Of a stretch of DNA of 64,000 bases, positions 1 to 64,000 are shown one piece after another. The stretch is from a bacterium (GTDB lineage Bacteria; Armatimonadota; Fimbriimonadia; Fimbriimonadales; Fimbriimonadaceae). A program made the translations under genes and the position numbers. The stretch lies in assembly GCA_013823945.1 (NCBI GenBank), contig PNMZ01000002.1, positions 62,001 through 126,000 on the forward strand. Direction: 5' to 3'. The notes beneath the pieces are model-generated. The model made no database searches. It worked only from the letters and a program-made list of their open reading frames with translations, and was not told the DNA's origin. Within the stretch, counting starts at the first letter, position 1. Each line of letters opens with the position of its first letter.

Positions 1-132
1 AGAATTAGTGTTTTCTGTGGAGTTGCGCTCCATTCGAAAAGTGACTTCGGGGGTTATGGGGACATCCCAAATTTGGATGGGATTTTGGAGGGCCACGGAG
101 AGGGCGAGGGTTGCGACGAACATTGGCCTCAT
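1..132 (-). CDS. Hypothetical secreted protein, N-terminus only
   Basis: An open frame on the minus strand starts at an ATG at 132 and runs off the left edge of the window, giving 44 residues. The first residues (MRPMFVATLALSVALQ) look like a short signal peptide, followed by a region beginning NPIQIWDVPITPEVTF. A second ATG at 123 is a possible alternative start. It lies 38 bases downstream of the 171-776 gene on the same strand, so the two may be cotranscribed. No family can be assigned from this fragment. Confidence 0.5.
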   Translation of the reverse strand, partial: MRPMFVATLALSVALQNPIQIWDVPITPEVTFRMERNSTENTNS

Positions 133-170
133 TTTGAACCGTTGGGCCACTGGATTCGGTTAACTGATGG

Positions 171-776
171 TTAGTTTGCGGGATTGTCGCGCCGACTGAC
201 GAATTCGGCGTACCAGGAATTCCAGTCGTTACGGCGGAAGATTCTTTGTTGATTCGTGTTGCTTTTTGTGAGACGGGCGGTGAGCTGTTGGAATTGTTTG
301 AGGTCTTCCATGACTACTCCTTTGTGTGATGCTGCATTGTGAACGACCCAGTGGCGGTTGTCATGCCAGACAACGACCCCGGTGTGTCCGCGCCATTCGT
401 TGTCACGATTCTTGTATCGGTAGACGAGGATGTCGCCGGTCTTGATGTTTTCTTCCGGATTGAAACCGACTTCACGCATGAACTTTTCGCTCATGAGAGT
501 TTCGGTAGTTGGTCGGAATGGGACGGGATTTCCGGTTGCGAGGATGTAGTCCATCACAAGGATGCTGCAATCGTTGGTACCCCAGATGTACTCATTACCT
601 TTGCTTTGAAATTGACGGTAGGCGACTTGGATTTCGGGCTGACGCCGGAAGACTTCGGCGGGGATTTTCTTAACAAGAAGAACTTTGGGAAAGAGTACAG
701 GATAGAGTAGAACTGCGCCGACGGAAGCACCAATGAAGCCAGTTGTTAAGGCGACTGCTTTGACCCTTCGACTCAT
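171..776 (-). CDS. Membrane-anchored NlpC/P60- or CHAP-like cysteine amidase
   Basis: The 201-residue protein begins with a basic stretch and one hydrophobic segment (about residues 8-33), so it is probably anchored in or exported across the membrane. The rest resembles the papain-like amidase folds that cut peptidoglycan peptides or amide bonds. A cysteine sits in NDCSILVMDY (Cys70), GDILVYRY follows at about 114-121, and a histidine stands before a beta strand in GHTGVVV (His131), the usual Cys-His order of NlpC/P60, CHAP and DUF1287 proteins. A further His-Asn pair at 146-147 could complete the site. The subfamily is uncertain, and the substrate is an inference from the fold. It is cotranscribed at most with the fragment at 1-132. 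Confidence 0.55.
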   Translation of the reverse strand: MSRRVKAVALTTGFIGASVGAVLLYPVLFPKVLLVKKIPAEVFRRQPEIQVAYRQFQSKGNEYIWGTNDCSILVMDYILATGNPVPFRPTTETLMSEKFMREVGFNPEENIKTGDILVYRYKNRDNEWRGHTGVVVWHDNRHWVVHNAASHKGVVMEDLKQFQQLTARLTKSNTNQQRIFRRNDWNSWYAEFVSRRDNPAN

Positions 777-814
777 AGAAGTTGCTACTGGGACGTTTTT
801 GATTGGGTTTCAGT

Positions 815-1789
815 TCAGGGCCCCAGGACATGACCAAAGGCTCGGAATCGGTCATATCGGTGCTGGCGGAGTTGTTCTCCGGTCAGTTTTTGGAGTTCAG
901 TGAGGTGGGTGGTTATGGCATCACGCACAATTTGGGCGGCTTCTGCCGGGTTTCGGTGAGCGCCTCCGAAGGGTTCTTTAAGGACTTGTTCGACGAGGCC
1001 GAGTTCGAGCGCGGAGTCTGAAGTGAGCTTGAGGGCAGCAGCGGCTTGGGCTTTTTTGGCGGGATCTCGCCAGAGGATTGCGGCGCATCCTTCGGGGGGG
1101 ATGACGCTGTATACGCTGTGTTCTTGCATGAGAACGCGGTTAGCGATGGCGATCCCAATTGCGCCGCCTGATCCGCCTTCGCCGATAACAACGGAGACGA
1201 TGGGAACTGTAAGTTCAAACATTTTGAGCATTGAAGCGGCGATGGCTTCGGAGATTCCTCGTGATTCGGATTCAACACCTGGGTCGGCTGCGGGGGTGTC
1301 GATGAAAGTGATGACGGGCATCCGGAATCGCTCGGCCATTTCAAACATGCGGATTGCTTTGCGATAGCCCTCGGGTTTAGCCATGGCGAAGTTGCGTTGG
1401 GCACGTTCTTGGATATTGCGGCCTTTTTGGTGACCAACGATGATTACAGACTGACCATTGAACCGAGCGGGTCCCGCAACGATGGCGTGATCCGCACCGT
1501 ACCGGCGGTCTCCATCGAGCTCGGTGAAATCGGTGAATAGGGTTTGGATATAGTCGAGGGTGTAAGGGCGAGGATCGGCGCGGGCGAGGAGAACTTGCTC
1601 CCATGGACCGAGGCGTGAATAGCGAACTTCAAGGAAGTTCTCGATCCGTTTTTCGAACTCTTCGATACGGGTTTCGAGGGCTTCTCGCTTGATTGCATCT
1701 GTTTCTTTATCGGCAAGGGCTTTGAGTTTGGAGACGCCTTCTTCAAGATCGAGGACAGGTTTTTCCCACTCTTTCCAGCTGTTCGCCAT
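815..1789 (-). CDS. accA: Acetyl-CoA carboxylase carboxyltransferase subunit alpha
   Basis: This 324-residue protein is the alpha subunit of the carboxyltransferase that moves the carboxyl group from biotin to acetyl-CoA to make malonyl-CoA, the first step of fatty acid synthesis. Family hallmarks are the N-terminal coiled helix (LEEGVSKLKALADKE), YGADHAIVAG, GHQKGR, and the oxyanion segment GEGGSGGAIG. The usual TPGAYPG is here TPAADPG, an odd but probably tolerated change. The start ATG overlaps the accD stop by one base (TAATG), so the two subunits are translationally coupled, which fits their fixed complex. The biotin carboxylase and carrier genes are not in the window. Length is normal for the family. 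Confidence 0.96.
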   Translation of the reverse strand: MANSWKEWEKPVLDLEEGVSKLKALADKETDAIKREALETRIEEFEKRIENFLEVRYSRLGPWEQVLLARADPRPYTLDYIQTLFTDFTELDGDRRYGADHAIVAGPARFNGQSVIIVGHQKGRNIQERAQRNFAMAKPEGYRKAIRMFEMAERFRMPVITFIDTPAADPGVESESRGISEAIAASMLKMFELTVPIVSVVIGEGGSGGAIGIAIANRVLMQEHSVYSVIPPEGCAAILWRDPAKKAQAAAALKLTSDSALELGLVEQVLKEPFGGAHRNPAEAAQIVRDAITTHLTELQKLTGEQLRQHRYDRFRAFGHVLGP

Positions 1790-2610
1790 TACGATTTTGC
1801 TCCTGCGGTGAGTCGGTGTCCGAGAATGGAGCAGAGGTTGCCGAGAGTGGCTTTCATTTCTTTTCGATGGACGATTCGGTCGAGCATTCCTGACCGGAGG
1901 ACAAATTCGGCGGTTTGGAAGTCATCGGGAATTTTGAGGACTTGGGCTTGGGCGGAAACTCTCGCTCCGGCGAATCCGATGAGTGCTTTGGGCTCGGCGA
2001 GGATGACGTCGGCAATGGAGGCATAGCTCGCTAGAACCCCGGCCATGGTGGGGTCGGTGAAGACGGCGATATAGGGGATACCGTTTTGCCGGCATTTGTC
2101 GACCGCGGCGGTGGTTTTGGCCATCTGCATCAGGCTGAGTAGTCCTTCCTGCATTCGGGCACCTCCCGAGGCGCAGAAGATCACGACGGGACATTGGAGT
2201 TCAACGCCGCGTTCAAGGGCACGGGCGACTTTTTCGCCGTTGACTGACCCCATCGATCCTCCCATAAAGTGGAAATCGGCGATAGCGGCGGAGATAAGTT
2301 GACCGTCGATGGTTCCTGTCCCGGTCACCAGGCTATCTTTCATGCCGGATTTGGTTTGGGCTTGGAGGTATTTTTCTTCGTACTCGGGGAATTGGAGCGG
2401 ATCCCCGGAGTAGAGATCTGCGTCAAGCTCGGTAAATGAGTTGATGTCAAAAGTGACTTCGACTCTTTGTTGCCAAGTGAGGCGGTGGTGGTGATCGCAA
2501 TTGGGACAGACACGGAGGTTGGCTTCAAAATCGGCAACGAAGAGGGTTTTCTTGCAGCCTTTGCACTGGATGAAGTTGGGGTTAGGTGCTTGAGCCTTCC
2601 GCAGTGGCAT
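1789..2610 (-). CDS. accD: Acetyl-CoA carboxylase carboxyltransferase subunit beta
   Basis: This is the zinc-binding beta subunit of the carboxyltransferase. Four cysteines in CKGC and CPNC near the N-terminus form the zinc ribbon. The crotonase-type core follows with GSMGSVNGEK, CASGGARMQEG and a TDPTMAGV segment that corresponds to the family's T-PT-GGV motif. I placed the start at the ATG at 2610, giving 273 residues (MPLRKAQAPN). An in-frame TTG at 2661 would add 17 residues, but neither start has a clear ribosome binding site. It is first in the accD-accA pair. The 214 bases to mrp, read divergently, must hold the promoters of both units. Confidence 0.95.
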   Translation of the reverse strand: MPLRKAQAPNPNFIQCKGCKKTLFVADFEANLRVCPNCDHHHRLTWQQRVEVTFDINSFTELDADLYSGDPLQFPEYEEKYLQAQTKSGMKDSLVTGTGTIDGQLISAAIADFHFMGGSMGSVNGEKVARALERGVELQCPVVIFCASGGARMQEGLLSLMQMAKTTAAVDKCRQNGIPYIAVFTDPTMAGVLASYASIADVILAEPKALIGFAGARVSAQAQVLKIPDDFQTAEFVLRSGMLDRIVHRKEMKATLGNLCSILGHRLTAGAKS

Positions 2611-2758
2611 AGGGGGTGAGAATACCAGGGTGACTGGAATGGGATGGGCGGGGTTATTCAAGGGGTAGGAGTGAGCAGGCGTTCGTGATCAGCAGATTTG
2701 TTGGAAATGTACTCTGATTTATCACCGAAACGAAGTTGCAGGACATTCGATGGACAGT

Positions 2759-2800
2759 AGGGACTTGATCTGTGTCCCTGAACCTAGTTCAGACTAGGAG
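2759..2800. promoter_or_regulatory. Divergent spacer between accD and mrp with two small hairpins
   Basis: The spacer between the divergent accD and mrp genes holds two adjacent inverted repeats: GGGAC...GTCCC at 2760-2778, and CCTAGT, a four-base loop and ACTAGG at 2783-2798. The second ends 26 bases before the mrp start, so it would lie in the mrp leader or act as an operator. No convincing -35/-10 pair was found, and function is unknown. Confidence 0.3.
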
Positions 2801-2824
2801 TGAGGGGTAGCCTGGAAAGGCGAA

Positions 2825-3925
2825 ATGAAAGTAACGGAAGCGATGGTTCTGGATGCTCTGCGAGTTGTGGAAGACCCGGATTTGCATGCGGATATTGTGC
2901 GGCTGGGGTTTGTGAAAGATGTTGTGATTGAAGGGGGGAGGGTCAGTTTTACGGTCGAGTTGACGACGCCGGCTTGCCCGGTGAAGGAGCAGTTGGAGGC
3001 GCAGGCGCGGGAGGCGGTGGAGGCGGTTCCGGGTGTAACGGAGGTTGATTTGACGATGACGGCACAGGTTCGGGAGCGACCGAACCCGGCGGATACCTTG
3101 CCAAATGTTCGCCAGATTATCGCGGTGGCGTCGGGGAAGGGAGGGGTTGGAAAGAGTACGGTCACGGTGAACCTGGCCGTTGCGCTTGCCGAACAGGGGG
3201 CGCGTGTGGGGTTGATGGATGCGGATGTTTATGGTCCGAGTATTCCGATGATGACAGGGACAAATGGACAGTATCCGTTGACACAGGATTCGAAGATCAT
3301 TCCGATTGAGAGGTTCGGCATCAAACTCATGAGTTTGGGATACTTGTTGCAAGAAGGGCAAGCACCTCTTTGGCGCGGTCCGATGGTGGCAGGGACGGTG
3401 AAACAGCTTCTTTCTGATGTGAAGTGGGGCGAACTGGATTATTTGATTGTTGATTTGCCACCGGGTACGGGTGATGCGCCCATGACTTTGGCTCAGCAGG
3501 TTCCGCTGACGGGGGTAGTGATTGTCACTACTCCGCACAATGTGGCTTCGAACATTGCGGGAAGTAGCGCGGCGTTGTTCCGCAGGTTGAACACTCCGGT
3601 TCTTGGGGTAGTTGAGAATATGGGGGCGATGGTGCTCCCGAATGGCGAAACGATGCGGGTTTTTGCGGGGCGGAGTGGAGATGAGTTAGCGGTGGAACTA
3701 GGAGTTCCGTATTTGGGTTCGGTTCCGCTTGATCCAGACGTGAGTTATGCGGGGGATGCGGGCGAGCCGGTTTTGAAAACTCGCCCGGATTCGGCATCGG
3801 CTAGGGCGTTCCGCAGCATTGCCGGTGAGATAGCAAGGCAAGCGAGCGTGGTTGCGGTGAGCCGAAACCAGAACCTTTCCCAAGACCCGTCGGAGTTGAA
3901 CTTTGTCCCGAGTTCGGAATCATAA
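2825..3925 (+). CDS. mrp: Mrp/ApbC-type P-loop ATPase (iron-sulfur carrier family)
   Basis: The 366-residue protein has an N-terminal MIP18/DUF59 domain (about 1-85, with TPACP at Cys51) and a ParA/MinD-like ATPase domain. The deviant Walker A GKGGVGKST is at residues 104-112, MDADVYGPS at 131-139 and DLPPGTGD at 210-217. Members of this family carry and deliver Fe-S clusters in the cytoplasm. Most have a CxxC after the VENM motif that binds the cluster; here that stretch reads GAMVLPNGETMRVFAG (267-282) and has no cysteine, so cluster carriage is in doubt. AAGG lies just before the start. The last 42 codons overlap the M48 gene on the other strand. Confidence 0.92.
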   Translation: MKVTEAMVLDALRVVEDPDLHADIVRLGFVKDVVIEGGRVSFTVELTTPACPVKEQLEAQAREAVEAVPGVTEVDLTMTAQVRERPNPADTLPNVRQIIAVASGKGGVGKSTVTVNLAVALAEQGARVGLMDADVYGPSIPMMTGTNGQYPLTQDSKIIPIERFGIKLMSLGYLLQEGQAPLWRGPMVAGTVKQLLSDVKWGELDYLIVDLPPGTGDAPMTLAQQVPLTGVVIVTTPHNVASNIAGSSAALFRRLNTPVLGVVENMGAMVLPNGETMRVFAGRSGDELAVELGVPYLGSVPLDPDVSYAGDAGEPVLKTRPDSASARAFRSIAGEIARQASVVAVSRNQNLSQDPSELNFVPSSES

Positions 3926-4742
3926 CTCCGAGGTTCGGCCAGCCGTTTTGCCAAGTCACATCAAGACTTGAGCCGGTGGCGGCAAGGGCTTTTCGGGGTC
4001 GCATAGCAGGGAACTTTCGCTTATCGTCGGTGATCTTCTTTTCTAGAGATTTGACTCGGTTTCCGGTATCGGGGTGAGTAGAAAGGAGTTCGGGTGGTCG
4101 CTCTCCGCCTTGGGCCATGAGCATCTTGAAGACATTGACCATTCCGGTTGGGTTGTATCCGGCTTTTGTCATGAGGTCATAGCCAACTTGGTCTGATTCT
4201 GATTCATGTTGCCGGGAATAGCGGAGACCATTGAAAACATCGTCGAGCATATCGGCAGCGTTGAGGATGTCGTTGTTGGCCCCGATAAGGGAGAAAACGA
4301 CGATAAGTCCAAGCTTGCGCTTCATGGTGCTGGCGTATTGGTTGGCCCAGTGCATGTTTTGGACGTGGACGATTTCGTGCCCGAGGATTCCGATGACTTC
4401 GTCTTCGGTTTTCATTTTGTCGAGCATTCCGGTGTAGAAAAACACGGGTCCACCGGGGAGGGCAAAGGCATTGACTTCTTTTGAGTCGATTACATCGAAT
4501 GAGTAGGGGAAATTTCGGTCTTTGCGGTCTTTTTCGGGGATTTGGGCGATGATTTGCTGACCGAGGCGACGTAGTTCTTTGACGCGAGGATCGGTTGGGG
4601 GGAGAACTTTTTCTTCCTTTCGGATTTGTTCAGCGGCTTGTTTTCCGAGATCAATTTGCTGTTGGATACTAGGCCGAAAGGGGTCGGCGAGGCCGGGAAC
4701 GGCTAGTCCGATCGTGAGGATGAGGGTGGGAATCCAGCGCAT
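3801..4742 (-). CDS. M48 family zinc metalloprotease, exported
   Basis: The 313-residue protein has a signal peptide (about 1-19) and an M48 peptidase domain. The zinc site is HEIVH at 122-126, with the third ligand probably Glu182 in ESDQVGYDLM, and AGYNP follows as in BepA/LoiP-like periplasmic proteases. Members degrade or quality-control envelope proteins. After the domain (about residue 240) a low-complexity tail runs into DNA that also codes for the end of mrp; the overlap is 125 bases tail to tail, so the last 40 or so residues may not be under protein-level selection. The gene stands alone, transcribed leftwards away from the pilin genes. Confidence 0.88.
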   Translation of the reverse strand: MRWIPTLILTIGLAVPGLADPFRPSIQQQIDLGKQAAEQIRKEEKVLPPTDPRVKELRRLGQQIIAQIPEKDRKDRNFPYSFDVIDSKEVNAFALPGGPVFFYTGMLDKMKTEDEVIGILGHEIVHVQNMHWANQYASTMKRKLGLIVVFSLIGANNDILNAADMLDDVFNGLRYSRQHESESDQVGYDLMTKAGYNPTGMVNVFKMLMAQGGERPPELLSTHPDTGNRVKSLEKKITDDKRKFPAMRPRKALAATGSSLDVTWQNGWPNLGVMIPNSGQSSTPTGLGKGSGFGSPQPRSLALLSHRQCCGTP

Positions 4743-4919
4743 TTGTACTTAGTCTGACGCATGCGGCGGAGCGAGAGTTTGTCTTCACGGCAAAAATGCG
4801 TGAATCTCTTTGGTCTGTCTTTTTTGCGGGGGTTAGTACTAGGGCGAAGCGGAATGTTAACGACAGAAGGTCACTGGTTCTGATGAACTGGTTGATCGAG
4901 TTGACAGAAGAGAAAAGAT

Positions 4920-5315
4920 ATGACACGCAACCACTCCCGACGAACCCAAGGCTTTACCTTGGTGGAAATCATGATCGTCGTTTTGATCATTGGCATATTG
5001 CTAGCGATCGCCGTTCCGAACTTCGTCAAAGCTCGACAAAACAGCCGTGTTCAGACCGTTGTTGGCAATTTGAAGCAACTAGAGGCGGCGAAGGAGCAGT
5101 GGGCTATGGATACTGGTGCGGCAAGCACGGCCACTCCGACTTCGGCAGATTTGGCTCCAGACTATGTCAAGAAATGGCCAGTTGGTCCGGTTGGGGTAGC
5201 GACGGATTATGTCGCAGGCAACATGTCCACACTTCCTACTTTTAAGGGTCAGAACGCTGATGCCTTCCAAGACGCGGCGACGAAGGCGGCGGCGATTACG
5301 GCAGCAGGACTGTAA
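4920..5315 (+). CDS. Major pilin-like prepilin, copy 1 of 3
   Basis: This 131-residue prepilin has an 11-residue basic leader ending in Gly, then FTLVEIMIVVLIIGILL, a standard type IV prepilin cleavage and methylation site with Glu5. The mature protein is 120 residues and has no cysteine. It is nearly identical to the next two genes; differences in the mature part are few and conservative (Leu/Ile, Ala/Thr, Val/Ile, Gly/Asn, Asp/Gly). Two copies in tandem plus this one suggest a subunit needed in bulk. The start follows a purine-rich GAAGAGAAAAG stretch. No clear promoter was found in the 177-base upstream region. Whether it builds a type IV pilus, a competence pilus or a type II secretion pseudopilus cannot be told from sequence. 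Confidence 0.9.
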   Translation: MTRNHSRRTQGFTLVEIMIVVLIIGILLAIAVPNFVKARQNSRVQTVVGNLKQLEAAKEQWAMDTGAASTATPTSADLAPDYVKKWPVGPVGVATDYVAGNMSTLPTFKGQNADAFQDAATKAAAITAAGL

Positions 5316-5329
5316 ATTGGCAAGGAATT

Positions 5330-5361
5330 CTGCTCCCTAGGTGCGCTGGGGAGCAGTCTTT
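5330..5361 (+). terminator. Terminator-like hairpin after pilin copy 1
   Basis: CTGCTCCC at 5330-5337 pairs perfectly with GGGAGCAG at 5349-5356, followed by TCTTTCC. The T-tract is short, so it may act as a partial terminator or an mRNA-stabilising hairpin between pilin copies 1 and 2. Confidence 0.55.
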
Positions 5362-5469
5362 CCGCTCAATCCTCGCAAAGTTACTAGGGGAATTTCTTGC
5401 CGTTGAGTGGAAGGTGTGATTTGGCAGGGCCTCGTGAGGTTCCTTGACCTCACAGAGAGAAAAGAGATT

Positions 5470-5853
5470 ATGAAGAGCAAAAACAAAGGTTTCACCCTAG
5501 TTGAAATCATGATTGTTGTCTTGATCATTGGCATTTTGCTGGCGATCGCAGTCCCCAATTTTGTTAAGGCACGACAAAACAGCCGTGTTCAGACCGTTGT
5601 TGGTAACTTGAAGCAAATTGAAGCGGCAAAAGAACAGTGGGCGATGGATACGGGTGCGGCGAGCACAGCAACTCCGACTTCGGCTGACTTGACTCCTAAC
5701 TATGTGAAGAAGTGGCCAATCGGACCGGTTGGCGTAGCTACGGATTATGTTGCTAATAACATGTCCACTCTGCCCACCTTCAAGGGTCAGAACGCAGATG
5801 CCTTCCAAGGTGCAGCAACGAAAGCCGCTGCTATCACTGCCGCTGGTCTGTAA
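5470..5853 (+). CDS. Major pilin-like prepilin, copy 2 of 3
   Basis: This 127-residue prepilin has a seven-residue leader (MKSKNKG) before the FTLVEIMIVV cleavage and methylation site. An upstream in-frame start at 5407 exists, but the ATG at 5470 is preferred because it follows AGAGAAAAGAG and gives a normal short basic leader. It differs from copy 3 at only four residues (Ser3/Arg, Lys4/Thr, one Ala/Ser and one Asn/Asp), and most nucleotide differences between the two are silent, which implies recent duplication or ongoing gene conversion with selection on the protein. A strong terminator follows. A 7-bp stem (GTGAGGT/ACCTCAC) lies in its leader. Confidence 0.92.
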   Translation: MKSKNKGFTLVEIMIVVLIIGILLAIAVPNFVKARQNSRVQTVVGNLKQIEAAKEQWAMDTGAASTATPTSADLTPNYVKKWPIGPVGVATDYVANNMSTLPTFKGQNADAFQGAATKAAAITAAGL

Positions 5854-5872
5854 GCGAAAAATTCTCTTAAGC

Positions 5873-5908
5873 AATTGCCCTCCAGCGTGTGTTGGAGGGC
5901 AATTTTTT
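5873..5908 (+). terminator. Strong intrinsic terminator after pilin copy 2
   Basis: A perfect 12-bp stem (AATTGCCCTCCA at 5873-5884 with TGGAGGGCAATT at 5893-5904) encloses an 8-base loop and runs into a T-tract ending at 5908. It lies 19 bases after the copy 2 stop codon, so copy 3 probably needs readthrough or its own promoter. Confidence 0.92.
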
Positions 5909-6023
5909 ATGTGGTTTCTGTTTTCCGGCAAATATGCTTGGTGTCCTGCAGAAACCATGTGGAATGACCTCATTGGCAGGCCCTCTCAGGGCTTCAACTC
6001 CTAGTGAGGGAAAAGAAGAGATT

Positions 6024-6407
6024 ATGAAGCGCACGAACAAAGGTTTCACCCTAGTTGAAATCATGATTGTTGTTTTGATCATCGGCATTTTGCTGGCGAT
6101 CGCAGTCCCCAACTTCGTTAAGGCACGACAGAACAGCCGTGTTCAGACCGTTGTTGGTAACTTGAAGCAGATTGAGTCTGCCAAAGAGCAGTGGGCGATG
6201 GATACGGGCGCAGCAAGCACGGCAACCCCGACTTCGGCTGACTTGACACCCGACTATGTGAAGAAGTGGCCAATCGGACCGGTTGGCGTTGCTACGGACT
6301 ACGTTGCTAACAACATGTCCACTCTTCCGACCTTCAAGGGTCAGAATGCAGATGCCTTCCAAGGTGCAGCTACGAAAGCCGCTGCTATCACCGCTGCTGG
6401 TCTGTAA
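6024..6407 (+). CDS. Major pilin-like prepilin, copy 3 of 3
   Basis: The third tandem pilin has 127 residues, a seven-residue leader (MKRTNKG) and the FTLVEIMIVV site; the mature form is 120 residues. The start is set at the ATG at 6024, after GGGAAAAGAAGAG; a longer in-frame ORF from 5889 would give an implausible cysteine-rich extension that runs through the preceding terminator. The leader DNA shares the phrase GGCAGG(G/C)CCT with that of copy 2, so the duplicated unit included some upstream sequence. The gene is followed by a strong hairpin and then by a minor prepilin gene, which fits a layout in which abundant subunits come first. Confidence 0.92.
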   Translation: MKRTNKGFTLVEIMIVVLIIGILLAIAVPNFVKARQNSRVQTVVGNLKQIESAKEQWAMDTGAASTATPTSADLTPDYVKKWPIGPVGVATDYVANNMSTLPTFKGQNADAFQGAATKAAAITAAGL

Positions 6408-6435
6408 GTTACGGACATTACGTCGATTGGAAAGC

Positions 6436-6461
6436 GGGCCTCTGGTTGTTACCAGGGGCCC
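6436..6461 (+). terminator. Hairpin between pilin copy 3 and the minor prepilin
   Basis: GGGCCTCTGGT at 6436-6446 pairs with ACCAGGGGCCC at 6451-6461 (11 bp including one G-U pair) around a four-base loop. Only TCTGAGTTT follows, so this is more likely an attenuating or stabilising hairpin than a full terminator. It sits 22 bases before the next gene. Confidence 0.55.
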
Positions 6462-6482
6462 TCTGAGTTTCGGAATAGTTCG

Positions 6483-6863
6483 ATGAAAAGAAGGAAGACA
6501 ACTGGTTTGAGTTTGGTTGAGGTGAGCGTTTCCGTTTTAATCCTCGGGATGTTGGCGGGGATGAGTTTGCCACAACTCTCGACGCGTCGAACAGAGGCAC
6601 GGGAAGCGGCGGTTGTTGCGAATCTGCAGATGATTCAAGAGGCAAAATTGCGATGGGCATATGATTTAGGTAAGTCGGGAAGCGATGTTCCATCAATTGT
6701 GGATTTGGTTCCGATGTATTTGATGGATTGGCCAGGTGAACCGGCTGGTCGCGTTTACTCTGCAGAGGCCGTGGGGAGCCAAGCGACCTTTGAGGGGATT
6801 CCACTTGATCGCCTGACGGATCGTATTCAGCGAAAAGACGAGTTGGCGGATTTTCAGCTATGA
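6483..6863 (+). CDS. Minor prepilin-like protein
   Basis: The 126-residue protein has a short basic leader and a prepilin site with Gly followed by LSLVEVSVSVLILG, so Leu is at +1 and Glu at +5. Its body still resembles the three major pilins (EAREAAVVANLQMIQEAKLRWAYD compares with their QNSRVQTVVGNLKQ plus AKEQWAMD segments), so it is a diverged relative of them, perhaps a GspH-like or initiating minor pilin. It lies just after the copy 3 hairpin and about 100 bases before cassette A. I assign prepilin status confidently, but the exact minor-pilin class is a guess. Confidence 0.82.
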   Translation: MKRRKTTGLSLVEVSVSVLILGMLAGMSLPQLSTRRTEAREAAVVANLQMIQEAKLRWAYDLGKSGSDVPSIVDLVPMYLMDWPGEPAGRVYSAEAVGSQATFEGIPLDRLTDRIQRKDELADFQL

Positions 6864-6962
6864 GTTTTGAATTCTTTAGGTTTGGCTTGAGTGGTTTTTC
6901 GTTGATCTGGCAATTTTGTCGGGGTTGGGTGATGGCAGTGGTGGAACGACTCTGTTAAGGAA

Positions 6963-7445
6963 ATGCAAAAGCGGAACGTGCTCAGCGGGCATACCCTCAT
7001 TGAAGCGATGTTTGCATCGTTCCTTGTTCTTATTTGTGCTTTGATTTTTTCGGCAACGATTCCGGTTGCTAACTTCACCCGGGGGAAGGCGGAGAACTTG
7101 AGTTCTGCGACGAGTCTTGCCCAGAAGATGATGGAAGCTGTTCGCGGTGAGGGTTATCCGAATACCACTCATCTGCGCCTTTTTCAAGTCGGCTTGTCAG
7201 ATAGTACGACGCTGGTAAGCACTCACGCAGCGGGATGTGGGCCGCTCGGGGAGCAGGCTTTGGAATTCACTGGGATAGATTCTGGGGTTGTCGATAGCCC
7301 TGGATCGGTTTTGCCTCAGGGACGAGGTTTTATCTTTAGCGAGCAGATTGGACTAGATGTTCGACGGGTGACGGTAATCGTGAGTTGGCGAGAGAATTCG
7401 GATGTGAAGAGTATTCGTTTGTCCTCGCTCGTGGCGAACTTGTAG
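6963..7445 (+). CDS. GspI/PilV-like minor prepilin, cassette A
   Basis: The 160-residue prepilin starts with MQKRNVLSG, then HTLIEAMFASFLVLICALIF; His at +1 is unusual, while Glu5 is kept. The SLAQKMMEAVRGEGY segment after the membrane helix is typical of GspI/PilV-type minor pilins, which join GspJ and GspK in the tip complex of type II secretion pseudopili and type IV pili. It is a clear paralog of the 10579-11076 gene: both have LxCALIF, a SLAxKxxE helix, FTGxDxGxxDSPGxxLPxGRGF and a C-terminal LANL. The next gene starts 10 bases after its stop, so this opens the A cassette. Confidence 0.85.
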   Translation: MQKRNVLSGHTLIEAMFASFLVLICALIFSATIPVANFTRGKAENLSSATSLAQKMMEAVRGEGYPNTTHLRLFQVGLSDSTTLVSTHAAGCGPLGEQALEFTGIDSGVVDSPGSVLPQGRGFIFSEQIGLDVRRVTVIVSWRENSDVKSIRLSSLVANL

Positions 7446-7455
7446 GAACTAAACC

Positions 7456-8082
7456 ATGATGAAACACACTCGACGCTCTGGATTCACGCTTGTTGAAGTC
7501 GTTGTTAGCTCTATCGTGTCGTTTATCGTCTTGTCATCGGCAGTTGCTTTGTTCTTGGGTGTCATTGGAGCTTGGGCTCGTGGCGAAAGCATGATGGATG
7601 GCGATAACGACACTCGCCAGGTTGTCCGGATCATATCTGACGAATTGCGAGAAGCGATGTGGGTAAGTGTGGATGCAGATGGGATGGGGATTACTTATCG
7701 AAAGCCTTTGAAAGATGCGAGTGGCGATTTTGATATCCCGGTAGTTTGGGATGGAATTGATCGCAGGATTGAGCTGAATGGATCGGAGCTGGAAATTGAC
7801 GATGGCGGAACGACGCGAACAATTGGTCGAAACGTTCTTTCGGTTGATCCTTTTCGGTTGAATGCTCACGCTTTGGATTCAAAACGATATGTCCAGGATC
7901 CTCTCGCACCAGTTCCAGAGGCTCCGTCATATCGAATATTTGTTGGTCCGGCCACTGGCTTGGTGAGTGAAGTGACGGTTACGATCGTCACGGGCAGTCG
8001 AGGTGGTCAATCGGCGGAGTCTGTTCGGGCAAAGAAACGGGAGCGAGTGGTTTTGCGGAATGTTCCGCAACTGATCAAATGA
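7456..8082 (+). CDS. GspJ/PilW-like minor prepilin, cassette A
   Basis: The 208-residue prepilin has leader MMKHTRRSG and FTLVEVVVSSIVSFIVLSS, followed by GDNDTRQVVRIISDELREA, the arrangement seen in GspJ/PilW minor pilins. Motifs shared with the two cassette B paralogs are GMGITYR, VWDGIDRR, a VDPF segment and the C-terminal KKRERVVLRN. It ends shortly after that motif (PQLIK) and lacks the proline-rich tails of the B copies. It probably contributes to the pilus tip with its neighbours. Gaps to the flanking genes are 10 and 17 bases. Confidence 0.83.
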   Translation: MMKHTRRSGFTLVEVVVSSIVSFIVLSSAVALFLGVIGAWARGESMMDGDNDTRQVVRIISDELREAMWVSVDADGMGITYRKPLKDASGDFDIPVVWDGIDRRIELNGSELEIDDGGTTRTIGRNVLSVDPFRLNAHALDSKRYVQDPLAPVPEAPSYRIFVGPATGLVSEVTVTIVTGSRGGQSAESVRAKKRERVVLRNVPQLIK

Positions 8083-8099
8083 AGGGCAGGTGAAGGACG

Positions 8100-10070
8100 A
8101 TGACGAAGAAACAAACAAAGAAGCATTCGAAAAAGCGTGGCGTGGCCCTATTGGTCACGTTTGGCTTAATGATGTTGATCACTGTTGCCGCAACGAGTTA
8201 CATTGACCGTGCGACGATGTCGATTCGGATGGCTCGCCACAATGCGCAAGAAGTTCAAACAACTCACCTTTGTGATGCGGGTGTTCAAGCGGTGATGCTG
8301 AATTTGTGGCGTCCGTTCAAGCAGACTCAGGCTTTTCATGATATGGAAACATTGCTCGCAGGAGCTGGCAACGCTACTCCAAAAAATTCGATGACCGCTG
8401 AGTTGCCTGGTGTCGGTCGTTACGCTTCTGGAGTCATTGGATATTGGAAGCCGGACGGAGATAACTTTGCCCGGATCGTGGTCGTACGTTCTATTGGGTG
8501 GATTGATCGCAATTTCAACGGAGTGGCGGATTCTGGTGAGCCTCGGAAGACGGTTGATGTTGTTGCAGAATTTCGACTTTCTAGAAGTCGAGTGTTTGAT
8601 TACACGTACTTCATCAACAATTATGGTTGGATGCAAGGATTTAGCCCATCCAATCTGATTGTCAATGGGGACATGCGATCGAACGGGAATTTTGATTTTA
8701 TCAGTGGATCAGGGACGATCAATGGTTCAGTCGTGGCATCAGCGAACGAGAAGCTATTGCCGGGAGCGGCAGGATTGATCAATGCAGCTCCTTTGAAGCA
8801 GACCGACGCTGGCTATTCGACGACATTCAACAATGCGGGAACGCCCCATCGAAACCGGATGCGTCAACCCTATGATCCAGCCCGGCATGGAGCAATCGGT
8901 TCGGCGGAGTTTGAAGAATGGCGTGACTACGTGTTCTTCAGCCAAGGTCAGCTTGCGAGTGGTCGCATCTTTGGGGCAGCGATGGAAGATTCTAACGGGT
9001 CTAGAAGTTGGGTGAATACAGGTGGAACACCAACATTTACGAACTTAGACAACCGCCCAACGAATGAGATTATCATGCCGGACTTGCGCGACTTTGGGAG
9101 CCCGACCGATTCACCAGATTTGGGTGGAAAGCGATTTGCGCGTTCGAAGGCATATGTCAATGAAAAGGAGGCCTTCTTGGATGGAACTCCCAATCCGAAT
9201 TGGATGGGGAACCCCGCTGCCCAAAATGAGTATTTGGAAAACGGTCAACCTAATCCAAACTATAAAGGTGCGTTTGTCGATGTCTGGGATGCTTCTTTGA
9301 ACAGCGGAGCGGGCGGTTATCGTCGAGTGAGTTCCAATGGTGTTGTGAGTGGCAGTGTTCTCCTGGTGGGAACCGATGCACGTCCGATACGGATTCATGG
9401 TCCGGTTGCGATCAATGGAGATGTTGCCATGGCAGGGACTGTCCAAGGCCAGGGGACATTGTATACGAAGCGGAATGTTCACATTATTGGATCCATTCGG
9501 TACAAGAATGCGCCCAATTTCCGTGGATCAAATATGGATGATGTCATGGCATCATCGGAAAAGGCGGACTTCCTTGGATTGGCAGCAAGTGAGTCAATCA
9601 TTATGGGGAACACAACGACCTTTGGCAGCTACCCGCTGAACTACATGACTCCTCCGTTCACCAAGCCTCGATTGGACGATAACGGTAACACGATTCCTGC
9701 ATACGACGGTCGTCAGACAGATGGATGGGGAATCAAGAAGTATCAGTCCCTGCTGGAGTTTGACAATGCGACAAAGGCGGCTTATGCTTCGATTGCTGCA
9801 GGCGGAGTCAACCAAATTGATGCGGTTCTGTACACCAACTTTGTTGGTGGTGGAAATGTGGGGACGTCGGGTGGTGGGATGACTCTGAACGGAACAATTA
9901 TCAGTCGCGACGAAGCAATTGTTGCATGGAGTTTGCCGATTCGGATGAACTATGACGTTCGGATTCGGGAGCGAGAAGTGACCAAGCAGCCGTTGATTGA
10001 CTTGGATCTTCCACGGAGTCCGACGATTCTTCGGAGTACGTGGCAAGACAAAGGATTTCGGGTGGATTAA
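8100..10070 (+). CDS. Large GspK/PilX-like minor prepilin with Ca-loop, cassette A
   Basis: The 656-residue protein begins with a very basic leader and RGVALLVTFGLMMLITV. Cleavage after the Gly would leave Val-Ala-Leu-Leu-Val, without Glu5, which is the known pattern of GspK/PilX, the tip-capping minor pilins. Residues 136-147 (DRNFNGVADSGE) fit the 12-residue calcium-binding loop DxNxNGxxDxxE. Glycine-rich repeats such as VNGDMRSNGNFDF (about 190-205) and AINGDVAMAGTVQGQGTLY (about 440-460) suggest a beta-helix or bactofilin-like surface domain. At 650 residues it is much longer than ordinary GspK (about 320). The paralog is at 13082-15031. Role as an adhesive or capping tip is inference. 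Confidence 0.72.
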   Translation: MTKKQTKKHSKKRGVALLVTFGLMMLITVAATSYIDRATMSIRMARHNAQEVQTTHLCDAGVQAVMLNLWRPFKQTQAFHDMETLLAGAGNATPKNSMTAELPGVGRYASGVIGYWKPDGDNFARIVVVRSIGWIDRNFNGVADSGEPRKTVDVVAEFRLSRSRVFDYTYFINNYGWMQGFSPSNLIVNGDMRSNGNFDFISGSGTINGSVVASANEKLLPGAAGLINAAPLKQTDAGYSTTFNNAGTPHRNRMRQPYDPARHGAIGSAEFEEWRDYVFFSQGQLASGRIFGAAMEDSNGSRSWVNTGGTPTFTNLDNRPTNEIIMPDLRDFGSPTDSPDLGGKRFARSKAYVNEKEAFLDGTPNPNWMGNPAAQNEYLENGQPNPNYKGAFVDVWDASLNSGAGGYRRVSSNGVVSGSVLLVGTDARPIRIHGPVAINGDVAMAGTVQGQGTLYTKRNVHIIGSIRYKNAPNFRGSNMDDVMASSEKADFLGLAASESIIMGNTTTFGSYPLNYMTPPFTKPRLDDNGNTIPAYDGRQTDGWGIKKYQSLLEFDNATKAAYASIAAGGVNQIDAVLYTNFVGGGNVGTSGGGMTLNGTIISRDEAIVAWSLPIRMNYDVRIREREVTKQPLIDLDLPRSPTILRSTWQDKGFRVD

Positions 10071-10073
10071 GAA

Positions 10074-10511
10074 ATGAAACAGATGATGCGCAGTGGACTT
10101 GTTGTGATGATCGTTGCTCTGACGGGGCTTTGCTTCGCCCCGATTGAAGATAAGCCGAGCGGTTCTGAGTTTCACCGGGAGTTGAATCAGTCGGAGTTAG
10201 GGCGTTACCAGGGATCAGGAGGTATTGCGAATACACCTGACTCTAGTCCTCGCCTTGAAGAGACCCCTGTTACAAACAAACCTCAGGATTCGAAGCGGGC
10301 GGCAGAGATTCTGTCTTCAGGGAATCCTCAAAACGCTGTCAAGAGCTTGACCCAGGCACAAGTTGACCAAGCAACTCCAGCGAAGAAGAACGGTGGTTTG
10401 AATATGATCCTGGCAGGAGTACTGGTGATGATCGGTTTGATTTCGGCCTATGGAATAAGGATGTACTTGGATCGTTCGGTACCGGAAATGTCGGTCAAGA
10501 AGCGATCTTAA
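10074..10511 (+). CDS. Small bitopic membrane protein of cassette A, unknown function
   Basis: I do not recognise a family. The 145-residue protein has a signal-like hydrophobic start (about 6-22), a polar, probably disordered linker rich in Ser, Pro, Gln and Asn (about 25-105), one transmembrane segment at 109-131, and a short basic tail (KKRS). The gene starts three bases after the GspK-like gene stops. The matching gene at 15031-15480 has the same layout with the membrane segment at the same residue numbers, the shared phrase PSGS and DRxVP after the membrane segment. It is therefore a fixed companion of the large GspK-like protein, perhaps a membrane anchor or assembly factor (inference). 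Confidence 0.7.
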   Translation: MKQMMRSGLVVMIVALTGLCFAPIEDKPSGSEFHRELNQSELGRYQGSGGIANTPDSSPRLEETPVTNKPQDSKRAAEILSSGNPQNAVKSLTQAQVDQATPAKKNGGLNMILAGVLVMIGLISAYGIRMYLDRSVPEMSVKKRS

Positions 10512-10513
10512 GT

Positions 10514-10556
10514 ATTCGTCCAAAAATTGATGAAAAGCACCAATTTAGGCACGAAT
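10514..10556 (+). other. Nested inverted repeat between cassettes A and B
   Basis: ATTCGT (10514-10519) pairs with ACGAAT (10551-10556), and inside it AAATTG (10524-10529) pairs with CAATTT (10541-10546). The fold would sit just after cassette A and 23 bases before the cassette B start. There is no T-tract, so it may be an RNA processing or attenuation element. Confidence 0.35.
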
Positions 10557-10578
10557 CTTGCAACAAAGGAAAGTGAAC

Positions 10579-11076
10579 ATGGCAGGTAAAACAAAGCGAA
10601 CGAAACGACGTGGATTCACACTGATTGAATCGGTTGTTTCGATGTTTACACTCCTTGTCTGCGCATTGATTTTTGCGGGATCGGTTCCGATCGCTAACAA
10701 GAGTCGTGGGAAGGCACAGAATGCAAACATTGCTTTGAGTTTGGCCAAAAAACAGATCGAAACTTTGAAACACTTGGGCTATGCGAACATGGTGCCAAGT
10801 CAATTGAAGGCTTCGGGTTTGATTGATTCAACGACAGGCAAAAATTTGACGGCTGTGATGCTTTACCCTGGGGCAACAGGAACGAACTCTTACGAGTTTA
10901 CGGGTTCTGATGCGGGGTTGATTGACAGTCCGGGAGATTTGTTGCCGAATGGACGGGGCTTTGTACGGATTACTGATCCGAGCATGGATGTTCGTCAAGT
11001 TGAGGTCTATGTTTTTTGGACAGAGCTTGGAGAATCGCGCTTTGTGAAACTTGCTGTGCGACTTGCAAATTTGTAA
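10579..11076 (+). CDS. GspI/PilV-like minor prepilin, cassette B
   Basis: The 165-residue prepilin has a strongly basic leader (MAGKTKRTKRRG) before FTLIESVVSMFTLLVCALIF. The start is the ATG at 10579, which follows AAAGGAAAGTG; an in-frame start at 10558 would lie before that site. It is the cassette B counterpart of 6963-7445, sharing the LVCALIF membrane core, SLAKKQIE, FTGSDAGLIDSPGDLLPNGRGF and the C-terminal RLANL. Divergence is high outside these motifs, so the duplication of the cassette is old. The downstream gene starts 19 bases after its stop. Confidence 0.86.
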   Translation: MAGKTKRTKRRGFTLIESVVSMFTLLVCALIFAGSVPIANKSRGKAQNANIALSLAKKQIETLKHLGYANMVPSQLKASGLIDSTTGKNLTAVMLYPGATGTNSYEFTGSDAGLIDSPGDLLPNGRGFVRITDPSMDVRQVEVYVFWTELGESRFVKLAVRLANL

Positions 11077-11095
11077 GTCAAGGAAGCACTTCAAA

Positions 11096-11959
11096 TTGAA
11101 AGAGAATTTTAGACGGCGGAATCAGGGCTTTACATTGATTGAGCTCTTGATTAGCGCATCCATTTTGGCGATGGTCTTGGCGATAGGTGCCTCGGTTTTC
11201 GTTGGAACGGGGACTTCGTTTAAGCGAGGTCTGAATGCAACGATTTCGGATGACCAAGCCCGGGTTGCGATTGATGTCGTTACTCGGACGCTTCGGGAAT
11301 CAGTGGCCGTTTCGATTGACCCTGATGGCATGGGAGTGAGCTATCGAATGCCAGCGAAGATGGCATCAGGTGATTTGGTTCAGCCCGTGAAGTGGGATGG
11401 TGTTCAGCGCCGGTTTTTTGTTCAAAACGGGAACCTGATGCGTTCTGAAGCCGGGAAGACCTGGATTTTGATTCCGAACGTGATGTCGGTTGATCCCTAT
11501 CTGTCCTCTGGATCGGGCGACACAATTCGATGGAATAACACGGTTGCTGCACTTGAAGCTTCGGGGACAGCTTACAAAATGTTCAGTTCGACTTCGGCGA
11601 CGAATCCCCGAGATGTGACCGTTCAAATTGTCACAGCTGTCCGTGGAGCAAAAACTGAGTCGTTGGTTGCGAAGCGGCGCGAGCGAGTGAATCTGCGCAA
11701 TTTGGTTAGTGCTGAAGCTTTCAACCCGGTCATTCCGGGTGGCTCGGGTTGGGAAAATGATCCCGGGAATCCGCCTCCACCGTTGCCGCCACCACCGCCA
11801 AAGCCTCCTCAGCCGCCGAAGCCTCCACAGCCCCCTAAGCCGCCGACGCCACCAAATCCGAATCCACCACCACCGAAGCCGCCTCAGCCTCCGAAGCCAC
11901 CCCAGCCACCCCAGCCACCCCAACCGCCGAAACCGCCAAAGCCCATTGCGGCGTTTTAG
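11096..11959 (+). CDS. GspJ/PilW-like minor prepilin with polyproline tail, B1
   Basis: I start this 287-residue protein at a TTG at 11096, 11 bases after AAGGA, which gives leader MKENFRRRNQG before FTLIELLISASILAMVLA; an in-frame TTG at 11051 would overlap the previous gene. The pilin body carries GMGVSYR, VKWDGVQRR, a VDPY segment and AKRRERVNLRN, as in the cassette A copy. After WENDPGNP the last 60 or so residues are almost only proline in PPKPPQP-type units, ending PIAAF. Consecutive prolines need EF-P for efficient translation. A rigid, extended polyproline-II tail exposed at the pilus tip is likely. Its role is unknown; it could be a spacer or ligand. Confidence 0.8.
   Translation: MKENFRRRNQGFTLIELLISASILAMVLAIGASVFVGTGTSFKRGLNATISDDQARVAIDVVTRTLRESVAVSIDPDGMGVSYRMPAKMASGDLVQPVKWDGVQRRFFVQNGNLMRSEAGKTWILIPNVMSVDPYLSSGSGDTIRWNNTVAALEASGTAYKMFSSTSATNPRDVTVQIVTAVRGAKTESLVAKRRERVNLRNLVSAEAFNPVIPGGSGWENDPGNPPPPLPPPPPKPPQPPKPPQPPKPPTPPNPNPPPPKPPQPPKPPQPPQPPQPPKPPKPIAAF
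11763..11944 (+). repeat. Tandem CCN-rich repeats coding for the B1 polyproline tail
   Basis: The DNA is an imperfect tandem array of six- to nine-base units of the CCGCCTAAGCCT type coding for Pro-Pro-Lys and Pro-Pro-Gln. Codons for proline vary (CCG, CCA, CCT, CCC), which argues against very recent slippage expansion of the whole tract, although the stretch near 11899-11922 has near-identical CAGCCACCC units. Confidence 0.75.
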
Positions 11960-11962
11960 GGC

Positions 11963-12001
11963 ATTGAATATCCAGGTCGAAATCCGGCCTGGATTTTCAA
12001 T
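11963..12001 (+). terminator. Terminator-like hairpin after B1
   Basis: ATTGAATATCCAGG (11963-11976) pairs with CCTGGATTTTCAAT (11988-12001), 14 bp with one mismatch, starting 3 bases after the B1 stop. No clean T-tract follows, and the next cassette gene is 101 bases away, so partial termination or transcript protection is the likely role. Confidence 0.5.
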
Positions 12002-12102
12002 ATTCCATGAAGTTTTCTAGCGGATTTAACAGGGAAGGGGTGCGTGGTATTTGCCAAAGATGATCTTAGAGCGATTTTTGGGATCACTTTAAAAACCACA
12101 CT

Positions 12103-13014
12103 ATGAAGAGACGAATACGAACGAAGCAGCGTGGCTTTTCTGCGCTTGAGTTTATGGTGGGCCTTGGGATTAGTTCTGCGGTTGTTGCAGGCGCGGCAAC
12201 TCTCATGACTTCAACTGCTTCTAGTTGGAAAAAGGGTCAATCTTGGATTGATACCGATGATAATTCACGTAAGTCTGTTTCGATGATGTCCCGGGAATTG
12301 CGTACGGCAATTCGAGTTTCGATCAAGGATTCAGGTAATAAAGTTGAGTACCGTCTTCCGAAATTGGATTCTTCCGGGAACTATGTTCAACCGCTTCAGT
12401 GGGACGGTGTTGAGCGAAGTTTTTATGTTGCAAGTGGAAAGCTCTATAAGTCAGATCAAATTGGGGCAAGGGTTGTAGCGGACAAGATTTGGACGGTTGA
12501 TCCCTATAAAGCCCGGGGAAGTGGTAAATCGCAGGCATTCAACACTTATGTTGATCATGAGATGAAAGCGGGGCCGAAATATCCGATTTTTTCAAGTACG
12601 GGCACCGGGAATTTACGTGAGTTGACAATCATGCTTGTTACGGGAGAAGTAGGTCAGCGAAACAACGTTGTTATGGGGCGTAAGCGAGAGCGAGTTTTCT
12701 TACGCAATACTTCTGTTCCAGTTGTTACATCATCCGCTTCAGGAGGTGGGGCCGGATCCGGTCCTGACGTCAATACAGGTGGCGATTGGAATGATGACCC
12801 GGGCAATCCGCCGCCACCTAAACCTCCTGCTCCGCCAAAGCCTCCCGCTCCACCGAAGCCGACACCTCCAACTTCTGGGGGTTCTCCTGGAAGCGGAGGG
12901 GGATCGGCGCCGAAGCCGCCGTCCACGCCGAAACCTCCGGCACAACCTCAACCACCGGCCCCGCCGAAGCCTCCGGCACCTCCGAAGCCAAAAGTGCCGA
13001 TTGCAGCCTTTTAG
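12103..13014 (+). CDS. GspJ/PilW-like minor prepilin with polyproline tail, B2
   Basis: This 303-residue protein is a second GspJ/PilW-like prepilin of cassette B. Leader MKRRIRTKQRG is followed by FSALEFMVGLGISSAVV, keeping Glu5. The core shares VEYRLP, LQWDGVERSFYV, a VDPY segment and GRKRERVFLRN with B1 and the cassette A copy. From about residue 215 the protein turns into a Gly/Ser linker, then WNDDPGNP and an approximately 75-residue Pro-rich tail (PPKPPAPPKP units broken by a GGSPGSGGGS linker), ending PIAAF exactly as B1 does. The shared WxxDPGNP entry and PIAAF end show that the tail is a real domain and not a frameshift product. Confidence 0.8.
   Translation: MKRRIRTKQRGFSALEFMVGLGISSAVVAGAATLMTSTASSWKKGQSWIDTDDNSRKSVSMMSRELRTAIRVSIKDSGNKVEYRLPKLDSSGNYVQPLQWDGVERSFYVASGKLYKSDQIGARVVADKIWTVDPYKARGSGKSQAFNTYVDHEMKAGPKYPIFSSTGTGNLRELTIMLVTGEVGQRNNVVMGRKRERVFLRNTSVPVVTSSASGGGAGSGPDVNTGGDWNDDPGNPPPPKPPAPPKPPAPPKPTPPTSGGSPGSGGGSAPKPPSTPKPPAQPQPPAPPKPPAPPKPKVPIAAF
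12810..13000 (+). repeat. Tandem CCN-rich repeats coding for the B2 polyproline tail
   Basis: CCGCCAAAGCCTCC-like units code for Pro-Pro-Lys-Pro-Pro-Ala repeats, interrupted near 12873-12909 by a Gly/Ser linker. The tract resembles that of B1 in unit type but not in exact order, so both have been reshuffled since duplication. Confidence 0.7.
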
Positions 13015-13081
13015 TGAAGATCGGTTCGAAACTTGCTAGGAAGTAAATGGACAAAGTTACGGAACAAGGAAAGTCAAATTA

Positions 13082-15031
13082 ATGAGTCACCGCAGAAAAA
13101 TGAGAAAGCGCGATCGTGGAGTAGCAATGATTGTATCGTTTGCATTGCTCAGTATGGTCATGGCAGCAAGTACGGCGTATATTGATCAGTCCACTCAAGC
13201 AATCCGTTTGGCTCGGGCAACAAATTACGAATCGCGAGGGACTTGGCTGAGCGATACGGCAGTTCAAGAAGTTGTGGCGGCTTATTGGAAGGACTTCAAG
13301 ATTACGCAGAATTTTGCAACCATGGATTTGCAATTGACTGGAGCTTCAGCAGGGTCGCCAAAGGGGTCACTCAGCGGCTCGATACCAGATGTTGGCAATT
13401 TTGCAGCTGGGGTGATTGGCTACGTGAAATCTTCTAATAACGAGGGTCGGACAATTATGGTTCGGGGCGTTGGATTTATGGATCAGAACGGAAACAACGT
13501 TGCTGATGCAAACGAGCCGATGAAGACGATAGATGTCCGCATTGCATTTAGCTTGAAGCGGAGCAACGTCTTCGACTATGCTCAGTTTGTTAATAATTAT
13601 GGTTGGGTCAAGGGATTCAACGAAAACAACATGATTGTTAATGGTGACTGGCGGGTTAACGGAAATTTTGACCTTTTGAGTGGTACGGCAACAATCAACG
13701 GTTCTGTTATTGCGGCCAATAATAACAAGTTATTGCCAAGTGCAGCCATTGGCCTAGTCAACAAGACACCTTACAAGTGGGATGATGCGAAGTATGCAAG
13801 TCACTTGTCCACGAACAAGTCTTGGTCTCAGCGGATGCGTCAGGCTTATGACCCAGCGACTCATGGAGCAATTGGATCTGCTGAATTTGAAAAGTGGCGT
13901 GATCTATTGTTTTTCAGCGAAGCGCAAATGGTGAATGGACGTGCCTTTGGAGCAACAGTTCAGGATTCCAATGGTGTTCGATCTTGGAAGCGCACGAGTC
14001 CATGGGCTCAATACAAAGTTCTTGATGAGAACCCAACAGAAGAGATCATCATGCCGGACTTGAGTGACTTTGGTTCGATTAACGATTCGGCGAGTACTAT
14101 GGGCAAGCGATTTGCACAGAGCAAAGCCTGGCGAAATAGCAAAGCAAAATTTGCAGACGGTACGACTAATCCCAACTTCAAAGGAAACGCAAATACTGCT
14201 AGTGAGTTCATAGCCGGGAATCCCAATCCCAATTATGCGGGCGCTTATGTTGATGTTTGGGATCCAGCCGCAAACAAATACGTCCGGGTTTCCAGCAACG
14301 GAGTAGTTGATGGTTCCGCACTGCTCATTGGAACGAGTTCAAGACCGATCCGGATTCATGGTCCGGTGACGGTTAACGGAGATGTTGCAATTGGCGGTGT
14401 TGTGCAGGGTCAGGGAACTCTTTATAGTGCGAGAAATGTGCACATTTTGAGTTCGGTGACTTATCAGTCCGCTCCTGATTTTCGAGGAAAAAATATTGCG
14501 ACCATTGAAGGTGTGAACTCAAAGCGAGATGTTTTGGGATTGGCGGCTCGTGGATCCGTTTTAATGGGCGATCCGGAGACCTTTACGAGTCATGAATTGG
14601 ATCATATGGTGCCGCCATTCACGAAAGCACGAAAGGATGAGAACGGAAACATCATTCCTGCTTGGGATGCCAACAAAGTTGACAGTTGGGGAACAAAGCA
14701 GTATATGTCGTTGCTGCTTAAAGATCCTGCTTATAAGGACGCTTTCAAGACGGAAGCTGCAAAAGGCGTGAAGCAGATTGATGCGATTGTTTATACAAAC
14801 AATATGGTGGGCGGTCAAGCAGGATATTATGGCGGCGGTTTGACGATCAACGGTTCTATGGTTTGTAAGGATCAAGCCGTTGTTGCTTATTCGGCGCCGA
14901 TTACCATGAACTACGATAGCCGAATCAAAGATCGCGGGGACGATTCTGAACCGTTGATTGACATTGATTTGCCGCGTGGTCCTTCGATCAAGTTCCTTTC
15001 TTGGCAAGATAAAGGCTTCCGCATGAAGTAA
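13082..15031 (+). CDS. Large GspK/PilX-like minor prepilin with Ca-loop, cassette B
   Basis: The 649-residue paralog of the protein at 8100-10070 aligns along its whole length. It has a basic leader, DRGVAMIVSFALLSMVMA (Gly then Val-Ala-Met-Ile-Val, no Glu5, as in GspK/PilX), a calcium-loop candidate DQNGNNVADANE at 134-145, the FDY...NNYGW segment, INGSVIAANNNKLLP, HGAIGSAEFEKWRD, EEIIMPDLSDFGS, PIRIHGPVTVNGDVAIGG and the C-terminal SWQDKGFRMK. Conservation of these blocks in both copies marks them as functional. Its stop overlaps the next start (TAATG). The long insertion after the pilin domain is probably the exposed tip or adhesin region (inference). Confidence 0.72.
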   Translation: MSHRRKMRKRDRGVAMIVSFALLSMVMAASTAYIDQSTQAIRLARATNYESRGTWLSDTAVQEVVAAYWKDFKITQNFATMDLQLTGASAGSPKGSLSGSIPDVGNFAAGVIGYVKSSNNEGRTIMVRGVGFMDQNGNNVADANEPMKTIDVRIAFSLKRSNVFDYAQFVNNYGWVKGFNENNMIVNGDWRVNGNFDLLSGTATINGSVIAANNNKLLPSAAIGLVNKTPYKWDDAKYASHLSTNKSWSQRMRQAYDPATHGAIGSAEFEKWRDLLFFSEAQMVNGRAFGATVQDSNGVRSWKRTSPWAQYKVLDENPTEEIIMPDLSDFGSINDSASTMGKRFAQSKAWRNSKAKFADGTTNPNFKGNANTASEFIAGNPNPNYAGAYVDVWDPAANKYVRVSSNGVVDGSALLIGTSSRPIRIHGPVTVNGDVAIGGVVQGQGTLYSARNVHILSSVTYQSAPDFRGKNIATIEGVNSKRDVLGLAARGSVLMGDPETFTSHELDHMVPPFTKARKDENGNIIPAWDANKVDSWGTKQYMSLLLKDPAYKDAFKTEAAKGVKQIDAIVYTNNMVGGQAGYYGGGLTINGSMVCKDQAVVAYSAPITMNYDSRIKDRGDDSEPLIDIDLPRGPSIKFLSWQDKGFRMK

Positions 15032-15480
15032 TGAGTAAAAGTATGAGGGCACTTTACCGAATCGGGTTGGGGATGCTCGCCGGGCTACTTGTTTGCTCGG
15101 CGACGGCCCAGCAGATTGAATACCGACCTGGTGGTTACGCTCGGGCTCCGATTGCCCAGGATGTGGAGCCGAGCGGCTCGTTTGGCGGTGTCAGCAGGCG
15201 GCAGATTTCTCCTGAGACACGGGGTGAGCCCCGAAGGGCTATTCCGGCGGACTCCCGAGGGAGCGACGCTCGGGCGGAGTCATCTTTGGCGGGGGCCAAG
15301 TCAGTTGCGGCGGCTTCTGAAGTCATTCGCGTTGAAGTGACAGGGGGTGCTCCTCTCTGGTCAATGATTTTGTTTGGGATTGGAGCAGGACTTGCGCTTT
15401 TGATTACAGGTCGGGTTTTGATGGATCGGTTTGTTCCGGCGCAGCCGGTTCCCGCCGTTCGGGCCAAACGGGAAGCTTAG
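15031..15480 (+). CDS. Small bitopic membrane protein of cassette B, unknown function
   Basis: The 149-residue protein has a signal peptide (MRALYRIGLGMLAGLLVCSATA region), a polar linker rich in Arg, Ser, Pro and Gly, one transmembrane segment at about 109-131 and a basic end (RAKREA). Layout, size, a PSGS motif near the start and DRFVP after the membrane segment match the cassette A protein at 10074-10511, although overall identity looks low. The start codon overlaps the stop of the GspK-like gene by one base, so the two are translationally coupled. I know no named family for it. Confidence 0.7.
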   Translation: MSKSMRALYRIGLGMLAGLLVCSATAQQIEYRPGGYARAPIAQDVEPSGSFGGVSRRQISPETRGEPRRAIPADSRGSDARAESSLAGAKSVAAASEVIRVEVTGGAPLWSMILFGIGAGLALLITGRVLMDRFVPAQPVPAVRAKREA

Positions 15481-15507
15481 TCGGATTGCATCACGTAGAA
15501 TCATTTG

Positions 15508-16683
15508 ATGGCTGAGACAGTGATTCCGTCGCGCTTTGGAGAGTTTGGAGGACGATACGTTCCCGAGACCCTTGTGCCAGCGTTGGACGAATTGACGGCT
15601 GCATTTGGGGAAGCGTGGGAAGATTCCGAATTTCAGGCGGAGTTTCGCGGATTGTTGCGGGATTATGTTGGTCGCCCAACGCCGTTGACGGAAGCTCCTC
15701 GGCTGAGTGATGAAACTGGCTACCTCGTTTCAATCAAGCGTGAGGATCTGAATCACACGGGGGCGCATAAGATCAACAATGCGCTTGGGCAGGTTTTGCT
15801 GGCGAAGAGAATGGGCAAGACTCGGATTATCGCCGAGACGGGGGCCGGTCAGCATGGGGTGGCGACAGCGACGATTTGTGCGAAGATGGGGCTGAAATGT
15901 GTTGTATACATGGGGGAAGAAGATACGGAGCGTCAGAGATTGAATGTTTTCCGGATGAAGCTTTTGGGGGCAGAGGTTCGCCCGGTGTCGAGCGGAACCA
16001 AGACTTTGAAGGATGCCTTAAATGAGGCGATGAGAGACTGGGTGACGAATGTTGAAGACACCCATTATGTGATAGGTACGGCTGCGGGGCCGCACCCTTA
16101 TCCTTTTATGGTGCGACAGTTTCACACGGTGATCGGCGAGGAAACGCGGGCGCAGTATTTGGAGCGACATGGTGTATTGCCGGATGTTGGAGTTGCGTGC
16201 GTTGGCGGCGGGAGTAACGCGATTGGATTTTTTCACGCGTTTGTACCGGATGAGTCAGTTCGGCTTTATGGAGTTGAGGCAGGTGGCGACGGGGTGGCGA
16301 CAGGTCGGCATGCGGCTCCTCTTTCGGCGGGTCGGCCAGGAGTTTTGCACGGGTCGTATTCTTATTTGATGCAAGATGATGAAGGACAGATTTTGCCGAC
16401 GGCTTCTGTTTCAGCTGGATTGGATTACCCGGGAGTGGGGGCGGAGCATAGCTACCTTAAAGATATTGGTCGTGTGACCTATCTTCCTGCGGCGGACGAG
16501 GAGGTTTTGGAGGCGTTCAGGTGGCTCTCTGAGAAAGAAGGATTGATCCCAGCATTTGAATCGGCTCACGCGTTTGCGGTTTTGCGGCATGGCATGTGGG
16601 AGGCGGGGACTCGGGTCGTGGTGAACTTGAGTGGACGGGGCGATAAGGACATGGAACGGGCTTCTCAGATTCTGCGGCTCTAG
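15508..16683 (+). CDS. trpB: Tryptophan synthase beta chain
   Basis: The 391-residue PLP enzyme joins indole and serine to make tryptophan. The start is the ATG at 15508 (a TTG lies directly before it). The N-terminal [13 protein letters not shown] and the PLP-lysine motif HTGAHKINN (Lys88) are standard for the main TrpB1 class, as are [19 protein letters not shown] (PLP phosphate loop) and HSYL. TrpB normally works in an alpha2beta2 complex with TrpA, but no trpA or other trp gene is in the window, so it is a solitary locus. Its stop codon abuts the stop of the AraC-type gene on the other strand. Confidence 0.96.
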
Positions 16684-17601
16684 CTAATCACAGAGATTCT
16701 GGATTCGTAGTTCACTCGGCAGAAACCCGGTGAATTCACGTAAAGCATTGCGAATAGCTTGCGGCGATCCAAACCCGCATTGGTCTGATATCAGGGCAAT
16801 GGAGTCGTTGGAAGAAATAACGCGCTCAATTGCGATTTCCGTTCGGCACCGATCAACAAATTCGGGGAATCCCATATTTGCGGTGGCTTTAAAGAGTCGG
16901 CTGAGGTGAAAAGGAGAGTAACCAGCGACTTCAGCCGCACCGCTGAGACTCCAATTTTTTTCCGGATGAGCCTTGATGGCGTTGACGAGATCACTAATTG
17001 ACCCTCCTGTTTCGTTGAACAGCGGAGTTAGCTGAAAGTGCCTGACAGATTTATTTCTCTCGTGAACTAGCATATTGATCCAGGCGAGATTAAAGTTTGG
17101 ATACTTATCCAACCGTTCAATTCCTTCGATTGCCCGTTTACAGAGATCGCCAACGACGCGAGAGCAACTTGGCACATGGAATGGTCTAGACACCATATGC
17201 GAATGAGTAGGAATTGCCGAATGGTCTTTAATCCAATGGGCAAAAAGCCATTGCTGAGAACCGCGACCGAGCAAGATTTGCCATTTCTCGTCTGGGAGGA
17301 TGTGCATTGCGGTTCCTTGGCTCATAAAGACTGGTGTTGATCCTTCTTTGAGAAGAAGGGCTGAACCAATTGAGCAGTAGAGAATTCTGTGAAATTCGGT
17401 TAGCTCGGAGATCATATGGTAGTTGGGAGAAACGATAAATCCTTGGAGGGCCTGAATTACGGGATAATTTTCTAAGGCCGCGTATCGGTCATCCGGATCG
17501 GAGATCACGGCTTTGTTCAAACCTGGTGACTCAACTTCCATAGTTTGTAGAATACGTGACTCTGTGGGAAATTGTTGGATTTTAGAATTACTTTTAATCA
17601 T
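16684..17601 (-). CDS. AraC-family transcriptional regulator, copy 1
   Basis: The 305-residue protein ends in an AraC-type double helix-turn-helix domain (about 205-300): AAEVAGYSPFHLSRLFK is the first helix-turn-helix and ISDQCGFGSPQAIRNALREFTGFLPSELR the second. The N-terminal 190 residues would sense a ligand but match no family I recognise. Later starts such as the ATG at 17541 are possible. It is divergent from asd with 48 bases between starts, so it may regulate asd. It is a paralog of 18685-19608; the DNA-binding halves are very similar (CGFGSPQA, GYSPFHLSR), the sensor halves less so. Confidence 0.85.
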   Translation of the reverse strand: MIKSNSKIQQFPTESRILQTMEVESPGLNKAVISDPDDRYAALENYPVIQALQGFIVSPNYHMISELTEFHRILYCSIGSALLLKEGSTPVFMSQGTAMHILPDEKWQILLGRGSQQWLFAHWIKDHSAIPTHSHMVSRPFHVPSCSRVVGDLCKRAIEGIERLDKYPNFNLAWINMLVHERNKSVRHFQLTPLFNETGGSISDLVNAIKAHPEKNWSLSGAAEVAGYSPFHLSRLFKATANMGFPEFVDRCRTEIAIERVISSNDSIALISDQCGFGSPQAIRNALREFTGFLPSELRIQNLCD

Positions 17602-17649
17602 TTTTATCTCCCACGGAGTCCTGACCGAAATTTGCTGAATATCCCTACA

Positions 17650-18708
17650 ATGGAGTGGATGAATAGTGGACTTTCGGTCGGAGTCGTAGGTGCGACGGGG
17701 GCAGTTGGCTGCGAGATTTTGGGATTATTGCTTCTTCGTGGCTGGCCCATTGCCAATCTGGTCGCGTTTGGAAGTTCGCGATCTGTTGGGAGAACAATCA
17801 AGTTTGGAAGCAAGGATGTTGCCATTGAAAACTTTGACTCTGATCACAATCTTGGGCTAGATATTATATTTTTTGCTACAGATTCGGCAGTTTCTCGTCG
17901 TTTTGCGGAGAAATCAGCAAGTTTAAGCACCCTGGTTATTGATAATTCGAGCGCCTTTAGGATGGAGCCGGATGTACCACTAGTGATTCCAGAAATCAAT
18001 TTGGGAGTCGTTCGACCTGATCAGTGGTTGATCGCGAACCCCAATTGCAGCACGATTATTCTGCTGATGGCGGTTGCTCCGCTTCGTATATTCGGTCGAA
18101 TTCGGCGAATTGTGGTGAGTACTTACCAATCGGCAAGCGGGGCGGGGCGGGACGCGATGGTGGAATTGGAGGAGTCCACTCGGGCATATTTGAAGGGAGA
18201 GGGATTTGAACCTAAAGTATTGCCTCATCCCTATGCGTTCAATGTTTTTAGCCATAACTCCGAGATTGACGGGTCCGGTTATAACGGTGAGGAGGTGAAG
18301 ATGATTCACGAGAGTCGGAAGATATTGGGTGATCCGGAGATTCTGGTGAATCCGACTTGTGTTCGGGTTCCTGTTCTGCGTTCTCATAGTGAGTCTATAA
18401 CGATTGAATTTGAAGGTCCAGCTCCTGGAATTGATGAAGTGCGGCGTGCTTTGATGGAATTTTCTGGAGTTCGAGTTGTGGATGATCGAGAGCGGAATTA
18501 TTTCCCGATGCCGAATGATGCGAACGGGGCCGGTGACGTGCTCGTTGGTCGAATTCGCCAAGATGCTTCGAACCGGAACGCGATCAGCTTGTTTGCATGC
18601 GGTGATCAGTTGTTGAAAGGAGCAGCACTCAATGCAGTCCAGATTGCAGAAGGACTATTTGACCGGTTTGGTTTGGAAAAGTACTTACTCTCCGCCTCTT
18701 CCTCTTAA
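17650..18708 (+). CDS. asd: Aspartate-semialdehyde dehydrogenase
   Basis: The enzyme reduces aspartyl phosphate to aspartate semialdehyde in the pathway to lysine, diaminopimelate, threonine and methionine. The start is the ATG at 17650 (MEWMNSGLSVGVVGATGAVG), giving 352 residues; an in-frame ORF upstream to 17572 overlaps the divergent regulator. Visible motifs are the NADP loop GATGAVG, SAFRME, ANPNCSTI with catalytic Cys133, TYQSASGAG, and RVPVLRSHSE with the catalytic histidine. lysC and dap genes are not adjacent. It is flanked by two AraC-type paralogs; its 3' end overlaps the second by 24 bases. Confidence 0.94.
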   Translation: MEWMNSGLSVGVVGATGAVGCEILGLLLLRGWPIANLVAFGSSRSVGRTIKFGSKDVAIENFDSDHNLGLDIIFFATDSAVSRRFAEKSASLSTLVIDNSSAFRMEPDVPLVIPEINLGVVRPDQWLIANPNCSTIILLMAVAPLRIFGRIRRIVVSTYQSASGAGRDAMVELEESTRAYLKGEGFEPKVLPHPYAFNVFSHNSEIDGSGYNGEEVKMIHESRKILGDPEILVNPTCVRVPVLRSHSESITIEFEGPAPGIDEVRRALMEFSGVRVVDDRERNYFPMPNDANGAGDVLVGRIRQDASNRNAISLFACGDQLLKGAALNAVQIAEGLFDRFGLEKYLLSASSS

Positions 18709-19608
18709 TTCGGTGGGGAGGAATCCAGTGTGTTCGCGGATAGCAGTTCTCATTGCTTGAGGAGATCCGAAGCCACATTGTTCCGAGATCATCTGCATGG
18801 GTGTATGGGAATGAAGGATAAGTGGAATGGCTGCTTCGGTCCGGCAGAGTTCAACAAATTTCGGCAGTCCAACAGCGAGATTGGCTCTGAAGATTCTTGA
18901 CAAGTGAAAGGGTGAATAGCCCGCAACTTGGGCAGCTCGAGCGAGATTCCAATCCGTTTGTGGGCTTGTGAGAATGGATTCTAGTAGGAGTTGTAGGTTT
19001 TCTTCTAGCTCACCGGATGACCGAGTGAATTTGAACGGAATGCTGTTGGAAGTTCGATCGTGGATTTGCGAATTGATCCATGCGAGGAGGAGATGCGGAA
19101 CATCGTCGGTTGCACCATCTCGGAGGCAAATTTCACGGGTGAGAGCCTTGGATGATTCACTTGAATTGTCCAAATGAAAAATGGCTGATGATTCAGAAAC
19201 GGTTGGAACAAAGAGTCCGGTTGGTTCCCAGTATGCTGTAAGCCAGTTGTGCTCTCCCCGGCCGAGCAGGAGGTCACAGACGAAATTTTCGGCTAGGTAG
19301 ATACACGATCCTGCTGAGACAAATGTCGTTTTGCCGTCCTCATCAATCAACAATGCAGTTCCAGTCAAGATCTGAAGATAGCGGGCGTAGTCCGGTTCTC
19401 TAGAGATCGGGTGATATACGGGAGAATCGAGGTCACAGAGTCGGTGGAGGAAACGCGGGAACCCGTTTGGTCTGGTCAGACCGTTCTGATATCGCGGTTT
19501 GTCGGCATCTAATGCTATGTCGTAAATAGGTGGGGTTACGAGAGCAGTTGACCCAGTAGCTCTCACTTTTCGTTCGTTGCCGTTTTCATTTTCTTGGAGG
19601 TAGCTCAT
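18685..19608 (-). CDS. AraC-family transcriptional regulator, copy 2
   Basis: This 307-residue protein is a paralog of the regulator at 16684-17601. The C-terminal double helix-turn-helix is at about 210-305 (AAQVAGYSPFHLSRIFR and ISEQCGFGSPQAMRTAIREHTGFLPTELR). The N-terminal sensor region shares spaced motifs with copy 1 (LL..GRG..NWL.AYW compared with LLGRGSQQWLFAHW). Its 3' end overlaps the asd 3' end. Two regulators of one family around a biosynthetic gene suggest duplication of a local regulator; targets are unknown. Confidence 0.85.
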   Translation of the reverse strand: MSYLQENENGNERKVRATGSTALVTPPIYDIALDADKPRYQNGLTRPNGFPRFLHRLCDLDSPVYHPISREPDYARYLQILTGTALLIDEDGKTTFVSAGSCIYLAENFVCDLLLGRGEHNWLTAYWEPTGLFVPTVSESSAIFHLDNSSESSKALTREICLRDGATDDVPHLLLAWINSQIHDRTSNSIPFKFTRSSGELEENLQLLLESILTSPQTDWNLARAAQVAGYSPFHLSRIFRANLAVGLPKFVELCRTEAAIPLILHSHTPMQMISEQCGFGSPQAMRTAIREHTGFLPTELRGRGGE

Positions 19609-19827
19609 TATCTCTTTGGCCCGTTCGTTGTGTTGGCAACTATGCTCCAGTAGGGTCTTTGAATAATCTTCGGAAGATTTGGCTCGTTTGTTCCAAATGT
19701 TGGAGAAAAACCACTAAAGTTGTCTTTAGGGACACGCGATGGGGCAAAGTAATTGTTCCTGAAAATTCATTTAGTCCTGGCATGAAAGGCCCGGTGAATA
19801 CGAATTCCAGGTTCAATGTTAACGGGA
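19609..19827. other. Gene-free spacer with inverted repeats upstream of AraC copy 2
   Basis: The 219-base spacer holds two short inverted repeats: AATCTT-CGG-AAGATT at 19665-19679, which looks like an operator, and CTAAAG-TTGT-CTTTAG at 19724-19739. It includes the AraC copy 2 promoter region and the end of the DUF1501 gene. An open frame at 19816-20031 runs over the DUF1501 gene on the other strand and is not credible. Confidence 0.35.
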
Positions 19828-21135
19828 CTATATGATTTTTTGAGTCTGATGAGTGAGTCCGGGAAACAGCTCAGCCGTTTGCATATTCTTGAGGTGAGTG
19901 GTGGAAATGTCGGCGAGGACATTGCGGTAGTCCGTTGTCACCTGAAGATCTCCTGGTCCAGTAAGGCTATCTGGGACAAGGGTTGGCCAATCGGCATAAA
20001 CTTTTCCTCCATTGATGGGTTCACCAAGTAGGATCATGCATCCTCCAGCTCCATGGTCAGTGCCCAAGCCGGAATTTTCGGCAACACGTCGTCCGAATTC
20101 GGTTTGAACGCAAATGACGATTCGGTTCATTTCAGCTTTGAGGTCGGTGCGGAATGCAGCGATAGAGTCGGCGACATCTTTGAGGAGTTCATAAAGCCAC
20201 CCTTCGGTATTACCTTGAGTGATGTGGCTATCCCATCCAACGCTATCGAGGCATGCGACTTCGAGTCCGACATCTTGTTTAATCAGAAAGGCAGTTTCGC
20301 GAAATGCTTGCCCCAGTTGAGAGTTGGGATAGTTTGCGCCTGAGTCTGGTTTGTAATTTCGGGGGTCTTGCTCGTTGAGGAGCTTGAGGACACGAAGCGT
20401 GTCGCGACCGGCGGCGGCAATTTCGTTTTCGCCGCGGTCATAGAGAGCGGTCAGATCTTGGTGCCAGTTTTTGGAGTCGTTTTGAAGACGATATTCGGAT
20501 AGATGATTGATGGCGAGGGCACCGTTTGCTCCGCTGAGCGAGTCGGGCATTGTGCTGCTAAAGGCGACGGCTCGCAAGGGTGCCTGTCGCTCAGATGTTG
20601 AATTGAGGTGACGCGCAAGCCATCCTCCGTTGACCCGGCCAACTTCGTTTTTGAGGCCAAGTTCCATGGTTGACATGGCTTGAAAATGGCTGTGCGTGGT
20701 GTCATAGCTCCCGACGGCGTGGACAAACGCGAGATTGCCTTCGGCGTAGTCGGAAAAAAGGGGCAATAGGGCGGGGTTGATGCCGAAGAATCCGTCGAGG
20801 TCAGTGAGGCGTTGACGTTCTGGTTTGCCTGACTTGGGTTGGGCAATGGCAAGGCTCGGTCGAAGCCGGTAGTAGTCATCTTCGCCGTAGGGGGCGACGA
20901 TGTTCAGCCCGTCGGCACCGCCGCGGAGGAATAAGGAAACAAAGATTGGTCCGTTGCTTCGGTCAGATCGAATATAGGCTTGACCCAATGCGGTCTTTGA
21001 TCCGGCCCACCAGACTCCACCCGCGATGAGAGATGCGGATGCGGTTAGAATTTGTCGACGAGATATTTGGGGTTGAGGGCGGTCGAGGCGACCGTCTCCG
21101 TCGCAGAATGTCCATTTGTGGTTTTTCATCGCCAT
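19828..21135 (-). CDS. DUF1501 protein, Tat-exported
   Basis: The 435-residue protein carries a twin-arginine signal (SRRQILTASASLIAGG at about 24-40) and a DUF1501 domain with FLRGGADGLNIVAPYGEDDYYRLRP, FGINPALLPLF and GTDHGAGGCMILLG, related to the alkaline-phosphatase-like sulfatase fold. Members are exported folded, and their function is not established. It follows a DUF1800 gene with a 10-base overlap (GGAG lies five bases before the start), the usual gene pair in Planctomycetes, Armatimonadota and others, which suggests that the two proteins work together outside the cytoplasm. Confidence 0.9.
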   Translation of the reverse strand: MAMKNHKWTFCDGDGRLDRPQPQISRRQILTASASLIAGGVWWAGSKTALGQAYIRSDRSNGPIFVSLFLRGGADGLNIVAPYGEDDYYRLRPSLAIAQPKSGKPERQRLTDLDGFFGINPALLPLFSDYAEGNLAFVHAVGSYDTTHSHFQAMSTMELGLKNEVGRVNGGWLARHLNSTSERQAPLRAVAFSSTMPDSLSGANGALAINHLSEYRLQNDSKNWHQDLTALYDRGENEIAAAGRDTLRVLKLLNEQDPRNYKPDSGANYPNSQLGQAFRETAFLIKQDVGLEVACLDSVGWDSHITQGNTEGWLYELLKDVADSIAAFRTDLKAEMNRIVICVQTEFGRRVAENSGLGTDHGAGGCMILLGEPINGGKVYADWPTLVPDSLTGPGDLQVTTDYRNVLADISTTHLKNMQTAELFPGLTHQTQKII

Positions 21136-22559
21136 TGATACTCCGGAGAGGCTAGGGCCAGTGCGATTTGCATAGGCAGTGGTTTTGACTTGAGAATTTG
21201 GTTGAGATTCTTTAGTTGATTGGAGGAGGGATCACGGCGAAAGGCAATTGCTACGCCGGATGGGACAGGGAGGTTTAATGCGGTTCTTTTCGGGTCAATG
21301 TTGGTGTTATCCAGTCCTCCATTAGTTAGACGCGAAGCGAAATTCCACCTTGGAAGAAGGGAGGCTGTCCATGCGGTTGGCTCGGTTGGGAATCCGTCGG
21401 GCATCGGCCACAGGTAGAGGGGTTGCCCCATTTCAGCAAGGAGGTTTTGAACAGGAAGCCCGGCATCGGTGGCGGCGTCTGTGGCGCGAAGGGCACTGAC
21501 GATGAAATCTAATGGGCGCTTGATTACTGGCTCTGTTGAAGTTGGGAATTCGCGATGGATGATGCGGAGGAGTGCAGGGATATTGCCATCGGTTTTCAAA
21601 AATGTCTCCGCCATTTCGGCTTGACATTTGTGATCAGGGTCGCCTAGGAAGTAGTCACAGAGTTTGCGGGTGATATGACGAGCCGTGCTGGGGTGGAGTG
21701 CAGCGAGCCGAACCACGGTTTCGCCATCCGAGATGTCTCCACCGGCAGGAATTTTGATTCCGAGAACAACTTTTTCTTCTTTGTCGTGTATTTCGTCGAT
21801 GAATAAGAATGCCCCTTTCTTTTTGAGGAATCCGCGTTCCTCGGACCATCCCGTGAAACATCGAGCGGCTTCCATAACATCTTTTTGGGTGTATCCTCCT
21901 TCGACTCCGAGGGTATGGAGCTCGAGGAGTTCTCTTGCGTAATTTTCATTAGGGTGTGCGGCGGTGGAAGCTTGCTGGTCGAGGTAGAGCAGCATGGCGG
22001 TGGATTTCGCTGACGCCATGATCATGTCGGGAAAGTTGCCGAGGGCATGTTTTCGGATGACGTTTCGTTCATCCCACGGTTTGCGGTAGACCGCGAGGCC
22101 CTTTTTGGCATAGATGTTAAAGTGATTTGTCCAGAAATCAACCATCCGTTCGCGGAGTTGCCAGGGGGAATAAGTGGCACGAAGGATAGCGGCTTGTTGC
22201 ATTTGGGCGATGATGGCTTCTTCTTTCCAGTCGCGCAGATCCCAGGGTCCGAGGTGATTGATTTCAAGTCTTTCGAGCCGAGTTACAAGGTGAGTTGGCT
22301 CGTCGTCCGTGGGATTGAGCTGAGATTCGAACCATGTTTGTGGAGTGGACTGATTGAACTGTTCAAGATCCGCAGAATGCGGGCCGAATCCGAATCGGTT
22401 CAGAGTGGCAACGGCAATATCGTCTTGGGGCAGGGGAGAGGCAATCGGGCTTCGGGCAGCTTCGTAGGCTGCGTTGGCGGCTCGATTACATCCGGTGAGA
22501 GCGATTGTGCCGATTCCGGCAGCAGTGAATCCGAGGGCTTCGCGGCGGGTGAGTTTCAT
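21126..22559 (-). CDS. DUF1800 protein, Tat-exported lipoprotein
   Basis: The 477-residue protein starts with a Tat motif and a lipobox (TRREALGFTAAG, then LTGC at about 20-24), so it is probably a Tat-exported lipoprotein. The DUF1800 domain shows LNRFGFGP near 53-60, FWTNHFNIYAKKG, HPNENYARELLELHTLGVEGGYTQKDV and FTGW. The biochemical function of the family is unknown. It is the upstream partner of the DUF1501 gene. Gap to the next upstream gene is 23 bases, so a three-gene operon with 22583-23104 is possible. Confidence 0.92.
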   Translation of the reverse strand: MKLTRREALGFTAAGIGTIALTGCNRAANAAYEAARSPIASPLPQDDIAVATLNRFGFGPHSADLEQFNQSTPQTWFESQLNPTDDEPTHLVTRLERLEINHLGPWDLRDWKEEAIIAQMQQAAILRATYSPWQLRERMVDFWTNHFNIYAKKGLAVYRKPWDERNVIRKHALGNFPDMIMASAKSTAMLLYLDQQASTAAHPNENYARELLELHTLGVEGGYTQKDVMEAARCFTGWSEERGFLKKKGAFLFIDEIHDKEEKVVLGIKIPAGGDISDGETVVRLAALHPSTARHITRKLCDYFLGDPDHKCQAEMAETFLKTDGNIPALLRIIHREFPTSTEPVIKRPLDFIVSALRATDAATDAGLPVQNLLAEMGQPLYLWPMPDGFPTEPTAWTASLLPRWNFASRLTNGGLDNTNIDPKRTALNLPVPSGVAIAFRRDPSSNQLKNLNQILKSKPLPMQIALALASPEYQWR

Positions 22560-22582
22560 TGCTTGGGTTACCTTGTTTGTGT

Positions 22583-23104
22583 TTAGGATTCGGCTCTTTG
22601 CCAGGGTGTCTCTACAGCCCGGCGGCTAAGGAATCCGTGGGCGAAGGATCCAACTGAGGCGAAGAGAATGATGGGGGCAAAGAAGAACCAGCCAAGGAAT
22701 GGGATGTTGAGTGCCCCAATGATGAGTCCGGCGGCGCGAACGGTGGCAGGGAAAAGAGCCATGGCCCCGTTTTCGGCGGAGCTGCGAATGCGGTCGGTGG
22801 TGAGGCGAGTGAGACCAGCTCCACCTACGGCGGCACAGCCGAGGAAGGCAAGGGTAAGGAACAAGGCAAGAATTTTCGTGAGCTGGATAGGAAGGGCCGC
22901 AAGGAGCACGATGAGGAAAATAGCGGGGGTGAGAAGTCCGGCTCCGATTGCAATTGTTCGACCGGGGTTGTTATCCAGTTGGTGGGCCATCTTTGCGGCT
23001 CGCGCCGGGAGAAGAATGCTGAAGAAGACCATTCCGCAGAAAAGGGAGAGGCTGAAGAGGGCGATTCCGCCGAAGACCATCAATACGTCGCCAATTGTTG
23101 TCAT
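22583..23104 (-). CDS. Four-helix membrane protein, unknown
   Basis: I recognise no family. I choose the ATG at 23104 because AAGGAG stands 12 bases before it; an earlier ATG at 23131 would add nine residues. The protein then has 173 residues and about four hydrophobic segments (near 10-33, 50-72, 77-97, 125-155), with GALNIPFLGWFFFAPIILF between the last ones. It lies upstream of and close to the DUF1800/DUF1501 pair on the same strand and divergent from the GT-C protein, so it may be part of the same transcript. Confidence 0.7.
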   Translation of the reverse strand: MTTIGDVLMVFGGIALFSLSLFCGMVFFSILLPARAAKMAHQLDNNPGRTIAIGAGLLTPAIFLIVLLAALPIQLTKILALFLTLAFLGCAAVGGAGLTRLTTDRIRSSAENGAMALFPATVRAAGLIIGALNIPFLGWFFFAPIILFASVGSFAHGFLSRRAVETPWQRAES

Positions 23105-23270
23105 GATTTTGGATTTCTCCTTGGATGTCATCTTAAGGGACTTTTTTGTGAGACCAAATGATTTGTTCCGAGCGGGTCTTCTGCCTGGGCCATTGGTTGG
23201 TCATTTCAGACGGAAGTCCCGAGAGCATGTCTGTAATCCGTAGGGAGTGTGGTTTTAGGTTCAAAGTGCT

Positions 23271-25208
23271 ATGATTGAGGGGATGGTTGCGCTGGTTTTG
23301 ACAGGTTTATTTTGCCTTGCGGTGACGTTGGGATTCCGTGGCCTGTTGGCGCGCTGGTTGGACGACTTAGATCCCCAGGAGGCTTATGGGGTTGCGGGAT
23401 TGGTCGGTCTTGGGCTTTGCGGCACGCTGGCGGTCGGGATCGGTTTGATTCCCGGGGCATTGCGTTTTGGGACAATGGGGATTGGGATTTTGGTTTTAGG
23501 TTTGGCGACGTTGGGAGCTAAGAAATACGGGTCAGGACTTCTGAACTCGAGCAAACCGGAAACGGTTGGTTTGGCGGGGGCGGGATTGCTCGCTTTGATG
23601 GCTTTCTTTCCGATGGTGGCCTCGCAGACGCCGAGTACAACGATGGATTGGGACTCGTTGGCATATCATTTGGCGGTTCCCAAGCTATGGCTTGAAGCAA
23701 ACCAGGTGACCTGGGTGCAAACGATTCACCACTCGAATTTTCCGTTTGCGTTGGATGGGCTGTATCTCTTTGGTCTGCAGTGGGGGAATGAGTTCGGGGC
23801 TAAGGCATTTATGTTTTTCGTGATGCTCATTGGCGCACGCGCACTGTTTGGATTAGCTAGAAGATGGGGTGCAGGGGAGTGGGCGATTCTGGCACCGATC
23901 GCCTTCATGGCTTCTCCGGTCGTGTTATGGGAGTCAGGGACGGCATACATTGATGCAGGCCACGGGCTGTTTGCTGGATTGGGTGTTTTGTACGTTGCGG
24001 AAATGGTGTATAGGATGAGCCGAGAAGACGAAATTGGCGGATTGGCTCTGGTTTCTGGCTTGTGTTGGGGTTTAGCGTTGGGCACGAAGTTGACGGGTTT
24101 GCAAACATTCTTTGCGGCAGGTCTGTTGTTCTTGATTTTTGGGGCGAAGCGAATGGGCAAGATGGGGAAGCCAGTTGGAGTGGTTGCTGGAGTGGCACTC
24201 GTCGTTGCAGGAGTATGGTTTGTGAAATCTGCAGTGTTCACAGGGAATCCGGTTTTTCCGTTCTTTTTTGAGCAACTAGGTGGGCGCGGGTGGGATCAGT
24301 GGCGGGCGGATATTTATCGGAATGAGCAACAGACTTTCGGAGTTGGGAAAGATTTGATGTCGCTAGGCCATGCAGTTTTGGGGTTGGGATATCAGCCTGG
24401 GCGATATGTGAACCCAGGTCAGACGCTGGGGATGGGATTCCCGACGGGAGCTGTAGGTTTTTTGACGTTATTGACCTTTGTTTTTTGGGCGGTGAGTGGC
24501 AAGTTGGGGCCACGTGAACGATTTGTTTTGGCATGGGTTGGATTGTCGTTTTTGATGTGGTTTGTGTTGAGTCAGCAGAGTCGGTACTTGACGTTTTTGG
24601 TTGTTCCGGCCTCAGCTTTGGTTGCTTTGGCCCCGAAGAGGATTTCGATGGGGAAGGTTTTGGCGGGGGCGGCAGTGGTTCAAGCACTTGCAAGCATTTA
24701 TGTTCTGGTCAATTTTGGATTTGCGGATCAGTGGAAAGTGGCGACGGGGAACTTGTCCCCGGCGGATTACCGGAAAAAGACGACCAGTTTTGCGACGATG
24801 GCGGATGTGATTAACAACAATTCTGAAGTAATAGAAGTTGCGCTGTTCGATGAGGTCTTCGGGTTTTTATTGGAGAAGAAATACTTCTGGGCGAATCCGG
24901 GTCACAGCGATCGGTTGCCGTTTGAGAAGATGGTGAGTGGAGATGACCTGGCTGATGAGCTGGTGCGACAAGGCGTTAGCCACGTTTACTTGTCCAACGC
25001 GTTTTCGGATCGCGCTTCGGTGACGAAGTGGCTCGCATCGGCGGGGATGATTGCTGATTTACCGTGGTCAGAAGAAGAGCGGGCTGCGATGCTCGCCAAT
25101 CGGGAGATTTCGTGGAAGGTGTTGCTGGCCGATGCGGTTCGATCAGGCCGGCTCACAATTGCGAGTGAGCCGATTGATCCGAGGGGATTGCTCTTTAAAG
25201 TGAACTAG
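23271..25208 (+). CDS. GT-C-type multispanning membrane glycosyltransferase-like protein
   Basis: The 645-residue protein has about 11-13 predicted membrane segments in its first 480 residues and a soluble C-terminal part (about 490-645). After the third or fourth segment comes TTMDWDSLAYHLAVPKLWLE (about 123-142), an acidic first loop of the kind that binds metal and lipid-linked sugar in the GT-39/ArnT-like GT-C fold. The C-terminal domain with LFDEVFGFLLEKKYFWANP resembles the periplasmic part of such proteins. It probably transfers a sugar from a polyprenyl-phosphate donor on the outer face of the membrane. Substrate is unknown. Its stop TAG shares CTAG with the stop of the convergent DUF899 gene. 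Confidence 0.75.
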   Translation: MIEGMVALVLTGLFCLAVTLGFRGLLARWLDDLDPQEAYGVAGLVGLGLCGTLAVGIGLIPGALRFGTMGIGILVLGLATLGAKKYGSGLLNSSKPETVGLAGAGLLALMAFFPMVASQTPSTTMDWDSLAYHLAVPKLWLEANQVTWVQTIHHSNFPFALDGLYLFGLQWGNEFGAKAFMFFVMLIGARALFGLARRWGAGEWAILAPIAFMASPVVLWESGTAYIDAGHGLFAGLGVLYVAEMVYRMSREDEIGGLALVSGLCWGLALGTKLTGLQTFFAAGLLFLIFGAKRMGKMGKPVGVVAGVALVVAGVWFVKSAVFTGNPVFPFFFEQLGGRGWDQWRADIYRNEQQTFGVGKDLMSLGHAVLGLGYQPGRYVNPGQTLGMGFPTGAVGFLTLLTFVFWAVSGKLGPRERFVLAWVGLSFLMWFVLSQQSRYLTFLVVPASALVALAPKRISMGKVLAGAAVVQALASIYVLVNFGFADQWKVATGNLSPADYRKKTTSFATMADVINNNSEVIEVALFDEVFGFLLEKKYFWANPGHSDRLPFEKMVSGDDLADELVRQGVSHVYLSNAFSDRASVTKWLASAGMIADLPWSEEERAAMLANREISWKVLLADAVRSGRLTIASEPIDPRGLLFKVN

Positions 25209-25765
25209 CTTGGTTCCCAGTCGGATGTTTGGATGAGATCGAGCAAGTGCCACGTAGGGCAGAAGTCGTCGAGCGGGCCGAATTGAGTGTGGTTGAGGCG
25301 AACGATGGAGCCATCAGAGTTTTTACGGAACGCACTGATTCCGGGCCAGACACCGGAGTGCTCTTGTCCGTCTTCTGTATATGTTTTGTAGTATCCCATT
25401 TCCCTTGAGAACCCACGGTCAGTGTCGTTCACCAGAGCATATGACCAGTTCCGAGACTGAGCGAATTTCTGGGCGGCAGTGAGTTCGTCTGGGGTACAGA
25501 GGGCTACGGCAGCTCTAGACTCGATGTGTTTGAATATAGGGTCAAGGATGTCGGCCCAGTGGGTGCAGTAGCTGCAGTTTTCGCCCATGTTGTGGATGAT
25601 GAACAGGTGGTTGTGCTCTCCGAAAAAGTCGGCGAGGGATTTGACGCCGTGCAGAGTTTCAAATTGGTAGTTCTTCACTTGCTCAGGTGGATTCTTTTGG
25701 CGAGCTTCGGCGAGTTTTTGTTTCAGCTCATAGATTTGAGTTTCGAGTTCTGCGATTGTTGACAT
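25205..25765 (-). CDS. DUF899 thioredoxin-like protein
   Basis: The 186-residue protein starts at the ATG at 25765 (MSTIAELE); an ATG 15 bases earlier is less likely. A short coiled coil (LETQIYELKQKLAEARQK) leads into a thioredoxin-like fold with ENCSYCTHWADILDP, the CxxC motif region of DUF899 proteins, and later VWPGISAFRK. Members are thought to be redox proteins, without a settled function. It is convergent with the membrane glycosyltransferase, with which it shares a CTAG stop overlap. Confidence 0.8.
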   Translation of the reverse strand: MSTIAELETQIYELKQKLAEARQKNPPEQVKNYQFETLHGVKSLADFFGEHNHLFIIHNMGENCSYCTHWADILDPIFKHIESRAAVALCTPDELTAAQKFAQSRNWSYALVNDTDRGFSREMGYYKTYTEDGQEHSGVWPGISAFRKNSDGSIVRLNHTQFGPLDDFCPTWHLLDLIQTSDWEPS

Positions 25766-25798
25766 GGTCACAGAATACACGGTTCGGTATATGGTGCG

Positions 25799-25909
25799 TT
25801 ATGGGGTTGGGGCAGAGCGAACGAAAATTTCGAACAAGAGGAGGATGGCAAAAACGATGCAACATGTGAACCAGAGGAACGGGATATGTTTTGAGTTCTT
25901 CCTGGTCAT
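25799..25909 (-). CDS. 36-residue membrane peptide downstream of the S41 protease
   Basis: A short frame starts at the ATG at 25909, seven bases after the stop of the S41 gene, and ends with TAA at 25799. The product has a basic N-terminus (MTRKNSKHIP), one hydrophobic helix (FLWFTCCIVFAILLLFEIFV) and a short end. The positive-inside arrangement and position make a real small membrane protein plausible, perhaps a partner of the protease. No homology can be judged by eye, and a chance ORF is possible. Confidence 0.4.
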   Translation of the reverse strand: MTRKNSKHIPFLWFTCCIVFAILLLFEIFVRSAPTP

Positions 25910-25916
25910 GTTCTTT

Positions 25917-27200
25917 TTAGTTCATGCGATTCTGGCGGATGAATTGAATAGCTCGGTCTAGTTGGGGGTCTTTGCCCGGTATCGCTAGTTGGAATTCACC
26001 ATCACGTGGGATCTCAACCCGGATATCGGGAGCGAGTCCACCTGAGAGATAGCCACCATCTTCATCGACCCGCCGGCTGATGTCACCCGTTGCCGGGAGA
26101 AGGTACTTGGCGATTGTAATTTTTGCGGAGGCACTTTCGGGGAGAGGGTGTAGCTCTTGGACGGAAGCTTTTCCGTAGGTGTGATCACCAATGAGAGTGG
26201 CTTTTTTGTAGTCTCGCATGACTCCAGAAAAGATTTCGCTGGCAGAAGCGGACTCCTCATTGATTAGGATTACGATGGGGTACTTATTGCTGATTGCTCG
26301 GCCCGTGAGGGTTTTGAGGGTAACTGAATTTGATGGGCTGAGCGGATTACTGCTTGATTGGTCGGTTGCACCTCGGGCGTTGATTGTGACGGCAGGCTTT
26401 TCGTCCACGAAGAGGGAAAGCATTTCCACGGCAGCGTTAAGGAGTCCACCAGGGTTGCCTCGAAGGTCGATGATTAGACCAGCGGGGTTCATCCGGTCAT
26501 ATTCGAGAACGGCGGTTTCGAATTGTCGAGGGGTTGGTTCGCTGAACCCGCTGACATTGATGTAGCCAATATCACCTGAGACGATTTTTTCTTCGACCGT
26601 TGGGATGATGACTTTTTGTCGGATAATGATGAGTTCTTTCAGGCCAGTGTGACCCGTTCGGATCAGGCCAAGTTTGACTGGAGTTCCTGCGTCGCCCAGG
26701 ATTCTTTCGACAATCTGGTCAACATCTTTGCCCGCGACGGGCTTTTCATCGACTTCGGTGACGATGTCTCCGACTTGAATCCCAGCAGAGAATGCAGGTC
26801 CTGTCTTAAAAACGGTAGCAATCTTTGCGCCGAGGGGGTCTTGTTGGAGTCGAGCACCGATGCCGGAGTAGTTGCCGGAGGTTTCGGTGCTGAATCGTTC
26901 GTTGACTTTTGGTTCGAGGAAGTTGGTATGTGGGTCTCCGAGGCTTGCGACAAGTCCAGTCATGGCGGCATATCGGAGTTTCTCTTTGGTTGTTGATTCA
27001 CCGTGCTTGGCTAGGATGTTTCGGAAGTGAGTTTCAAAAGTTTCTACTGGGGTTGAGGATTCTGCGGCTTCTGTTTGGGTGAGGCGTTGGAAGGCTTGTA
27101 AATCTGGAGATTGTCCAGCGAGTACGTCCCGAGCAAAGAACCCGAGACTGAAGAGGAGAAACAGGGTGAATAGGAATGCGACGGGTTTGAGTAGTTTCAT
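25917..27200 (-). CDS. S41 family C-terminal processing peptidase, active
   Basis: The 427-residue CtpA-like serine protease has an N-terminal membrane anchor (about 5-28), a PDZ domain (about 110-195, with GIGARL and AGIQVGDIVTEV) and the S41 catalytic domain. The catalytic serine is in NEESASASEIFSG (Ser317) and the lysine in HTYGKASVQ (Lys344), with DLRGNPGG at about 245-252. These enzymes trim or degrade exported proteins from the C-terminus. The start codon overlaps the end of the inactive paralog by four bases (ATGA) and follows GGAGGAATCGAA, so the two are coupled. Confidence 0.94.
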   Translation of the reverse strand: MKLLKPVAFLFTLFLLFSLGFFARDVLAGQSPDLQAFQRLTQTEAAESSTPVETFETHFRNILAKHGESTTKEKLRYAAMTGLVASLGDPHTNFLEPKVNERFSTETSGNYSGIGARLQQDPLGAKIATVFKTGPAFSAGIQVGDIVTEVDEKPVAGKDVDQIVERILGDAGTPVKLGLIRTGHTGLKELIIIRQKVIIPTVEEKIVSGDIGYINVSGFSEPTPRQFETAVLEYDRMNPAGLIIDLRGNPGGLLNAAVEMLSLFVDEKPAVTINARGATDQSSSNPLSPSNSVTLKTLTGRAISNKYPIVILINEESASASEIFSGVMRDYKKATLIGDHTYGKASVQELHPLPESASAKITIAKYLLPATGDISRRVDEDGGYLSGGLAPDIRVEIPRDGEFQLAIPGKDPQLDRAIQFIRQNRMN

Positions 27201-28474
27201 TTCGATTCCTCCGATTTTGCGGGGTTGTTCTGGGCGATAGCGGGGAGATTTTGAGTGTATTTTCCGATGGCAAGGGTGTATCCAGAGCCATCAGGAAGGG
27301 ACTGAATTTCTGTCCAAGCGGTCTCGTTGGGAAGTGTTCCTTCTATTTCGACGTTGCCATATAGGTTGAGAATTCGGGCAAAAGTTGCGGCGGCACCGGT
27401 TGTTGAATTGTCGACCAGGAGTTTCACTTTTGGTGGTTTTTCTGGGCCGGTGATAAGGGTTATGCGGCGGTTGACTTGACCAGTTGAGTTGGTGACGCCG
27501 CCATAGGTGCCTGCAGGGAGGAATTTGGCAAGAGATCGCTCCATTTCATCGAAATTGCCAATGCCGGAATTGCGCAGGTCGAGGATCATCTGGTCTTCGA
27601 TGGTGATTGATTGAAGTTCCTGAACGAGATTGGTGAAGAATCGAATCGCGATTGTTCCTTCGAGGGTTTTTTCGATGGGTTTAACTTCGGTTTTTTGTCG
27701 ACCGACTTCGAGCTTGATGAGCTTGCCGTTGCGGAGAAGTTCAAGAGATATTTCACCTTCGGTACCTGTGAGGAGATAGTCGCGGGCTCGGGACAGGCTA
27801 AGAACATTTTCGACCCGGTTTTGGAGATCATCGCGGACTTTTTTGAGTTCGTCGGCGGAAGTCTTGCCTTCAGTTACGGCGGTTTGAAGGTCGCGGAGTT
27901 TGCGGACATCTTCTCCGGTGACGATGAATTTACCTTGGGCGGCTCGGAGTTCATCACCTGGCTGGACTCCGGCGGTTTCGGCGGGGCTCCCTGGCATAAT
28001 GGATGCGATAACAACTTTGGGGAGGAGGAGCAGGGAGTCGGTGGTTTGGTCACCGGATTGGAGTTTTTTGAGTTCCTTTTGGTCGTATTGAAGACTTAGT
28101 TCAACGCCGATTCCGGAGTAAGTACCGGCTTGAGATTGGGTGAAGGCTTTGAATTGGTCGGCGTCGTAGAAATTGCTTTCCGGATCGAGGAGACTATTGA
28201 TCATGCCTCGGACGGCACCCGACGCCATTTTTTGATCGACCTTTACAGGTTCGACATATTTCTGGCGGAGGAGCTCGGCGACTTCGTAAAAGTATTCAGA
28301 TTCGGTGGTTTCTCCGAATTTATCGGTGGACGCGAGGAGTCCAACTCCAACTGGTTTTGCGGTGGCAAGCGATCCCATTTCGGCGCGGGTTCGGGCAATG
28401 TAACCGAAGCATGCGCTGGCGATGATTGACGACACGACAATGATCGCGATCAGGGTGTTTTTGCCTTCTTGCAT
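27197..28474 (-). CDS. S41-like protein, probably inactive paralog
   Basis: The 425-residue protein has the same plan as the next gene: N-terminal membrane anchor (8-26), a YSGIGVEL motif, PDZ domain with AGVQPGDEL (168-176) and an S41-like domain with LDLRNSGIG where active enzymes have DLRGNPGG. The catalytic serine region reads VDNSTTGAAATF (354-365), which places Thr, not Ser, at the nucleophile. The lysine region reads GTLPNETAW (379-387) without lysine. The enzyme is therefore probably dead and could bind substrates or regulate the active partner with which it overlaps. Residues about 185-230 form an extra charged, coiled-coil-like insertion in the PDZ. Confidence 0.85.
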   Translation of the reverse strand: MQEGKNTLIAIIVVSSIIASACFGYIARTRAEMGSLATAKPVGVGLLASTDKFGETTESEYFYEVAELLRQKYVEPVKVDQKMASGAVRGMINSLLDPESNFYDADQFKAFTQSQAGTYSGIGVELSLQYDQKELKKLQSGDQTTDSLLLLPKVVIASIMPGSPAETAGVQPGDELRAAQGKFIVTGEDVRKLRDLQTAVTEGKTSADELKKVRDDLQNRVENVLSLSRARDYLLTGTEGEISLELLRNGKLIKLEVGRQKTEVKPIEKTLEGTIAIRFFTNLVQELQSITIEDQMILDLRNSGIGNFDEMERSLAKFLPAGTYGGVTNSTGQVNRRITLITGPEKPPKVKLLVDNSTTGAAATFARILNLYGNVEIEGTLPNETAWTEIQSLPDGSGYTLAIGKYTQNLPAIAQNNPAKSEESK

Positions 28475-28495
28475 AGTTGGATGTTTGGGAAGAAT

Positions 28496-28939
28496 TTAGT
28501 CTACAAGTTCCGTGCCGAGAAGGTGAACCCGATGAACGTGGCGCTCGCCTAGGTCTGGATTGGCATTTAGGAACACATTGACTATTTCTTTCGCTTGTTC
28601 TATTGTGATGATACGCTCACCGAGGCACAAGACGTTCGCATGATTGTGCTCTCGGGCCAGTTGGGCAAGCTCTGGGGTTGTACAGAGTGCGGCTCGAATG
28701 TGCGGATAGCGATTTGCCCGGATGCTGACTCCGATTCCGGATCCGCAGATGAGGATGCCAAAATCGTGGGGATGATTGTGGATGTGGTGAGCGACCTCAT
28801 CGCTGGCGATTGGGTAGTCGAATCGGTCTTCTGATTGCGATCCGACAATTTTTGTTGTGATGCCCTGATTTTGGAGGTAGTCGGAAAGGGCAATTTTGAA
28901 TTTGTGACCCGCATGATCTGAACCAAGAACAACGGTCAA
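28496..28939 (-). CDS. rpiB: Ribose-5-phosphate isomerase B
   Basis: The 147-residue enzyme interconverts ribose 5-phosphate and ribulose 5-phosphate in the pentose phosphate pathway. Motifs are GSDHAGHKFK near the start, YP plus the ICGSGIGVSIRANR loop with Cys, and REHNHANVLCLGERI. It starts with TTG at 28939, preceded by GGAGG six bases upstream, and overlaps the HEAT-repeat gene by four bases. No sugar transport genes are adjacent. Length and motifs are normal. Confidence 0.93.
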   Translation of the reverse strand: MTVVLGSDHAGHKFKIALSDYLQNQGITTKIVGSQSEDRFDYPIASDEVAHHIHNHPHDFGILICGSGIGVSIRANRYPHIRAALCTTPELAQLAREHNHANVLCLGERIITIEQAKEIVNVFLNANPDLGERHVHRVHLLGTELVD

Positions 28940-31503
28940 TTCACGCCTCCTTTGAGTTTTTGGGCGAGATCTCGAATGGATTTGTTTGGAGATTCGACGA
29001 GTCGGCTGAGTTCTTCTCCCGGAAGGGCAATGGACTTGGCTTGGGCAAGCTGCAGCAGGGCAAGTTGAACGGGTTCAGATTTTGAGCCAACGACGTTGGA
29101 TACTTCTCCGAGGACGACGGCTTCGGGGAGTTGGGAGAATGCCTTGAGGACGAGAGCCTGGATTGTGGGGTCTTTATCGAGGATCGCAGTTTGATACATT
29201 GAGCGGAATTTTTCATCCGGGGTTGCCATGGTTCGTGAGAGGATAGCGAGTCGAACAAGTCGACTTTCGTCTTTGATGCCAGTGAGAGCTTCTTTGAGAA
29301 TAGCGTCATCTTTGGTGGTCAGAAGTTGGGTGTAGCAAATAGCACGGATATCTTCGCTGGGATCATTCACGGCGAGGAACAGGAGTCGCCGGGCACTCAG
29401 CGGAAACGCTGGGTCTAGTCTGCGGGCAATCTCACCTCGGGTATTGGCGATGGGGTCGAAGAGAGAACTAACAAGATACATTTGCGTTGCCTCGGTCTTT
29501 TGTAGGCTGAGGAGTCGAGCGGCTTGCACTCGAGTGTGCCAGCTGCGGGCGCTGAACAAGAGATTGCCTTGGTCAAGGTACGTCCCGGGATCGGTTATTG
29601 CCATAGCGGCGACCCGACGGTTAAAGTCAAATGGTCCGTATTGAATGGTTTTTAGAAGTTCAGCTTGGGCTTCCGGTGTTTTGAGCTGGGCGAGGGCCTT
29701 GCAAGCGAAGAATGCAAAGGCGGAGTTTGCATCCCGAGACAGTTCGCCAAAAAGAAGAGTTTGGGTGTTCACGGGTTGATCAGCGATCACACCTATAGCA
29801 GCAACCGAATTCATCCGGCTGGTGCTCTTGACGATTTCTTCAAGCTGGGGATTTGGAAGATTGGGATCAAATGTGTCGAATGAATGTGCCTCGTCCGGAG
29901 TGATGGATTCCGTTTTTGTATCGACAATTCGGATGGATTGAAATTCAATTTGGCGGGCTTCTCGAAGGAGTCGCGAAGAGGGGATTACGACTGGCGGCGG
30001 GCCGAGAGTGATGCGATAGATCGGTGATTTGATTGTGGTGAGCGGAATATGGTAAGTCTGAAAATTATTGGGGTCAAATGCGCGTCGGTGATACGCGGAG
30101 GCTGAAAGTTGCTTTGGGCCAGTGATTTGGATACTGCCAAGGAAGCGATTGTCCTGACCGTAGCAATTCACAGAGATGACTTCTTCGATTGAAGATTTTA
30201 CGGTGAACTCCAAGGACTTTGCGGAGGGATCGAGGACAGCGGGGTTGGCTTTTTGGCTGATGATTTCTAGCCATCCGGTGGCTTGGAATCCAAGTTGAGT
30301 GTAAGTATTGGGAGTCGGACTGAGTGCGGCAAACGGTTGAGTTGGTTGAAAGTTACCGATTGGTTTAATTAGTGGGAGAAGATCACCATTTTGAGGAAGG
30401 GCCGGATCGTTTTGCAGTGCTGGGGCTGTGAACTTGAGGAGAGAGCTCAGAGTAGTTCCGGATTCAACGGAATAGATGTACCAAATTCGCCCCTTGGTGT
30501 CCAGTCCTCGCTTGGGGTCGCGAAGGGGAAGAGGTGAACCTGCCAAGGCAAAATCTTGTGGGATAGTTAAACCATTACCTGTTAGGGCAAGGGTGCTGTC
30601 TTCAAGTAAGTAAGCCGTTGTATCAATTGGCAAGTTATGGAGTGGGAAACTTGGATCGAGGGGGGTGATTGGGCTCGGGGTTCTTTCAACTGGGTTGAGG
30701 TTGCTTGTCCATGACAAATCGACGCTTGGGACGACAGTTTGGGGGAAAACCGAAGTGCGAACTGCAAGTCGGTTCGTTTGGGGCGCAACGGTCATCTGCC
30801 ACTTAGTTGCATGATAAAGATAAGCGGCAAGATCTATGTCGGAACTGTTGGGAGTCACCCGATGCAGGGGGATAATACTTATGAGGGATTCATCGAGAGG
30901 GCCATTCCAAATCTCGGCGAGAGGGGCGGTTGTCAGAGCGAGGATGACGTCAAAAGGGCCATTGTAACTGGGATTGTCGCCAAGAAACAGGGTGTCATTG
31001 ACGTTAGGTGCGACATAAGCGGCAATTTGTGCCGGGCCTTGCGCGGGATCGGTCAGGAGAAGAAGATCATCGTCTTCTGTGAAAGAAATCTCTGGCTCAA
31101 AACCTGTTGCTCTGATAAGGGTCTTATATTGTTCAATGGCATTTGTATAGGCTTCTCGTTCGGGCCCAATGAGAATTGTTCGGTCTTGTATGTATTTGCC
31201 TTGGAACCGTGCGATAGTCAGCGATTCGCTATAAAGAAAAAGCTTTATTTTCAGTTTAGGGAGTGATTTTGTGGCGTTAACGGCGGCTTGTTTTGCAATT
31301 GATTGCCAAAGATCAGGCGCATTTGGATCAACGATCTGGGCTCCGAGAGTACGGTCGTTGACTAGTTGGAACGACTTCCCCTGGATTGTCACAAGATTTT
31401 TTGGAGTTGCAAACGGAGGGATTGGCCTGGGTGCATCTGCGGCGGATTGAAGTGGGGATGAGTTCATCCCAAGCAAGAGGGCAGCGCAAGTCAGGCCGAT
31501 CAT
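28936..31503 (-). CDS. Large exported HEAT-repeat protein
   Basis: The 855-residue protein has a short signal peptide (MIGLTCAALLLGMNSS). Residues about 30-550 look like beta-rich extracytoplasmic domains without a recognised family, including two regions of about 100 residues that could be sugar-binding or lectin-like. From about 575 to the end come helical HEAT/ARM-type repeats (AFAFFACKALAQLKTPEAQAELLKTI; RRLLFLAVNDPSEDIRAICY; IQALVLKAFSQLP; QLALLQLAQAKS). HEAT repeats bind other proteins. It is the upstream neighbour of rpiB by a four-base overlap, which seems a matter of operon position and not shared function. Confidence 0.65.
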   Translation of the reverse strand: MIGLTCAALLLGMNSSPLQSAADAPRPIPPFATPKNLVTIQGKSFQLVNDRTLGAQIVDPNAPDLWQSIAKQAAVNATKSLPKLKIKLFLYSESLTIARFQGKYIQDRTILIGPEREAYTNAIEQYKTLIRATGFEPEISFTEDDDLLLLTDPAQGPAQIAAYVAPNVNDTLFLGDNPSYNGPFDVILALTTAPLAEIWNGPLDESLISIIPLHRVTPNSSDIDLAAYLYHATKWQMTVAPQTNRLAVRTSVFPQTVVPSVDLSWTSNLNPVERTPSPITPLDPSFPLHNLPIDTTAYLLEDSTLALTGNGLTIPQDFALAGSPLPLRDPKRGLDTKGRIWYIYSVESGTTLSSLLKFTAPALQNDPALPQNGDLLPLIKPIGNFQPTQPFAALSPTPNTYTQLGFQATGWLEIISQKANPAVLDPSAKSLEFTVKSSIEEVISVNCYGQDNRFLGSIQITGPKQLSASAYHRRAFDPNNFQTYHIPLTTIKSPIYRITLGPPPVVIPSSRLLREARQIEFQSIRIVDTKTESITPDEAHSFDTFDPNLPNPQLEEIVKSTSRMNSVAAIGVIADQPVNTQTLLFGELSRDANSAFAFFACKALAQLKTPEAQAELLKTIQYGPFDFNRRVAAMAITDPGTYLDQGNLLFSARSWHTRVQAARLLSLQKTEATQMYLVSSLFDPIANTRGEIARRLDPAFPLSARRLLFLAVNDPSEDIRAICYTQLLTTKDDAILKEALTGIKDESRLVRLAILSRTMATPDEKFRSMYQTAILDKDPTIQALVLKAFSQLPEAVVLGEVSNVVGSKSEPVQLALLQLAQAKSIALPGEELSRLVESPNKSIRDLAQKLKGGVN

Positions 31504-31552
31504 TTCGTTTTAGTATGTCCTTTGGTTCCGATACCGCTCAATCCCTTGGGGA

Positions 31553-32389
31553 TCAATCGAAAATCCGGATGTCGTATTCACTAGACGCGTGACCATCGCC
31601 ACGAGTGAACTTTAGGCCGTCTTTTTTCCCCAAGGCATCGAGATCAGCGGGGAATTTCTCAATCATGCCGAGGACGACCTTCCGTGCGTTTTCGGCGTTT
31701 TGTTGAAAGACTTCGAGGACGCTGTGAGCGGTTACTGCTTCTACATCGGCAACAACTCCGCTGTCGTAGTCGGTCACCAAGCCAATGTTTACGACGGCCA
31801 TTCCGAGTTCATGGCAGAGATATCCCTCGGGATATTGAGTCATGTTGATGATTTGCCAGCCCATTTTGGTGAACCACTCGGACTCGGCTTTCGTGCTAAA
31901 TCGGGGCCCTTGGATGACGACAACGGTTCCACCGTCGTGTGCTTCGATTCCGTGTTCACGAATTGTTTCGACGGCGATCTTCCGCAGGGTTTCGTCGTAC
32001 ATGAAGGCGGGAGATACGTGGCTGGTAATAGGGCCATCGTAGAAGGTGTCGGCGCGTCCGTTCGTTCGGTCAACAAACTGATCGGTCACAAGGAATGAGC
32101 CTGGTGCAATTTCTTGTTGGAGTGAGCCTACGGCACAGGGGCTGATGATGGCCTTAACCCCGAGTTTGTGCATTGCCCAGACGTTGGCCCGGTAATTGAT
32201 TTTGTGCGGGGGAATGGTATGTGTTCGCCCATGACGAGGAAGGAATGCGACTTTTCGACCTGCGACGGTTGCGAGCATAACGGCATCGCTGGGCGGGCCG
32301 TATGGGGTGTCAACTTTGACTTCCGTGACATTTTCGAGGAGGCTGTAGAATCCCGAGCCTCCGAATACACCAATTTCTGCGACTGACAT
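31553..32389 (-). CDS. mtnP: S-methyl-5'-thioadenosine phosphorylase
   Basis: The 278-residue enzyme phosphorolyses methylthioadenosine to adenine and methylthioribose 1-phosphate in methionine salvage. FGGSGFYSL at the start, the phosphate-binding RHGRTHTIPPHKINYRAN, SPCAVGSL, TQYPEGYLCHELGMA and VTDYDSG are typical. I place the start at the ATG at 32389, since an in-frame ORF reaching 32473 overlaps the upstream gene and adds an acidic, non-family extension; AAGGAAA inside the end of that gene could serve as the binding site. It follows the BtuF-like gene by 10 bases. Confidence 0.94.
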   Translation of the reverse strand: MSVAEIGVFGGSGFYSLLENVTEVKVDTPYGPPSDAVMLATVAGRKVAFLPRHGRTHTIPPHKINYRANVWAMHKLGVKAIISPCAVGSLQQEIAPGSFLVTDQFVDRTNGRADTFYDGPITSHVSPAFMYDETLRKIAVETIREHGIEAHDGGTVVVIQGPRFSTKAESEWFTKMGWQIINMTQYPEGYLCHELGMAVVNIGLVTDYDSGVVADVEAVTAHSVLEVFQQNAENARKVVLGMIEKFPADLDALGKKDGLKFTRGDGHASSEYDIRIFD

Positions 32390-32399
32390 TGTGGTTGGT

Positions 32400-33275
32400 T
32401 TAGTTTCCTTTGATTGTAGCGATGCGTCCGATTCCGGTTGCGATTCCTTCGAGGAGTTTGTCGACTCGGGCACCGTCGCGGAGGAGGATATCTGGGTCTA
32501 CACCAACGATATGCCCTTTGGCAACGGCAGGAACGGATTTGAGCGATGGGTCTTTGATGATTTTTTCACCGTCGCCGATTTTGGTGAGGATGATATCGGG
32601 ATTGAGGGTGATCAACTTTTCGGCGGTGATTGGTTCAAACTTTCCGGTGTCGGGACCGACGTCGGTTGCTCCAGCTTTGGTGAGGTAGTCACCGAGGAGG
32701 GTGTTCTTGCTTTGGATCATGTATCCGGTTGTGGGATCACCAATGATGACGGCGATCTTTGCGCCTTCGGGCATGTTTCCTTTGAGGAGGGAAAATCCGC
32801 CGTAGACTCGGTCGAGATATTCACTGGTGGATGTTTCACCTCCAGCATCGGATGCGATTTTGATAATTGTATTTGCGTATTCCTCTGCGGTTTTGAGGTT
32901 AACAACCATGACATCAAGCTTAAGATCCTTGAGTTTTTGGATTGTAGCTTCGGAGTATAGATCGGCTTCAACGATGACTCTTTGTGGATTTAATTGGGTG
33001 ATCAGTTCGAAATTGGGTGTTGTGCCTTTGACGACAACAGCGGCTTGAGCAAGTGTCGCCGGATAGTTACACGAGTCAGTTTTTCCAATCAATCCTGGGC
33101 CGGAAATTCCAGCAACAGACAAAATTTCCGTAGTGTTTGGTGAAAGGCTAACATATTCTCGAACGGGTTCAAATTTTCTAGCCTGACCACCGATAGACTG
33201 ATCGGACTGTTGACACCCCGTGAAGGTAAGAAGAATGGGGAATGCGACTAATGCGGGCGAAACTTTCAGCCTCAT
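32400..33275 (-). CDS. BtuF/FepB-like substrate-binding lipoprotein
   Basis: The 291-residue protein has a lipoprotein signal (LTFTGC, Cys21) and a periplasmic binding protein type 2 (helical backbone) domain: VSLSPNTTEILSVAG, LNPQRVIVE, ALNPDIILTK-like LITLNPDIILTK, and the long linking helix. These proteins bind cobalamin, haem or siderophores for ABC transport. No permease or ATPase gene is next to it, so it is an orphan in this window. It is transcribed with mtnP. The SPNTTEI motif is typical of BtuF, but the ligand is uncertain. Confidence 0.85.
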   Translation of the reverse strand: MRLKVSPALVAFPILLTFTGCQQSDQSIGGQARKFEPVREYVSLSPNTTEILSVAGISGPGLIGKTDSCNYPATLAQAAVVVKGTTPNFELITQLNPQRVIVEADLYSEATIQKLKDLKLDVMVVNLKTAEEYANTIIKIASDAGGETSTSEYLDRVYGGFSLLKGNMPEGAKIAVIIGDPTTGYMIQSKNTLLGDYLTKAGATDVGPDTGKFEPITAEKLITLNPDIILTKIGDGEKIIKDPSLKSVPAVAKGHIVGVDPDILLRDGARVDKLLEGIATGIGRIATIKGN

Positions 33276-33339
33276 GGTGATATTCTGGCAGACAACGCAG
33301 ATTTGGGTTTAGTTCCCGGTTCTGCATTTTGGAGAATCG

Positions 33340-34080
33340 ATGGCAAAGATTTCAGTTCAGCTTTACACGTTGCGGAGTTTGATGGAGAAGGATTTTTGGG
33401 GGACTTTGACGGGACTTAGTCAGGCTGGGTTTAAGAATGTAGAGATGGCGGGTTTGGGTGGTTTCACGGCTGAGGAGGTTCGAACTGGCCTGGCAGAACG
33501 GGGAATGAAGGCTCATTCGATGCACGTTGGCTTTGAGCGAGTGCGTGATGACATGGATGCGGTTGTTGCCGAAGCCCACACACTCGGGTGCGAGTTCGTT
33601 GTTGTTCCATGGATCGACCCGAAAAAATTTGAGAAGCAATGGATTGGAGTTGCTCAATCTTTGAGTGGTTTGGCGGATCGGTTGAGGGGTCATGACTTGT
33701 GGCTGGGATATCACAATCATGCATTTGAGTTTGAACTACAGGATGGGCGACCGGGATTTGAGATTTTTTGGGAGAACGCGTGTGAGAATTTGATTGCCGA
33801 GCTTGATTTATTTTGGGTGAAGAAGGGAGGGCATGATCCGGTGGACTGGATGACGAGGCTCGCGAAGAGATTGCGACTGGCTCATTACAAGGATATGGAT
33901 TTAAATGGGGAATTCACGGAGATTGGAAGCGGAACGCTAGATTGGCGATCCATTGTCCCTGTGAGTCGTGAAGTTAAATTGGATTGGGCGGTGATCGAAA
34001 ATGATGATCCAAAAGGTGATCCACTTGCAGCGGTGATTCAGAGCCGTAATTACTTGTTGGGATTGGGCCTGAAAGACTGA
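33340..34080 (+). CDS. Sugar phosphate isomerase/epimerase family protein
   Basis: The 246-residue TIM-barrel protein resembles xylose isomerase-like AP-endonuclease-2 superfamily enzymes. It has VQLYTLR at the first strand, KNVEMAG, WLGYHNHAFEF, ELDLFWVKKGGHDP and HYKDMD; conserved Glu, His and Asp residues would bind a divalent metal. Proteins of this type epimerise or isomerise sugars or inositols. The stop overlaps the start of the HAD gene by one base, so both may act in one sugar pathway (inference). Start is the ATG at 33340. Confidence 0.85.
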   Translation: MAKISVQLYTLRSLMEKDFWGTLTGLSQAGFKNVEMAGLGGFTAEEVRTGLAERGMKAHSMHVGFERVRDDMDAVVAEAHTLGCEFVVVPWIDPKKFEKQWIGVAQSLSGLADRLRGHDLWLGYHNHAFEFELQDGRPGFEIFWENACENLIAELDLFWVKKGGHDPVDWMTRLAKRLRLAHYKDMDLNGEFTEIGSGTLDWRSIVPVSREVKLDWAVIENDDPKGDPLAAVIQSRNYLLGLGLKD

Positions 34081-34703
34081 TGTCCATCCGGCTCGTTGTT
34101 TTTGATTTGGGCGGAGTGATGATTCGTATTCGCCATGCTTGGTCAGAAATTTTGGCTGAGATGGATCTGCGCTTGCCGGATGGGTTCACCTCCGATCGAT
34201 TGGCGGATCATCGCGCTTTGTCGGCATATCAAAACGGGGAAATTGGGGAAGAAGATTTCCTGATAGCGTTGTCCAACGAATTTGGATTTGGAGTTGACCA
34301 GGTTCGTGAAGCTCATCAGCTGATTCTGCGGGAAGATTATCCTGGCGCGGCTGAATTGGTGAATGACCTGCGGAAATCGGGAATCAAGGTCGTTTGTTTG
34401 AGTAATACAAACGAGCTCCATTTTCGCGAATTTTTTTCGGGTCGGTTTCCAGTTTGCGAGGCTTTCGATGAACTTTTGGCGTCGCACCGACTTGGCTTAA
34501 GCAAGCCTGATCCAGCGATTTATGCGCTTGTTGAGGATCGATACGGTTTTCAAGGTACTGAGATTATTTTCTTTGATGACAATTCTTCGAATATTGAAGC
34601 AGCAATTGCACGGAACTGGTCAGGAGTATTGATTGATCCCGAAAGTGATCCGCCTTTTGTCATTCGACAAGAACTGGTTCGGCGGTCAGTTCTTGAACGT
34701 TGA
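34080..34703 (+). CDS. HAD-family hydrolase (YihX-like)
   Basis: The 207-residue phosphatase-like protein has motif I FDLGGVM with the nucleophile Asp9, motif II LSNTNELH, Lys in LSKPDPAIY, and motif IV IIFFDDNSSNIEAA. The DLGG form of motif I is typical for HAD-IA proteins such as the glucose-1-phosphatase YihX. It is coupled to the isomerase-like gene (TGATG overlap), so the pair may process a sugar phosphate. Its 3' end overlaps the convergent Mpv17-like gene by 44 bases. Confidence 0.9.
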   Translation: MSIRLVVFDLGGVMIRIRHAWSEILAEMDLRLPDGFTSDRLADHRALSAYQNGEIGEEDFLIALSNEFGFGVDQVREAHQLILREDYPGAAELVNDLRKSGIKVVCLSNTNELHFREFFSGRFPVCEAFDELLASHRLGLSKPDPAIYALVEDRYGFQGTEIIFFDDNSSNIEAAIARNWSGVLIDPESDPPFVIRQELVRRSVLER

Positions 34704-35373
34704 ACACGAAAACAATTGTCCAAGCAGCCTCGCAAAGCATTGCGATTGGGAACTGGAGTTTGAGGGGAAGGACATAGATTGAACTCATTACGGGGAACCA
34801 GAAAATCCAGCAGAGGATGACTCCAGGAAGTACGTTTTCTCGGTAGCTAGAGGGGATTATGACTTCTTTCCAGGCGGATATCTGAAAAGCTCGCTTTCTC
34901 CAGATTAGCATTCCGGTGGCGAACGGAATGCTAAGAAATGGGCTGAAGACGAGCATATCGAACAAGACCTTTTTTAAGACCGTAGCGGGATCATTAGAAG
35001 CTGAGAAGAGCGAGACTTGAACGAAATACAGTAGATAGACCAGGAAACCGATGATTGAGTAGACGATTCCGACATAGGTTGCGGCGACTGCCCAAGAATT
35101 GTCGAGTTTCTTCACTTTGCCAGTCAAAATTTTTGCGATTTCCGGGAGAACACCTCCGGCGACAAAGCCGGCGAGGAGTACGGCGATGATTCCGCCCTGT
35201 TCTCTCCACTGGCTTACTTGATCAAGTGCTCTAGTTGCGGTTGGGATGTTGAAGTACGAATAGACGAGTAGAGCGTTGGCTAGTTGGATAACGAGCATGG
35301 GGGGCCACGTTGCTCTGATTGCCGTGAGCACGGTTGAGAATGCGGTCTTCTGCGAATGAGGGGTTTGTTTCAT
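34660..35373 (-). CDS. Mpv17/PMP22-like membrane protein, copy 1
   Basis: The 237-residue protein is taken to start at the ATG at 35373, which overlaps the upstream gene by four bases (ATGA); an in-frame ORF to 35523 would overlap the neighbour by 150 bases. It has about five or six hydrophobic segments. The central VLKKVLFDMLVFSPF and the C-terminal FWFPVMSSIYVLPLKLQF...AAWTIVF follow the LKK.L.DQ..F.P and WP..Q..NFYLVP....V...WN pattern of the eukaryotic Mpv17/PMP22 family. Function of bacterial members is unknown. It is the downstream half of a tandem pair. Confidence 0.65.
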   Translation of the reverse strand: MKQTPHSQKTAFSTVLTAIRATWPPMLVIQLANALLVYSYFNIPTATRALDQVSQWREQGGIIAVLLAGFVAGGVLPEIAKILTGKVKKLDNSWAVAATYVGIVYSIIGFLVYLLYFVQVSLFSASNDPATVLKKVLFDMLVFSPFLSIPFATGMLIWRKRAFQISAWKEVIIPSSYRENVLPGVILCWIFWFPVMSSIYVLPLKLQFPIAMLCEAAWTIVFVFNVQELTAEPVLVE

Positions 35374-36077
35374 TCTGGCGGGGGATTCTCGATGTTTGGA
35401 GACTGAACCATAAAGACGAAGAGGAGGCTCCATGCGGCTTGACAGAATGCGCTGACGACGAATTGGATCCTTTCGGGAAGCCAGTACATGCCACTTGTAA
35501 TGGGGCCCCAATATGACCAGCACATGATGAGGGCGGGGAAAACGTTAGCCTTGTATTGATCAGGTTTGATGACTTGAGACCAAGCTGAAAACTGGAACTT
35601 AGCTTGTCTCCATTTAAAAAGTCCGACACCGAGGGGGATGCTGAGAAATGGGCTGAAAATTAACTGGTCGAAGAGGACCTTTTTGAGGACGGTGGGAAAG
35701 TCCCCGGTGTCTCCGAACAAGATTACTTGAAATTTGAACATGTAGTAGACGAGAATTCCGAGAGCAGAGTAGACGATTCCCGTGTAGAGAACGAGTTTTA
35801 GCCACTCTCCGTCATATTTCGGCTTTCGACCGACGATGAATTTTGCGACTTCAGGGATGAGGGCGCCCGCGATAAAACTGGACCCGAGAATAAATGCGAA
35901 TAGATTTTGGTCTTTGAAATCAGATGCGCGGTCGAGGAAGTCAGTTATTGCAGGAATTTGAAAGTAGCCGATCACGGTGATGATGCAGACAAATTGGACA
36001 AGGAGCATGGGTGGCCACATTGCGCGAAGAGAATCGATGCCGGGCCGGAAATATTCTTTGATAGGAGTTTTTTGCAT
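35370..36077 (-). CDS. Mpv17/PMP22-like membrane protein, copy 2
   Basis: The 235-residue protein is the paralog of the gene at 34660-35373; both begin with a short soluble part then RAMWPPMLLVQ / RATWPPMLVIQ. Motifs VLKKVLFDQLIFSPFLSIP and SYWGPITSGMYWLPERIQFVVSAFCQAAW match the Mpv17 pattern closely, including the LKK.L.DQ core. The pair are translationally coupled and divergent from the M14 peptidase gene. Eukaryotic members sit in inner membranes of mitochondria or peroxisomes and may form channels; role here is not known. Confidence 0.68.
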   Translation of the reverse strand: MQKTPIKEYFRPGIDSLRAMWPPMLLVQFVCIITVIGYFQIPAITDFLDRASDFKDQNLFAFILGSSFIAGALIPEVAKFIVGRKPKYDGEWLKLVLYTGIVYSALGILVYYMFKFQVILFGDTGDFPTVLKKVLFDQLIFSPFLSIPLGVGLFKWRQAKFQFSAWSQVIKPDQYKANVFPALIMCWSYWGPITSGMYWLPERIQFVVSAFCQAAWSLLFVFMVQSPNIENPPPE

Positions 36078-36112
36078 CGGCGATGCAGTGTGGCACTGGG
36101 TAGGATGGGTTT

Positions 36113-38542
36113 ATGGGGCTTCGCTCTGGATTGGTTTTGGTCGGGTTGGGGATTTTCGGATTGGGCTTATCCCAAGATATTTCGGTTTGGGATTTTAAGC
36201 AAGGCAACTATTCCTTGTCGGTTCCCCGACCTTTTGATCCGGTGGGGTTCAGAGTTGGTACTCGGCATATAACGAGTAGTGAGGTGGTGGAGTATATGAA
36301 AGCCGTTGATCTGGCTAGCGATCGAGTCTCTGTGGGTGATTACGGTCGCAGTTTTGATAATCGTGAGATGCCGTTCGCAGTGGTTTCGTCATCGGAAAAT
36401 TTGAGGAATATAGGGAAGATTGTTGTAGAAAACCAGAAGAATGTTTTTGAAGCGGATCGGGTTACGGATGCTGACCTTGAGAAGAAACCAGTTATTGTTT
36501 GGGTCGGTTGCGGAGTCCACGGCAATGAGGCTAGCGGGGTTGAAGCGGGTTTGATGACGCTTTATCATTTGGCGGCAGATCGGTCGGGGGAGACGGAAAA
36601 GATGCTTCAGCAAATGGTTGTCATCATCGCGCCGAATTACAATCCGGACGGACGGGATCGGTTTGCGAATTGGGTGAATAGTCAGCGGGGAGCTTTGGCT
36701 CTGCCCGATGGACAGGATCGGGAGCATTCGGAGCCTTGGCCTGGGGGGCGGACGAACAAGTATTGGTTTGATTTGAACCGCGATTGGTTTCCTTTGACCC
36801 AAGTGGAGTCATGGACAAGACATAAGTTTTTTACAGCATATCGCCCGCAACTGGTGTTGGATTACCATGAGCAGGGAGGCGAGAACTACTTCTTCCAGCC
36901 GGGAGTTCAGAGCCGAGTGAACCGATTTACTCCGAAACGAAATCAAGAGTTGACATTTGATTTTGCTCGCTACTATGCAAAGGAGTTGGAGAAGGTCGGC
37001 GAGGCTTACTTCACCGAGCAACGGTATGACGATTTTTATATTGGAAAGGGGTCAACATATCCGGATGTCACGGGTTCGGTCGGGATTTTGTTTGAACAGG
37101 CTTCGAGCCGAGCTTTGCGGCGCGAAACTCCGTTGGGCGAGCTAACCTTTGGGAACACGATTCGAAATCAAGTTGTGACGGCGTTGGCCTCTTTGGAAGC
37201 AGCTCGGGACATGCGTATGACCCTTTTGAAGTATCAGCGCGATTTCTTCCGAGACGTTCCGAGTACGGGTGCGGCGTTTGAGGTTGAGAAGGATGAAGCG
37301 GGGGCAAAGCTTGTTAATCTGCTTTTGCAGCACGAGGTTAGGGTGGAGGATCGCGGAAAGTGGGTAGTTCCGGTTGATCAGCCTCTTGGTCGCCTTGTTC
37401 AGGCGATGTTTGAAGCGCAGAAGGAGTTTGATGACACGGTTTTTTACGACATCAGCGCATGGAGCTTGCAATATGTGACGGAAGCAAAAGTCAAGAAAAT
37501 CACTCTGCCGGACACCCAAATGGCGATGAAAGTGACGGTTGTTTACAAACCGGTTTCATTCTCAGTTGGTGGTTATGTGAAAGCAGAGAATCCGGTTGGA
37601 TTTATCTTGAGGAAAGGGACAACGGGATTTCATGGGGCGGTTTTTGACGCGATGGAGAGTGGTCGAGTGGCTTATTTTGCGACGCGGGCGATTGGGTCGG
37701 CTGCACCGGGCGATGTTTTCATTGCCGGAGGAAGTGAAGACGAGAGCTATTTTGCGGCACTTGCTCGGGATAGGAAGGTTAAGGTTGAGGCAGTTCCGGG
37801 ACAGACGGGCGAGATTGTGAGTTGGGGCGGAAATGCGGTGACGCGGTTGCCGAAAGCTCGCATAGCGCTCCTAGTTGGTGAAGGAGTTGATTCTAACAAT
37901 GCGGGTGAAGTGTGGTGGATGCTGGATCGAGAGCTTGGGATACCGGTGGCGTTACTTGATGCATCGCGGGTTTCGACATTGGATTTGGCTCGTTACTCTG
38001 CAATATTGGTTACGGGCGGGCGGTATCCGGCCGACGCAGGAGAAGCACTCGCGACGTATGCTCGGGGCGGCGGTACGGTCGTAGCGACGGCCAGCGGGGC
38101 GGTCTGGGCAAATGGCACGCCTTTGGGAGGATTGAAATCGGCTTCGGTTTCGGCGGACTATTCGGGGATGAGCTTTGGTCAGCTTCAGGAGGCACGACAA
38201 GTGGATTTGGCTCCGGGGGCAATATTGGCGGTCGATTACGATTTGACTCATCCATTGATGTTTGGGGTTGATTCTCCAGCGGCTTTTCGGGAGGGTGCTT
38301 CTTTCTGGGAGGTTCCGGTGGAGTCAGGGGTAGTTGTCGGTCGGTATCGGTCTGAAGCGGTTTTGTCGGGCTTCGTTGGTCCGGGGGTTGCGGAGCTTGC
38401 GGGTGGGAAAGTAGCGATTTTGGCAAAACGTCTTGGGTCCGGAAGGGTGGTTTTGTTTGCGGATAATCCAAATTTTCGCGGTTTTATGACAGCTCAGCGA
38501 CGAATCTGGCTCAATTCAATTTTCTTTGGACGGGCGTTTTGA
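36113..38542 (+). CDS. Secreted M14-family zinc carboxypeptidase
   Basis: The 809-residue protein has a signal peptide (about 1-21) and an M14 peptidase domain at about 55-370. The zinc ligands are in GVHGNEASG, with a later histidine in LDYHEQG, and the catalytic Glu in SVGILFEQAS. NYNPDGR follows the usual pattern. Residues 530-809 form a large C-terminal region with a class I glutamine amidotransferase-like or ThuA-like flavour (ILVTGGRYP, ARGGGTVVATASG), probably a noncatalytic accessory domain. Such proteins trim peptides outside the cell. It stands alone between the Mpv17 pair and a prepilin gene. Confidence 0.87.
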   Translation: MGLRSGLVLVGLGIFGLGLSQDISVWDFKQGNYSLSVPRPFDPVGFRVGTRHITSSEVVEYMKAVDLASDRVSVGDYGRSFDNREMPFAVVSSSENLRNIGKIVVENQKNVFEADRVTDADLEKKPVIVWVGCGVHGNEASGVEAGLMTLYHLAADRSGETEKMLQQMVVIIAPNYNPDGRDRFANWVNSQRGALALPDGQDREHSEPWPGGRTNKYWFDLNRDWFPLTQVESWTRHKFFTAYRPQLVLDYHEQGGENYFFQPGVQSRVNRFTPKRNQELTFDFARYYAKELEKVGEAYFTEQRYDDFYIGKGSTYPDVTGSVGILFEQASSRALRRETPLGELTFGNTIRNQVVTALASLEAARDMRMTLLKYQRDFFRDVPSTGAAFEVEKDEAGAKLVNLLLQHEVRVEDRGKWVVPVDQPLGRLVQAMFEAQKEFDDTVFYDISAWSLQYVTEAKVKKITLPDTQMAMKVTVVYKPVSFSVGGYVKAENPVGFILRKGTTGFHGAVFDAMESGRVAYFATRAIGSAAPGDVFIAGGSEDESYFAALARDRKVKVEAVPGQTGEIVSWGGNAVTRLPKARIALLVGEGVDSNNAGEVWWMLDRELGIPVALLDASRVSTLDLARYSAILVTGGRYPADAGEALATYARGGGTVVATASGAVWANGTPLGGLKSASVSADYSGMSFGQLQEARQVDLAPGAILAVDYDLTHPLMFGVDSPAAFREGASFWEVPVESGVVVGRYRSEAVLSGFVGPGVAELAGGKVAILAKRLGSGRVVLFADNPNFRGFMTAQRRIWLNSIFFGRAF

Positions 38543-38590
38543 TTCGAGAAAAGTTTGCCGGAAAAAATACCGGGAACTGTTAAAAACACT

Positions 38591-38619
38591 TTAACGTCAG
38601 ACATGATTTGAGCTATCAT
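38591..38619 (+). promoter_or_regulatory. Candidate sigma70 promoter for the 38680 prepilin
   Basis: TTAACG (38591-38596) and TATCAT (38614-38619) are separated by 17 bases, about 60 bases upstream of the prepilin start. Both hexamers deviate from consensus, so the call rests on spacing and position. Confidence 0.4.
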
Positions 38620-38679
38620 GCTTTTTCGGCGTGCGGCTCGAAATGGGCCAGCTGCCTGTTTCCCTGGAGAAATCCTCGA

Positions 38680-39543
38680 ATGAAGCGAACTGCATTTACC
38701 CTCATTGAACTCTTGGTCGTTATCGCGATTATCGCGATTTTGGCCGCGATCCTCTTCCCCGTTTTTGCTCAGGCGAAAGATGCGGCTAAGAAGACCCAAT
38801 CGATCAGCAACTTGAAGCAAACCGGTACATCGGTTGCGATTTACAATGCTGACTACGACGATGTGATGCCACCGAGTGCTTACTTCGTTGGCCTTGGTAC
38901 TTTGAACCAAGTCCATTCCGTTTACGATGCATTGCAGCCGTACATGAAGAACAAGCAAATTTTGGTCAGTCCGTCCGACGGTCAAGGTCAAAGCTGGAGG
39001 GATCGTCTGGTTGCTCTTGGTTTGAATCCGATGCCGAATGGTATTGAGCGTGCGAGCTACATTCCGAACCTTGGTTTGTTCGGCGAGAATCTTTGTGGAT
39101 TCAAGACCGCAAAGACTCCAGTCGTGAGCGCAACTGCTCTGGAAACCCAAACAGACACCATCATGTTCTTTGATGGCTACATTCGACGAGCGATTCCAAC
39201 TTTGGACTACTTCACGTTCATGGGTATGGCGCGACACGCGGATGGCTTGGTCATTAACTTCGCTGATACTCACGCAAAGTTTTTCCGTGCAACTGCTGTG
39301 AACGGCATTGCTAAGGATATTCCGACACCGACGGGTAGCCGTGCTCCGGTTTACTACAGCTGGCGACGCGATGCCGTTAACTGCGGATCATCCGCACTTT
39401 GTAAGACCGAAGGAACGTTGCAAACCGTTCCTATCGCTCCAACTGGCTTTACGCTTGACGGTGTGACGGGCCCCTACAACGACTTGCACGGTATTCCGGG
39501 CAGCAACATTACTGACTCCGAAGACACGGCTTCTTGCCCGTAA
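38680..39543 (+). CDS. Prepilin-type protein, DUF1559-like
   Basis: The 287-residue protein starts at the ATG at 38680, preceded by GGAG; a longer in-frame start at 38608 gives a cysteine-rich extension and is rejected. The N-terminus MKRTAFTLIELLVVIAI with Ala at -1 leads to IIAILAAILFPVFAQAK, the type abundant in Armatimonadota and Planctomycetes. Mature parts show SISNLKQTGTSVAIYNADYDDVMPPS and a HADGLVINFADTHAKF end, as in proteins with an H-x-x-x-N-x-x-F-x-D-G-H/T motif. It may be a pseudopilin-like surface protein. Not clustered with the pilin cassettes. A strong terminator follows. Confidence 0.85.
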   Translation: MKRTAFTLIELLVVIAIIAILAAILFPVFAQAKDAAKKTQSISNLKQTGTSVAIYNADYDDVMPPSAYFVGLGTLNQVHSVYDALQPYMKNKQILVSPSDGQGQSWRDRLVALGLNPMPNGIERASYIPNLGLFGENLCGFKTAKTPVVSATALETQTDTIMFFDGYIRRAIPTLDYFTFMGMARHADGLVINFADTHAKFFRATAVNGIAKDIPTPTGSRAPVYYSWRRDAVNCGSSALCKTEGTLQTVPIAPTGFTLDGVTGPYNDLHGIPGSNITDSEDTASCP

Positions 39544-39563
39544 ATATGGAATTGGAATGAAAG

Positions 39564-39596
39564 TGGGCGGATGGCAGTTGTCATCCGCCCATTTTC
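39564..39596 (+). terminator. Intrinsic terminator after the 38680 prepilin
   Basis: TGGGCGGATG (39564-39573) pairs perfectly with CATCCGCCCA (39582-39591), an eight-base loop between them, followed by TTTTCT. It lies 20 bases after the stop codon. Confidence 0.92.
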
Positions 39597-39632
39597 TGTT
39601 GATGAGTTTTCGAATATCGAGTAGAACGGGTT

Positions 39633-39923
39633 ATGACTTACGACAAGTTAGATGAAGCTGGAATCGCGTATGAGCTGGGGACAGTTGACGGTTGGACGAT
39701 TGATCGGGGGGCGTTGACGAAAGAGTTAGCGTTTGAACGTTATAAGGATGGTTTAGTCTTTGCGGGAGCGGTTGGATTCGTGGCGGATGAGTTGAATCAT
39801 CATCCGGATTTGTTTGTTGGATATGGGAAAGTTCGGGTGAGTATGGTGACCCATGATGCGGGTGGTGGTTTGACAGCGTTTGATTTTGAGCTGGCGCGGC
39901 GGATTGATCGGCTGGGTCGATGA
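39633..39923 (+). CDS. phhB: Pterin-4a-carbinolamine dehydratase
   Basis: This 96-residue protein has the pterin carbinolamine dehydratase pattern: GWTIDRGALTKELAF, then FVADELNHHPDLFVGYGKVRVSMVTHDAGGGLTAFDFELARRID with the conserved NHHP and THDAGG. The enzyme recycles the tetrahydrobiopterin cofactor of aromatic amino acid hydroxylases, or acts in molybdopterin and folate-related chemistry. No phhA hydroxylase gene is in the window. It stands alone after a terminator and before two hairpins. Confidence 0.92.
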   Translation: MTYDKLDEAGIAYELGTVDGWTIDRGALTKELAFERYKDGLVFAGAVGFVADELNHHPDLFVGYGKVRVSMVTHDAGGGLTAFDFELARRIDRLGR

Positions 39924-39948
39924 TTAATTTGAAGTCTGAAATTATTCG

Positions 39949-40031
39949 GGCGTAAGTCCACTTACGCCGATGGACAATTGGGATTTTTTACTTCACCCTC
40001 TAACCCCTTCTCAATTAAAACGGAGAAGGGG
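39949..40031. terminator. Two hairpins between phhB and the convergent M23-CAP gene
   Basis: GGCGTAAG-TCCA-CTTACGCC (39949-39968) and CCCCTTCTC ... GAGAAGGGG (40004-40012 with 40023-40031) lie in the 126-base convergent spacer. T-rich DNA at 39981-39990 follows the first, so it may terminate phhB; the second may terminate the opposite gene. The C-rich second hairpin resembles the elements in the dcw spacers. Confidence 0.5.
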
Positions 40032-40049
40032 GATAGACGAGCATTTTGT

Positions 40050-41840
40050 TCAATTTCGGGCGATGAGGATGGCCCAGTAGTGCTGGTGAGTCACTTTTCC
40101 GGTGTCTTCATCAAGATAAGTGTGCCCAATTCCGATTGACTTTGTTGAGGGTGAAAGGAGATCATCGCGGTAATCCTTTAGGAGCAGGTTTGCGATGGTC
40201 TTGATACTTGGTGCCGAGGAGATGACGCCGATAGTGGATTCGGGGGCACCGTTCCGTTGCGCTAACTCGGTGAGCGATTGGTTTATGCGGCCGTCGGTAA
40301 GATCAAAGAAGTCGCCGTCGACCATGCTCACTGTCCACGCTTGGGCAGTTCGGGCGAGCATAGGATCGAAGGTGAGGGGGGCAAGATTTTTCTCGGCTCG
40401 AATCGGATTGACTTCGTCGAGGACGACTTTGGCTAATGAGGCAAGGAATTCGTCATTTGGCCCGAGGAGAATTGTGCCGTTGTTTTCCGACTGGGTTTGG
40501 GTTTCCGGTTGCCACGCGGTTTGAACAACTGGTCGTGCCAGGTTGCGGAGTGCAAATAGCTCGGTGAGTTCCTGGCCTTTACCGGGTGGGGTGAGACGGG
40601 CGATGGTTGTGATTCGGTCGCCGATGAGGATGTTTTGGAATGAGAGTGGTTCGGTCAGGCCAAAAATGCTGAATCTTGACTTGGCATCAGCGACAAGATA
40701 TTCACGGGTAGGACGGGTGACGCTTTGAAGCCCTTTGCCGTTAGTATCTGAAGCGATGAGATCGAGGATAAGGACTTGGCGGTCCCGATCAATATTTTTG
40801 ATCACGCCCTCGTAACGTCCGTAGCCTTTGGGAATGGTGAGGTCGGGAGCAGGGGCGAATACGACAGGGGAGGAGAGTTTTTTGGCGGCACTGAGGCTCG
40901 GAGCGGCGTTGTAAACGGCGCCAGTGGCTTGGCTCCAAATTTCAAAGTGGATGTGGGGGGCGGTGCCTTCGGCATTGCCTGAATCACCGATCCAACCAAT
41001 GAGTTGACCGGGGAAGACCCGTTCTCCATTCCGGATCCCTGGTGCGAAACAGAAATCGGCGGTGCCTTTGCCGTCATCGGTTCCGGGTGAATCGTTGTTC
41101 ATATGATAGTACTGAGCCGTCCATCCGTTGTCACCTTCGATTGTGATGATGTTGCCGGCGTTGCCCCGACCAGTGAAGAGAAACACGGTGCCGGAAAATG
41201 TTGCCACGGCGGGGGTGAGTTTGGAGGCCATGAGGTCTTGACCGAGATGTCGCCGGGTTCCTCCACCTCGGGAAGCGAGGAATGTGTCCGACCAATTGTT
41301 GCGTCCGGCGATAGGGAATATCATGGGGACGACGACGCGATCCATGCAGACTTTATCGTGCTCGATTGGGTTGAGTCCGGCGGGAATGACGGGGGTTTGG
41401 GGCAGGGTTTTTGGATCGGGGGTTGGGATGATGATTTGCTCGGCGATGATCGAATTGCCGTTCGGTTTGCCGTATATCGCGATTGGTGTTCCTGGTTTGA
41501 GTTCGCGAATTGAAATCCAGCGGTTTTGATTATTGATGTAGTAGACGGGGGTGATGGCATCAATCGAGAACGTGTGGGCGGCGGGAGTTCCGTAGAAGAG
41601 TTCCGTTCCGTCGGGACTGACGAGGGTATCCGTGTTGGCCCGAATGAGCTTTCGAGAGATGTCGACTTCGGTGATTTGGGTAAGAAATTTTGATTGACCG
41701 GGTCCGGGTTGGGGGAGTTGCGCACTATTGGGGAAGGAGGAGTAGCTCTCTAAAGGCGAACCACTTGGGCATGCAGTGGCAAGTATTGGAAGCATGCAAA
41801 GAGCGAAGGCAGAGACTGGGAATTTTCGGGAAAAGCTCAT
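40050..41840 (-). CDS. Exported M23 peptidase fused to a CAP/SCP domain
   Basis: The 596-residue protein begins with a signal sequence (1-23; Cys24 may be lipidated). An SH3-like or DUF5666-like N-terminal part (50-140) leads into an M23 endopeptidase domain with the zinc motif HLGQD (His198, Asp202) and HIHFE (His296, His298), and YYHMN. Residues about 335-440 again look like a DUF5666-type beta domain. The C-terminus (465-596) has CAP/SCP features: FLASLAKVVLDEVNPIRAEKNLAPLTFDPMLARTAQAW and HQHYWAILIARN. M23 enzymes cut peptidoglycan crosslinks. The fusion with a CAP domain is unusual. Confidence 0.84.
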   Translation of the reverse strand: MSFSRKFPVSAFALCMLPILATACPSGSPLESYSSFPNSAQLPQPGPGQSKFLTQITEVDISRKLIRANTDTLVSPDGTELFYGTPAAHTFSIDAITPVYYINNQNRWISIRELKPGTPIAIYGKPNGNSIIAEQIIIPTPDPKTLPQTPVIPAGLNPIEHDKVCMDRVVVPMIFPIAGRNNWSDTFLASRGGGTRRHLGQDLMASKLTPAVATFSGTVFLFTGRGNAGNIITIEGDNGWTAQYYHMNNDSPGTDDGKGTADFCFAPGIRNGERVFPGQLIGWIGDSGNAEGTAPHIHFEIWSQATGAVYNAAPSLSAAKKLSSPVVFAPAPDLTIPKGYGRYEGVIKNIDRDRQVLILDLIASDTNGKGLQSVTRPTREYLVADAKSRFSIFGLTEPLSFQNILIGDRITTIARLTPPGKGQELTELFALRNLARPVVQTAWQPETQTQSENNGTILLGPNDEFLASLAKVVLDEVNPIRAEKNLAPLTFDPMLARTAQAWTVSMVDGDFFDLTDGRINQSLTELAQRNGAPESTIGVISSAPSIKTIANLLLKDYRDDLLSPSTKSIGIGHTYLDEDTGKVTHQHYWAILIARN

Positions 41841-42050
41841 GTGTTGTTTGAGGTTTTGATCAGTTAATGGTGATTATGGGACGATTTAGGGTGGTTGGGA
41901 GACTCTCCGGACGGGATTTTGGAAATTGGAGGAAGTTGATATCGATGAGGGGGTTCGGATGGGTATGTATACATCAAATAAGAAACAGTAGACAAAGATG
42001 TAGAAGTTTACTTATTGGATAACGAATTTGCAAAAATTTTCAATAAAGTG

Positions 42051-42079
42051 TTGTTTTTTCCCATGAAATCCCGTATAGT
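42051..42079 (+). promoter_or_regulatory. Candidate sigma70 promoter of the dcw cluster
   Basis: TTGTTT (42051-42056) and TATAGT (42074-42079) are exactly 17 bases apart, in A/T-rich DNA. Transcription would start near 42086, leaving a leader of about 140 bases before mraZ. This is the best promoter match in the window. Confidence 0.65.
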
Positions 42080-42159
42080 TCCAATCAATCCAGTTTGGAA
42101 ACCATGAGGGTGAACGAGTTGGGTTTTTTGGACGGGGTGTCCGAAATGAAGCGGGAGGG

Positions 42160-42184
42160 GGTCGATGCATGGATGCATTCGACC
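42160..42184 (+). promoter_or_regulatory. Leader hairpin before mraZ
   Basis: GGTCGA-TGCA (42160-42169) pairs with TGCA-T-TCGACC (42174-42184), 10 bp with one bulged T and a four-base loop, followed by TCTTTCT. It could attenuate transcription into the dcw cluster. Confidence 0.5.
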
Positions 42185-42227
42185 TCTTTCTATCTAAAAC
42201 GCCAGCCAAGGAAGGTTATTGAGAGTT

Positions 42228-42743
42228 ATGGACAGTGAAGCGATGAAAACGGATCATCTGGCGGCTGTCCAATCTTTGCTTTCGGGTCGTGATGAAACGA
42301 CGATTGATAAAAAGGGACGCATGATGTTGCCTAAATCTGTGCGCGATGCGGTGGGAACCAATTTTGTTTTGATGGTCGGGAAGAAGGGTTGTCTTGAGGT
42401 GACTTCCAATAAGTATTACTTAGAGCTGTGGGAAGAGATTGGCCGATACAGCCCGCACTCGGATGCGCGTCGTGATTATGCCTTGGAAGTCATGGGGAAT
42501 GCGAAAACGGGTATCGAGGCCGAAGAAAGTGGTCGTTTTGTGGTGCCAAAAGATTTGGTCGAAGAATGCCGTTTGCCCAAGCCGGGTGAAGTGGTGATCA
42601 TTGCGGCTGGTGATGTGGCAGAGATTTGGTCCAAAGAAGAGTACGAAAAGTATAAGGCTGATCGCAAGGGATATAACGCAGAGCGCCGAACTTATATTTC
42701 TGAACTTCGACGTGAGATGATCGAAGAGGGGCGGGTGAACTGA
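42228..42743 (+). CDS. mraZ: Transcriptional regulator MraZ
   Basis: The 171-residue protein has two SpoVT/AbrB-like MraZ repeats, with DKKGRMMLPKSVRDA near the start and EEESGRFVVPKDLVEECRLP-type EESGRFVVPKDL later. MraZ represses or tunes the dcw operon, binding direct repeats near its promoter. I start it at the ATG at 42228, 11 bases after AAGGAAGG; a TTG at 42219 is too close to that site. The C-terminal 20 residues are a charged extension. Its stop overlaps rsmH by one base (TGATG), first in the dcw cluster. Confidence 0.92.
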   Translation: MDSEAMKTDHLAAVQSLLSGRDETTIDKKGRMMLPKSVRDAVGTNFVLMVGKKGCLEVTSNKYYLELWEEIGRYSPHSDARRDYALEVMGNAKTGIEAEESGRFVVPKDLVEECRLPKPGEVVIIAAGDVAEIWSKEEYEKYKADRKGYNAERRTYISELRREMIEEGRVN

Positions 42744-43669
42744 TGGTGATGTCGCACGTTCCGGTCATGGCGCGCGAAGTGATGGATATCTTGCCGCTGC
42801 GTCCAGGGGCAACGGCGGTTGATGGCACTTTGGGTTTGGCTGGCCATGGAAAGATGATGTGTGAGCGAATTGCTCCCGGTGGTTTGTTTGTGGGTTTGGA
42901 CTGGGATGATGAGATGCTTTCCGAAGCGAAGTCTCGTTTGGTGGATGTAAAAGGGGTTGAAGTTCGGTTATTTCGGACGGATTATCGGTCTTTGCGGAGC
43001 AAGTTGGACCTTGCGTGTTCGGAGGCAGGCCGCGTCCCGGAGGCGGACGCGGTGCTGCTTGATCTTGGTTTGAACAATGCTCAGATAGAGGATGGTGATC
43101 GGGGGATTTCCTTTCGGCAGGAGGGCGACCTTGATATGCGCATGGATCGTTCTAAGGGCGAACCCGCTAGCGCGGTTTTGAATCGTATTTCACCCATCGA
43201 GCTTGAGAAAGCGTTGTGGAATTTCGGCGATGAGAGATGGGCCAAGCGAATTGCGCAGGTGGTAGTCGATCGGCGCAAAAATCATCCTTTGCGAACGACT
43301 GAGGATTTGGTGGATTGCGTTTTGGCGGCGGTTCCGGCGGCGAAAAGGGATAAGCGAATTCATCCTGCGACGAGGACGTTTCAAGCGGTTCGAATTTTGG
43401 TCAATGGGGAGCTTGACGAGCTTGATGAAGCTCTGTCGGATGCGGGACGATGCCTTGCGCCGGGAGGCGTGATGGTTATTCTATCCTATCATTCGGGAGA
43501 AGACAGGGCGGCAAAAGCAGCGATTAGGGATCTGGTGAATGGTGGGGGGTTTGAAGCGATTTACAAAAAACCATTACGACCGCAGGCGGATGAGATTGCC
43601 GTGAACGGAAAGGCGCGGAGCGCGATCATGCGCGCCGTTCGCCGGATTAAGGACGAGACAACATTATGA
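42743..43669 (+). CDS. rsmH: 16S rRNA (cytosine-1402-N4)-methyltransferase
   Basis: The 308-residue SAM-dependent enzyme methylates N4 of C1402 in 16S rRNA. Features are HVPVMAREVMDILPLRPG at the start, VDGTLGLAGHG for SAM binding, DAVLLDLGLNNAQIEDGDRGISFRQEGDLDMRMD, RVFHPATRTFQAVRI-like IHPATRTFQAVRILVN and VILSYHSGEDR. RsmH usually follows mraZ in dcw clusters, as here. Its stop overlaps the start of the ftsL-like gene (ATGA). Confidence 0.95.
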   Translation: MVMSHVPVMAREVMDILPLRPGATAVDGTLGLAGHGKMMCERIAPGGLFVGLDWDDEMLSEAKSRLVDVKGVEVRLFRTDYRSLRSKLDLACSEAGRVPEADAVLLDLGLNNAQIEDGDRGISFRQEGDLDMRMDRSKGEPASAVLNRISPIELEKALWNFGDERWAKRIAQVVVDRRKNHPLRTTEDLVDCVLAAVPAAKRDKRIHPATRTFQAVRILVNGELDELDEALSDAGRCLAPGGVMVILSYHSGEDRAAKAAIRDLVNGGGFEAIYKKPLRPQADEIAVNGKARSAIMRAVRRIKDETTL

Positions 43670-44109
43670 GTGCAGCACCCTACATTACAGTCCGAGAGCG
43701 AGTGGCTGAGACCAAGAAAACGGCTCCTCGTGGACAACGAGTTCGCAAGGCCGAGAGTGTTCGCGTTGTAGCGCGACCGGCGAAGAAAAAGTCGCACTCC
43801 AAAAGTGTTTCGACGTTTGGTTTGTCCACGATTGAATTTGCGATGGCTCAGGCCGTGACGTTCGTTGTCTTGGCAGTTGCGACGTTCATGATGTCGGTTT
43901 TGCTTGGCAATACCATGGGAGAGTTTGAGCGGCGCAAAGCCGTTGATGCGGGAACTAAAGTGAAGGTCGCTGAGGCAGATATGGTGCGACTTCGCGAGCA
44001 ATATGACCGTCTGAACAGTGCTTCTGACATTGGTGACTGGGCGATAGCGCGGGGGTTCACTCCGGCTTATGGGTTGGGGGCAAGTGAAGGATATGTCGCG
44101 GCGGATTAA
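43666..44109 (+). CDS. FtsL-like bitopic division protein
   Basis: The 147-residue protein has a long basic N-terminal tail (about 1-45), one transmembrane helix (about 60-82) and a coiled-coil stretch after it (VKVAEADMVRLREQYDRLNSAS), the layout of FtsL, which with FtsB and FtsQ recruits the septal synthases. Sequence of FtsL is poorly conserved, so the call rests on position between rsmH and the PBP gene and on architecture. Its start overlaps rsmH by four bases and its end overlaps the PBP gene. Confidence 0.7.
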   Translation: MSAAPYITVRERVAETKKTAPRGQRVRKAESVRVVARPAKKKSHSKSVSTFGLSTIEFAMAQAVTFVVLAVATFMMSVLLGNTMGEFERRKAVDAGTKVKVAEADMVRLREQYDRLNSASDIGDWAIARGFTPAYGLGASEGYVAAD

Positions 44110-45850
44110 GAAGTCAGGTGGGCAAGCTCAATCGACGAGGGCCATGACCCGTCCCGTTGGTTGGATGTTGGGAGTGGGGTTTTTGGCGGCGGCTTTGAGT
44201 CAGGCCAATGTGCAGGTGGTCAATCGTCGGACAGTGATGACGAATGCCCTCGAGAAGGGGCGTTATGAGATTGAAGATGATCTGATGGCTCGGCGCGGCT
44301 CGATTTTTTCGAGTGACGGGATGATCATGGCGCAGAATCAGGATGTTTATCGATTTCAGTTGTTTTATGATCGCCTTCCAAAATCGCCGGGGTTTTTTGC
44401 AGAGTTAAGCCTGGCGACGGGAATTTCGGTGGATGATTTGCGCCGTCCGGCAATGCTAGGGGAAAAGAAGCGAGCTTGGAAGTCGCCGATTGTCGGAAGC
44501 GAGGCTAAAGCTGTTCGGTCGTTGATGCGGCGATGGAATGCGGACGGAGTGTCTCTGGAGAAAGTCTTGGTGCGAAGCTATCCTTTGGGATGGACGGCGA
44601 GTGGCATAGTCGGTTTGGTACGAGCGGATAAAGCGATCAACGGTCTTGAGAAAAGCTTAGATTCTGCAATGGGGGGTCAGGATGGGGAAGTCCGCGGATT
44701 TATTGACCGAACCGGAGCCTTTATGGCGGTTGAAGATCACGACCTGCAAAAACTGGTTCAGGGCAAAGATGTTACGTTAACGATAGATAGCATCTTGCAG
44801 AACGAGGCGAGTTTGGCGGTTCGACATGCGGTGGAGAGCAACAATGCAGAAAGTGGAGCAGCCGTGGCCATTGATCCGAAGACGGGCGATATTTTGGCAA
44901 TGGCAAACTTTCCTACTTTTGATCCGGAAGGGACGATTCATGACAATGAGGATATGAATGTTGCTTACCGCGCACTTTTTGAGCCGGGTTCGACATTCAA
45001 GGTGATGACGCTGGCCAAGACCCTCGACATGGGTGGATATGGGCAACGGGATCGGATGCAATGTGGTGGATCGATCACAGTGCCGGGGAAAACTATCCGG
45101 TGTTCTCACGGTGCGCATGGCGATATCGATTGGGAGAAAGCGATTGCGGAGAGCTGTAACGTTGCAGCTTCTCGATGGGCGCAGAAGATCGGAACGGCTG
45201 AGATGCGGCAGTTTGTGACAGATTTAGGCTTGTTGGAAAAACCGAATCTTGGTTTGCCGTGGGAAATGGCGGGGCGGCACAACGAGAACGATCCAGCTAA
45301 GGCAATGCAACTAGCGAATAACGGATTTGGTCAGGCTATGAATGCGACCCCGATTGCGTTGGCAAGTGCTTATTCGAGTTTGGCAAATGGGGGAGTTCGA
45401 ATGGAGCCACGGCTTTTGGCAAAGGTTGGAGATCGGGAAACTCCCGTGAAAGAAGCGGGTCGAATCTTCTCGATTGAAACTTCGGAGTATGTCCGTGAAC
45501 TCATGATCGCGACGATTGAAAAAGACTTCGGAACGGGGAAAGGTTTGCGAATCTCAGGGTATCAGCTGGCGGGCAAGACGGGTACGGCGCAGAAGTTGCA
45601 GGGTGGGCGGATGGTTGGCTATGTCTCGAACTTTGTTGGGATGGTGCCAGCTCATGATCCGAAGGCGGTGATCTTGGTGATGATTAACGACCCAAAGGGC
45701 GGCTCGTATTACGGGGGATCGGTTGCGGGTCCGGTCTTTGCACGACTTGCAAAGACGGTGATTCGACGTTACGGAATTGCACCAGATTCTGAGCGAATTC
45801 CACGAGGGCCGAAGCTCCCGGTGGAAATCTCGGCGGGCGACGGGCGGTAG
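44069..45850 (+). CDS. ftsI: Class B penicillin-binding protein (FtsI-type)
   Basis: This septal transpeptidase of about 593 residues crosslinks peptidoglycan at division. It has an N-terminal membrane anchor (about 31-45), a dimerisation domain from RRGSIFSSDG, and the transpeptidase domain with EPGSTFKVM (active Ser308, Lys311), SCN in AESCNVAAS and the AGKTGTAQK (KTG) motif. I see no PASTA domain after the transpeptidase. Two starts are possible: ATG at 44069, overlapping the ftsL-like gene by 41 bases, and ATG at 44093 (numbering given from 44069). Neither has a good ribosome binding site. Confidence 0.93.
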   Translation: MGWGQVKDMSRRIKKSGGQAQSTRAMTRPVGWMLGVGFLAAALSQANVQVVNRRTVMTNALEKGRYEIEDDLMARRGSIFSSDGMIMAQNQDVYRFQLFYDRLPKSPGFFAELSLATGISVDDLRRPAMLGEKKRAWKSPIVGSEAKAVRSLMRRWNADGVSLEKVLVRSYPLGWTASGIVGLVRADKAINGLEKSLDSAMGGQDGEVRGFIDRTGAFMAVEDHDLQKLVQGKDVTLTIDSILQNEASLAVRHAVESNNAESGAAVAIDPKTGDILAMANFPTFDPEGTIHDNEDMNVAYRALFEPGSTFKVMTLAKTLDMGGYGQRDRMQCGGSITVPGKTIRCSHGAHGDIDWEKAIAESCNVAASRWAQKIGTAEMRQFVTDLGLLEKPNLGLPWEMAGRHNENDPAKAMQLANNGFGQAMNATPIALASAYSSLANGGVRMEPRLLAKVGDRETPVKEAGRIFSIETSEYVRELMIATIEKDFGTGKGLRISGYQLAGKTGTAQKLQGGRMVGYVSNFVGMVPAHDPKAVILVMINDPKGGSYYGGSVAGPVFARLAKTVIRRYGIAPDSERIPRGPKLPVEISAGDGR

Positions 45851-45861
45851 AGTATCCGGTT

Positions 45862-47358
45862 GTGAGTGAGTATCGGATCAGCGAGATTGCATCGGCTTTG
45901 GGATTGCTGAAAGCCGAGATTGTTGTTGGGGTTGATCCGGTTGTGAAGGGCGTTCGCGCTGATTCTCGGCTCGTTGAATCGGGAGATATCTATGTATGTA
46001 TGCCGAGTGCGAGCCGAGACACTCATCAATTTTTGCCGGAGGTCGCTCGTGCGGGGGCGGTTGCCGCGGTAGTTCATTCTCAATCGGCGTTGAAATATGC
46101 CCAGGGGCTCGGGTTGGCGGCAATCTGGGTTGAACCGAGGGGGAGTCGATTCAATTTTGTTGTGGGGCACTTGTGTCGGTTGATCTTTGGCGATCCAAGT
46201 CTTAAGATGAGGGTTATTGGGGTTACGGGGACAAACGGAAAAACGACAACGGCTTGGTTGATGCGTCAGGCACTGGCGAACTTGGGGCGGAAAGCGGCTT
46301 ATCTTGGGACTCTGGGTTATTTGGATGACGATGGCTTGCGAGAGGGAGCGAATACGACGCCTTTTCCGGTTGAGCTTTGGGGTGTTTTGGCGGATGCTGC
46401 GGAATCAGGGGTGACAGACCTTATTTTGGAGGCGAGTAGTCACGCATTGCAGGAGCGACGTCTGGCAGGTGTGAGCTTTGATGCGGGGGTCTTTTTGAAC
46501 CTGACTCAAGACCATTTGGATTTCCATGGTTCGATGGAGAACTATGCGGCGGCGAAGAAGTTGCTGTTTACAGAATGGGCAGCGTTTAGCGAGAAACCTT
46601 ATGTCGGCGTGATCAATTGCGAGGATGATCGGGGTTTGGAATGGTTACGGGAATTGCCTTGTCGAAGCTTGAGCTTTGGTGCGACAGTAGATGCCGATGT
46701 TTTGGTTGCGGCTCAATCGGTGGGGGTTGATCGGATTGAACTTGGAGTCCGTCTGGGTGACGAATCGGAAGATGTGACGGTTTCGCTTGGTGGTGGATTC
46801 AACGTTCAGAATTCATCGGCCAGTGTTGCAACGCTAGTTGGTTTAGGATATTCGTTGTCAGAGATTGGGGTAGCGATGAGTTCGGTCAAGCCGGCACCGG
46901 GACGGTTTGAGCCGGTTTTGAGCGAAACGGGAATTTCCGTCATTGTTGACTATGCCCATACGCCGGATGCTTTGGAGCAACTTTTGGGGACTGTGCGTGA
47001 TCTCGGTGAAGGTAGGGTGATTTGTGTTTTTGGATGCGGGGGAGATCGAGATCGAAGTAAGCGTCCCAAGATGGCGGTTGCGGCTTCGGGATTAGCGGAC
47101 TTTGTATTTGTGACGAGTGACAATCCGCGCACTGAGGATCCAGAGAAAATTGTCGCGGATATATTGGTGGGAATGAGTGGGGAGTTTTCGGTGGAGTTGG
47201 ATCGTCTGGCGGCGATTTTTGCTGCAGTGAAGATGGCTCAGCGGGGGGATGTTGTAGTGATTGCAGGAAAAGGGCACGAGGATTATCAGATTATTGGGCG
47301 GAAGAAGGAGTGGTTTGATGATCGGGTTGTGGCGGCGGAGGCTCTGGCGGGACGATGA
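45862..47358 (+). CDS. murE: UDP-MurNAc-tripeptide synthetase
   Basis: The 498-residue ligase adds the third residue of the peptidoglycan stem peptide. Motifs include GVTGTNGKTTTAWL, HNQ-type substrates, SSHALQERRL, NLTQDHLDFHGSMENY, DYAHTPDALE and SDNPRTEDP. The DNPR sequence is the mark of meso-diaminopimelate-specific MurE, so the wall is probably DAP-type, which fits the asd gene in this window. It starts with GTG at 45862, 12 bases after the PBP stop. The spacer to murF is unusually long and holds repeats. Confidence 0.95.
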   Translation: MSEYRISEIASALGLLKAEIVVGVDPVVKGVRADSRLVESGDIYVCMPSASRDTHQFLPEVARAGAVAAVVHSQSALKYAQGLGLAAIWVEPRGSRFNFVVGHLCRLIFGDPSLKMRVIGVTGTNGKTTTAWLMRQALANLGRKAAYLGTLGYLDDDGLREGANTTPFPVELWGVLADAAESGVTDLILEASSHALQERRLAGVSFDAGVFLNLTQDHLDFHGSMENYAAAKKLLFTEWAAFSEKPYVGVINCEDDRGLEWLRELPCRSLSFGATVDADVLVAAQSVGVDRIELGVRLGDESEDVTVSLGGGFNVQNSSASVATLVGLGYSLSEIGVAMSSVKPAPGRFEPVLSETGISVIVDYAHTPDALEQLLGTVRDLGEGRVICVFGCGGDRDRSKRPKMAVAASGLADFVFVTSDNPRTEDPEKIVADILVGMSGEFSVELDRLAAIFAAVKMAQRGDVVVIAGKGHEDYQIIGRKKEWFDDRVVAAEALAGR

Positions 47359-47688
47359 GCTTTTTGGATGGCGTAGTCACTCCTAGGATTTCGGATCACA
47401 GCGTAGTTGAGGGATCAACCCCTCCCGACCCCTCTGGGGCCACCCCCCCAGGCTTGGGGGGGGGAATTCGCAATGACCTCACTCCCAACCCTCCCCGATC
47501 AAACCGAGGACAGGCTTTCTTGAAAAAAAGGGCGAGCGGGCGAACTTCTAAATCCCACCTGATTCCTACCCGGGCTTGGATAGGGGAGTTGGTCGGATTC
47601 GGTTTGAGTTGCGTGGATTTTATTCGAGGTTGTCTGGATCCCCGCCTTCGCGGGGAAGACGCGAGAAAGTCGTTGGTAGAGGTCTATT
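47359..47688. repeat. murE-murF spacer with dispersed C-rich/G-rich repeats
   Basis: This 330-base gene-free stretch interrupts the tight cluster. It includes a C-rich/G-rich element at 47416-47464 (ACCCCTCCCGACCCCTCTGG followed by a G-rich run) that recurs at 50041-50090, and a hairpin CCCCGC-CTTC-GCGGGG at 47640-47655, a type of short stem repeat seen in many genomes. A frame over the whole spacer (47355-47702) has no coding character. The elements are probably REP- or MITE-like; mechanism of spread is unknown. Confidence 0.75.
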
Positions 47689-49038
47689 ATGAGATTAAGT
47701 GAGTTTGCGCGACGGTGTGGGGGGAAATTTGTTGGTGATGATGATGAGATTGAGGGGTTTGCAACAGATTCGCGGGAGGTGAAGCCAGGGTTCTTGTTTA
47801 TTGCGATCAAGGGTGAGCGAGTTGATGGGCACGACTACGTGCGGCTCGCATTGGAAAATGGGGCAGTTGGGTGTTTGGTGGAGCGCCGGATTGGGCTGAC
47901 AGAGATTCGTGTTGATTCTATTGAGGATGCTTTGGCGCGGTTTGGTCGGAGTGTTCGGGATGAGTTCTCTGGGCCGGTTGTAGGGATTACAGGGAGCAAT
48001 GGGAAGACGACGACAAAGGAGTTTTGCGCGGCGGCATTGAGTCCCCTTGGGCCAGTTCTGAAAAACGTTGGGAATAAGAACACCCAGTACACGAGTCCGC
48101 TTTTGTGGGAGGGGCTAAAGCCGGAAACGGCGAGCGTGGTGGTTGAGATGGGGATGCGGGGGTTTGGCCAGATCGCGCACTTGGTGGAGATTGCGCGACC
48201 GACGATTGCGGTGGTCACGGTGATTGGCACGGCTCACATTGAAAAAGTTGGGAGTCGCGAGGGAATTTTGCGGGCGAAGAGCGAAATTTTTGCGGGGTTG
48301 CCCGAGGGAGGTGTAGGGGTGGTTTGGCGGGAGGATGATTTTTATGCGGAGCTTGTTGAGAAATGCCTAGCTCGGTGTGTGAGTTTTGGGGCGAGTCCGG
48401 AGGCAGATGTTCGGGTTTTGGGTTACCGGAGTGATGATTGGGGGCGATGTACGATCCGGCTTGGCTATGCAGGTGCCGAGGCAGAGGTCGAATTGCCGAC
48501 TTTTGGGCGACATCAGGCGATGAACGCAGCTTGCGCGGTTTTGGTGGCAGTGGAGGCGGGGGTGAATTTTGGTGATGCTGTAGCGGCTTTGGCAGGGGCT
48601 GATTTGCCGGGGATGCGGCTTGAAATTGTTCGGCGTGAGGGAGTGACGGTTTTGGTTGATACCTATAATGCGAGCCCGGATTCGACGGTTGCGGCTCTGG
48701 AGGCATTGGCGCAGGGGCCAGCTCTCGGTCGGCGGATAGCAATTCTGGGGGAAATGAAGGAGCTGGGCGACTTTACGGAAAGAGGGCATCGGCTGGTGGG
48801 TGCGGCGTTGGCGCGGGCGAATGTGGATTTGGCGATGCTTACCGGAGGTCCGACTCGTTTTATTTATGATGAGGCGCGGGCGGCGGGCATGAAAGAGGAG
48901 CAATTGGTCAATTTGGACGAGCTTGATTTGGGAGCAGTACGTTCGTTTTTGGATCGCTCGATTGATGGAGATACGGTTCTAATCAAGGGTTCGCGTGCAT
49001 TGGGGCTTGAATCGGTTTTGGAGGGATGGCGTGCGTGA
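47689..49038 (+). CDS. murF: UDP-MurNAc-tripeptide-D-Ala-D-Ala ligase
   Basis: The 449-residue enzyme adds D-Ala-D-Ala to the stem peptide. FATDSREVKPGFLFIAIKGER at the start, GITGSNGKTTTKEF for ATP binding, NKNTQYTSPL, VVEMGMRGFGQIAHL and NPVNASPDSTV-like DTYNASPDSTVAALEAL are typical. Its 3' end overlaps mraY by eight bases. It starts 330 bases after murE, so it may need readthrough of the repeat spacer or its own promoter. Confidence 0.95.
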   Translation: MRLSEFARRCGGKFVGDDDEIEGFATDSREVKPGFLFIAIKGERVDGHDYVRLALENGAVGCLVERRIGLTEIRVDSIEDALARFGRSVRDEFSGPVVGITGSNGKTTTKEFCAAALSPLGPVLKNVGNKNTQYTSPLLWEGLKPETASVVVEMGMRGFGQIAHLVEIARPTIAVVTVIGTAHIEKVGSREGILRAKSEIFAGLPEGGVGVVWREDDFYAELVEKCLARCVSFGASPEADVRVLGYRSDDWGRCTIRLGYAGAEAEVELPTFGRHQAMNAACAVLVAVEAGVNFGDAVAALAGADLPGMRLEIVRREGVTVLVDTYNASPDSTVAALEALAQGPALGRRIAILGEMKELGDFTERGHRLVGAALARANVDLAMLTGGPTRFIYDEARAAGMKEEQLVNLDELDLGAVRSFLDRSIDGDTVLIKGSRALGLESVLEGWRA

Positions 49039-50023
49039 TGTGTCTTTGGCAATGCTGGCGTCGCTGATGGCATCGGCGGTAGCGGCTCCGTTTGTGTTTA
49101 AGATGCTCGTGGCGATGAAAAGCCGACAGAATGTGAGCGCGCATTTGGCTGAGCATGCGCATAAGCAGGGGACGCCGACGATGGGGGGAATTATTGTCTT
49201 GATTGGGCTGTTGACGGGGATGGCTTGTACTTGGCGGGCGGAGTATCTGGGGGTTTTGGTTTTGGTTTTGGGGTTCGCGGCGGTGGGTTTTGCGGATGAT
49301 TTTTTGGTGCCGAAGATGAAGCCGGGGAGTCGGGGTTTGCACTGGGCGCCGAAGTTGGGTCTTGAGATTGGGGCGGCGGTGGGGGCGGCTTTTCTGACCG
49401 GGTGGAATGATCCGGTTCAGATGGGGGTGTTTGTTTTCTTGGTGTTGTTTTTGAGTAATGCGTATAACTTTAGCGACGGGCTTGACACTTTGGCGGGGGG
49501 ATTGGGGGTGATTTTGTCCGCTGGCTTAGCTCTCATTGTTATCTTCCCTCCGATGGCTGGTCTCGGTACGAAACTTGTGACTGAACTTTCTACACCGCTC
49601 TCTACGCAGTACTCAATAGTCATCATTTGCAGCAGTTTACTTGTCAGTTTTCTTCCATTTCTTTACCTCAACTCACCTCCGGCAAGGGTGTTCATGGGTG
49701 ATGTCGGCGCCTTGCCGATTGGAGCAGTATTGGCATGGATCGCTTCAATGTTGCTGCTTCCGACGGGGGATCCTACGGTCAATATCAGCCTATCAAATCT
49801 CTTTCCGCTCGCGGTGCTCTTCGGAGTGATGATAGCGGAGATTATTCCACCGCCTTTGCAGGTGTTTTGGGTGAAGGTTTTTAAGAAGAGGTTGTTTAAC
49901 TTTAAGACGCCGATTCACCATGCGTTTCAGGAGAAGGGTTGGCCGGAGACGCGGATAGTGTGGCTGTTCCATGTTGTTCAGGCAGGGTTGGTAGTTTTGG
50001 CATTGGGGATGATCTGGTTATGA
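49031..50023 (+). CDS. mraY: Phospho-MurNAc-pentapeptide translocase
   Basis: The 330-residue membrane enzyme transfers phospho-MurNAc-pentapeptide to undecaprenyl phosphate, giving lipid I. It has about ten membrane helices, KQGTPTMGG, FADDFLVPKMKPGSRGL (catalytic Asp pair), NAYNFSDGLDTLAGG, MGDVGALPIG and PIHHAFQEKGWPE. I start it at GTG 49031, six bases after GGAGG; an in-frame GTG at 48995 would overlap murF more. It is followed by a repeat-bearing spacer before murD. Confidence 0.95.
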   Translation: MRDVSLAMLASLMASAVAAPFVFKMLVAMKSRQNVSAHLAEHAHKQGTPTMGGIIVLIGLLTGMACTWRAEYLGVLVLVLGFAAVGFADDFLVPKMKPGSRGLHWAPKLGLEIGAAVGAAFLTGWNDPVQMGVFVFLVLFLSNAYNFSDGLDTLAGGLGVILSAGLALIVIFPPMAGLGTKLVTELSTPLSTQYSIVIICSSLLVSFLPFLYLNSPPARVFMGDVGALPIGAVLAWIASMLLLPTGDPTVNISLSNLFPLAVLFGVMIAEIIPPPLQVFWVKVFKKRLFNFKTPIHHAFQEKGWPETRIVWLFHVVQAGLVVLALGMIWL

Positions 50024-50261
50024 AGGGACTATTTGTTCGACAACTCCTCCCGACCCCTATGGGGCCACCCCCCACAGGCTTGGGGGGGGTGAAACTGCGG
50101 GCCTGCTATGAGGATTTAGGAGGAGGAGATGTCACATTAACTTGTCTCAACCCCTCTCCTACCCCTCCCCAAGCTTGGGGAGGGAGAGCTAACAGGCCCC
50201 TCTTTAACTTCCCCGGATCGCGTCCGGGGAATGCTATCCTCAGATTTGAGGGGGGTACCCA
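50024..50261. repeat. mraY-murD spacer with dispersed C-rich/G-rich repeats
   Basis: The 238-base spacer has three palindromic elements. At 50041-50090 lies a relative of the 47416-47464 element. At 50163-50184 is a perfect 22-base palindrome, CCCTCCCC-AAGCTT-GGGGAGGG. At 50211-50229 CCCCGGA pairs with TCCGGGG around five bases. The related C-rich phrase CAACCCCTCTCC opens the second element. I see no gene. Confidence 0.75.
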
Positions 50262-51635
50262 GTGAGCAGGGCCGAGTTTGCGGGGAAGCGGTTTGCGGTG
50301 ATTGGTCTCGGGGTGAGTGGAGTGGCGATGTGTGAGGCAGCGGTCGCGGTGGGAGCGATACCGGTTGCATTTGATGAGAAACCGAGTGATGTTCAGCGGG
50401 TGATGGAGGCGGCGGATCGGTTGCAGGCGAAGGGGATTGAAGTGGTGACGGGGTGGCATGGGGAGTTGGAGGGTGATTTTGATTGGGTTTTGGTGAGCCC
50501 GGGGTTGCCTCCGGGGCATCCGGTGATGTCGGCCTGGGCGGGGAAGATTATGGGAGAGATCGAGTTTGCGTACCGGATTGCTGAGGCCCCGATTTTGGCG
50601 ATCACTGGGACGAATGGAAAAAGTACGACAACAGTGATGCTTTATAAGTGTTTGCAGGATCATGGGGCGGTTTTGTGCGGGAATATTGCTGGAAGTGGTT
50701 ATCCGGAGCATGTTTTGACCGAATCGGCCCTGACTACTCCGGCGGACGGTGTTTTGGTGGCGGAGATTAGTTCGGCACAGTTGGAAACGGTAATTGATTG
50801 GTGCCCAAGAGTGGCGACAATAACAAATATTACAGAAGACCACCAGGATCGGTACCGGAGTTTTGAAAAGTATAAGACTGCTAAGTTGAACATGTTTAGG
50901 AACATGGGTGAGGGGCAAGTTATCGTTCTAAACTTAGACGAGGAGTCATTGGATCTAGAGTGGGCCGGATCAGTAGGTTTCATTGGATTCTGTCCGGACG
51001 GGGGATCGGGGGAGAATGCTCAAACTCGAAGGACTGATGATGCGCTGTGGTTCAGCGGAGAAGAAGTCAAGTTTGTTGACTTGCCTTTCATTGGTGAAAT
51101 GAATTTTGCGAATGCGATGACCGCTTGGGAGATGGCTTGCGCTTATGTGGGTGAGCCAACTATGGGTATGTTGCGGCGGTTGTTGGAGTTCCGACCATTG
51201 GAAAATCGGATGGAGCCTTTGGGGGCTAGAGATGGAGTGCAGGTCGTGAACAATTCGATGTGTACAAATCCGATGGCCGTTGTGAAGAGTTGCGAGAGTT
51301 TGCCGCAGAAGTTGCACATATTGATGGGTGGAAATACTAAGGAAGGAGATTACTCATCCTTGCAGAAATACTTGCATATAGCGGGCCATAAAGTGTATCT
51401 TTACGGTGACGATTCTGGGTATTTGAATTCGCTTTTGGGCGGAGGGTATCCGGAGTATTCAGATTTGCGGTCGGCGTTCGTGTATGCGGTGTCGGTGGCA
51501 GAATTTGGTGAGGTTGTGATGCTTGCACCGGGATGTGCGAGTTCGGGGCCTTATGCGAATTTCAAGGAGCGCGGCTCGGCGTTCAAACAAATTGCCAAGG
51601 AGTGGCTTGAAGATGAAGAGATACGGAAATCCTGA
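50262..51635 (+). CDS. murD: UDP-MurNAc-L-alanine-D-glutamate ligase
   Basis: The 457-residue cytoplasmic ligase adds D-Glu to UDP-MurNAc-L-Ala. It has an N-terminal Rossmann domain (RFAVIGLGVSGVAMCEAA), ITGTNGKSTTTVML for ATP, ISSAQLE, ITEDHQDRYRSFEKY and a C-terminal NNSMCTNPMA segment in place of the common NDSKATN; catalytic roles of those residues may differ slightly. It starts with GTG at 50262, preceded by GAGGGGGG, and overlaps ftsW by 23 bases. Confidence 0.93.
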   Translation: MSRAEFAGKRFAVIGLGVSGVAMCEAAVAVGAIPVAFDEKPSDVQRVMEAADRLQAKGIEVVTGWHGELEGDFDWVLVSPGLPPGHPVMSAWAGKIMGEIEFAYRIAEAPILAITGTNGKSTTTVMLYKCLQDHGAVLCGNIAGSGYPEHVLTESALTTPADGVLVAEISSAQLETVIDWCPRVATITNITEDHQDRYRSFEKYKTAKLNMFRNMGEGQVIVLNLDEESLDLEWAGSVGFIGFCPDGGSGENAQTRRTDDALWFSGEEVKFVDLPFIGEMNFANAMTAWEMACAYVGEPTMGMLRRLLEFRPLENRMEPLGARDGVQVVNNSMCTNPMAVVKSCESLPQKLHILMGGNTKEGDYSSLQKYLHIAGHKVYLYGDDSGYLNSLLGGGYPEYSDLRSAFVYAVSVAEFGEVVMLAPGCASSGPYANFKERGSAFKQIAKEWLEDEEIRKS

Positions 51636-52818
51636 TTACGTGCTTTATGCGGCGGCGGTCGTTGCAACTTTGTTTGGGGTGATTGCGGTTTGGGATGCGG
51701 GATATGCTGAGGCAGCAGCGATGGGGCAAATGCTTCCTCGCTCAGTTATCACGCAGGGGCTTTACGGGATTGCGGGATTGGTGGGTGCGTGGGGAATTAG
51801 CCAAGTTGCACCGAGCCGCATTCGACAGATTGCGGTTCCAGGGATGATCATAATATCGCTTTTGTTGGTTGGAGTATTGTTTTTGGGTAAGGAGATCAAT
51901 GGCGCGACGCGGTGGTACCGGTTTGGTCCTTTCTCATTCCAGCCCAGCGAAGTGGCGAAGGTTTTTTGCATCATTTCAACGGCGGCGGGCTTTGCGGGTT
52001 TGACGCCTTGGGTGAAGCCGAAGTGGAGGAATTCGCGGCAGTGGATCGGCCACGTTTTGATTCCGAAGATTCAGCGGGCTTGGCCTTTGTTGCCCGTTCT
52101 TGTTGTTGTTGGGTTGATTGAAATGCAGCCTGATTTGAAAACGGCCTGTGTGATTTTGGTGACAGCGGGATTCATGCTCTGGGCGGCGGGGGTGAGCAGG
52201 AAATCGTTCGCGTTGTTAGGTGTTTGTGCAGTTGTTTTGGCTGGTGCGGCAATTGTTGATAAGCCTTACCGCTTGACGCGATTATTGAGCCACTCGGATC
52301 GCTGGAGCGAGAATAAGATTGATTCGATTGGGTTTCAGACGACTCAAAGCGAGACAGCGCTGGCGATGGGGGGAGTGATGGGTAAGGGATTTGGTGAGGG
52401 GCGGGCTAAATACACTTTGCCGGAGCCGACGAATGACTTTATTCTCGCAACCATTGGTGAAGAGTTGGGTTTGTTCGGTTCGCTTTTGGTGATTGGGTTG
52501 CTGGGATTCATTACATGGCGGATTTATTCTCAGGGCATGATGCGGGTAGATCGGTTTGAGCGGTTGACGATGGTCGGGGTTAGTGTTTGGATCGGGGTGC
52601 AAACGGTCACGAATGTTGTAGTGACGAATGGAGCAGTTCCAGTAATGGGGGTTCCATTGCCATTCTTCAGTTCGGGTGGAACGAGTTTGTTTGCGTTGTG
52701 GCTAGGAATCGGAGTGGTGCAAGCGGTGGTTTCATCGCCGAATGTGGTTGTTGAGGAGGGGCAGAGCCGAGAGAGTGAGGGTCGGGCGGTGCGGAACCGC
52801 GCGGCGTATGTGAAGTGA
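51613..52818 (+). CDS. ftsW: FtsW/RodA/SpoVE-family peptidoglycan polymerase
   Basis: The 401-residue SEDS protein polymerises glycan strands at the septum with the class B PBP. About ten membrane helices are visible, with GATRWYRFGPFSFQPSEVAK, LIEMQPDLKTA, TNDFILATIGEELG and PLPFFSSGGTSLFA typical of the family. The start is taken as the ATG at 51613, nine bases after AAGGAG; the longer frame to 51523 lies inside murD. The stop overlaps the murG start by four bases (GTGA). Position next to murG and the ftsI gene supports FtsW rather than RodA. Confidence 0.94.
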   Translation: MKRYGNPDYVLYAAAVVATLFGVIAVWDAGYAEAAAMGQMLPRSVITQGLYGIAGLVGAWGISQVAPSRIRQIAVPGMIIISLLLVGVLFLGKEINGATRWYRFGPFSFQPSEVAKVFCIISTAAGFAGLTPWVKPKWRNSRQWIGHVLIPKIQRAWPLLPVLVVVGLIEMQPDLKTACVILVTAGFMLWAAGVSRKSFALLGVCAVVLAGAAIVDKPYRLTRLLSHSDRWSENKIDSIGFQTTQSETALAMGGVMGKGFGEGRAKYTLPEPTNDFILATIGEELGLFGSLLVIGLLGFITWRIYSQGMMRVDRFERLTMVGVSVWIGVQTVTNVVVTNGAVPVMGVPLPFFSSGGTSLFALWLGIGVVQAVVSSPNVVVEEGQSRESEGRAVRNRAAYVK

Positions 52819-53909
52819 GGCTTCTTTTTACGGGCGGTGGAACTGGGGGGCATGTTTATCCGGCATTGGAGTGTGCTTTGGGGGCGAAAGCTCGGGGGCA
52901 CGAAGTTCAGTATTGGGGATCGCTTCGGGGGCAGGAGAGTGCGGCGTGTGGTCGGGTGGAGATGGCATTTCGGGGATTTGAGTCGGGGCCGGTCTACCGA
53001 TTGTCGTCTTTGCGGGGAATCAAGAGCTTACTGACCTTGATGAAGTCAACAAATGCGGTTGTACGGGAAATGGAGGGGATGGGGGTTGATGGTGTTTTTG
53101 CAACGGGGGGTTATGCAGCGGCACCGGTTTTGAATGCGGCTCGAAAACTGAAAGTACCTCTTGTTGTGCACGAGCAAAATACGGAGCCGGGTCGCACAAA
53201 TTTGATCATGAGTCGGTACGCGAAGGTGGTTTGTACGGCTTTTCACGGATCGGCGCGGCACTTTTCTCCAGATAAAGTGCGAAGAGTGGGTATGCCGATT
53301 CGGCGTGAATTGAGGGAATCAGCGGGTCAAGGGCGGTTACTCCAATCGGGAAGTGGTTTTCCTCAAGTTTTGGTGATGGGGGGAAGTCAAGGGAGTCAGG
53401 CTTTGAACGACATGGCTCTGAGTACGGCGGTTCGGATGGGGGCGGAAAAAGTGCGCTGGATGCACTTGACGGGGTTGAGCCACTTTGAGAGCACGATGAG
53501 TTCTTTGGATCGACTTGGGGTGAAGTCTGGGTATGAAATCAAGAGTTATCTTCACGCGCAGGAGATGGCCGATGCGTTGTTTGGATGCGATGTTGCAGTT
53601 TGCCGGAGTGGAGCCGGGACGATGGCCGAACTTGCGGCATTCCGGAAGCCGGCGGTATTGGTGCCATACCCGGCGGCATTTCACGATCATCAGTTTTTTA
53701 ATGCCAAGGAATTTGCGGACATGGGGGCGGCAGAAATTATTCGGCAGGAGGATTTGGATTCTTCCGGGCTCGAGTCGCGAATTTTGAGCTGGTTGTATGA
53801 TGCAGATAAGCAGGCGCTAGCGAGTGAGAAGTTGGCAGAGTGGGACGTGCCAGATGCGGTCGAACGGATTTTGGACATTATTGAGGAAGTGGGAACGAAG
53901 CGAGCATGA
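52815..53909 (+). CDS. murG: Lipid II synthase (GlcNAc transferase)
   Basis: The 364-residue glycosyltransferase adds GlcNAc to lipid I to give lipid II. It begins with LLFTGGGTGGHVYPALECA, then ATGGYAAAPVLNAARK and EQNTEPGRTN in the N-domain, and MGGSQGSQALND, CRSGAGTMAELAAFRKPAVLVPYPAAFHDHQ in the C-domain. GTG start at 52815 overlaps ftsW; its end overlaps the murC-ddl gene by four bases. Length is normal. Confidence 0.96.
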   Translation: MRLLFTGGGTGGHVYPALECALGAKARGHEVQYWGSLRGQESAACGRVEMAFRGFESGPVYRLSSLRGIKSLLTLMKSTNAVVREMEGMGVDGVFATGGYAAAPVLNAARKLKVPLVVHEQNTEPGRTNLIMSRYAKVVCTAFHGSARHFSPDKVRRVGMPIRRELRESAGQGRLLQSGSGFPQVLVMGGSQGSQALNDMALSTAVRMGAEKVRWMHLTGLSHFESTMSSLDRLGVKSGYEIKSYLHAQEMADALFGCDVAVCRSGAGTMAELAAFRKPAVLVPYPAAFHDHQFFNAKEFADMGAAEIIRQEDLDSSGLESRILSWLYDADKQALASEKLAEWDVPDAVERILDIIEEVGTKRA

Positions 53910-56179
53910 GAACAAAACTTGAGATAGCTTCGGATTTTGGGAATCGGGAAGATCTAGCGGAGGCAAAGTCATTTTTTTTGGTGGGAATCGGCGGTGCAGG
54001 GATGGCGGGGGTGGCTCGGCTGCTGAAGGGCCGGGGATTTCGGGTTCGGGGAACGGATTTGACGGCATCGGCGGTGACTGAAGAATTGGAGAAAGCGGGG
54101 ATTCAGGTTTGGATTGGTCATACAGGTGAGCCAATTGAGCCTGGTGATGCGGTGATTTTGAGTGACGCGATCCCATTGGAATTGTCTCCAGAGGTGGCGC
54201 GTGCGCGGGAGCTTGACTTGCCGATTTATCGAAGGTCTCAAGCATTGGGCTGGCTCTTGCAAGAAAAGAAGACGATTGCGGTGACCGGGAGCCACGGGAA
54301 GACGACGACAACCGGGATGATTTCGGCGGGGTTAAGAGCGGCGGGGATGGATCCGACGATTGTGGTTGGTGCGGAAATTCCGGAATTGGGGACATCGGTT
54401 GTAGATGGAATCGGTGAGTTTGCGGTGGTAGAAGCGTGCGAGGCTTATGATTCGTTACACGACTTTGACCCAGAAATCGTTGTTTTATTGAACTTAGAAT
54501 TGGATCATGTAGATTTCCATGTTAATTGGGAAAACTTGCGCGATTCGATGACCCGTTTTGTAAATCGAGCTAAGGTTTTGGTTTATAACCTAAACGATTC
54601 TGGGGCAAGTGAAATTGCGGAGAGGGTTGGGATTCGGAAGGTTGGTTTTGATCCGTCGTTAGTCGTTACGAACGGAGAGATGCGACAGAAAGGGGCGCAC
54701 AACGTTGCTAATGCGGCAGCAGCTTGGGCTGCGGTGCAAGAGGTGGGGGGGAGCGTGGCGGCTCTAGAGGGGATTCGGGATTTTGGTGGAGCAGAGCGTC
54801 GTCAGCAGGTTTATCTGGATCGGGATGTTGCGGGATTCGGGAGATTGGTCGTTTTGGACGACTACGCCCACCACCCAACTGAGGTACGGGCTTCTCTAGG
54901 GGCGATTCGCAAGGGGTGGATTGAGCAAGGAAAAGGTGAACGGCTTGTCGTGGTTTTCCAGCCTCATCTTTATTCGCGAACTGCACCCTTGATCCAAGAA
55001 TTTGCTGAGGCATTGGACGAGGCGGATCTGGTTGTGATGACTGACATTTATCCGGCGCGCGAGGATCCGATTCCGGGAGTAAGCAGTTGGAGAGTTTTGG
55101 AGAAGGTCACACGGCCAGGTTTGTACATTCCTGCGCGTCAGGAGCTTCCAATGAAAGTAGCGGAGATTGTCCAACCGGGAGATGTTGTTGTGGGAATGGG
55201 AGCAGGCAACATTCAGGATTTTGCAGGGAAATTCGTTGAGGAGATGGGGCGTTTTAGTCGGGAGCGAAAGCGAGTTTGGGTGGCTTACGGAGGAGTGAGT
55301 GCGGAAAGAGAGGTTTCACTTCATTCGGGTCGAGCGGTTTATAAAGCGGTTCAGGAATTGGGGTACGAGACACGGCTCGTTGATCTCCATGCGCAGGCCC
55401 TTGGCAAAGGGGATTTGAGCGATTTAGTTGGGCCCGACCGGCCAGACTTAGTCTTTTTGGCATTGCATGGTGAAGGGGCTGAGGATGGGGTTATTCAGGG
55501 TTTGTTGGAGACTTTTGGGGTTCGGTATACGGGTTGTGGGATTCAGGCTTGTGCGGTCGCAATGGACAAGGAAGCGACAAAGCGGGTTTTACGGGACGCG
55601 GGGGTTCCGGTTCCGTCAGGGGTATTGCTCAGAAAGGGAGACGATATTCCCGAGATAGAACTTCCCGTCGTGGTGAAGCCCAACGCTCAGGGCTCGACGG
55701 TTGGGTTGAGTTTTGTACATGATTTGATTGATTTAAATAAAGCTATTGAAAGAGCTTTTGCCCATAGTGAGGAAGTTTTGATCGAAGAATTGGTTGTGGG
55801 CGTTGAGATTAGTGTTCCGGTCATGGGTGACCGAGCATTACCGCCAGTCGAGATAGTGCCGCTTTACGAGGGTGGGTATGACTTTGCAAACAAATACACG
55901 CCTGGCTATTCGGATGAAATTTGCCCGGCGAGGCTGACGGATGATCAGCTTGACTTGGCAATGCGGCAGGCAGTGATGGCGCACAAGGCTCTGGGGTGTG
56001 CGGGATTGACTCGGACGGACATGATCGTGACGGACGATAAAATTGTTGCTTTGGAGTTGAACAATTTGCCAGGAATGACGGCGACAAGTTTGGTCAGGAA
56101 GTCAGCAGAAACGGCGGGAATCACTTTCAATGAGTTAGTGGATTGGATTATTCAAGATGGCCTCAAAAAGCCGCTCTAA
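53906..56179 (+). CDS. murC-ddl: MurC-Ddl fusion: UDP-MurNAc-L-Ala ligase and D-Ala-D-Ala ligase
   Basis: The 757-residue protein joins two wall enzymes. Residues 1 to about 448 are MurC, which adds L-Ala to UDP-MurNAc: GIGGAGMAGVA, VTGSHGKTTTT (126-136), HNVANAAAA and DDYAHHPTEV. Residues from about 455 are Ddl, an ATP-grasp enzyme making D-Ala-D-Ala: YGGVSAEREVSLHSG, ALHGEGAEDGVIQGLLE, DKEATKRVLRDAG, VVKPNAQGSTVGLS and LNNLPGMTATS (the usual Thr after Asn is Asn here). A short basic linker (SRERKR, 451-456) joins them. Such fusions are known in Chlamydiae. No separate ddl is seen nearby. Confidence 0.95.
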   Translation: MRTKLEIASDFGNREDLAEAKSFFLVGIGGAGMAGVARLLKGRGFRVRGTDLTASAVTEELEKAGIQVWIGHTGEPIEPGDAVILSDAIPLELSPEVARARELDLPIYRRSQALGWLLQEKKTIAVTGSHGKTTTTGMISAGLRAAGMDPTIVVGAEIPELGTSVVDGIGEFAVVEACEAYDSLHDFDPEIVVLLNLELDHVDFHVNWENLRDSMTRFVNRAKVLVYNLNDSGASEIAERVGIRKVGFDPSLVVTNGEMRQKGAHNVANAAAAWAAVQEVGGSVAALEGIRDFGGAERRQQVYLDRDVAGFGRLVVLDDYAHHPTEVRASLGAIRKGWIEQGKGERLVVVFQPHLYSRTAPLIQEFAEALDEADLVVMTDIYPAREDPIPGVSSWRVLEKVTRPGLYIPARQELPMKVAEIVQPGDVVVGMGAGNIQDFAGKFVEEMGRFSRERKRVWVAYGGVSAEREVSLHSGRAVYKAVQELGYETRLVDLHAQALGKGDLSDLVGPDRPDLVFLALHGEGAEDGVIQGLLETFGVRYTGCGIQACAVAMDKEATKRVLRDAGVPVPSGVLLRKGDDIPEIELPVVVKPNAQGSTVGLSFVHDLIDLNKAIERAFAHSEEVLIEELVVGVEISVPVMGDRALPPVEIVPLYEGGYDFANKYTPGYSDEICPARLTDDQLDLAMRQAVMAHKALGCAGLTRTDMIVTDDKIVALELNNLPGMTATSLVRKSAETAGITFNELVDWIIQDGLKKPL

Positions 56180-56939
56180 GCCTCGTCCCAAACGACGAGT
56201 TACCCCGAGGAAATCACCTGTCAAAGTGAGTATGAGAGCGGTTTTGTGGGGATTGGCCCTTGTGAACTTGGCGATTGGAGTAGGACTCAGTGAAGCCACG
56301 GCTTTGCGATCGGTTACTGTCAAAGGAGTTGGGGCGGACGAAATCAAGGGGATTGAAAAACGGCTGGCACCTTGGGCAAAAATTCCGTGGTCAAGACAGA
56401 ACGTTTCTACGATGGAAACAGCGATTTTGGGAGACAACAGATTAGCATCAGCACGAATTACGACGAATATTTTTGGGCGTGGTGAAGTGAAACTCGTACG
56501 AAGAAATCCAGTGGGTCGACTGGAGACACTGATTGAAGAAGGTACGGTTCCGACTTCCGGTTACTACGTTGACGAGAATGGATTTGTGTACCGAGATAGT
56601 TGGGCGGAGCAATTTGCGGGCGCATCGGTGAGATTGCCAGATGGAGCGAAAAACTTGCACCTTGCGGTGATGCCGATTTGGCCGATGCGTGCGGTGGGGG
56701 TTGTTTGCGCCAAAAGTCAGGTTTTATGGCCCGAACAGGCATTAACAGTTGTGTTGGATGAGCGTTCGGTTCTATCCTTAGAGCTGGTCAACGGGCCACG
56801 CATTATTTTGGGGACGGAATCTGATTTAGACGAGAAGTTCCTGGTTTTGGAGCGCGCTTTCCGCGATGAAAAGGAGAAGATGAAGCGCACCAAGGTGATC
56901 AATGTTAGTGCACCTGACCGACCTGTCTTTAGCGAGTAA
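56157..56939 (+). CDS. ftsQ: FtsQ/DivIB-like cell division protein
   Basis: The 260-residue protein has a basic cytoplasmic tail (RPKRRVTPRKSPVK), one transmembrane helix (about 27-46) and an extracytoplasmic region that starts with a POTRA-like module (RSVTVKGVGADEIKGIEKRLAPWAKIPWSRQNVSTMETAI), the layout of FtsQ/DivIB. In FtsQ this links FtsL-FtsB to the divisome. The gene overlaps murC-ddl by 23 bases and precedes DUF881. The POTRA match is weak but the position is standard. Confidence 0.8.
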   Translation: MASKSRSKPRPKRRVTPRKSPVKVSMRAVLWGLALVNLAIGVGLSEATALRSVTVKGVGADEIKGIEKRLAPWAKIPWSRQNVSTMETAILGDNRLASARITTNIFGRGEVKLVRRNPVGRLETLIEEGTVPTSGYYVDENGFVYRDSWAEQFAGASVRLPDGAKNLHLAVMPIWPMRAVGVVCAKSQVLWPEQALTVVLDERSVLSLELVNGPRIILGTESDLDEKFLVLERAFRDEKEKMKRTKVINVSAPDRPVFSE

Positions 56940-56949
56940 CGAAACAACG

Positions 56950-57705
56950 ATGAACCCATTTGCAATCCGACAAAGTCCGAAAGGTTGGGTGCTTCCATTG
57001 AGCATCTTGGCTTTGGTTGTTGGAATGTTGGGGAGTTTGGCTTTTTCTACTGAGCAAGCCAAGCAACGGACGGCGATGGCTTTGGAGCCGGGGATGCGTA
57101 ATGAGGTTGCGAACGAGGATTTAGATCTTGCCAAAGAGGTTGCCAAATTGCGTGATGAAGTGGGGAAATTGCGGGAAGATAAAACCAAGCTTGAAACAAC
57201 TCTCGCCGAGGCAGGAAATGCGAGCAAGGCGATCAACGACAGCTTGCAAGAAACAAAGACATTTGCGGGCTTGACAAGTTTGAAGGGGCCAGGGTTGATC
57301 ATTACATTGAGTGACAGCAAGAAACCTCCCGAGGAAATGCTGATTATGGATAACGGGATTATCCATTACTTGGATGTTTTGAAGACTGTGAATGAACTGT
57401 TCAATTCGGGGGCAGAAGCGATCTCCGTGAACGGATTGCGAGTTGGGCCGAGGACAGACTTTCGCTGCGTGGGTAGTGTGATTTTGGTTGATACCCAGCG
57501 AATTGCACCTCCGGTTGTGATCAAAGCGATTGGAGATACAAAGACTTTGCTTGGGGCGATGAATCTTCCGGGAGGTGTGTTGACCGACTTGCGCGATCTA
57601 GATCCGGAAATGGTGAAGATCGAACCGGCTTCGGAGATTGTCGTGCCTGCATACGAAGGTTCAGCGGGGTTCAAATTTGCGGAGGTAGTTGAAGTTCCTC
57701 AATGA
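56950..57705 (+). CDS. DUF881 family membrane protein (YlxW-like)
   Basis: The 251-residue protein has an N-terminal membrane helix (about 16-36), a coiled coil (about 57-105, LAKEVAKLRDEVGKLREDKTKLETTL) and a DUF881 domain with FAGLTSLKGPGLIITLSD, NELFNSGAEAISVNGLR, VGPRTDFRCVGSVILV and APPVVIKAIGD. DUF881 proteins accompany sbp and ftsA-ftsZ in Gram-positive type clusters; their role in division is not well defined. I start at the ATG at 56950; an in-frame start at 56902 lies inside the previous gene. Its stop overlaps sbp (ATGA). Confidence 0.9.
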   Translation: MNPFAIRQSPKGWVLPLSILALVVGMLGSLAFSTEQAKQRTAMALEPGMRNEVANEDLDLAKEVAKLRDEVGKLREDKTKLETTLAEAGNASKAINDSLQETKTFAGLTSLKGPGLIITLSDSKKPPEEMLIMDNGIIHYLDVLKTVNELFNSGAEAISVNGLRVGPRTDFRCVGSVILVDTQRIAPPVVIKAIGDTKTLLGAMNLPGGVLTDLRDLDPEMVKIEPASEIVVPAYEGSAGFKFAEVVEVPQ

Positions 57706-58106
57706 TTTTGATTCCGATTTTGGCTTTGATCGTTGGGGTTCTTTTGGGTGCGGTTGTTTCGGCTCAAGTTCCATTGGCGATGGCCCCCTATGTGAGTGTT
57801 GCGGTCTTAGCGGGATTGGATTCGATTTGTGGAGGTTCGCGGAGCTATCTTGAAGGAAAATTCCAACAAGACATTTTTGTGAGCGGATTTTTGTTCAATA
57901 TTTTGGTAGCGATTTTCTTTGTTTGGTTGGGAATTGGGATTGGAATGAACTTGATGTTGGCGGCGGGAATTGTCTTTGGGATGAGGATTTTTACAAATTT
58001 GAGTTTGATTCGGCGGCTATTTCTTAGTAGAATGGCAGAGCAACGGAAGCGCCAGGTTTTGGTGCGCGATGCGTCGGCGGAAAATGATTCGCCGCAGGAA
58101 GCCTGA
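57702..58106 (+). CDS. sbp: Small basic protein, DUF1290 family
   Basis: The 134-residue protein has four membrane segments and the Sbp/DUF1290 pattern: LGAVVSAQVPLAMAPYVSVAVLAGLDSICGGSRSYLEGKFQQDIFVSGF, then ILVAIFFVWLGIGIGMNLMLAAGIVFGMRIF-FTNLSLIRRLF. A basic soluble tail follows. Sbp is found next to ftsA-ftsZ in Firmicutes and Actinobacteria; function is unknown but conserved. It overlaps DUF881 by four bases and is 24 bases before ftsA. Confidence 0.92.
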   Translation: MILIPILALIVGVLLGAVVSAQVPLAMAPYVSVAVLAGLDSICGGSRSYLEGKFQQDIFVSGFLFNILVAIFFVWLGIGIGMNLMLAAGIVFGMRIFTNLSLIRRLFLSRMAEQRKRQVLVRDASAENDSPQEA

Positions 58107-58130
58107 GGCTGATCTGGTGATTTTTTGACG

Positions 58131-59366
58131 ATGGACTTGCATGAAGCGGTAGTGGCTCTGGAAATTGGGAGCGCAAAAACGGCGGCGTTGGTAGCGCGTC
58201 CGGACGCGAAGGGGCGCCTGGAGGTTGTTTCGTTGGCTTATGGTCCGACTCTGGGGTATGAGCGATGGCGAATTGTTGACGAGCAAGCGGTGGCGGAGTC
58301 CATTGATTCGGTACTAGGGAAATTAGAGCGGCACTTGGGCATTCCCATCGAGCGACTTTATGTTGGTTTTGCGACTCCAGAAATGGAGAGTGTGACAGGT
58401 CAGGCGATGATGCCGATTTTTCCGGCCGGACGCGCTGTTAAGCGGCAGGATATCCATACACTTGTCCAAACAAGTCGGCGAGTGACGGGGGGAGGAGACG
58501 GGGAGCAAGTTCTGGCTTTGCCTCGGCACTTTTTGGTTGATGGTAAGAAAATTTATAGTCCTCCCGAGGGTTTGGAAGCACAAAGAGTTGAAGTTGAGAC
58601 TCATATCTTGACCTGTCCGGCTGGAGAAGTTCATCAAATCGAAATGATGTTGAAGGCGGGGAAGCGCGAAGTCTTGGGATTTGTTCCGACGGGATTGGCA
58701 TCGGGTTTGGGAACTTTGAGCGTTGACGGATTGGAATTGGGGGCGACGGTTATCGATATAGGAGCAGAGACGACTACGGTGGGTGTCTTTATGGAAGGGG
58801 CGTTTGTTTATCAAGTCGTTCTCCCTGTTGGATCTGCCTATGTTTCCAGGGACATCATGCAGCTTTTGAGTGTGGAGTGGGACGAAGCGGAGCGGCTGAA
58901 GTGCGATGAGGGGAATGCGTGGGCAGAATCGGTTGAGGGGACTGATCGGATTTCTGTGTTGCAATCGGGGATGAGCGAGAGTCGTCCGATGCAGAAAAAG
59001 GTTTTGGCAGAAATTGTCGAGAGTCGGATGCGAGAGATCTTCGCGGCTTGTCGAAATAGGCTCGAAGATTTTCTACCGCTCGAAGAATTACCAATTATGG
59101 TGGTTTTAACAGGGGGTGGCTCAGTCGTGCGAGGAACAGAGCAACTTTGCGAGGAAATCTTAGACGGAAAACGGGCGAAAGTTGCACAGCCTAAGGTTGC
59201 GGGGCGGTTTGCAGGGCAGGTCGCATCGCCTATGCTTGCAACAATTGTGGGCGTTGCGCGGTACGCTTTAGAATCGGACGAAGCGGAGTTGGCCCCGATC
59301 AGTGGATCGGCGGGTTGGCGTGATCGGTTTCGGACGTTGATTTCAAGATTTGACGGGAAAAAGTAG
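58131..59366 (+). CDS. ftsA: Cell division protein FtsA
   Basis: The 411-residue actin-like protein tethers FtsZ to the membrane. It has LEIGSAKTAALVA (phosphate 1), a 1C-type insertion (QIEMMLKAGKREVLGFVPTGLASGLGTL), VIDIGAETTTVGVF (phosphate 2), and VVLTGGGSVVRGTEQL (adenosine motif). The end GWRDRFRTLISRF is an amphipathic helix that should bind membrane. I use the ATG at 58131; a TTG at 58125 is in frame. It lies directly before ftsZ. Confidence 0.93.
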   Translation: MDLHEAVVALEIGSAKTAALVARPDAKGRLEVVSLAYGPTLGYERWRIVDEQAVAESIDSVLGKLERHLGIPIERLYVGFATPEMESVTGQAMMPIFPAGRAVKRQDIHTLVQTSRRVTGGGDGEQVLALPRHFLVDGKKIYSPPEGLEAQRVEVETHILTCPAGEVHQIEMMLKAGKREVLGFVPTGLASGLGTLSVDGLELGATVIDIGAETTTVGVFMEGAFVYQVVLPVGSAYVSRDIMQLLSVEWDEAERLKCDEGNAWAESVEGTDRISVLQSGMSESRPMQKKVLAEIVESRMREIFAACRNRLEDFLPLEELPIMVVLTGGGSVVRGTEQLCEEILDGKRAKVAQPKVAGRFAGQVASPMLATIVGVARYALESDEAELAPISGSAGWRDRFRTLISRFDGKK

Positions 59367-59410
59367 TCAGAACGATTGGTTTTGGCGAAATAATGGACTA
59401 GGACAAAGCA

Positions 59411-60652
59411 ATGGCAATGGTAGACGGCGCGGTAATTAAGGTAATCGGTGTTGGCGGAGGCGGCTGCAATGCAGTCAACCGCATGATCGAGGCGGGGATT
59501 CAAGGCGTTGAATTCATTGCCATGAACACAGACACCCAAGTTCTGGACAACTCAAAGGCAAGCAAAAAAATCCAGCTTGGTCCGAATTTGTCTCGAGGAC
59601 TTGGCGCAGGGGGTAACCCCGAGGTTGGCAAAGCTGCGGCAGAAGAAAGCAAGAACGAAATTCGCAAAGTGATCGAAGGTGCGGATATGGTTTTTGTAAC
59701 AGCCGGAATGGGTGGAGGCACGGGTACTGGTGCTTCGCCGGTGATTGCTGATTTGAGCCGCGAAGTAGGTGCCGTGACGATTGCGATCGTGACGCGACCG
59801 TTCCAGTTTGAAGGTCCACGTCGGCGCCGGATGAGCGAAGATGGGGTCACGAGTTTGATTGGTCGGGTGGATACGATGATCACGATCCCTAATGACCGCC
59901 TGATGGATGTTGTTGAGCGAAAGACAAGTTTGCAAGATGCGTTCCGGGTTGCCGATGATGTTCTGCGTCAGGGCGTTCAAGGGATTAGCGACATCATTAC
60001 GATTCCTGGTCAGATCAACGTTGACTTTGCGGACGTTAAGGCCGTGATGGTAAATGCGGGGCCAGCTTTGATGGGAATTGGATACGGCGTTGGGGAGCAT
60101 CGCGCTTTGCAAGCAGCCGAGCAAGCAACTTCTAGCCCGCTATTGGAACAAACGATCAATGGTGCGCGCGGCTTGCTGGTCAATATCTCGAGCGGTGAAG
60201 ATTTGACGCTGAGCGAAGTGAGCGAAGCGATGGATTACATCCATTCGCTTTGTGATCCAGAAGATGCGAATATCTTCTTTGGAACGGTGGTTGATCCTCG
60301 GCTTGAAGGTGAGGTTCGGATCACGGTTTTGGCGACTGGTTTTGACTCTGAGGTGAAGAAGCCGACTTTTAAGTCCGTGAGTTCACAAACGGCAACGGTT
60401 CACGTGACTCCCACGGCGGTGGTTGAGGTTGTGGCAGATGAGCCAGTGAACTCTCCGGAACCGCCGGTGAGCGAAGTGAAACGGGTTTCGAGCCCATCGA
60501 ATCCGACCGGGAATGCGATCCGGGATATCTGGGATCGGAACAAGGCGGCTCAGCGCGAAGTTGCAGAGTCGAAGGATGTTTTTGAAGAGTCGGATACTGA
60601 GATTGATATTCCGGCTTTCTTACGCGAACATCGTCGGAATCGGGACAAGTAA
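59411..60652 (+). CDS. ftsZ: Cell division protein FtsZ
   Basis: The 413-residue tubulin-like GTPase forms the division ring. Features are [22 protein letters not shown] at 101-107, [38 protein letters not shown] and [10 protein letters not shown]-type [15 protein letters not shown] (T7 loop). A variable linker (about 325-390) ends in the conserved peptide [17 protein letters not shown], which binds FtsA and other partners. Last gene of the dcw cluster, followed by a strong hairpin. Confidence 0.97.
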
Positions 60653-60666
60653 CAAGCCTTGCTTTG

Positions 60667-60703
60667 GCCAGATTCAAACTTGATAAGCAAGTTTGAATCT
60701 GGC
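60667..60703 (+). terminator. Terminator-like hairpin after ftsZ
   Basis: GCCAGATTCAAACTTG (60667-60682) pairs perfectly with CAAGTTTGAATCTGGC (60688-60703), 16 bp around a five-base loop, 14 bases after ftsZ. TGTACTCTCTTT follows, so the T-tract is interrupted. It ends the dcw transcript or protects its 3' end. Confidence 0.8.
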
Positions 60704-60836
60704 TGTACTCTCTTTGGGGGACGCTATTGTAGCAATTTGCACAGTATTAATACCGGATATGGTAAGAATTTCATATAAATTTAGCCCTGCGGGTTCTGTT
60801 TCTGATAGTATTGTAGTGGCGACAGTTGGTTGCCGG

Positions 60837-60854
60837 GTCAAAGTCTTCTTTGAC
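60837..60854 (+). promoter_or_regulatory. Leader hairpin before the PEP-CTERM gene
   Basis: GTCAAAG-TCTT-CTTTGAC is a perfect 7-bp stem 23 bases before the start codon of the PEP-CTERM gene and just upstream of its ribosome binding site (GGAG). It may influence translation. Confidence 0.4.
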
Positions 60855-60877
60855 TGATTTGCATCGGAGAATATGGA

Positions 60878-61738
60878 ATGAAAAGAATCCTCATCGTGGC
60901 GTTATCCGCCACCATCGCGAGTTCGGCTTTTGGCGTGAACTTGTACAGCAATCAATCATCAAACGTCAACGTCGCGGCGTTGAACTTCTCAACAACAACT
61001 CGAAGCGGTGTGACTGCGGCAGCGGGATCGATGTGGAGTGAAGTGCAAGCAAACGGTTCGGGTGTTCAAACTGAATCGAATACTAATGCTGGCAGTTCCG
61101 TGCATTTAGTTGCTCCGGGTCCCAATTTTCGGCTAGCAGATGATTTTACAGTCAGTGGTGCAGGTTGGAATGTTACAGGCATTGCAGTATTCGCTTACCA
61201 AACCGGCTCGACGTCCAATCCGGTAACAGGCGGCAATATGAATCTTTGGAGTGGTCGCCCAGGCGAAACTTCGTCAGTGATCATTGGAACGGCAACCTGG
61301 TCCAACGCGACTGACCAGCTTCAGCTTGATGCGAACACAGTCGGAATTGGCAACAGAATTTTCAATACAAACTCCCCGGCACCGGGATCAGCACCAGGAA
61401 CGACCCGCCGAATTTGGCAAAGCAACTTCACGCTGAACCAAACCCTGGCCGCGGGGACATATTGGATCGATTATCAGTTGACGACTACAGCTGGCTCACT
61501 TTTTGCCCCTACAACGACTCACCAAGACGTTCGAGGTATTTCGGGAGCGAATGCTCGGCAACTCACCACGACAGGTTGGGTTGACGTCATCGATGGTGGA
61601 AACCCTGCTGCTGCTCCGGATGTTGCGCAAGACATGCCGTTCATCATTTCCGGTGAAGCGGTGCCGGAACCAATGACGATGGGCGTTCTCGCTCTTGGTG
61701 CAGCTGCTCTTGCAGCGCGCAAGCGACGAAAGAGCTAA
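60878..61738 (+). CDS. PEP-CTERM sorting domain protein
   Basis: The 286-residue protein has a signal peptide (1-18) and a C-terminal sorting signal at 262-286: VPEPMTMGVLALGAAALAARKRRKS, a PEP motif, hydrophobic segment and basic end. An exosortase, not in the window, would process it for surface display. The middle is beta-rich with RLADDFTVSGAGWNVTGIAVFAYQTG and NFTLNQTLAAGTYWIDYQL, a pattern common in such proteins. GGAG precedes the start. A strong terminator follows. Likely an abundant exported protein (inference). Confidence 0.93.
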   Translation: MKRILIVALSATIASSAFGVNLYSNQSSNVNVAALNFSTTTRSGVTAAAGSMWSEVQANGSGVQTESNTNAGSSVHLVAPGPNFRLADDFTVSGAGWNVTGIAVFAYQTGSTSNPVTGGNMNLWSGRPGETSSVIIGTATWSNATDQLQLDANTVGIGNRIFNTNSPAPGSAPGTTRRIWQSNFTLNQTLAAGTYWIDYQLTTTAGSLFAPTTTHQDVRGISGANARQLTTTGWVDVIDGGNPAAAPDVAQDMPFIISGEAVPEPMTMGVLALGAAALAARKRRKS

Positions 61739-61771
61739 GCTTCACTCTGAAGTCTGAATTCTGAGACATTG

Positions 61772-61808
61772 AACTGGTTCGGTTGAAAAACCGAGCCAGT
61801 TTTTTTTC
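61772..61808 (+). terminator. Intrinsic terminator after the PEP-CTERM gene
   Basis: AACTGGTTCGGT (61772-61783) pairs with ACCGAGCCAGTT (61790-61801), 12 bp with one G-U, followed by eight T. The classic form, 33 bases after the stop. Confidence 0.93.
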
Positions 61809-62108
61809 CGCTTGATCTGGATATGTAGACAAAAAGATACATAATATGGAATGATGATTTTGCTGTGAGATTTTCCCCTTTGATTCGGGGAAAAGTGCGG
61901 GGGAACTCGCCAAGAAAAAAAACAAAAAAGTCGCTCCATATTGTGGTTGGGCGTCGTCTTGACCACAGAATGTAGCGGTTCCACCTGGAAAATTCACTAG
62001 GAATTGTTCGGGAGGGGATTGGCAGAAATTAGCGGAACGGATTCGCGCTAGCGGTTAGCTTTGGAGCAAGGAATTGCGACAGGGAAAGCTTGATCGAAGA
62101 GGGCAGCG

Positions 62109-62136
62109 ACTCTGGAGATGAACTCCGGAGTTTTTT
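62109..62136 (+). terminator. Intrinsic terminator in the nrdA leader
   Basis: ACTCTGGAG (62109-62117) pairs with CTCCGGAGT (62123-62131), 9 bp with one G-U and a five-base loop, followed by six T. No protein gene ends upstream within 300 bases, so it may end a noncoding RNA or attenuate nrdA. Confidence 0.85.
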
Positions 62137-62237
62137 ATTCCTCCACCGGTGCGGGTTGCGACTCGCGGCTTAGGGCTAGGGCACCTGGGCAAACCGTCCT
62201 GCGGGACGTAGAAATAAACACGTTACGAGAAAGAAAT

Positions 62238-64000
62238 GAGCACGACGCTAAATGATCTGGAATTGAAGAGATTCGCCTTGATGTCCACCGCTGAGCGGCC
62301 GAAATTGGACTGGGCGACGGACATTGCCAATGATTTGAGCGTTGAGAAAGAGATTCGGCTTGTGGGAGCGCACGATGAGCGGGATTTTGATGCGGGCGTT
62401 GTGGGGGAGATTGTTGGCGATGCGATGGCGGCAGTTTTGCTGAGCCAGGGCCGAGACGACTTGGACACGGTCGAGAATCGGGCGTTTGCAAAGCGCATCT
62501 CGCGGGATGTGGTTGACCGGCTAGGGACGCTGGGGGGCGATCGGCTTTCGATCACGGAATATGACTTGAGTGTTTTGATTGAAGCGGTTTTGATTGAAGC
62601 GGGGGCGTTTGATGTTGCGAAGAGCTTGGTGAGTCAGCGGAGCCGATTGCCCAAGGCGGAGACGCCGAGTAGCACGGTGAAGATGATTCGGCGGAATCAG
62701 CAGGTGGTGCCGTGGAGCGGGGACAAGATTGAAATCGCGGTCCGAAAAGCATTTTTGAGTCAGGGTTTGAACAGCGAGCCAGCAGTGGAGATTGCGGCGA
62801 ATGTGGAATTGAAGGTTTTGGCGAGCGGAAACGCTTATGTGGGGATTGAGACGATTCAGGATTTGGTTCAGGAAGAGTTGATGCGAGGTGGCCACTTTAA
62901 GGTGGCGGAAGCTTACATTACTTACCGAGCGGAGCGGGCGATGATGCGCCTTAACGAACGGGTGGAGAAGGCCGCAAGCGACCAGTTCGAGATGATTACG
63001 GTCATCGATAAGAACGGGGTGAGCCAGTTCTGGGATGGAGAAGATCTGCGGCGGCGGATTGATTTTGCATTGATTGGGCTTGAGATTGATATGACTCGAG
63101 ATCGGCTGGAGGTCGAATTACGGCGCAGCATCACGGCGGATATCCCGGCGGCGGACTTGCGGAAGCTGATAACGATGAACGCGAAGACGCTGATGGAAAA
63201 GGATGCGGATTTCCGATTCTTTGCGGCGCGGATCCTACTGAGCTACATCTATGAAGAAGTTTTGGGTTGGGATATCGTTCGGGATGGCGTGGAGAAGCTC
63301 AAGGCGTTCCACGCGCAGGCGTTTACGAAATACATTCAGCGAGCGGTGGAGATCAACCGGCTCAGCCCGGATTTGCGGAGCTGTGATTTGGCGAAGCTCG
63401 CCGGTGCGCTCGACCCAACGGCAGATTTGGATTTTGATTTTCTGGGGATTCAGACGCTTTATGATCGGTACTTGATCACGGACAAGACGGGCAAGGTGCC
63501 GGTGCGGTTGGAAACGCCGCAAATGTTCTGGATGCGGGTGGCGATGGGGCTCTTTAAGGAAGAATCCAACCGCGAGGAACGTACGATTGAGCTTTATCAG
63601 CTTTATAAGAGTCGGCGGTTCTGCAGCAGTACTCCGACATTGTTCAACTCAGGGACGTTGCGAAGCCAGCTCAGCAGTTGTTATCTTTACAAAGTGGATG
63701 ACTCGATTGAGAGCATCATGATTCGCGGGATTGCGGAGAATGCTTTCCTGAGCAAGTGGGCGGGTGGCCTTGGCGGAAGCTGGACCAGCGTTCGTGGCAC
63801 GGGTGGCTACATTGAAGGCACAAACGGGGAGAGCCAAGGGGTTATTCCGTTCCTCAAGATGCACAACGACCAGCTCGTGGCGGTGAACCAGGGCGGCAAG
63901 CGCGCGGGGAGCGGCTGTGCTTACTTGGAAAGTTGGCACAACGACATCTATGACTTTATGGAATTGCGGCGCAACACGGGGGATGAGCGGCGGCGCACCC
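62238..64000 (+). CDS. nrdA: Ribonucleoside-diphosphate reductase large subunit, class I, partial
   Basis: The frame from the ATG at 62238 stays open to the right edge, giving 587 residues. The enzyme reduces ribonucleotides to deoxyribonucleotides for DNA synthesis, with a separate radical subunit (NrdB), not in the window. An ATP-cone is clear at about 150-240 (VKMIRRNQQVVPWSGDKIEIAVRKAF ... VAEAYITYRAERA), and residues before and after look like degenerate cones. The catalytic domain begins with SSTPTLFNSGTLRSQLSSCYL (a conserved Cys), then GLGGSWTSVRGTGGYIEGTNG, VIPFLKMHND and NQGGKRAGSGCAYLESWH, as in chlamydial-type NrdA. The class is inferred from the last motifs. Confidence 0.9.

Follow-up and report, generated by a model that had tools for sequence, protein, structure and literature searches.

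Two adjacent genes in the 64,000-nucleotide stretch of DNA analysed here (the window) encode members of an unlabelled multi-helix membrane protein family of approximately 230 aa, which is found in Fimbriimonadaceae-type Armatimonadota and in Verrucomicrobiota. Based on profile and motif comparisons, this family appears to be homologous to the eukaryotic Mpv17/PMP22 proteins along nearly the whole length of Mpv17, from which it differs by an extra helix at the N-terminus; we assign this relationship a probability of about 80%. Mutations in MPV17 cause a mitochondrial DNA depletion disease, and we know of no cargo of this protein. Bacterial relatives that retain a near-invariant Lys/Asp/Pro core, in which the Pro is a human disease site, would allow the function and origin of Mpv17 to be studied by comparison with prokaryotes, and they are simple proteins to purify. 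The Mpv17 family is described as ubiquitous in eukaryotes (PMC7318627), and no description of bacterial Mpv17 relatives was found among the matches listed in the literature searched.

Copy A (P0002; 35370-36077, minus strand) encodes an Mpv17-like membrane protein of 235 aa in which the K-x3-D-Q motif reads DQ, as identified from its ORF, translation and family alignment. Copy B (P0001; 34660-35373, minus strand), identified from its ORF, translation and alignment to copy A, encodes a tandem paralogue of 237 aa whose motif has DM instead. The two proteins share 45% amino acid identity over 232 residues (E 1e-75). The original prediction placed two genes at 34660-36077, and these coordinates are borne out, with both genes co-oriented on the minus strand. 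The TGA stop codon of copy A and the ATG start codon of copy B overlap in an ATGA sequence (35370..35373, minus strand), by which the two copies are likely translationally coupled. Because the ATG of copy B at 35373 overlaps the copy A stop codon, the longer GTG-initiated ORF (34660-35523) is not needed. The common VLKKVLFD motif was also recovered, both copies reading VLKKVLFD-[QM]-[LV]-[IV]-FSPF. In copy A, the motif TVLKKVLFDQLIFSPF (residues 129-144; 35646..35693, minus strand) contains K133, D137 and P143, which are aligned with R94, D98 and P104 of yeast Sym1. The C-terminal motif CWSYWGP...Y.LP...QF.......AAW runs from C186 and W187 to W216 of copy A, as read from the sequence and the alignment (35430..35522, minus strand). 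Both copies end with W.P.....Y.LP...QF.......AAW as had been described, except that the spacing given earlier as W..P......Y.LP was slightly off; copy A reads W187-S-Y-W190-G-P192-x5-Y198-W-L-P201.

A protein search identified the gene in 24 of 61 genomes (18 of 45 genera), all of the window's own GTDB family, and showed it to be absent from all 24 genomes searched that represent other families within the order. The A1 profile located the gene in 64 of 291 Armatimonadota genomes, of which 60 belong to the same family and four to two other families of the phylum. The nearest relatives include Armatimonadetes bacterium Uphvl-Ar1, whose copy A is 96% identical, and Fimbriimonadaceae bacterium ACE_ARM7/8. 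A scan of genome contigs retrieved 21 loci, nine of which are of Verrucomicrobiota/Kiritimatiellota type (L078-L086). A 36-row profile retrieved the family from 76 of 387 Verrucomicrobiota genomes sampled evenly across the phylum; like the preceding counts, this concerns Armatimonadota and Verrucomicrobiota and says nothing about absence from other phyla.

A set of 76 sequences was compiled from matches spanning at least 190 profile positions after removal of duplicates (143 ORFs were matched, many of them representing one gene refetched). In the alignment of these sequences, D137 is conserved in 76/76, K133 in 73/76 and P143 in 67/76, followed by W190 (74/76), P192 (73/76), Y198 (74/76), P201 (74/76) and W216 (69/76). 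The family is characterized by the near-invariant signature K-x3-D-x5-P / W..W.P / Y..P / W. Q138 is kept in 31 of 35 Verrucomicrobiota rows compared with 11 of 41 Armatimonadota rows. Copy A has Q138 and the full [KR]-x3-D-Q-x4-P motif; copy B has M at this position and matches the motif in part. At position 111, both window proteins have Tyr in place of the Asp of the family VD.FY motif, which is present in 31/35 Verrucomicrobiota and 25/41 Armatimonadota rows.

The direct eukaryotic comparison was made with one sequence, yeast Sym1. Using hhalign, the 36-sequence profile (A3) aligned collinearly with Sym1, covering Sym1 53-179 locally (score 44.6, P 2.6e-6). The highest scores among the controls were 22.3 for 300 full shuffles, 24.1 for 300 local 15-aa shuffles and 15.5 for the reversed sequence. 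The 76-sequence profile gave a score of 41.9, compared with 21.2 at most for 45 unrelated ORFs with at least three hydrophobic segments, and in global mode, on which the N-terminal part of the alignment rests, Sym1 1-187 is aligned with family positions 43-231. The corresponding 76-sequence HMM matched Sym1 with 26.1 bits in hmmsearch (single-sequence E 3.2e-10). In viral contigs, neither the A2 profile nor a DNA pattern for WPxxQxxNF nor Sym1 identified any relatives; plasmids gave no Sym1-like match.

In the hhalign alignment of the 36-row profile, K133/D137/P143 fall over R94/D98/P104 of Sym1, W187 and W190 over both Trp of Sym1 NWAVW, Y198 over the F of NF, and W216 over Sym1 W171. The motif NWxxWPxxQxxNF, including its Gln and Asn, is seen in Sym1 and is what we take to be the Mpv17_PMP22 signature. 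Sym1 P104 corresponds to human P98, which is reported as the site of the pathogenic P98L in patients (PMC6166979), and another report gives MPV17 P98L and also K88E (PMC7379809). The bacterial family thus resembles the Mpv17/PMP22 proteins (Sym1, MPV17, MPV17L2, PXMP2 and Pex37) in its collinear alignment, in [KR]-x3-D-x5-P in register, in both Trp of NWxxW, in the aromatic residue and Pro following this motif, and in the C-terminal Trp. However, it lacks the Gln and Asn of WPxxQxxNF, and the corresponding columns 194 and 197 hold V/L/M/T/I. In 73/76 members, the Pro is shifted by one residue relative to Sym1, lying two residues after the Trp instead of one; three verrucomicrobial members (L115-L117) keep WP like Mpv17 and read FWP. 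The bacterial proteins also have about 43 extra N-terminal residues, forming one helix, and unlike PF04117 members, nearly all of them fall below the Pfam cut-off. Because of the extra helix and the missing Gln and Asn, we classified the family as a divergent bacterial sister branch and not as a member of PF04117. The Mpv17 motif pattern proposed for the pair is accordingly retained for the Lys/Asp/Pro residues, both Trp and the C-terminal Trp, and not for Gln and Asn.

Mpv17_PMP22 corresponds to Pfam PF04117, with a gathering cut-off of 27 bits. P0001 matches this family below the cut-off (15.2 bits, E 0.023), P0002 has no match, and a genome-wide search found that 0 of 61 armatimonad genomes exceed the cut-off. 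At E<=1, PF04117 also matches 7 of 14 control genomes, so single weak matches mean nothing alone. Across the family, 13 of 30 armatimonad members match PF04117 at E<=1 (best 1.4e-4), and the runner-up Pfam family matches 3 of 30. Of the 24 armatimonad genomes that carry the family gene, 16 have their best genome-wide PF04117 match on it, and in the other eight the best match is elsewhere or there is none; off-gene sub-threshold matches in armatimonad genomes include those in G005 (0.018) and G011 (0.025). For the verrucomicrobial genomes reached by the loci, the best match is on the family gene in 8 of 9. A PF04117 match at E<=0.01 was found in 48 of 387 Verrucomicrobiota genomes versus 0 of 14 control genomes, and 29 of these 48 matches are family genes found independently by the 36-row profile. 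A six-frame search yielded four verrucomicrobial matches over the cut-off (all family genes), of which L148 passes in an hmmscan recheck with 29.5 bits and the other three score 23.8-24.3 bits (27.0-27.5 in the six-frame search). ETR1_N and histone matches of single members were rejected as chance.

These results bear on the possibility that an unrelated bacterial multi-helix membrane family has converged with Mpv17 on short W/P/Y-rich helix motifs, as the failure of both window proteins to pass the Pfam cut-off and the missing Gln and Asn of WPxxQxxNF might suggest. Membrane proteins do give spurious low matches, such as DUF1129 for P0001 alone (E 0.0016), which was rejected as chance. However, DUF1129 is matched by only 1 of 30 members against the 13 matched by PF04117, and the Sym1 match is collinear over ~120-175 columns with a score about twice the best obtained with 600 shuffles and with the 45 unrelated membrane ORFs. 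Convergence is therefore improbable and already largely refuted. The lack of a significant Mpv17_PMP22 match, which had been named as evidence against the original prediction, holds for the window proteins singly and is overturned at the family level by L148, the 13 matching members and the Sym1 profile comparison. The predicted relation to Mpv17 is supported as a remote homology by the Sym1 scores, which exceed those of shuffled sequences and unrelated membrane ORFs, and by the family-level PF04117 matches.

The remaining 19 of the 48 verrucomicrobial PF04117 matches are not family genes. Fifteen of them (L134-L147 and L153; loci of 1.6-1.7 kb) were aligned and represent one conserved membrane family, here called subfamily II, with the consensus WGSFIPKTIxFFWIPAHTxTFxLPxxYRVLMSAxLSLALGFILT. 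Subfamily II is collinear with the first family (hhalign P 5.7e-5, probability 66%) but lacks the K-x3-D motif and has a different C-terminus (FWIPAHTxTFxLPxxYRVL). The three subfamily II members that were scanned matched PF04117 (19.5-22.2 bits) and no other Pfam family at E<=1, and the comparison of subfamily II with Sym1 gave no direct signal.

The AlphaFold model of copy A, built with 26 sequences, has a pLDDT of 88.1 and a pTM of 0.84 and contains six long helices and one short helix (residues 6-40, 42-81, 90-121, 127-158, 163-170, 172-197 and 202-225). Judging from the alignments, the Mpv17 body would correspond to the part of the family from about the second helix onward. Fold searches of BFVD and the PDB with this model gave no match at E<=0.001. 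No Mpv17 match was obtained in these searches, and phmmer with Sym1 found no solved Mpv17-family chain in the PDB; the missing Mpv17 match carries no weight as evidence. A PDB profile search gave only chance matches, and the top VIA match (7za2_A, Z 7.4, 2% identity) was rejected as being at a level common for helical bundles.

It is highly improbable that the family should be grouped with the EI24/CysZ (sulfate permease-like) proteins instead of with Mpv17. CysZ provided the best near-full-length PDB matches (Z 5.2-5.8, 170-176 residues aligned, rmsd 6.2-6.5; Foldseek TM about 0.3), and an EI24-named viral protein ranked first in BFVD (TM 0.37, E 0.28). Solved CysZ proteins (6d79, 6d9z and 3tx3) are likewise small all-helical membrane proteins of similar length with a weak likeness in helix arrangement. 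However, all of these matches have E > 0.1, TM < 0.4 and Z values common for helical bundles, CysZ/EI24 has no sequence signal with the family, and no EI24 family occurs among the Pfam matches of 30 members at E<=1.

The phylogenetic tree was built from bacterial members only. All 12 sequences from the window's genus fall into a single clade (100/99), indicating that the duplication happened within that genus lineage. Copy A followed by copy B on one strand occurs in five of the eight genomes of the genus searched, two have a single copy and one has none. The best tree does not unite the B copies, although a single B clade is not rejected (p-AU 0.13). Twelve alignment columns are fixed differently between five A and five B copies, e.g., DQ versus DM and CQAAW versus CEAAW. 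Between the window and locus L066, the NG86 dN/dS is about 0.04 for copy A (0.021/0.532) and about 0.12 for copy B (0.072/0.601), showing that purifying selection acts on both copies. The retention of A and B, each with its own signature, would fit two partners of one complex. Elsewhere, a verrucomicrobial genome (G461, contig C54:215426-216965) carries two adjoining family genes on one strand, apparently an independent tandem duplication. Another genome (G348, contig C117:100578-102066, and C71 and C79) has six family matches, several of them short neighbouring fragments, which looks like expansion with decay.

The pair had been proposed as a duplicated bacterial branch that could inform the origin of Mpv17. 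Placed among other bacterial members, it proves to be a within-genus duplication, and the two phyla are split at 100/99. A duplication within its own genus says nothing about Mpv17 origin; the two-phylum family as a whole might. One speculative scenario sees in the family a prokaryotic sister group of eukaryotic Mpv17 that has survived to the present; Mpv17 would descend from an old bacterial six-helix inner-membrane pore of Verrucomicrobiota/Armatimonadota type, which lost its first helix and gained Gln and Asn on entering eukaryotes. In this full form we consider the scenario unlikely. If the family is indeed a bacterial sister group, the Mpv17 mechanism could be solved with a bacterial protein, and with the A/B pair, which would serve as a hetero-oligomer occurring in nature. 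The opposite direction, in which Mpv17 relatives were transferred from eukaryotes into bacteria, would accord with the patchy distribution in one armatimonad family and four genomes of two others, with none in the 24 genomes of the order's other families, and in 76 of the 387 Verrucomicrobiota genomes. Transfer is nevertheless rather improbable, given the long branches and the strong support (100/99) for a single separation of the two phyla in the tree of bacterial sequences. Moreover, the bacterial members have the extra N-terminal stretch in common and lack the eukaryotic Gln and Asn, which speaks for an old bacterial family.

Considering their relatives, we tentatively propose that oligomers of the family proteins act as pores for small solutes or ions. 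Pore formation is reported for Sym1, MPV17 and PXMP2 (PMC6166979, PMC12493167), although evidence of transporter activity is said to be lacking for MPV17 (PMC12493167). The bacterial proteins would be located in the cytoplasmic membrane, where they may oligomerize as Sym1/Mpv17/PXMP2 do, creating a small channel or pore through which small solutes or ions could pass; the invariant Lys/Asp pair would then lie at the pore or in the packing core. Such a pore would tune solute balance or membrane potential. In the window's genus, the oligomer probably contains both copy A and copy B. Some eukaryotic members, such as Pex37, are described as acting in organelle fission and segregation (PMC7318627), and the pair could by analogy have a structural or assembly role in the membrane, with Pex37/WSC-like shaping, instead of forming channels. 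This role is unlikely, since bacteria lack these organelles and no neighbour points to division or envelope shaping.

Among the loci compared, no neighbourhood common across genera points to a function of the family; the neighbours across genera are unrelated housekeeping genes, so the functional proposal of a pore rests on the relatives. In the window, an M14 carboxypeptidase-like gene (36113-38542) lies upstream of the pair and is divergent, and a HAD-type hydrolase gene (34080-34703) lies downstream, is convergent and overlaps the end of copy B. These two neighbours are common to the window, L066, L067, L068 and L069, i.e., within the genus. A TilS-like gene directly precedes the family gene in five Chthoniobacter-type loci (L080, L082, L083, L084 and L086), one of which was scanned by Pfam and the other four grouped with it by blastp. 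The gene before TilS in these loci presumably encodes SerRS (seryl-tRNA synthetase), as recognized from its N-terminal sequence. MgtE follows the family gene in two loci, and CTP synthase, Na:alanine symporter, and aminotransferase or CofH-type genes adjoin it elsewhere. Further along the window (38608-39543, plus strand), a gene encodes a protein whose N-terminal sequence AFTLIELLVVIAIIAILAAILFPVFAQAK was read by eye as a prepilin-type signal.
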